The notes under the pieces were generated by a model, which worked only from the letters and a program-made list of their open reading frames with translations, had not been told where the DNA came from and did no database searches. From NCBI GenBank assembly GCA_003453735.1, contig DMNE01000215.1, positions 1 through 12,538 of the forward strand: 12,538 nucleotides of DNA, in the 5' to 3' direction. Positions 1 through 12,538 of this stretch are shown here, one piece after another; the first letter of the stretch is position 1; the number at the start of each line of letters is the position of its first letter. This DNA comes from Nitrospiraceae bacterium (GTDB lineage Bacteria > Nitrospirota > Thermodesulfovibrionia > Thermodesulfovibrionales > UBA9159). The translations under genes and the position numbers were made by a program.

Positions 1-312
1 GGGCGCTTTGGGAAGAACCTGGACGTTAAGCACATAGACTCTGCCCTTTGAAATCAAGCTATATAATGCCGATTATTACCATAGCCGCGGATATCCCAGA
101 AACAAAGAAAGAGAGGACGGGACAGCGGTACGCGATTATCGCGGGCAATCGACCTTGACCCAAGACATGACAAGGCTTATGTGCAGCGGGGATTCGCTTT
201 ATATGTGCTGTTGAAGAATGCCTCTCTTGCGTTATCGGATTTCCAGAAGGCCTATCGCCTCGGTAACTGGATCGGGTGTGATGTTTTCAGGAGGTGTCAC
301 CAGGGGAGATGA
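1..312 (+). pseudogene. Decayed 3' end of a TPR / TMTC-like gene (paralogue of the next gene)
   Basis: This is the remnant C-terminus of a tetratricopeptide-repeat protein, running in from beyond the left edge. Positions 145-312 read, in frame 1, AIDLDP, then AYVQRGFALY, SDFQKAYRLG and CDVF, ending in TGA at 310-312. This matches the end of the downstream gene (AIELNP, ALLQRGMTVY, QDFRKACQFG, CDVL) residue for residue in spacing. Positions 68-142 continue the same alignment but in frame 2 (ADYYHSRG and AVRDYR against ADYYFNRG and AIADFS), so one base is missing near 143. Further upstream the similarity breaks again, with stops in each frame (for example TAG at 35-37 and TGA at 49-51). Several lesions point to a decaying tandem duplicate rather than one sequencing error. 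It ends 3 nt before the start codon of the next gene, whose RBS (AGGGGAG, 302-308) lies within it. Confidence 0.75.
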
Positions 313-315
313 ACG

Positions 316-2217
316 ATGAAAATTCGCAGTTTGTTACCGATTCTCATCATTTGCCTCTGCGGGGCGATAGCATATTGCAACAGTTTCGAAGTTCCTTTTC
401 ATTTCGATGACTTCTCGAACATTCAGGAAAACCCTCTCATCAAGCATACGGAATATCTTCTCGACCCTTCCGCGTTCTGTTCGCACGTAGACTCGCAGAG
501 CATTGACGCCGTCACGTGCGATTTTTTCACCAGAAGATACATTGGCTATCTTTCTTTTGCCGCCGATTATGCCGTTCATGACCTGGACGTCCGAGGATAC
601 CACATTGTAAACCTCGGAATTCACCTTGTAAATGGGATACTGCTCTATTTCCTGGTTATATTCGCCACTAAAACACCGGTGTTGAAAGACTCCCTGCTTA
701 AGGATTGCGGCGGGACATTGGCGCTCCTCGTGTCGCTCCTTTTTGTCTCGCATCCGGTCCAGACGCAGGCGATCACCTACATAGTGCAAAGGTTCGCATC
801 GCTTGCAACTCTCTTTTACCTGCTTTCCCTCGTGTTGTATGTCAAGGCGAGACTTTCGAAATCACTTAGGATGCATCGTTCCCTTTACGTGCTCTCATTC
901 GCCTCTGCACTGCTTGCGATGAAGACAAAGGAGACCGCTTTTACCCTCCCGATTATGGTAGCCATCTGGGAGTTCGCATTTTTTGAAGGGACTGTGAGGA
1001 CAAGGCTTTACCACCTTGTCCCCCTGTTGTTGACCATGCTTATCATACCTCTGGAAATGATCGGCATCCATAAGCCTCTCCATGAGATCATGGATGAAAT
1101 CGGCTCTGCATCGCGGGTCAAAACCGCTATGCCGCGGCTGGATTACCTGCTGACTCAGTTTCCAGTGATCCTAACTTATATCAGGCTGATATTCTTTCCT
1201 GTAAACCAGAACCTCGACTACGACTTCCCCGTGTATCATTCCTTTTTTATCCCCCGGGTCTACGGATCTTTTGCTGTTCTGGGCGTTATCTTCGGGCTCG
1301 GTATCTATTTTTGGCGTCGCGGCAGAAAAGGTGAGCCCTCCCTCAAACTGATCTCCATCGGCATAACCTGGTTTTTCGTAACTCTTTCTGTCGAATCCGG
1401 CGTCATTCCGATCGTGGACGTCATCTTCGAGCACAGGGTGTATCTCCCCTCTGCCGGGGCCTTTCTCTCTATCGCCACAGGTGCTGTCCTTTTGAAGCGG
1501 AAACTTGCTTTCAGATGGAAAGCGGCGGACAAAACGCTTTCCGTAATTAGTGTAGTTATTATCATATCATTGACTGCTGCCACACTGAATCGAAACACCG
1601 TCTGGCAAGATGATTTCACCCTCTGGGGCGATGTTATCAAAAAGAGCCCGGATAAGGCCAGGGGGTATAATAATTTAGGAAACGATTTTAGAGTAAGCGG
1701 CCGGTATGAACAGGCAGTTGATCTGCTGAAGAAGGCGCTGGAAAGAGATCCGAAGGATCTCAAAGCATATTTTGATCTGGGGCTCATCTACGTGGACCTC
1801 AGGCAATTTGACAAGGCAAAAGAGAATTTCAGCAGGGCGCTGGCGATCAACCCGAAGGCAGCTTACCTTTATAATAATCGCGGTAATGTCTACGGTGAAT
1901 TGAGGCAATACGGAAAGGCTATCGAGGATTATTCCCGGGCGATAGCGCTGTATCCTTATGACGCAGACTATTATTTCAACCGCGGTGTCGAGAGGGTGAG
2001 AACCAAAGAGTACGAGAAGGCCATCGCTGATTTTTCGGAGGCCATCGAACTCAATCCGGAACACTCAAGTGCGCTGCTGCAGCGGGGAATGACAGTCTAC
2101 TTGGTTTCCGGGGATATGTCGCATGCGCTGCAGGACTTCCGGAAAGCATGCCAGTTTGGCAGCAGGATGGCGTGTGATGTTCTTCGATCCGGACTGCAAG
2201 AAGGGGGAAAACGATGA
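316..2217 (+). CDS. TMTC-like GT-C membrane glycosyltransferase with C-terminal TPRs
   Basis: The 633-aa protein has a first membrane segment at residues 5-20, then the acidic DD pair (31-32, in HFDDFSNIQENP) expected in the first extracytoplasmic loop of GT-C enzymes of the PMT/TMTC type. RGYHIVNLGIHLVN (about 93-106) and HPVQTQAITYIVQR (146-159) are hallmarks of bacterial TMTC/DUF1736-type proteins. About ten hydrophobic segments follow to roughly residue 420. The linker RNTVWQDDFTLWGDVIKKSP leads into five TPRs at about 448-615. By family knowledge such proteins use lipid-linked sugars to O-glycosylate proteins on the outer face of the inner membrane; the acceptor here is unknown. The start is supported by AGGGGAG 7 nt upstream. 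The stop overlaps the ATG of a possible 24-codon ORF (ATGA). It may instead be a TPR-mediated scaffold without transferase activity. Confidence 0.85.
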   Translation: MKIRSLLPILIICLCGAIAYCNSFEVPFHFDDFSNIQENPLIKHTEYLLDPSAFCSHVDSQSIDAVTCDFFTRRYIGYLSFAADYAVHDLDVRGYHIVNLGIHLVNGILLYFLVIFATKTPVLKDSLLKDCGGTLALLVSLLFVSHPVQTQAITYIVQRFASLATLFYLLSLVLYVKARLSKSLRMHRSLYVLSFASALLAMKTKETAFTLPIMVAIWEFAFFEGTVRTRLYHLVPLLLTMLIIPLEMIGIHKPLHEIMDEIGSASRVKTAMPRLDYLLTQFPVILTYIRLIFFPVNQNLDYDFPVYHSFFIPRVYGSFAVLGVIFGLGIYFWRRGRKGEPSLKLISIGITWFFVTLSVESGVIPIVDVIFEHRVYLPSAGAFLSIATGAVLLKRKLAFRWKAADKTLSVISVVIIISLTAATLNRNTVWQDDFTLWGDVIKKSPDKARGYNNLGNDFRVSGRYEQAVDLLKKALERDPKDLKAYFDLGLIYVDLRQFDKAKENFSRALAINPKAAYLYNNRGNVYGELRQYGKAIEDYSRAIALYPYDADYYFNRGVERVRTKEYEKAIADFSEAIELNPEHSSALLQRGMTVYLVSGDMSHALQDFRKACQFGSRMACDVLRSGLQEGGKR

Positions 2218-2288
2218 AGCCCTCAGGGAAGAGAGTGAGAAAGATCCGGCGAGGTTGCAACTATGGTACAGTATCTATTTGCCATTGA
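2214..2288 (+). other. Possible 24-codon leader ORF in the gap before the methyltransferase
   Basis: An ATG at 2214 overlaps the stop of the preceding gene (ATGA) and has a good purine-rich RBS (GGGGGAAAA, ending 3 nt before it). It opens a short basic peptide (MKPSGKRVRKIRRG...) that stops at TGA 2286-2288. It is in the same frame as the methyltransferase starting at 2325, which itself has no clear RBS. It may couple translation between the two genes, be the residue of an N-terminal extension lost to a stop codon, or be chance. The rest of 2289-2324 holds nothing recognisable. Confidence 0.25.
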
Positions 2289-2324
2289 AAGGCGGAGATT
2301 GGGAAAACTTACGCAACGCTGCGA

Positions 2325-2975
2325 ATGATAACAAGGCAGTATCAAAAAAGGTACAAGGAAATTTTTGAAGAGGTCCTCCTTGCAGCACCGAAAGGATATT
2401 TCGATGAAAGCGCGCTGCCCTCATATACCCATAACAACCGGTTAATGTCGTGGCTTTTTTGGAAGCGAATCGAGGCGGCTTTATCTCTTGCCGGAGACCT
2501 TCGTAACAAGTCCGTCCTGGATTTTGGCTGTGGCGGTGGAGTGACTTTTCGATATCTTGCAGAGCGGCAGTGCGAAATTGTCGGATGTGATAACCAGTTT
2601 CATCAACTGGCAAAAGATGTTTGCGCCAAGCTTGGCATCGTGGCACACATCCATCAGGACATCTCGGAGATCAGAGGTCGAAAATTCGATGTTATTTTTG
2701 CCCTCGATGTCCTCGAACACATTGAAGCGCCCGATCACATTATTGACAAATTTCTTACGCTGTCTCATGATAAAACTGCTGTGGTGCTCTCCGGTCCAAC
2801 GGAGAATATGTTCTATAGAATCGGCAGGAGGCTTGCTGGTTTTTCGGGACATTACCACCTGCGGAATATCTACGAGATAGAAAAGATGCTGAGTGCAAAA
2901 AAGCTCAAGAAGAAAGTGATGAGAAACTTCTACGGCCCTTTCCCCCTATTCAGAATCAGTTCCTGGACCGCATGA
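2325..2975 (+). CDS. Class I SAM-dependent methyltransferase
   Basis: The 216-aa soluble protein carries a Rossmann-fold methyltransferase core. Motif I is VLDFGCGGG at residues 64-72, the acidic end of strand 2 is IVGCDN (85-90), and the post-motif FDVIFALDVLEHI (121-133) has the DVLEH seen in Methyltransf_11/UbiE-like enzymes. Residues 1-55 form a helical N-terminal cap (ending in MSWLFWKRIE) that may bind substrate. The C-terminal part is basic (KKLKKKVMR). The substrate cannot be read from sequence; the position between two glycosyltransferase-like genes suggests a sugar, lipid or protein of the envelope (inference). The ATG at 2325 has only a weak RBS and is chosen because the frame is closed by a stop 37 nt upstream. 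Its end overlaps the next gene by 4 nt (ATGA), which implies translational coupling. Confidence 0.85.
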   Translation: MITRQYQKRYKEIFEEVLLAAPKGYFDESALPSYTHNNRLMSWLFWKRIEAALSLAGDLRNKSVLDFGCGGGVTFRYLAERQCEIVGCDNQFHQLAKDVCAKLGIVAHIHQDISEIRGRKFDVIFALDVLEHIEAPDHIIDKFLTLSHDKTAVVLSGPTENMFYRIGRRLAGFSGHYHLRNIYEIEKMLSAKKLKKKVMRNFYGPFPLFRISSWTA

Positions 2976-5404
2976 GCAAGGAAAAAGCAGAGGGCGGGGT
3001 AAACAGCGCACAGGGCAGCGGAGGGCGGATTCTCATAATCCTCTTTTTCCTATCAGTGCTGCTGCTCTCTATCACCAAGATTGAGGATACGGACACCTGG
3101 ACCCACCTGAGTTTCGGCCGGTGGATCTGGGAACATAAAGCTATCCCCCTGGTAGAGCCATTTATCGAAACAGGTAAGCCCTTCTCATACAACAACTGGC
3201 TCTTCGGATTTATGTTCTATGCGGCGTATCACTTTTTCGGTGTCTATGGGGTCATTCTCCTTAAGGCGATAACCATCTCTCTGGCCTTTTTCTTTCTTCT
3301 CGGCGATGCCCTGAGACCTTACAGGAGCACCATTGTCGCAACTCTCACAATGACGGGAGCCGTCTACCTCGCACGGTATCGCTTTATCGAGAGACCCGAT
3401 ATTTTTCTCATGCTGTTTCTGGCGTACAGTGTCTTCAGTCTCAATGCGTTCCTCTATGATGGGAAAAGCTACCTCTATGCCCTCCCCTTTGTTCATATGC
3501 TTTGGGCAAACAGCCACACGAGCCTGCCACTTATGGTGATCCCTTTCCTTGCGTTTCTTCTGGGGGGACTCCTGCAGATATACCTCAATAAGAAAGGGGT
3601 ACCCCTGCAAAGGCCACCCACGACGAGTCAGCTCAAGATCATCTTCTTCATCTTCATTGCCTCACTTGCCGCCTCACTCGTGAGCCCTTATTTTGTCGGC
3701 CAGTACACCCAGGGTGCGCAGGTGCTCTCTCAGAGCTGGTGGACGACCCGGATTGGCGAGCTCGTCAGGCCGGAAGAATGGCAAGTGAAAAGGGGAATCT
3801 ACCTCATGACTGTTGCGGTCCTCATGGGCTTTTTGCTCAACTACAGGCGCTTGTCTCTCATCGAATTCTTCCTCGTCATCCCCTTTCTGGCCCTCTCCTA
3901 TTCGGCTATCCGGTTCATTTTCCTTGGCGGGATCATAAGCGGACCGATCATCGCCCGAAATATGTCGGCATTCATCGAATCAAAGGCCTGGAAAGGGTTT
4001 TTCTCCAGGAAGCTGGCCCTGACAGGTGTGGGATTCTTCATTGTCCTGTTCATCGTGCTTTCGATGACAAAAACGATCTACTATTTTCACGTGGAGGAGA
4101 TCAAAGCCTTCGGCTTCGGAGTCAACTATTATTCGATCCCCGAGGATGCGTTGCGGTTTATGGACAAGTATGGGATATCGGGCAAGATTTTCAATGCTTT
4201 TGCCTGGGGTGGCTATATAACGTGGCGTGATTTTCCAAGGAGAAAGGCCTTTGTAGACGGCAGAGGGTTCCAGGACAGCTCGCTTCTCAACGCCCTTGAC
4301 ATGGCACCGGCGAGCAGTGTAGTCATGGACGAGTTACAGAAGCAGCATGGATTTGAAGCGGTTCTCATAGCCTATCCCCGAAAGTGGTCGGGGGTGGAGG
4401 GGATGCTGCCCGATATCGATGTTGCGTTTCCCCACCCTGGCTGGGCCCTCGTGTATTGGGACGACCTGTCACTGCTTTACCTCAGACGGGGCGGTCCCTA
4501 TGACAGCGTCATTGAGAAGAAACAATATAAGGTCATCAAACCTGCAAACGATATCACGGCTGGCAGACTGATTAACCAAGCTTACCGGGAGAAGCTTGTT
4601 CAGGAGCTGCTAAGGAATATCGAGGAAACGCAATCTTCCCGAGCATATATTGATCTGGGTTATGTCTACAATGAGAGCGGACGCTATAGTGAGGCAATTG
4701 CTGCCGGTAAAAAGGCGCTCCAACAGCAGAGAGTGAACGAGGCGGAGGCCCGCAAGGCCATTGCGTATGCTCAGCTTAGGCTGGGCAATACCGCTGAAGC
4801 TATAAAGGATTATAAGCGGGTAGTGTCGATCAACGATGATCCAACAAGCCTTTACAACCTTGGACTGGCTTACATGGAGAAAAATGACAAAAAGAAGGCG
4901 GTGGACTACCTCGAAAAGGCTTTGACCCTCGACAACAACCTCATTTCTGCATATCCCTACCTGATGCGGCTTTATGGCGAGTTGGGCATGAGCGATAAAC
5001 TAAAAGCGGCGAGCCAGGCGTACAGGTCAAATATGGATCTGCTGCAGGGCGAGCAGCATTTCCAGAAAGGTCTCAAGGCGTATCTCGAAAAAGACTATCG
5101 TACGGCTCTTGAAGAATTTCAGAAATCGCTCTCGGTCTATCCTGGCAATCCGGTGGTTTACAGCGATATCGCCTATGTATACTACGACCTGGACGAGCTT
5201 GATAATTCCTATGACTACCAGGCGAAGGCGATCGAGATCGATCCAAATTATGCGAACGCCCATTACGGGTTGGCGCTGGTGTATAAGAAAAGGGGTGACC
5301 GGAGATCAGCGAGGCAACACTGGGAAGAATATCTCAGAATCGCGCCAACAGGATATTATGCGAGAAAGGCGAATGAGGAGATTCAATCGCTCGGAAATCC
5401 TTGA
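2972..5404 (+). CDS. Polytopic GT-C-like membrane protein with C-terminal TPRs
   Basis: The 810-aa protein has an inner-membrane half and a TPR half. After a first membrane segment (about 19-34) comes EDTDTWTHLSFGRWIWEH, with an acidic DTD at 39-41, followed by a conserved-looking loop ending NNWLFGF (74-80). This is the arrangement of GT-C polyprenyl-phosphate-sugar transferases. RPD (141-143) and LWANSHTSLP (177-186) recur in related bacterial membrane proteins. About ten hydrophobic segments run to about residue 365. A soluble domain follows, with the signature GKIFNAFAWGGYITWRDFP and FVDGRGF (about 407-434). Residues 556-795 hold about six TPRs. It likely acts in envelope glycan or glycoprotein synthesis with the two upstream genes (inference). 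Its ATG sits inside the end of the methyltransferase gene. GT-C membership is less certain than for the gene at 316 because overall similarity to it is low outside the TPRs. Confidence 0.75.
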   Translation: MSKEKAEGGVNSAQGSGGRILIILFFLSVLLLSITKIEDTDTWTHLSFGRWIWEHKAIPLVEPFIETGKPFSYNNWLFGFMFYAAYHFFGVYGVILLKAITISLAFFFLLGDALRPYRSTIVATLTMTGAVYLARYRFIERPDIFLMLFLAYSVFSLNAFLYDGKSYLYALPFVHMLWANSHTSLPLMVIPFLAFLLGGLLQIYLNKKGVPLQRPPTTSQLKIIFFIFIASLAASLVSPYFVGQYTQGAQVLSQSWWTTRIGELVRPEEWQVKRGIYLMTVAVLMGFLLNYRRLSLIEFFLVIPFLALSYSAIRFIFLGGIISGPIIARNMSAFIESKAWKGFFSRKLALTGVGFFIVLFIVLSMTKTIYYFHVEEIKAFGFGVNYYSIPEDALRFMDKYGISGKIFNAFAWGGYITWRDFPRRKAFVDGRGFQDSSLLNALDMAPASSVVMDELQKQHGFEAVLIAYPRKWSGVEGMLPDIDVAFPHPGWALVYWDDLSLLYLRRGGPYDSVIEKKQYKVIKPANDITAGRLINQAYREKLVQELLRNIEETQSSRAYIDLGYVYNESGRYSEAIAAGKKALQQQRVNEAEARKAIAYAQLRLGNTAEAIKDYKRVVSINDDPTSLYNLGLAYMEKNDKKKAVDYLEKALTLDNNLISAYPYLMRLYGELGMSDKLKAASQAYRSNMDLLQGEQHFQKGLKAYLEKDYRTALEEFQKSLSVYPGNPVVYSDIAYVYYDLDELDNSYDYQAKAIEIDPNYANAHYGLALVYKKRGDRRSARQHWEEYLRIAPTGYYARKANEEIQSLGNP

Positions 5405-5461
5405 TTTATCCGGTGGCTCACGCAGAAATCGATACGAAATGGGAATAGTATGCCGTTGATA

Positions 5462-5490
5462 TTGATTTTTTTGGGAATCTAAACTATAGT
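5462..5490 (+). promoter_or_regulatory. Sigma-70-type promoter for the NHL lipoprotein
   Basis: A -35 element TTGATT (5462-5467) lies exactly 17 nt before TATAGT (5485-5490) in the AT-rich gap after the TPR gene. Transcription would start near 5497, leaving a leader of about 47 nt before ATG 5544. This argues against the GTG at 5499 as the start of the gene. Confidence 0.6.
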
Positions 5491-5543
5491 AGGGTACTGT
5501 GAAAATAAGAATGAGGATACGGCGCTTGTCATACCATGAGAGA

Positions 5544-6596
5544 ATGAGAAACAGACAGACTATACTGGCCTTGGCGTTGCTGCTTATCGGCATCAACGCG
5601 TGCGCTCCCGGTCCAAGTAAAAGGCAGCTTGAACTTGTGTGGCCCCTGCCACCTGATCAACCGAAGATCAAATTTGTGGACATCATCAGGACGAACCTTG
5701 ATCTGGAAAAAAAGGGTGGACTTGCTGAAGCGATCTTCGGAGAAGAAAGGGCAGAGGGATTCCAGAAACCCTATGGGGTCGCTGTTGATAAGGACGGTAA
5801 AATATACGTTACAGACATCAACAGGGTTTTCGTCTTGGATCTGAAAAAAAAGGACTACGATTTTATCGGCAATGAGCCGGGCGTCGGTCAGTTGAGAAAT
5901 GCCATCGGCATTGCAATCGCATCAGATGGCAGGGTCTTTGTAACGGACGTGTCCGCTGCCCGACTTTATGTATACCGAAACGGAAAGTATGCAGAGGCTA
6001 TTGGAGAAAAAGGTGAATTTGCAAGCCCCAGTGGAGTTGCCCTCGATGAAAAGAACGGGCTTATCTACGTAACAGACACAAGATACCACACGGTCAAGAT
6101 CTTCTCGCTGCTCGACTACAAGCACATCCGGGATATCGGGAAAAATGGATCAGGGATAGGCGAGTTTAATTTTCCGACCAACATCGCGGTCGATGCAGAG
6201 GGTAAGTTTTATGTGGTCGACACAGGCAATTTCCGGGTTCAGATTTTTGGGAAAGACGGCCAATTTATCAGAGCTATTGGAGTACCAGGCGATATGCCCG
6301 GCTCCTTTGCCCGGCCAAAGGGCATAGCGATTGATTCGGAAGAGCATATTTATGTAGTGGATACGGCATTTCAGAACTTTCAGATCTTCGATCAGACCGG
6401 AAAGATTCTGCTTGCTGTCGGTAGCGGCGGAACCGATCCCGGCCAATTCCTGCTTCCTGCCGGGATGACCATTGACGATCAGGACAAGATCTATGTTGTT
6501 AACCAGATACCCGGTACTGTGCAGATTTTTCAGTATCTGGGGGAGAAGTGGAAAGAAAAGATGGAGCAGACAGGTGAGGCGGCTGACAAGAAATAA
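5544..6596 (+). CDS. Six-bladed NHL-repeat beta-propeller lipoprotein (copy 1)
   Basis: The 350-aa protein has a lipoprotein signal peptide: basic MRNRQ, hydrophobic TILALALLLIGI, then INAC with the lipidated Cys at residue 20. Ala at +2 favours outer-membrane sorting by the E. coli rule. The mature start LVWPLPPDQPKIKF is shared with the second copy (LFWPGPPEKPRISY). Six NHL blades follow, each with a GxAxDxxGxIYVxD-type strand: KPYGVAVDKDGKIYVTD, NAIGIAIASDGRVFVTD, SPSGVALDEKNGLIYVTD, FPTNIAVDAEGKFYVVD, RPKGIAIDSEEHIYVVD and LPAGMTIDDQDKIYVVN. It ends FQYLG plus a lysine-rich tail. NHL propellers usually bind proteins or ligands; no catalytic residues are visible. Its partner is probably the cytochrome that follows. 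GTG 5499 and ATG 5511 are alternative in-frame starts, but 5544 gives a proper signal peptide. Confidence 0.9.
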   Translation: MRNRQTILALALLLIGINACAPGPSKRQLELVWPLPPDQPKIKFVDIIRTNLDLEKKGGLAEAIFGEERAEGFQKPYGVAVDKDGKIYVTDINRVFVLDLKKKDYDFIGNEPGVGQLRNAIGIAIASDGRVFVTDVSAARLYVYRNGKYAEAIGEKGEFASPSGVALDEKNGLIYVTDTRYHTVKIFSLLDYKHIRDIGKNGSGIGEFNFPTNIAVDAEGKFYVVDTGNFRVQIFGKDGQFIRAIGVPGDMPGSFARPKGIAIDSEEHIYVVDTAFQNFQIFDQTGKILLAVGSGGTDPGQFLLPAGMTIDDQDKIYVVNQIPGTVQIFQYLGEKWKEKMEQTGEAADKK

Positions 6597-6801
6597 CCAT
6601 GACGAAATCAGAGTCCTAACTGCTCTTGAGGTCGGTGGCTTACCGGGCAACCGTATAAACAGCCCAAAGCTAAGAAGCGAACTGTTCTTTGTTCTTAGGA
6701 TGTGTGAAAAGGCACTGGTAGAGCGTGCAATATGACACAATTTGCCAATAGGGGCAAGCAACAGGAAATGTAACTAGTTATTTTTTAGGTACTTACGAAC
6801 T

Positions 6802-6830
6802 TTGACTCGTTGGCATGTAATTTGTATGAC
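6802..6830 (+). promoter_or_regulatory. Overlapping sigma-70 and sigma-54-like promoter candidates for cytochrome 1
   Basis: TTGACT (6802-6807) is 17 nt from TATGAC (6825-6830), a fair sigma-70 promoter. Inside it lies TTGGCATGTAATTTGTA (6810-6826), close to the sigma-54 consensus YTGGCACG-N4-TTGCW. It has GG at 6812-6813 and GT at 6824-6825 with the required 10 nt between, but T for C in GGCAC and GT for GC. Only one of the two may be real. Either would give a leader of about 70 nt. Confidence 0.45.
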
Positions 6831-6889
6831 TAAATAGGAAAACGTAAGGTTTTACAGGGAAGAAGCTTCCCAAAAAAACCAAGAAGGAA

Positions 6890-6896
6890 GGAGGTG
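6890..6896 (+). promoter_or_regulatory. RBS that fixes the start of cytochrome 1
   Basis: GGAGGTG at 6890-6896 stands 9 nt before ATG 6906. The in-frame GTG at 6894 is part of this Shine-Dalgarno sequence and so is not the start. Confidence 0.85.
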
Positions 6897-6905
6897 AAAT
6901 TAGAG

Positions 6906-7688
6906 ATGAAGAAACTTATCGTACTTCTCCTGGGAGTTGCTATCTTGGCAATTGGAATATCAGCATTTGCGGGTATCTCGAGTACGAAGCACAACCTGAC
7001 TACCGCGGGCTTTTTCACGACCAAAACGACGGCCGCTATTTTCTCGAATCCCACAAATGCTAGTGACACGACGGTCATAACCGTTTGCAGCTTCTGCCAC
7101 ATACCTCACGGAGCCAATATAACAATCGCGGGAGCTCCTCTGTGGTCAAGAGGTACCCCCAATACAGCAGGCTATAGCGTTTATGGTTCCGGTTCAGCAG
7201 GCGGCACTTCAGGTCTGACCCTTGGTGGCACCCCTGTTGGTATCCCCGGGGCTCAATCGCTTACTTGTCTGAGCTGTCATGACGGGACGATATCGGTTGG
7301 TGCCATTTACAAGAATACTGTCCTGCTAACTGCTCCCATGACCGGTGATGTCAATGCAAATGGCATGCTCGTGAAACCTTCGGGGAATACCTCCTACAAC
7401 GCTGACTTCACTCAGGACCTTAGGAACGATCATCCGATCGGTCTTGTCTATGACTTTGGGTATCCGACCCCGCAAAATACGGCCGGTTTGTCTACCACTA
7501 TAAGTGTTTCAGGACCCCCCTTCTATGTCACGGTAGGCGGGAATAATGTGTTCCCGATCTATGGTGGTACTATAGGAGTGGGCACGCTGGAGTGTGCTTC
7601 ATGCCATGATCCGCACACAACGGCTCAACCGGATTTCCTTAGGGATGCCCCTACTACTATCTGTCAAGATTGTCACGTTAACAAGTAG
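6906..7688 (+). CDS. Exported tetraheme c-type cytochrome (copy 1)
   Basis: The 260-aa protein has a Sec signal peptide (MKKLIVLLLG... cleaved after AFA at about residue 22). Four CXXCH heme-c sites follow: CSFCH 61-65, CLSCH 121-125, CASCH 230-234 and CQDCH 253-257. Apart from the four heme-site His there are exactly four more: H29 (TKHNL), H68 (IPHG), H176 (NDHPIG) and H237 (DPHT). All eight Cys are in heme motifs. This is exactly the set needed for four bis-His hemes. The order KHNL, CxxCHxPH, CLSCHDGT, DHP, CxSCHDPH, FLR, CxxCH is typical of doubled-CXXCH cytochromes of dissimilatory metal reducers. Size and heme number resemble OmcE, a filament-forming cytochrome, but filament formation is inference. 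It is likely an electron carrier in the periplasm or at the cell surface. It follows an NHL lipoprotein and ends at a terminator. Confidence 0.93.
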   Translation: MKKLIVLLLGVAILAIGISAFAGISSTKHNLTTAGFFTTKTTAAIFSNPTNASDTTVITVCSFCHIPHGANITIAGAPLWSRGTPNTAGYSVYGSGSAGGTSGLTLGGTPVGIPGAQSLTCLSCHDGTISVGAIYKNTVLLTAPMTGDVNANGMLVKPSGNTSYNADFTQDLRNDHPIGLVYDFGYPTPQNTAGLSTTISVSGPPFYVTVGGNNVFPIYGGTIGVGTLECASCHDPHTTAQPDFLRDAPTTICQDCHVNK

Positions 7689-7721
7689 AATGACAGATTT
7701 CAAAATCGACTCTCAAGACCC

Positions 7722-7753
7722 AAGGGGTGGGCGATTCCCACCCCTTTCTATTT
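7722..7753 (+). terminator. Rho-independent terminator after cytochrome 1
   Basis: AAGGGGTGGG (7722-7731) and CCCACCCCTT (7737-7746) form a perfect 10-bp stem with a 5-nt loop CGATT, followed by the T-rich tail TCTATTT. It lies 34 nt after the cytochrome stop and separates this transcript from the one downstream. Confidence 0.9.
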
Positions 7754-8188
7754 GCTGTGTTTGTCTTTCCCCGGCATCACTGCTTTCCACCACTCCACCA
7801 ACAATACTGTTAAATGTCAAATTGTTTTACCGACAGTGTTGCGATAATATGAGAAATGAGCCGTAGTCTGGCATAAAACGTCAAAAAATTGTCAGCGATA
7901 GGAGTCACTTCCCGGCTATGAGCTAATCTCTTACTGTCTTTTGAGAAACCTCCCCTTGTTTTAAGCCATAAGGCTGTCTTAGTTGATAAGGGCACAGTAT
8001 TTGCTTGTGGTTATAGGATGACGAGACTAGCCCAAAGGAAGATCTTTGCGAAACGGATAACGGATATTTCAACCGAGACGCAAAAAGGGAGAAAAATTTC
8101 TTATAGTTCGTGTATAATTCCTTTTGTTTTACCCAATGGACGGACCACTGAGGAACAGAGGAGTCGTAGAAGGGCTAAAAATATTGGG
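7754..8188 (+). other. Long non-coding interval and leader between the two transcripts
   Basis: About 435 bp without a convincing gene. An open frame from ATG 8018 reads into the next gene, but its first 57 codons have no RBS, overlap the predicted transcription start and give an unlikely R/S-rich sequence. Visible elements are the sigma-54 site (7990-8005), TGTC-N13-GACA at about 7815-7838 as a possible activator site, and an inverted repeat TTTGCG/CGCAAA (8045-8050 and 8079-8084) in the presumed leader. TATAAT at 8113-8118 has no good -35 element. No riboswitch class was recognised. Confidence 0.5.
7990..8005 (+). promoter_or_regulatory. Sigma-54 promoter for the barrel / NHL / cytochrome 2 unit
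   Basis: GGGCACAGTATTTGCT matches the sigma-54 consensus YTGGCACG-N4-TTGCW at nearly every position. GG (7991-7992) and GC (8003-8004) have the required 10 nt between them, and both GGCAC and TTGCT are intact. Transcription would start near 8016. This implies control by an NtrC-type activator encoded elsewhere. Confidence 0.7.
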
Positions 8189-8539
8189 ATGAGTGCAACG
8201 CGCGGTGGTCGGCTTTTGATGGAAGTGCAACTGACCCTCATTGGTCTGTGCGGCTCTGCTGTCTCTAACGTCTCTGCGAAGGTCGTCGCGGACATCGGCA
8301 TGGAATCACATGGAGCGGTTGCCTATCAGTATTCTGAATATCCGCACCAATTCAAATGCGGCGATGTCGGCCTGATCAACCGCAAGCGGCTTGTCTTCAA
8401 GAACGTCAAAGAAAAGAGCGGAACTGATCTCGAAGATAAGCAGCTTGAAGAGAGAAAACATGCTATGCTCGAAAGACTCAGAAAAGAAATTCCTCTTGAG
8501 ACATACTTGGAAGTTAACTGTCCGCCCATGGCCCTCTGA
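8189..8539 (+). CDS. Small unrecognised, probably exported protein
   Basis: I do not recognise this 116-aa protein. With ATG 8189 it starts MSATRGGR, followed by a modest hydrophobic stretch (LTLIGLCGSAV) and VSA at about residue 30, a plausible but weak signal peptide. The middle (SHGAVAYQYSEYPHQFKCGD) has scattered His and Cys but no CXXCH. The second half is a charged helix (EKSGTDLEDKQLEERKHAML and LRKEIPLETYL) ending VNCPP. Codon choice and amphipathic content suggest genuine coding, at least from 8222 on. ATG 8219 and ATG 8018 are in-frame alternatives, and none has a strong RBS. It is the first gene after the sigma-54 promoter and ends 6 nt before the barrel gene, so it probably belongs to that operon. 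It could be a periplasmic accessory or assembly factor (guess). Confidence 0.5.
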   Translation: MSATRGGRLLMEVQLTLIGLCGSAVSNVSAKVVADIGMESHGAVAYQYSEYPHQFKCGDVGLINRKRLVFKNVKEKSGTDLEDKQLEERKHAMLERLRKEIPLETYLEVNCPPMAL

Positions 8540-8545
8540 AACACT

Positions 8546-10471
8546 ATGCCTGAGATGCATGATGATCATGGAAGGGGAGAGAAAAGACGAAGAGCAAAGT
8601 TGCGTTTCTGTTTATTGAAGCGATATGTGCTTTTCTTTGGAATTATTGTTGTCGTGGTGTTTATGCTGCAGATACCTCAAGCACAGGCCGTGTATTGGTT
8701 CTACGATTACGACCCCACAACTGTTTACAATCTTCACGGGCAGGTGGATCTCGACTATGAGAGGGTTTGGTACAAGAACTCTAACGCTGTAAGCATCTTC
8801 AGAAGCGGCATCACGCTTGGGCTCAGCGGTTTTATCGTTGACCGGAGGCTTGCACTCTTTGACATAGGCGGTTCCTTCAGTAACGGGATTGCAACAGGCA
8901 GCGACACGGTGAATGCTTATAGCATTAGTACACACGTGAGCCTCCTAAACGAGGCAGTACGGCGCGGTCTCCTGCAGTACTTCCCCCAACCAATTCGGCT
9001 GAGCTTTGCATACTCAGATGATGGTGAGGGTGGCCATAGCGTAAGCTATGGTCTGGGCCTCGGATATCATCGGCCCGGCATGCTTAGATTTTTTCAAAAT
9101 GGGAAGATTTTCTATTATGATGAGACAGGCAGGTCTTCGCAGCAGAAAACACAAGTTCAAAGTGACACTGACGAGAGCGGCAGGAAAGAGCAAGCCGTTG
9201 GGAAAGAGGGATTCTATCTCGCTTATCCTCTTGTGACCCTCGATTATGACAGAGGAACTTTCTCTGGGAGCGACGAATCCATCAGCACTGATACCATCGA
9301 CTTCCGTGCAGAGTCATACAGCAAATACGGCCAGTATTTGCTCGATTACCAGTATAATCGGTACAACGGCAGCGACACTCCGGAGCTCAACTACCAGCAT
9401 TTCGAGTTCGACGCAAACTTCAGGATTCCCGGAGCTGATAAGACGAGCAGGTTTGAATCCTGGAATTCCGTGATCGACGATAAAATATACTCCAGTAGTA
9501 CACTCAATGTGACGACTAATAATGTGTGGATGAAGTCACTCGGTCCCCAGCTCAAAGACAGTATCACACTCTCCGGGGGGGGGTACTACACGCAAAACAC
9601 TAATTTGTCCACATACAACCTAAGTACATCCGGACTTTACATGAAACAGCTCTCCGAACGCTTGCGCAACTCAATCTACTCTGGGGTCACGTACGAACAA
9701 AGCGACGGGACTTTTCATTCTGAAAGCATTAGTGACAGCGTGTGGTATCGAGTTGCTCCGGCACTTGAGTTATCAGCAATTGCCGGGGTTGGGAATGCGA
9801 CAAACGGTCCTGTATACAACGGTGGCGTTACGCTCGCCCTTACGAAAAGGATATACATCTCATTGGGTTATGATTACTCTGTAACCCAGTCGGCGTCAAC
9901 CGAGGAAGCGGTAACTCCCCCGGAGTTAACGCAGAACCCGGTAACCGTGGAAACGGTGGGAGGCAAGCAGACAGAACAACAGATATCTCTGAATTTGTCA
10001 GGAGCGATTGGGTATAATCTGAGCTTTACGGCTCAGAATTTCTATAGGATCACCGATACGTCTGGCACGGGAGGTTATACCGAAAAACAGCTCGACATGA
10101 GGGGAGACGTATACTGGGCTATCTTGGCGTACAGGCTTAGTCTCGGGTATGTATACGTATCAACCGACGAGAGTAATTTGGTACCCAGCAGAGTGTCCTC
10201 TACCGCGTTGCGTCTCACCCTGAGTCGATTTTTCGAGAGGAGGCGGCTGTTTTTGAGCATATCTGGGTACTATTTGTATAACAACGACGGTACGTGGACT
10301 TACTCCGTATATCCAATGGCTCTGTGGAATTATCGGATGGTCACAGTGAGTGCTGAATACCAGATGGTGAAGACCAACGCAATTGGCGAACTTACGGACA
10401 ACCGGTTCATTCTAAGGGTCACGAGGAAGATCGACTATGCTGTGAAGCCGTTTTTGGGCAGCAACCAGTGA
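8546..10471 (+). CDS. Outer-membrane beta-barrel protein, candidate electron-conduit porin
   Basis: The 641-aa protein has a long basic n-region (KRRRAK... KR), a hydrophobic core (VLFFGIIVVVVFML) and an AQA cleavage site near residue 48. The mature part is made of alternating polar and hydrophobic strands rich in Tyr, Ser, Gly and aromatic girdle residues, with Gly/Asp/Asn turns. Examples are WAILAYRLSLGYVYVST, RLFLSISGYYLYNNDG and RMVTVSAEYQMVKTNA, enough for roughly 20-26 strands. It has no Cys after the signal peptide, hence no heme site. Its size fits the porin of porin-cytochrome conduits, and two cytochrome genes lie near it. A structural or secretion barrel is possible instead. It has no MtrB-type CXXC. 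The start is uncertain (no clear RBS at 8546; ATG 8555 and TTG 8600 are alternatives). The gene contains a G9 tract. Confidence 0.8.
   Translation: MPEMHDDHGRGEKRRRAKLRFCLLKRYVLFFGIIVVVVFMLQIPQAQAVYWFYDYDPTTVYNLHGQVDLDYERVWYKNSNAVSIFRSGITLGLSGFIVDRRLALFDIGGSFSNGIATGSDTVNAYSISTHVSLLNEAVRRGLLQYFPQPIRLSFAYSDDGEGGHSVSYGLGLGYHRPGMLRFFQNGKIFYYDETGRSSQQKTQVQSDTDESGRKEQAVGKEGFYLAYPLVTLDYDRGTFSGSDESISTDTIDFRAESYSKYGQYLLDYQYNRYNGSDTPELNYQHFEFDANFRIPGADKTSRFESWNSVIDDKIYSSSTLNVTTNNVWMKSLGPQLKDSITLSGGGYYTQNTNLSTYNLSTSGLYMKQLSERLRNSIYSGVTYEQSDGTFHSESISDSVWYRVAPALELSAIAGVGNATNGPVYNGGVTLALTKRIYISLGYDYSVTQSASTEEAVTPPELTQNPVTVETVGGKQTEQQISLNLSGAIGYNLSFTAQNFYRITDTSGTGGYTEKQLDMRGDVYWAILAYRLSLGYVYVSTDESNLVPSRVSSTALRLTLSRFFERRRLFLSISGYYLYNNDGTWTYSVYPMALWNYRMVTVSAEYQMVKTNAIGELTDNRFILRVTRKIDYAVKPFLGSNQ
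9575..9583 (+). repeat. G9 homopolymer tract inside the barrel gene
   Basis: Nine consecutive G encode three Gly (SGGGYY) about residue 344 of the barrel. Gain or loss of one G would frameshift the remaining 300 or so residues. Such tracts in surface-protein genes are classic sites of slipped-strand phase variation. Here that is only a possibility. Confidence 0.85.
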
Positions 10472-10501
10472 ACAGTCACCGTTCATGCAGGGGGTAGGCG
10501 C

Positions 10502-11554
10502 GTGGTAAAAAAATATATCGATTGCAGGAGTGCTGGCACCCCTCTGCTGGCTCTTATGATTTTTATTGTTTCCTCCTGTGCGCCTTCTCGGGCCGTCATT
10601 GATCGGAGCGCTATGGATAAACTCTTCTGGCCCGGACCACCTGAAAAGCCGAGGATCAGTTACCTGTGGTCTGTGTCGGAGCTCTCCGAAACGACTCCCG
10701 GACGCATGCTCGGAATCTTTGCCGGGACGCCCGAATCCGAGACATCTGATCCCAGCTCCTCGCACCGGCTCTTGAGACCTTACAGCTGCTTTGTCGATGA
10801 AGCCGGTGACCTTTATATCACAGACACCGGTGCTTTCCGGGTGACCATAATCAGCACCAAGGAGGGGACATCGAGGAATATCCTGCGCGCGGGCGATGAG
10901 GAATTCCTCTCCCCGATCGGGGTCGTCGTCTTCAAGGGGAAACTCTATGTCAGCGACTCGTCACTGAAAAAGGTGTTCATCCTGGATAAGGGCGGGAAAC
11001 TCGTCGGGAAATTCGAGGGTGAGTTCGAGAGGCCCACCTCCCTGGCGCTTTCGGCTGAGACCGGCGTGATCTATGTAGCCGACACCCTTGCCCACCGGGT
11101 CTATCTTTACAGTCCCGAAGGGAAGCGGCTCGGAAACATCGGGAAACACGGCTCAGAAAAGGGAGAGTTTAACTATCCTACCCATCTCTGGGTGGACGGA
11201 CAGGGCAGACTCTATGTTACGGATTCGCTGAATTCCCGGATAGAGATTTTCTCTTCCCGGGGCGATTTTGAGGAGATGTTTGGCACCCTGGGAGACGCTC
11301 TCGGGAATCTCGATAAGCCGAAGGGAGTTGCCACAGACAGCGATGGAAACATATACGTAGTGGACTCGATCAATGATATGGTGAAGATTTTCGACAGAAG
11401 CGGTAGATTGCTCCTCGTCTTTGGACAGCAGGGGACGGGTTTTGGACAATTCTGGCTTCCTTCTGGTATCTTTATAGACAAGGCAAATGTCATTTACGTT
11501 GCCGATACCTATAACGGGCGATTACAAGCATTTCGGTACTTGGGGAGCAAGTGA
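10502..11554 (+). CDS. Six-bladed NHL-repeat beta-propeller lipoprotein (copy 2)
   Basis: At 350 aa it is the same length as copy 1 and clearly its paralogue. It starts at GTG with AGGGGG (10489-10494) 7 nt upstream and lies 30 nt after the barrel gene. The lipoprotein signal ends VSSC with the lipidated Cys at residue 26 and Ala at +2, favouring the outer membrane. LFWPGPPEKPRISY follows. The six blades are RPYSCFVDEAGDLYITD, SPIGVVVFKGKLYVSD, RPTSLALSAETGVIYVAD, YPTHLWVDGQGRLYVTD, KPKGVATDSDGNIYVVD and LPSGIFIDKANVIYVAD. It ends FRYLGSK, like the FQYLGEK of copy 1, but without the long lysine-rich tail. It is tightly linked (46 nt) to cytochrome 2, which supports a propeller-cytochrome partnership. 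A scaffold, cytochrome-binding or assembly role is likely but unproven. Confidence 0.92.
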   Translation: MVKKYIDCRSAGTPLLALMIFIVSSCAPSRAVIDRSAMDKLFWPGPPEKPRISYLWSVSELSETTPGRMLGIFAGTPESETSDPSSSHRLLRPYSCFVDEAGDLYITDTGAFRVTIISTKEGTSRNILRAGDEEFLSPIGVVVFKGKLYVSDSSLKKVFILDKGGKLVGKFEGEFERPTSLALSAETGVIYVADTLAHRVYLYSPEGKRLGNIGKHGSEKGEFNYPTHLWVDGQGRLYVTDSLNSRIEIFSSRGDFEEMFGTLGDALGNLDKPKGVATDSDGNIYVVDSINDMVKIFDRSGRLLLVFGQQGTGFGQFWLPSGIFIDKANVIYVADTYNGRLQAFRYLGSK

Positions 11555-11582
11555 AAGGCACTTCGTTTGGGCAAGGGATATT

Positions 11583-11590
11583 GAGGAGGT
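11583..11590 (+). promoter_or_regulatory. RBS that fixes the TTG start of cytochrome 2
   Basis: GAGGAGGT at 11583-11590 lies 10 nt before TTG 11601. The only upstream ATG in this frame (11487) lies inside the preceding gene and would put about 38 polar residues before the signal peptide, so TTG is the better start. Confidence 0.75.
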
Positions 11591-11600
11591 TCCGTCGGAT

Positions 11601-12365
11601 TTGAAAAAAACCGTTTTTTTAATCGCTCTTTGTCTCGCGTCCCTGCTCGGATGCTTCGCAACTATGCTCCATGCGAGCATCATGACCACTAAGCACAATC
11701 TTTCGACAAGCGGTCCGGGTCCGGTTAAAGCGACTGGCGAACAGAGGGTATGTGTGTTCTGTCATACGCCTCACAACGCAATCGCTCCGACAGAAGGGGT
11801 GAGCGTACCGATCTGGAATCACTCACTGAGCATTGCGCAATACACGCTCTATGAGAGCCCGACACTTCTGAGCCCGACTAGTCCCACGATCAGGCCTGAC
11901 GGGGCTTCTCGGCTCTGTCTGAGTTGCCATGACGGAACGGTCGGCATTGGTGCGGTGGTGAACACAGGCATAACCCAAAACACGATATCGATGCTTGGCA
12001 CCGGTGCTAACGGTGTCCTCCCCACCGGTGCATCGAATCTCGGGACCGACTTGAGCGGCCACCATCCGGTGTCGATCGAGGTTAACAATTCGTTGATCAA
12101 TGACAAAGGCACTCAATGTACCAACAACCTGGTATCGTGGAGGGTCTGCTTGCCTCTGCCTGGTACACTGGTGAAGTTAAGCCGCACAAGAAATAGATAC
12201 GGTTCGCAATCTACGGGTATGGGAGTACAGTGTACGTCATGCCATGACGCTCATGACGATCGCAGCCCTGGGACGAGCTTATTTCTGCGAGTTGGCGACA
12301 AAAACAATATCGATTCTCTCTGCATGTCATGCCACCAGGACTGTTCTCAAGAGTGCCCTAAATGA
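11601..12365 (+). CDS. Exported tetraheme c-type cytochrome (copy 2)
   Basis: The 254-aa protein starts at TTG and has a signal peptide (KKTVFLIALCLASLLG..., cleaved after LHA at about 25). The heme-c motifs are CVFCH 51-55, CLSCH 106-110, CTSCH 211-215 and CMSCH 241-245. Candidate distal ligands H32 (TKHNL), H58 (TPHN), H155 (HHPV) and H218 (DAHD) align with those of copy 1, giving four bis-His hemes. H74 and H154 are extra. Unlike copy 1 it has four additional Cys outside heme sites: C173 and C183 in an insert between hemes 2 and 3, and C248 and C252 at the C-terminus (DCSQEC). These could form disulfides or bind metal. It shares the CLSCHDGT and FLR landmarks with copy 1. It is in an operon with the NHL gene before it, and its stop overlaps an upstream alternative ATG (12362) of the next gene. 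Confidence 0.92.
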   Translation: MKKTVFLIALCLASLLGCFATMLHASIMTTKHNLSTSGPGPVKATGEQRVCVFCHTPHNAIAPTEGVSVPIWNHSLSIAQYTLYESPTLLSPTSPTIRPDGASRLCLSCHDGTVGIGAVVNTGITQNTISMLGTGANGVLPTGASNLGTDLSGHHPVSIEVNNSLINDKGTQCTNNLVSWRVCLPLPGTLVKLSRTRNRYGSQSTGMGVQCTSCHDAHDDRSPGTSLFLRVGDKNNIDSLCMSCHQDCSQECPK

Positions 12366-12370
12366 AACCG

Positions 12371-12377
12371 AGGGGAG
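12371..12377 (+). promoter_or_regulatory. RBS for the 3'-terminal partial gene
   Basis: AGGGGAG at 12371-12377 lies 8 nt before ATG 12386. This favours that start over ATG 12362, which overlaps the cytochrome stop and has no RBS of its own. Confidence 0.65.
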
Positions 12378-12385
12378 TGATAGGA

Positions 12386-12538
12386 ATGCGCCGGGTGAAA
12401 TATAGTAATCGTGATTGCGAAGGGTATGGCAGGAGAAGACCGCTTACATGGTTACAGTGTGCCGGGTGCCTTTTTTTCGCCATATTCATCTTTTCCTTGA
12501 CGACCGCCCTAGCCGCTACCCCTACGCACCTTGACAGG
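12386..12538 (+). CDS. Start of an exported protein, truncated by the window edge
   Basis: Only 51 codons are present. They encode a long basic n-region (MRRVKYSNRD... GRRRP), a hydrophobic core (CLFFAIFIFSLTTALA) and a likely signal peptidase I site at ALA before ATPTHLDR. The protein is therefore exported, and it lies in the same operon as cytochrome 2. The family cannot be told from this fragment; another propeller, cytochrome or barrel component would fit the context. Confidence 0.75.
   Translation, partial: MRRVKYSNRDCEGYGRRRPLTWLQCAGCLFFAIFIFSLTTALAATPTHLDR

Follow-up and report, generated by a model that had tools for sequence, protein, structure and literature searches.

A probable OmcE-type cytochrome nanowire locus with two propeller–cytochrome pairs around one outer-membrane β-barrel in a Nitrospiraceae bacterium

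Does a locus in which two propeller lipoprotein–tetraheme cytochrome pairs stand around a single β-barrel gene encode an electron-transfer apparatus without a name, or a version of a system that is already known? The question is raised by the window, the whole stretch of 12,538 nucleotides of a Nitrospiraceae contig analyzed here, in which five genes on the plus strand encode, in order, a propeller lipoprotein, a tetraheme cytochrome, the barrel, a second propeller lipoprotein, and a second tetraheme cytochrome (Table 1). Searches of titles and abstract openings, in which coverage of subscription papers is thin, returned no description of this two-pair layout. On sequence grounds, the answer is the latter: the window holds a variant of the OmcE/osc-type nanowire systems already described, a reading that follows from OmcE homology and from the occurrence of the propeller–OmcE–barrel order elsewhere. 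The locus is probably an OmcE-type cytochrome nanowire locus.

Table 1. Features of the window
Feature	Position	Strand	Remarks
Membrane protein, C-terminal TPRs	316..2217	+	related to the 2972 protein by iterated profile
Multi-spanning membrane protein, C-terminal TPRs	2972..5404	+	family recurs beside OmcE-like clusters
Propeller lipoprotein A (NHL repeats)	5544..6596	+	lipobox Cys in ...GINAC; Pfam NHL 121 bits, 5 stretches
Tetraheme OmcE-like cytochrome A	6906..7688	+	7TFS E=1e-20, 77.5 bits; four CXXCH
Terminator-like hairpin 3' of cytochrome A	7722..7746	+	consensus scan
ORF with SurA-like PPIC peptidyl-prolyl isomerase remnant	8018..8539	+	recognizable part about 8303-8515
Outer-membrane β-barrel, 641 aa, 28 predicted strands of ≥9 residues	8546..10471	+	AlphaFold2 mean pLDDT 85.6
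Propeller lipoprotein B (NHL repeats)	10502..11554	+	lipobox Cys in ...VSSC; Pfam NHL 99 bits, 6 stretches
Tetraheme OmcE-like cytochrome B, TTG start	11601..12365	+	7TFS E=1.9e-28, 103 bits
7-heme cytochrome gene, 5' part only in window	12362..12538	+	stop at contig position 13455

By sequence, both cytochromes are related to OmcE, which in Geobacter is the tetraheme subunit of nanowires. The homology to OmcE (PDB 7TFS) runs along nearly the full chain, covering query residues 10–261 of cytochrome A and 7–246 of cytochrome B. Each protein carries four CXXCH motifs and four further histidines that align to conserved columns and are candidate distal ligands (H29, H68, H176, and H237 in cytochrome A); across 18 aligned sequences, A and B included, the four CXXCH motifs and three of the four candidate histidines are invariant, and the fourth is present in at least 90%. 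The preliminary description had the two cytochromes share their heme layout, which is true of the four motifs, but the spacings between them are similar rather than equal (60/109/23 versus 55/105/30). OmcE filaments use an inter-subunit histidine ligand, according to the accessible portion of the literature. AlphaFold gave no usable model of cytochrome A (mean pLDDT 39.7).

The paralogy of the two pairs is beyond chance because whole-genome searches with propeller B and cytochrome B retrieve their A counterparts: propeller B finds propeller A at E = 2e-57 (37% identity), with a sole other match, C328, at E = 4.8e-8, and cytochrome A is the only match to cytochrome B (E = 9.7e-12, 34% identity; 30% in the alignment of 18 sequences). 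The earlier picture of two paralogous modules around a barrel is thereby upheld. Both propellers score well above the Pfam NHL cut-off of 20 bits. Their match in length (350 aa each) follows from the starts chosen, an in-frame GTG at 5499 giving a propeller A of 365 aa, and although the two endings said to be shared, FQYLGEK in A and FRYLGSK in B, are both present, propeller B terminates at its motif, whereas 15 residues follow that of propeller A. The entry motifs (WPLPPDQPKI and WPGPPEKPRI, respectively) are likewise present in both, but such features are family-wide rather than specific to this pair: among 47 propellers, a lipobox-like Cys is found in 45, the strict WPxPPxxP motif in 24, and FxYL near the end in 34, and all 16 aligned propellers share the lipobox Cys, a Trp-Pro, and two more prolines, without exception.

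The neighborhood is conserved in relatives. Of 149 genomes searched, 20 yielded the barrel, the source genome among them, and in the 36 barrel loci that remained after five duplicate loci were removed (the window being one of them), a propeller–cytochrome pair lies downstream in 30 and pairs lie on both sides in 17; two-sided pairs are missing in the other 19, with 8 of the 36 loci flagged as near a locus edge. An isomerase gene is adjacent in 26 of the 36, counting the remnant in the window. More broadly, a propeller gene lies directly upstream on the same strand of 52 of 107 distinct tetraheme genes (101 sequences) versus 8 of 558 unlabeled genes, a control set that may still include duplicates; none of the tetraheme loci tested had been fetched by a propeller.

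Moreover, the two pair types are inherited as pairs. In trees of 47 pairs (5 of the 52 had been dropped beforehand for odd propeller length), both types form matching clades for propellers and cytochromes: type A comprises the same 8 rows in both trees, with SH-aLRT values of 92 (propeller) and 100 (cytochrome), and type B comprises 25 rows in the propeller tree and 28 in the cytochrome tree. Since A and B each group with their own type from other genomes and not with their neighbor, recent local duplication of the pair is ruled out. Within seven two-pair loci, the tree correlations are 0.77 and 0.77 for cognate partners versus 0.49 and 0.26 for swapped ones, and the true pairing comes out top among 128 within-locus swaps; L085, an eighth two-pair locus from Acidobacteriota with long branches, is omitted from this test, and, because the correlations come from seven loci of related sequences, shared ancestry accounts for part of them. 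With all 47 pairs taken together, r reaches 0.47, whereas no permutation exceeded 0.41; one correlation run was made without 7 long-branch rows. Both predictions of the preliminary description about relatives, a conserved neighborhood and co-varying propeller and cytochrome trees, are thus borne out, and the window looks like the dedicated surface electron-transfer locus that it proposed, while its assignment of a propeller partner to each cytochrome holds as co-inheritance only.

The suggestion that no named system resembles the layout is not supported by comparison with OmcE itself, with a Desulfuromonadia OmcE locus, and with the helper classes of the osc operon. In the Desulfuromonadia locus, the order is 10-heme, 8-heme, propeller, OmcE, and 748-aa barrel, and its OmcE scores 212.6 bits against 7TFS. 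The propeller gene there is directly upstream of the OmcE gene and the barrel gene directly downstream, an order shared with the window; that locus, however, has one pair preceded by the 10-heme and 8-heme genes, whereas the window has two divergent pairs around its barrel, together with a 7-heme gene and a position for the isomerase. Profile comparison suggests that the window barrel family is related to the 748-aa family (probability 95.4, E=1.7e-8, 261 columns), although profiles of unrelated barrel families can also look alike.

In relatives, an intact gene fills the isomerase position, which separates the first cytochrome from the barrel, and one such relative has Rotamase and SurA_N domains. 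An intact gene is ruled out in the window: seven intact relatives match it in their C-terminal part only (tblastn, best E=1.3e-11), and their profile gives 41.3 bits. Outside the window, the closest isomerase of the genome (C243, 30% identity) is encoded on a stretch of 14.4 kb that has no heme protein, where its neighbors resemble polysaccharide genes by sight. The 7-heme gene has 59% identity (E=8.4e-125) to a 7-heme protein located after cytochrome B in locus L059. The contig (C241) runs on to position 14252, with two N at 12539–12540 inside this gene, across which the reading frame presumably continues. The preliminary description had passed over the isomerase remnant, the 7-heme gene start at 12362, and the two upstream membrane/TPR proteins.

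The osc operon offers similar helper classes (propeller, isomerase, and channel), the likeness drawn here being one of protein class. We take OscD to be the propeller and OscH the isomerase. The operon has three secretion proteins, OscE, OscF, and OscG, where the window has one barrel, and an OscH-type prolyl isomerase, of which the window has the remnant only; its cytochrome, OmcS, is a hexaheme protein described in the accessible text as lacking sequence similarity to OmcE, in contrast to the OmcE-like tetrahemes of the window. The available part of one report relays the proposal that Osc proteins fold, secrete, and shape OmcS wires, with OscD acting in morphology, OscE/F/G in secretion, and OscH in folding (PMC13194489). 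A six-bladed propeller and a prolyl isomerase beside two multiheme cytochromes also form a conserved core in ANME partner bacteria and Desulfovibrio ferrophilus, as far as the accessible sections describe it (PMC5539420, PMC8322314), resembling the window, but the ANME-partner cytochromes carry 16 and 26 hemes, unlike the tetrahemes here.

Collectively, these likenesses favor a model in which cytochromes A and B would be secreted and, like OmcE, would stack as tetraheme subunits into insulated chains of hemes, with the 28-strand barrel serving as the outer-membrane exit or as exit and anchor. Next to the barrel, at the outer membrane, each propeller lipoprotein would help its cognate cytochrome to assemble, to be anchored, or to take shape. 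The 7-heme protein might supply electrons to the base of the wire or form that base, and the decayed isomerase would presumably be replaced by a general periplasmic one. Weighing against the model are the identity of just 30% between cytochromes A and B, the decay of the isomerase, whose class is among the helpers proposed for OmcS wires, the limited spread of the barrel (20 of the 149 genomes), and the 19 barrel loci that lack two-sided pairs.

The membrane/TPR family may contribute to such a wire. The 2972..5404 family has 17 invariant columns across 13 aligned members, and among the family genes found in the order, 14 of 54 have an OmcE-like gene no more than 3 kb away, where 0.33 are expected by length; family totals are lower bounds, since in many genomes the initial survey stopped at 40 scored candidates. 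With the 13 seed genes, chosen near clusters, set aside, the distance is 10 kb or less for 6 of 57, against an expectation of at most 0.85 for all 70, and in Desulfuromonadia only 1 of 16 is near an OmcE-like gene. By motif and topology the 2972..5404 protein may be GT-C-like, a call kept tentative because the membrane parts of both upstream proteins stay below the cut-off of every Pfam and NCBIfam family and the best 60 PDB matches listed for the family profile A4 all fall on the TPR end. The 316..2217 protein, which we take to be TMTC-like, has relatives in L045, L053, L206, L211, L213, and L043 and no PDB match. OmcE is reported to be glycosylated at its surface, the glycan being thought to insulate it, and the portions of the literature searched on this glycosylation assign it no enzyme that we found; the membrane/TPR family is a candidate. 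The full version of the model, with two tetraheme wires (or one mixed wire), dedicated propellers, a shared barrel, and a wire-coating glycosyltransferase from this family, is rather doubtful.

The pairs may also be non-equivalent, with cytochrome B as the sole wire subunit and the divergent cytochrome A as a cap, adaptor, or periplasmic feeder. Cytochrome A is the weaker match to OmcE (77.5 versus 103 bits), the downstream pair outnumbers two-sided pairs among barrel loci (30 versus 17 of 36), type A has 8 tree rows versus 25 (propeller) or 28 (cytochrome) for type B, and a terminator-like hairpin follows cytochrome A. The scan found 5 such sites where shuffles give 6.1, so the hairpin alone is no evidence and only its position directly after cytochrome A is suggestive. 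Against this reading, cytochrome A retains all four heme motifs and four candidate distal histidines and has its own matched propeller, and in some cases the upstream pair is missing where the contig or locus ends (an edge flag on 5 of the 36 loci); we consider it unlikely, if the most serious of the alternatives.

Less probable still is a porin–cytochrome conduit, in which an MtrB-like sheath would hold a multiheme (7-heme) plug and the tetrahemes would be surface terminal reductases or short relays. Pcc/Mtr conduits do pair a large outer-membrane barrel with multiheme cytochromes, as in the window; there, however, a cytochrome sits inside the barrel, which for the 7-heme protein of the window is at most a possibility, and the tetraheme partners in the window are OmcE-like. 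MtrB of the Mtr complex (6r2q_B) gave the highest TM-score (0.41) with the barrel model, ranking third by E value, among the 50 Foldseek matches listed, and MtrB has 26 strands, near the count modeled here. In 24 of the 36 loci, a 7-heme gene also follows the barrel at a distance of no more than five genes. In the best 50 matches listed by a second aligner, however, MtrB is absent, and general porins and TonB-dependent receptors lead with tied Z. The barrel itself has no Pfam match and an NCBIfam best of only E=0.2; its profile gives no credible match among PDB sequences (best E 0.19) and five in a protein database, none carrying a function name. Seven of 20 Desulfuromonadia isomerase loci have propeller, OmcE-like, and 7-heme genes without a labeled barrel, a weak argument because the barrel profile also leaves 748-aa barrels unlabeled, although four of the seven (L183, L185, L186, and L194) have no barrel-like gene among the genes listed. 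Conduit and wire may coexist in a single locus. Just as improbable is that the propellers are mineral- or polymer-binding surface lipoproteins, merely co-regulated: the accessible part of one report allows that NHL proteins in a locus with an OmcE homolog could bind mineral (PMC12016550), but cognate pairing per cytochrome type suggests a link to the cytochrome.

If the window is an OmcE-type nanowire locus, it bears on the exit of cytochrome wires from the cell and on their anchoring, matters still termed speculative for OmcS in the accessible part of a recent account (PMC12307469), since its helpers resemble the classes proposed for OmcS. The linked membrane family would provide a concrete candidate for wire glycosylation. 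Furthermore, two matched pairs around one barrel constitute a natural swap test of propellers as specific assembly factors.

Both tetraheme cytochromes of the window are by sequence relatives of OmcE, the tetraheme nanowire subunit of Geobacter: a phmmer search of the PDB gave 7TFS as the top match of each (A, 77.5 bits; B, 103 bits), an entry titled "Cytochrome c" in the PDB table and equated with OmcE in PMC12954529. The second-best match of both was 9YUQ, a homologous solved structure of 16 chains titled "putative multiheme cytochrome c." Across 18 aligned sequences, including A and B, the four CXXCH motifs are invariant, as are His 29, 176, and 237 (cytochrome A numbering), with His 68 present in at least 90%; these four histidines are candidate distal heme ligands. 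An interfacial heme with one His per subunit is common to the wires of OmcE and of OmcS, another wire cytochrome (PMC12954529, PMC12307469). The OmcE-like family is large, with 5,311 of 6,805 candidate proteins reaching E ≤ 0.001; in a genome scan at least 586 stretches matched a pattern, at least 500 of them encoding a relative. Six of the best seven named matches of cytochrome B are titled Nitrospirae or Nitrospiraceae (MAGs or genomes) and one Bacterium BMS3Bbin05.

The window comprises bases 1–12538 of a 14,252-base contig (C241) in a 4.66-Mb draft genome, with two membrane/TPR proteins and one methyltransferase 5′ of the propeller–cytochrome cluster. The motif TGGCATG-N4-TTGTA (6811–6826), 5′ of cytochrome A, resembles, by eye, a σ54 promoter. 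The 7-heme gene overlaps the stop of cytochrome B and is interrupted by two N at 12539–12540, directly past the window end.

Features of the window and the gene running past its 3′ end
Feature	Position	Strand	Remark
Membrane protein with TPR tail	316-2217	+	
Multi-spanning membrane protein with TPR tail	2972-5404	+	related to 316-2217 protein
Propeller lipoprotein A	5544-6596	+	
Tetraheme cytochrome A	6906-7688	+	
Isomerase remnant	8018-8539	+	adjoins barrel
Beta-barrel	8546-10471	+	
Propeller lipoprotein B	10502-11554	+	
Tetraheme cytochrome B	11601-12365	+	
7-heme cytochrome gene	12362 on	+	start in window; other part ends at 13455 on C241

The preliminary description had staked its two-module proposal on conservation of the neighborhood and on covariation of the propeller and cytochrome trees. 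The neighborhood is indeed conserved in relatives: a propeller–cytochrome pair lies 3′ of the barrel in 30 of 36 distinct barrel loci, window included (counting OmcE-related cytochromes of any heme number), and pairs flank the barrel on both sides in 17, the upstream side being scored less strictly; five of the 36 loci are near an upstream edge and three near a downstream edge. Genes were labeled in 101 sequences, namely the window, 20 barrel-fetched stretches, and 80 loci retrieved with cytochrome B and kept from the relative-encoding stretches of the scan. These contain 107 distinct tetraheme OmcE-like genes. The gene next upstream is on the same strand in 85 cases and on the opposite strand in 12, the other 10 being at an edge; in 52 of the 85 it encodes a propeller, against a propeller directly upstream of 8 of 558 unlabeled genes in a control set that was not de-duplicated. 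A 7-heme gene is present in 24 of the 36 barrel loci. The barrel itself, found in 20 of 149 genomes including its own, is therefore far from universal. Its AlphaFold2 model (mean pLDDT 85.6) has 28 strands of at least nine residues. The 50 Foldseek matches listed include general outer-membrane barrels, with MtrB of the Mtr complex ranking third by E-value and having the top TM-score among them (0.41); MtrB was not among the 50 listed by a second structure aligner, no Pfam family matched the barrel, and the best NCBIfam match had only E=0.2. In five loci (L065, L070, L077, L084, L096) the barrel lies between a tetraheme/propeller pair, in varying gene order, and a propeller followed by an OmcE-related protein of 10 or 11 hemes, which could belong to a longer wire or a tip; such loci are in MAGs titled Deltaproteobacteria or Persephonella.

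An isomerase adjoins the barrel in 26 of the 36 loci, counting the window's remnant. The window's SurA-like prolyl isomerase gene has decayed, many relatives keeping an intact copy there: only C-terminal pieces are recognizable (8303–8515), and approximately 220 residues at the N terminus are lost together with an internal stretch. In one intact relative of 342 aa, a SurA-like N-terminal domain and a PPIC domain are present. Other PPIC proteins occur in the same genome, the best having 30% identity to the isomerase and lying on a stretch without heme proteins.

By class of parts, the window resembles the osc operon, the companion operon of OmcS, which includes an isomerase (OscH) and a propeller (OscD). 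However, the window's isomerase is decayed and its cytochromes are OmcE-like, and it is therefore not classed as an osc operon. In PMC13194489, the roles proposed for osc products in OmcS wires are folding (OscH), secretion (OscE/F/G), and shape (OscD). A locus that combines an OmcE homolog with two NHL proteins is noted in PMC12016550, and propeller–isomerase–multiheme cores are described in PMC5539420 and PMC8322314.

Counterparts were sought in Desulfuromonadia, the class to which a MAG titled Desulfuromonadales belongs. In one genome, genes for a 10-heme cytochrome, an 8-heme cytochrome, a propeller, OmcE (212.6 bits to 7TFS), and a 748-aa protein follow one another. The barrel assignment of the 748-aa protein and its relatives is based on 10 aligned sequences, a C-terminal Phe, and the similarity of their profile to that of the window's barrel (probability 95.4, E=1.7e-8, 261 columns, with no unrelated barrel as control). 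Among 20 fetched OmcE-like loci, eight have propeller, OmcE, and barrel directly in this order (L205, L206, L208, L213, L215, L216, L220, L221), several of the remaining 12 having very long NHL proteins instead. In L203, L204, and L218, an OmcE-like protein is encoded together with an NHL protein of ~1,000 aa and giant cytochromes with 57, 58, and 35 CXXCH motifs. Among 20 isomerase loci hand-picked from the best matches, seven have the order isomerase, propeller, OmcE-like, 7-heme, and tig-, clpP-, clpX-, and lon-like genes lie beside those of the seven whose genes were listed.

Sequence searches with the membrane part of the upstream membrane/TPR proteins gave no known enzyme family. The 2972–5404 protein belongs to an unnamed family, of which thirteen aligned members share 17 invariant columns, including Asp 41 (a nearly invariant His follows four residues on) and, farther along, both charged residues of an Asp-Gly-Arg. 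A search of 34 genomes, limited at its first step to 40 candidates in many of them, gave at least 79 matches, merged to at least 70 genes. In the host's order, an OmcE-like gene lies within 3 kb of 14 of the 54 family genes found (expectation by length, 0.33), and these 14 are spread over 11 of the 19 genomes that have the family; in Desulfuromonadia such proximity holds for 1 of 16. The 13 seed genes, picked near clusters, make part of this linkage signal; of the 57 genes left without them, six are within 10 kb of an OmcE-like gene. According to PMC9473688, both OmcE and OmcS show glycosylation at the surface, which is "extensive" on OmcE. Given this and the clustering near OmcE-like genes, a GT-C-like wire glycosyltransferase is a fair hypothesis for the family, not a result.

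The trees of propeller and cytochrome likewise covary, as the two-module proposal had anticipated. They comprise 47 pairs, 5 of the 52 being left out for odd propeller length. For pair A of the window, the two trees recover one and the same clade of eight rows, with support of 92 in the propeller tree and 100 in the cytochrome tree; pair B falls in a group of 25 rows in the propeller tree and 28 in the cytochrome tree, the latter taking in three long Acidobacteriota branches. Each type clusters with its own kind from other genomes, not with its neighbor in the locus, and the A/B duplication is thus not recent and local. Path lengths correlate at 0.47 over all 47 pairs (maximum of 1,000 permutations, 0.41); leaving out seven long-branch rows raises the correlation to 0.79. 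In seven two-pair loci (L085 left out), cognate correlations are 0.77 and 0.77 versus 0.49 and 0.26 when swapped, and no other of the 128 within-locus swaps ranks above the true pairing. This shows that propeller and cognate cytochrome have been co-inherited, which in turn only suggests that they are physical partners.
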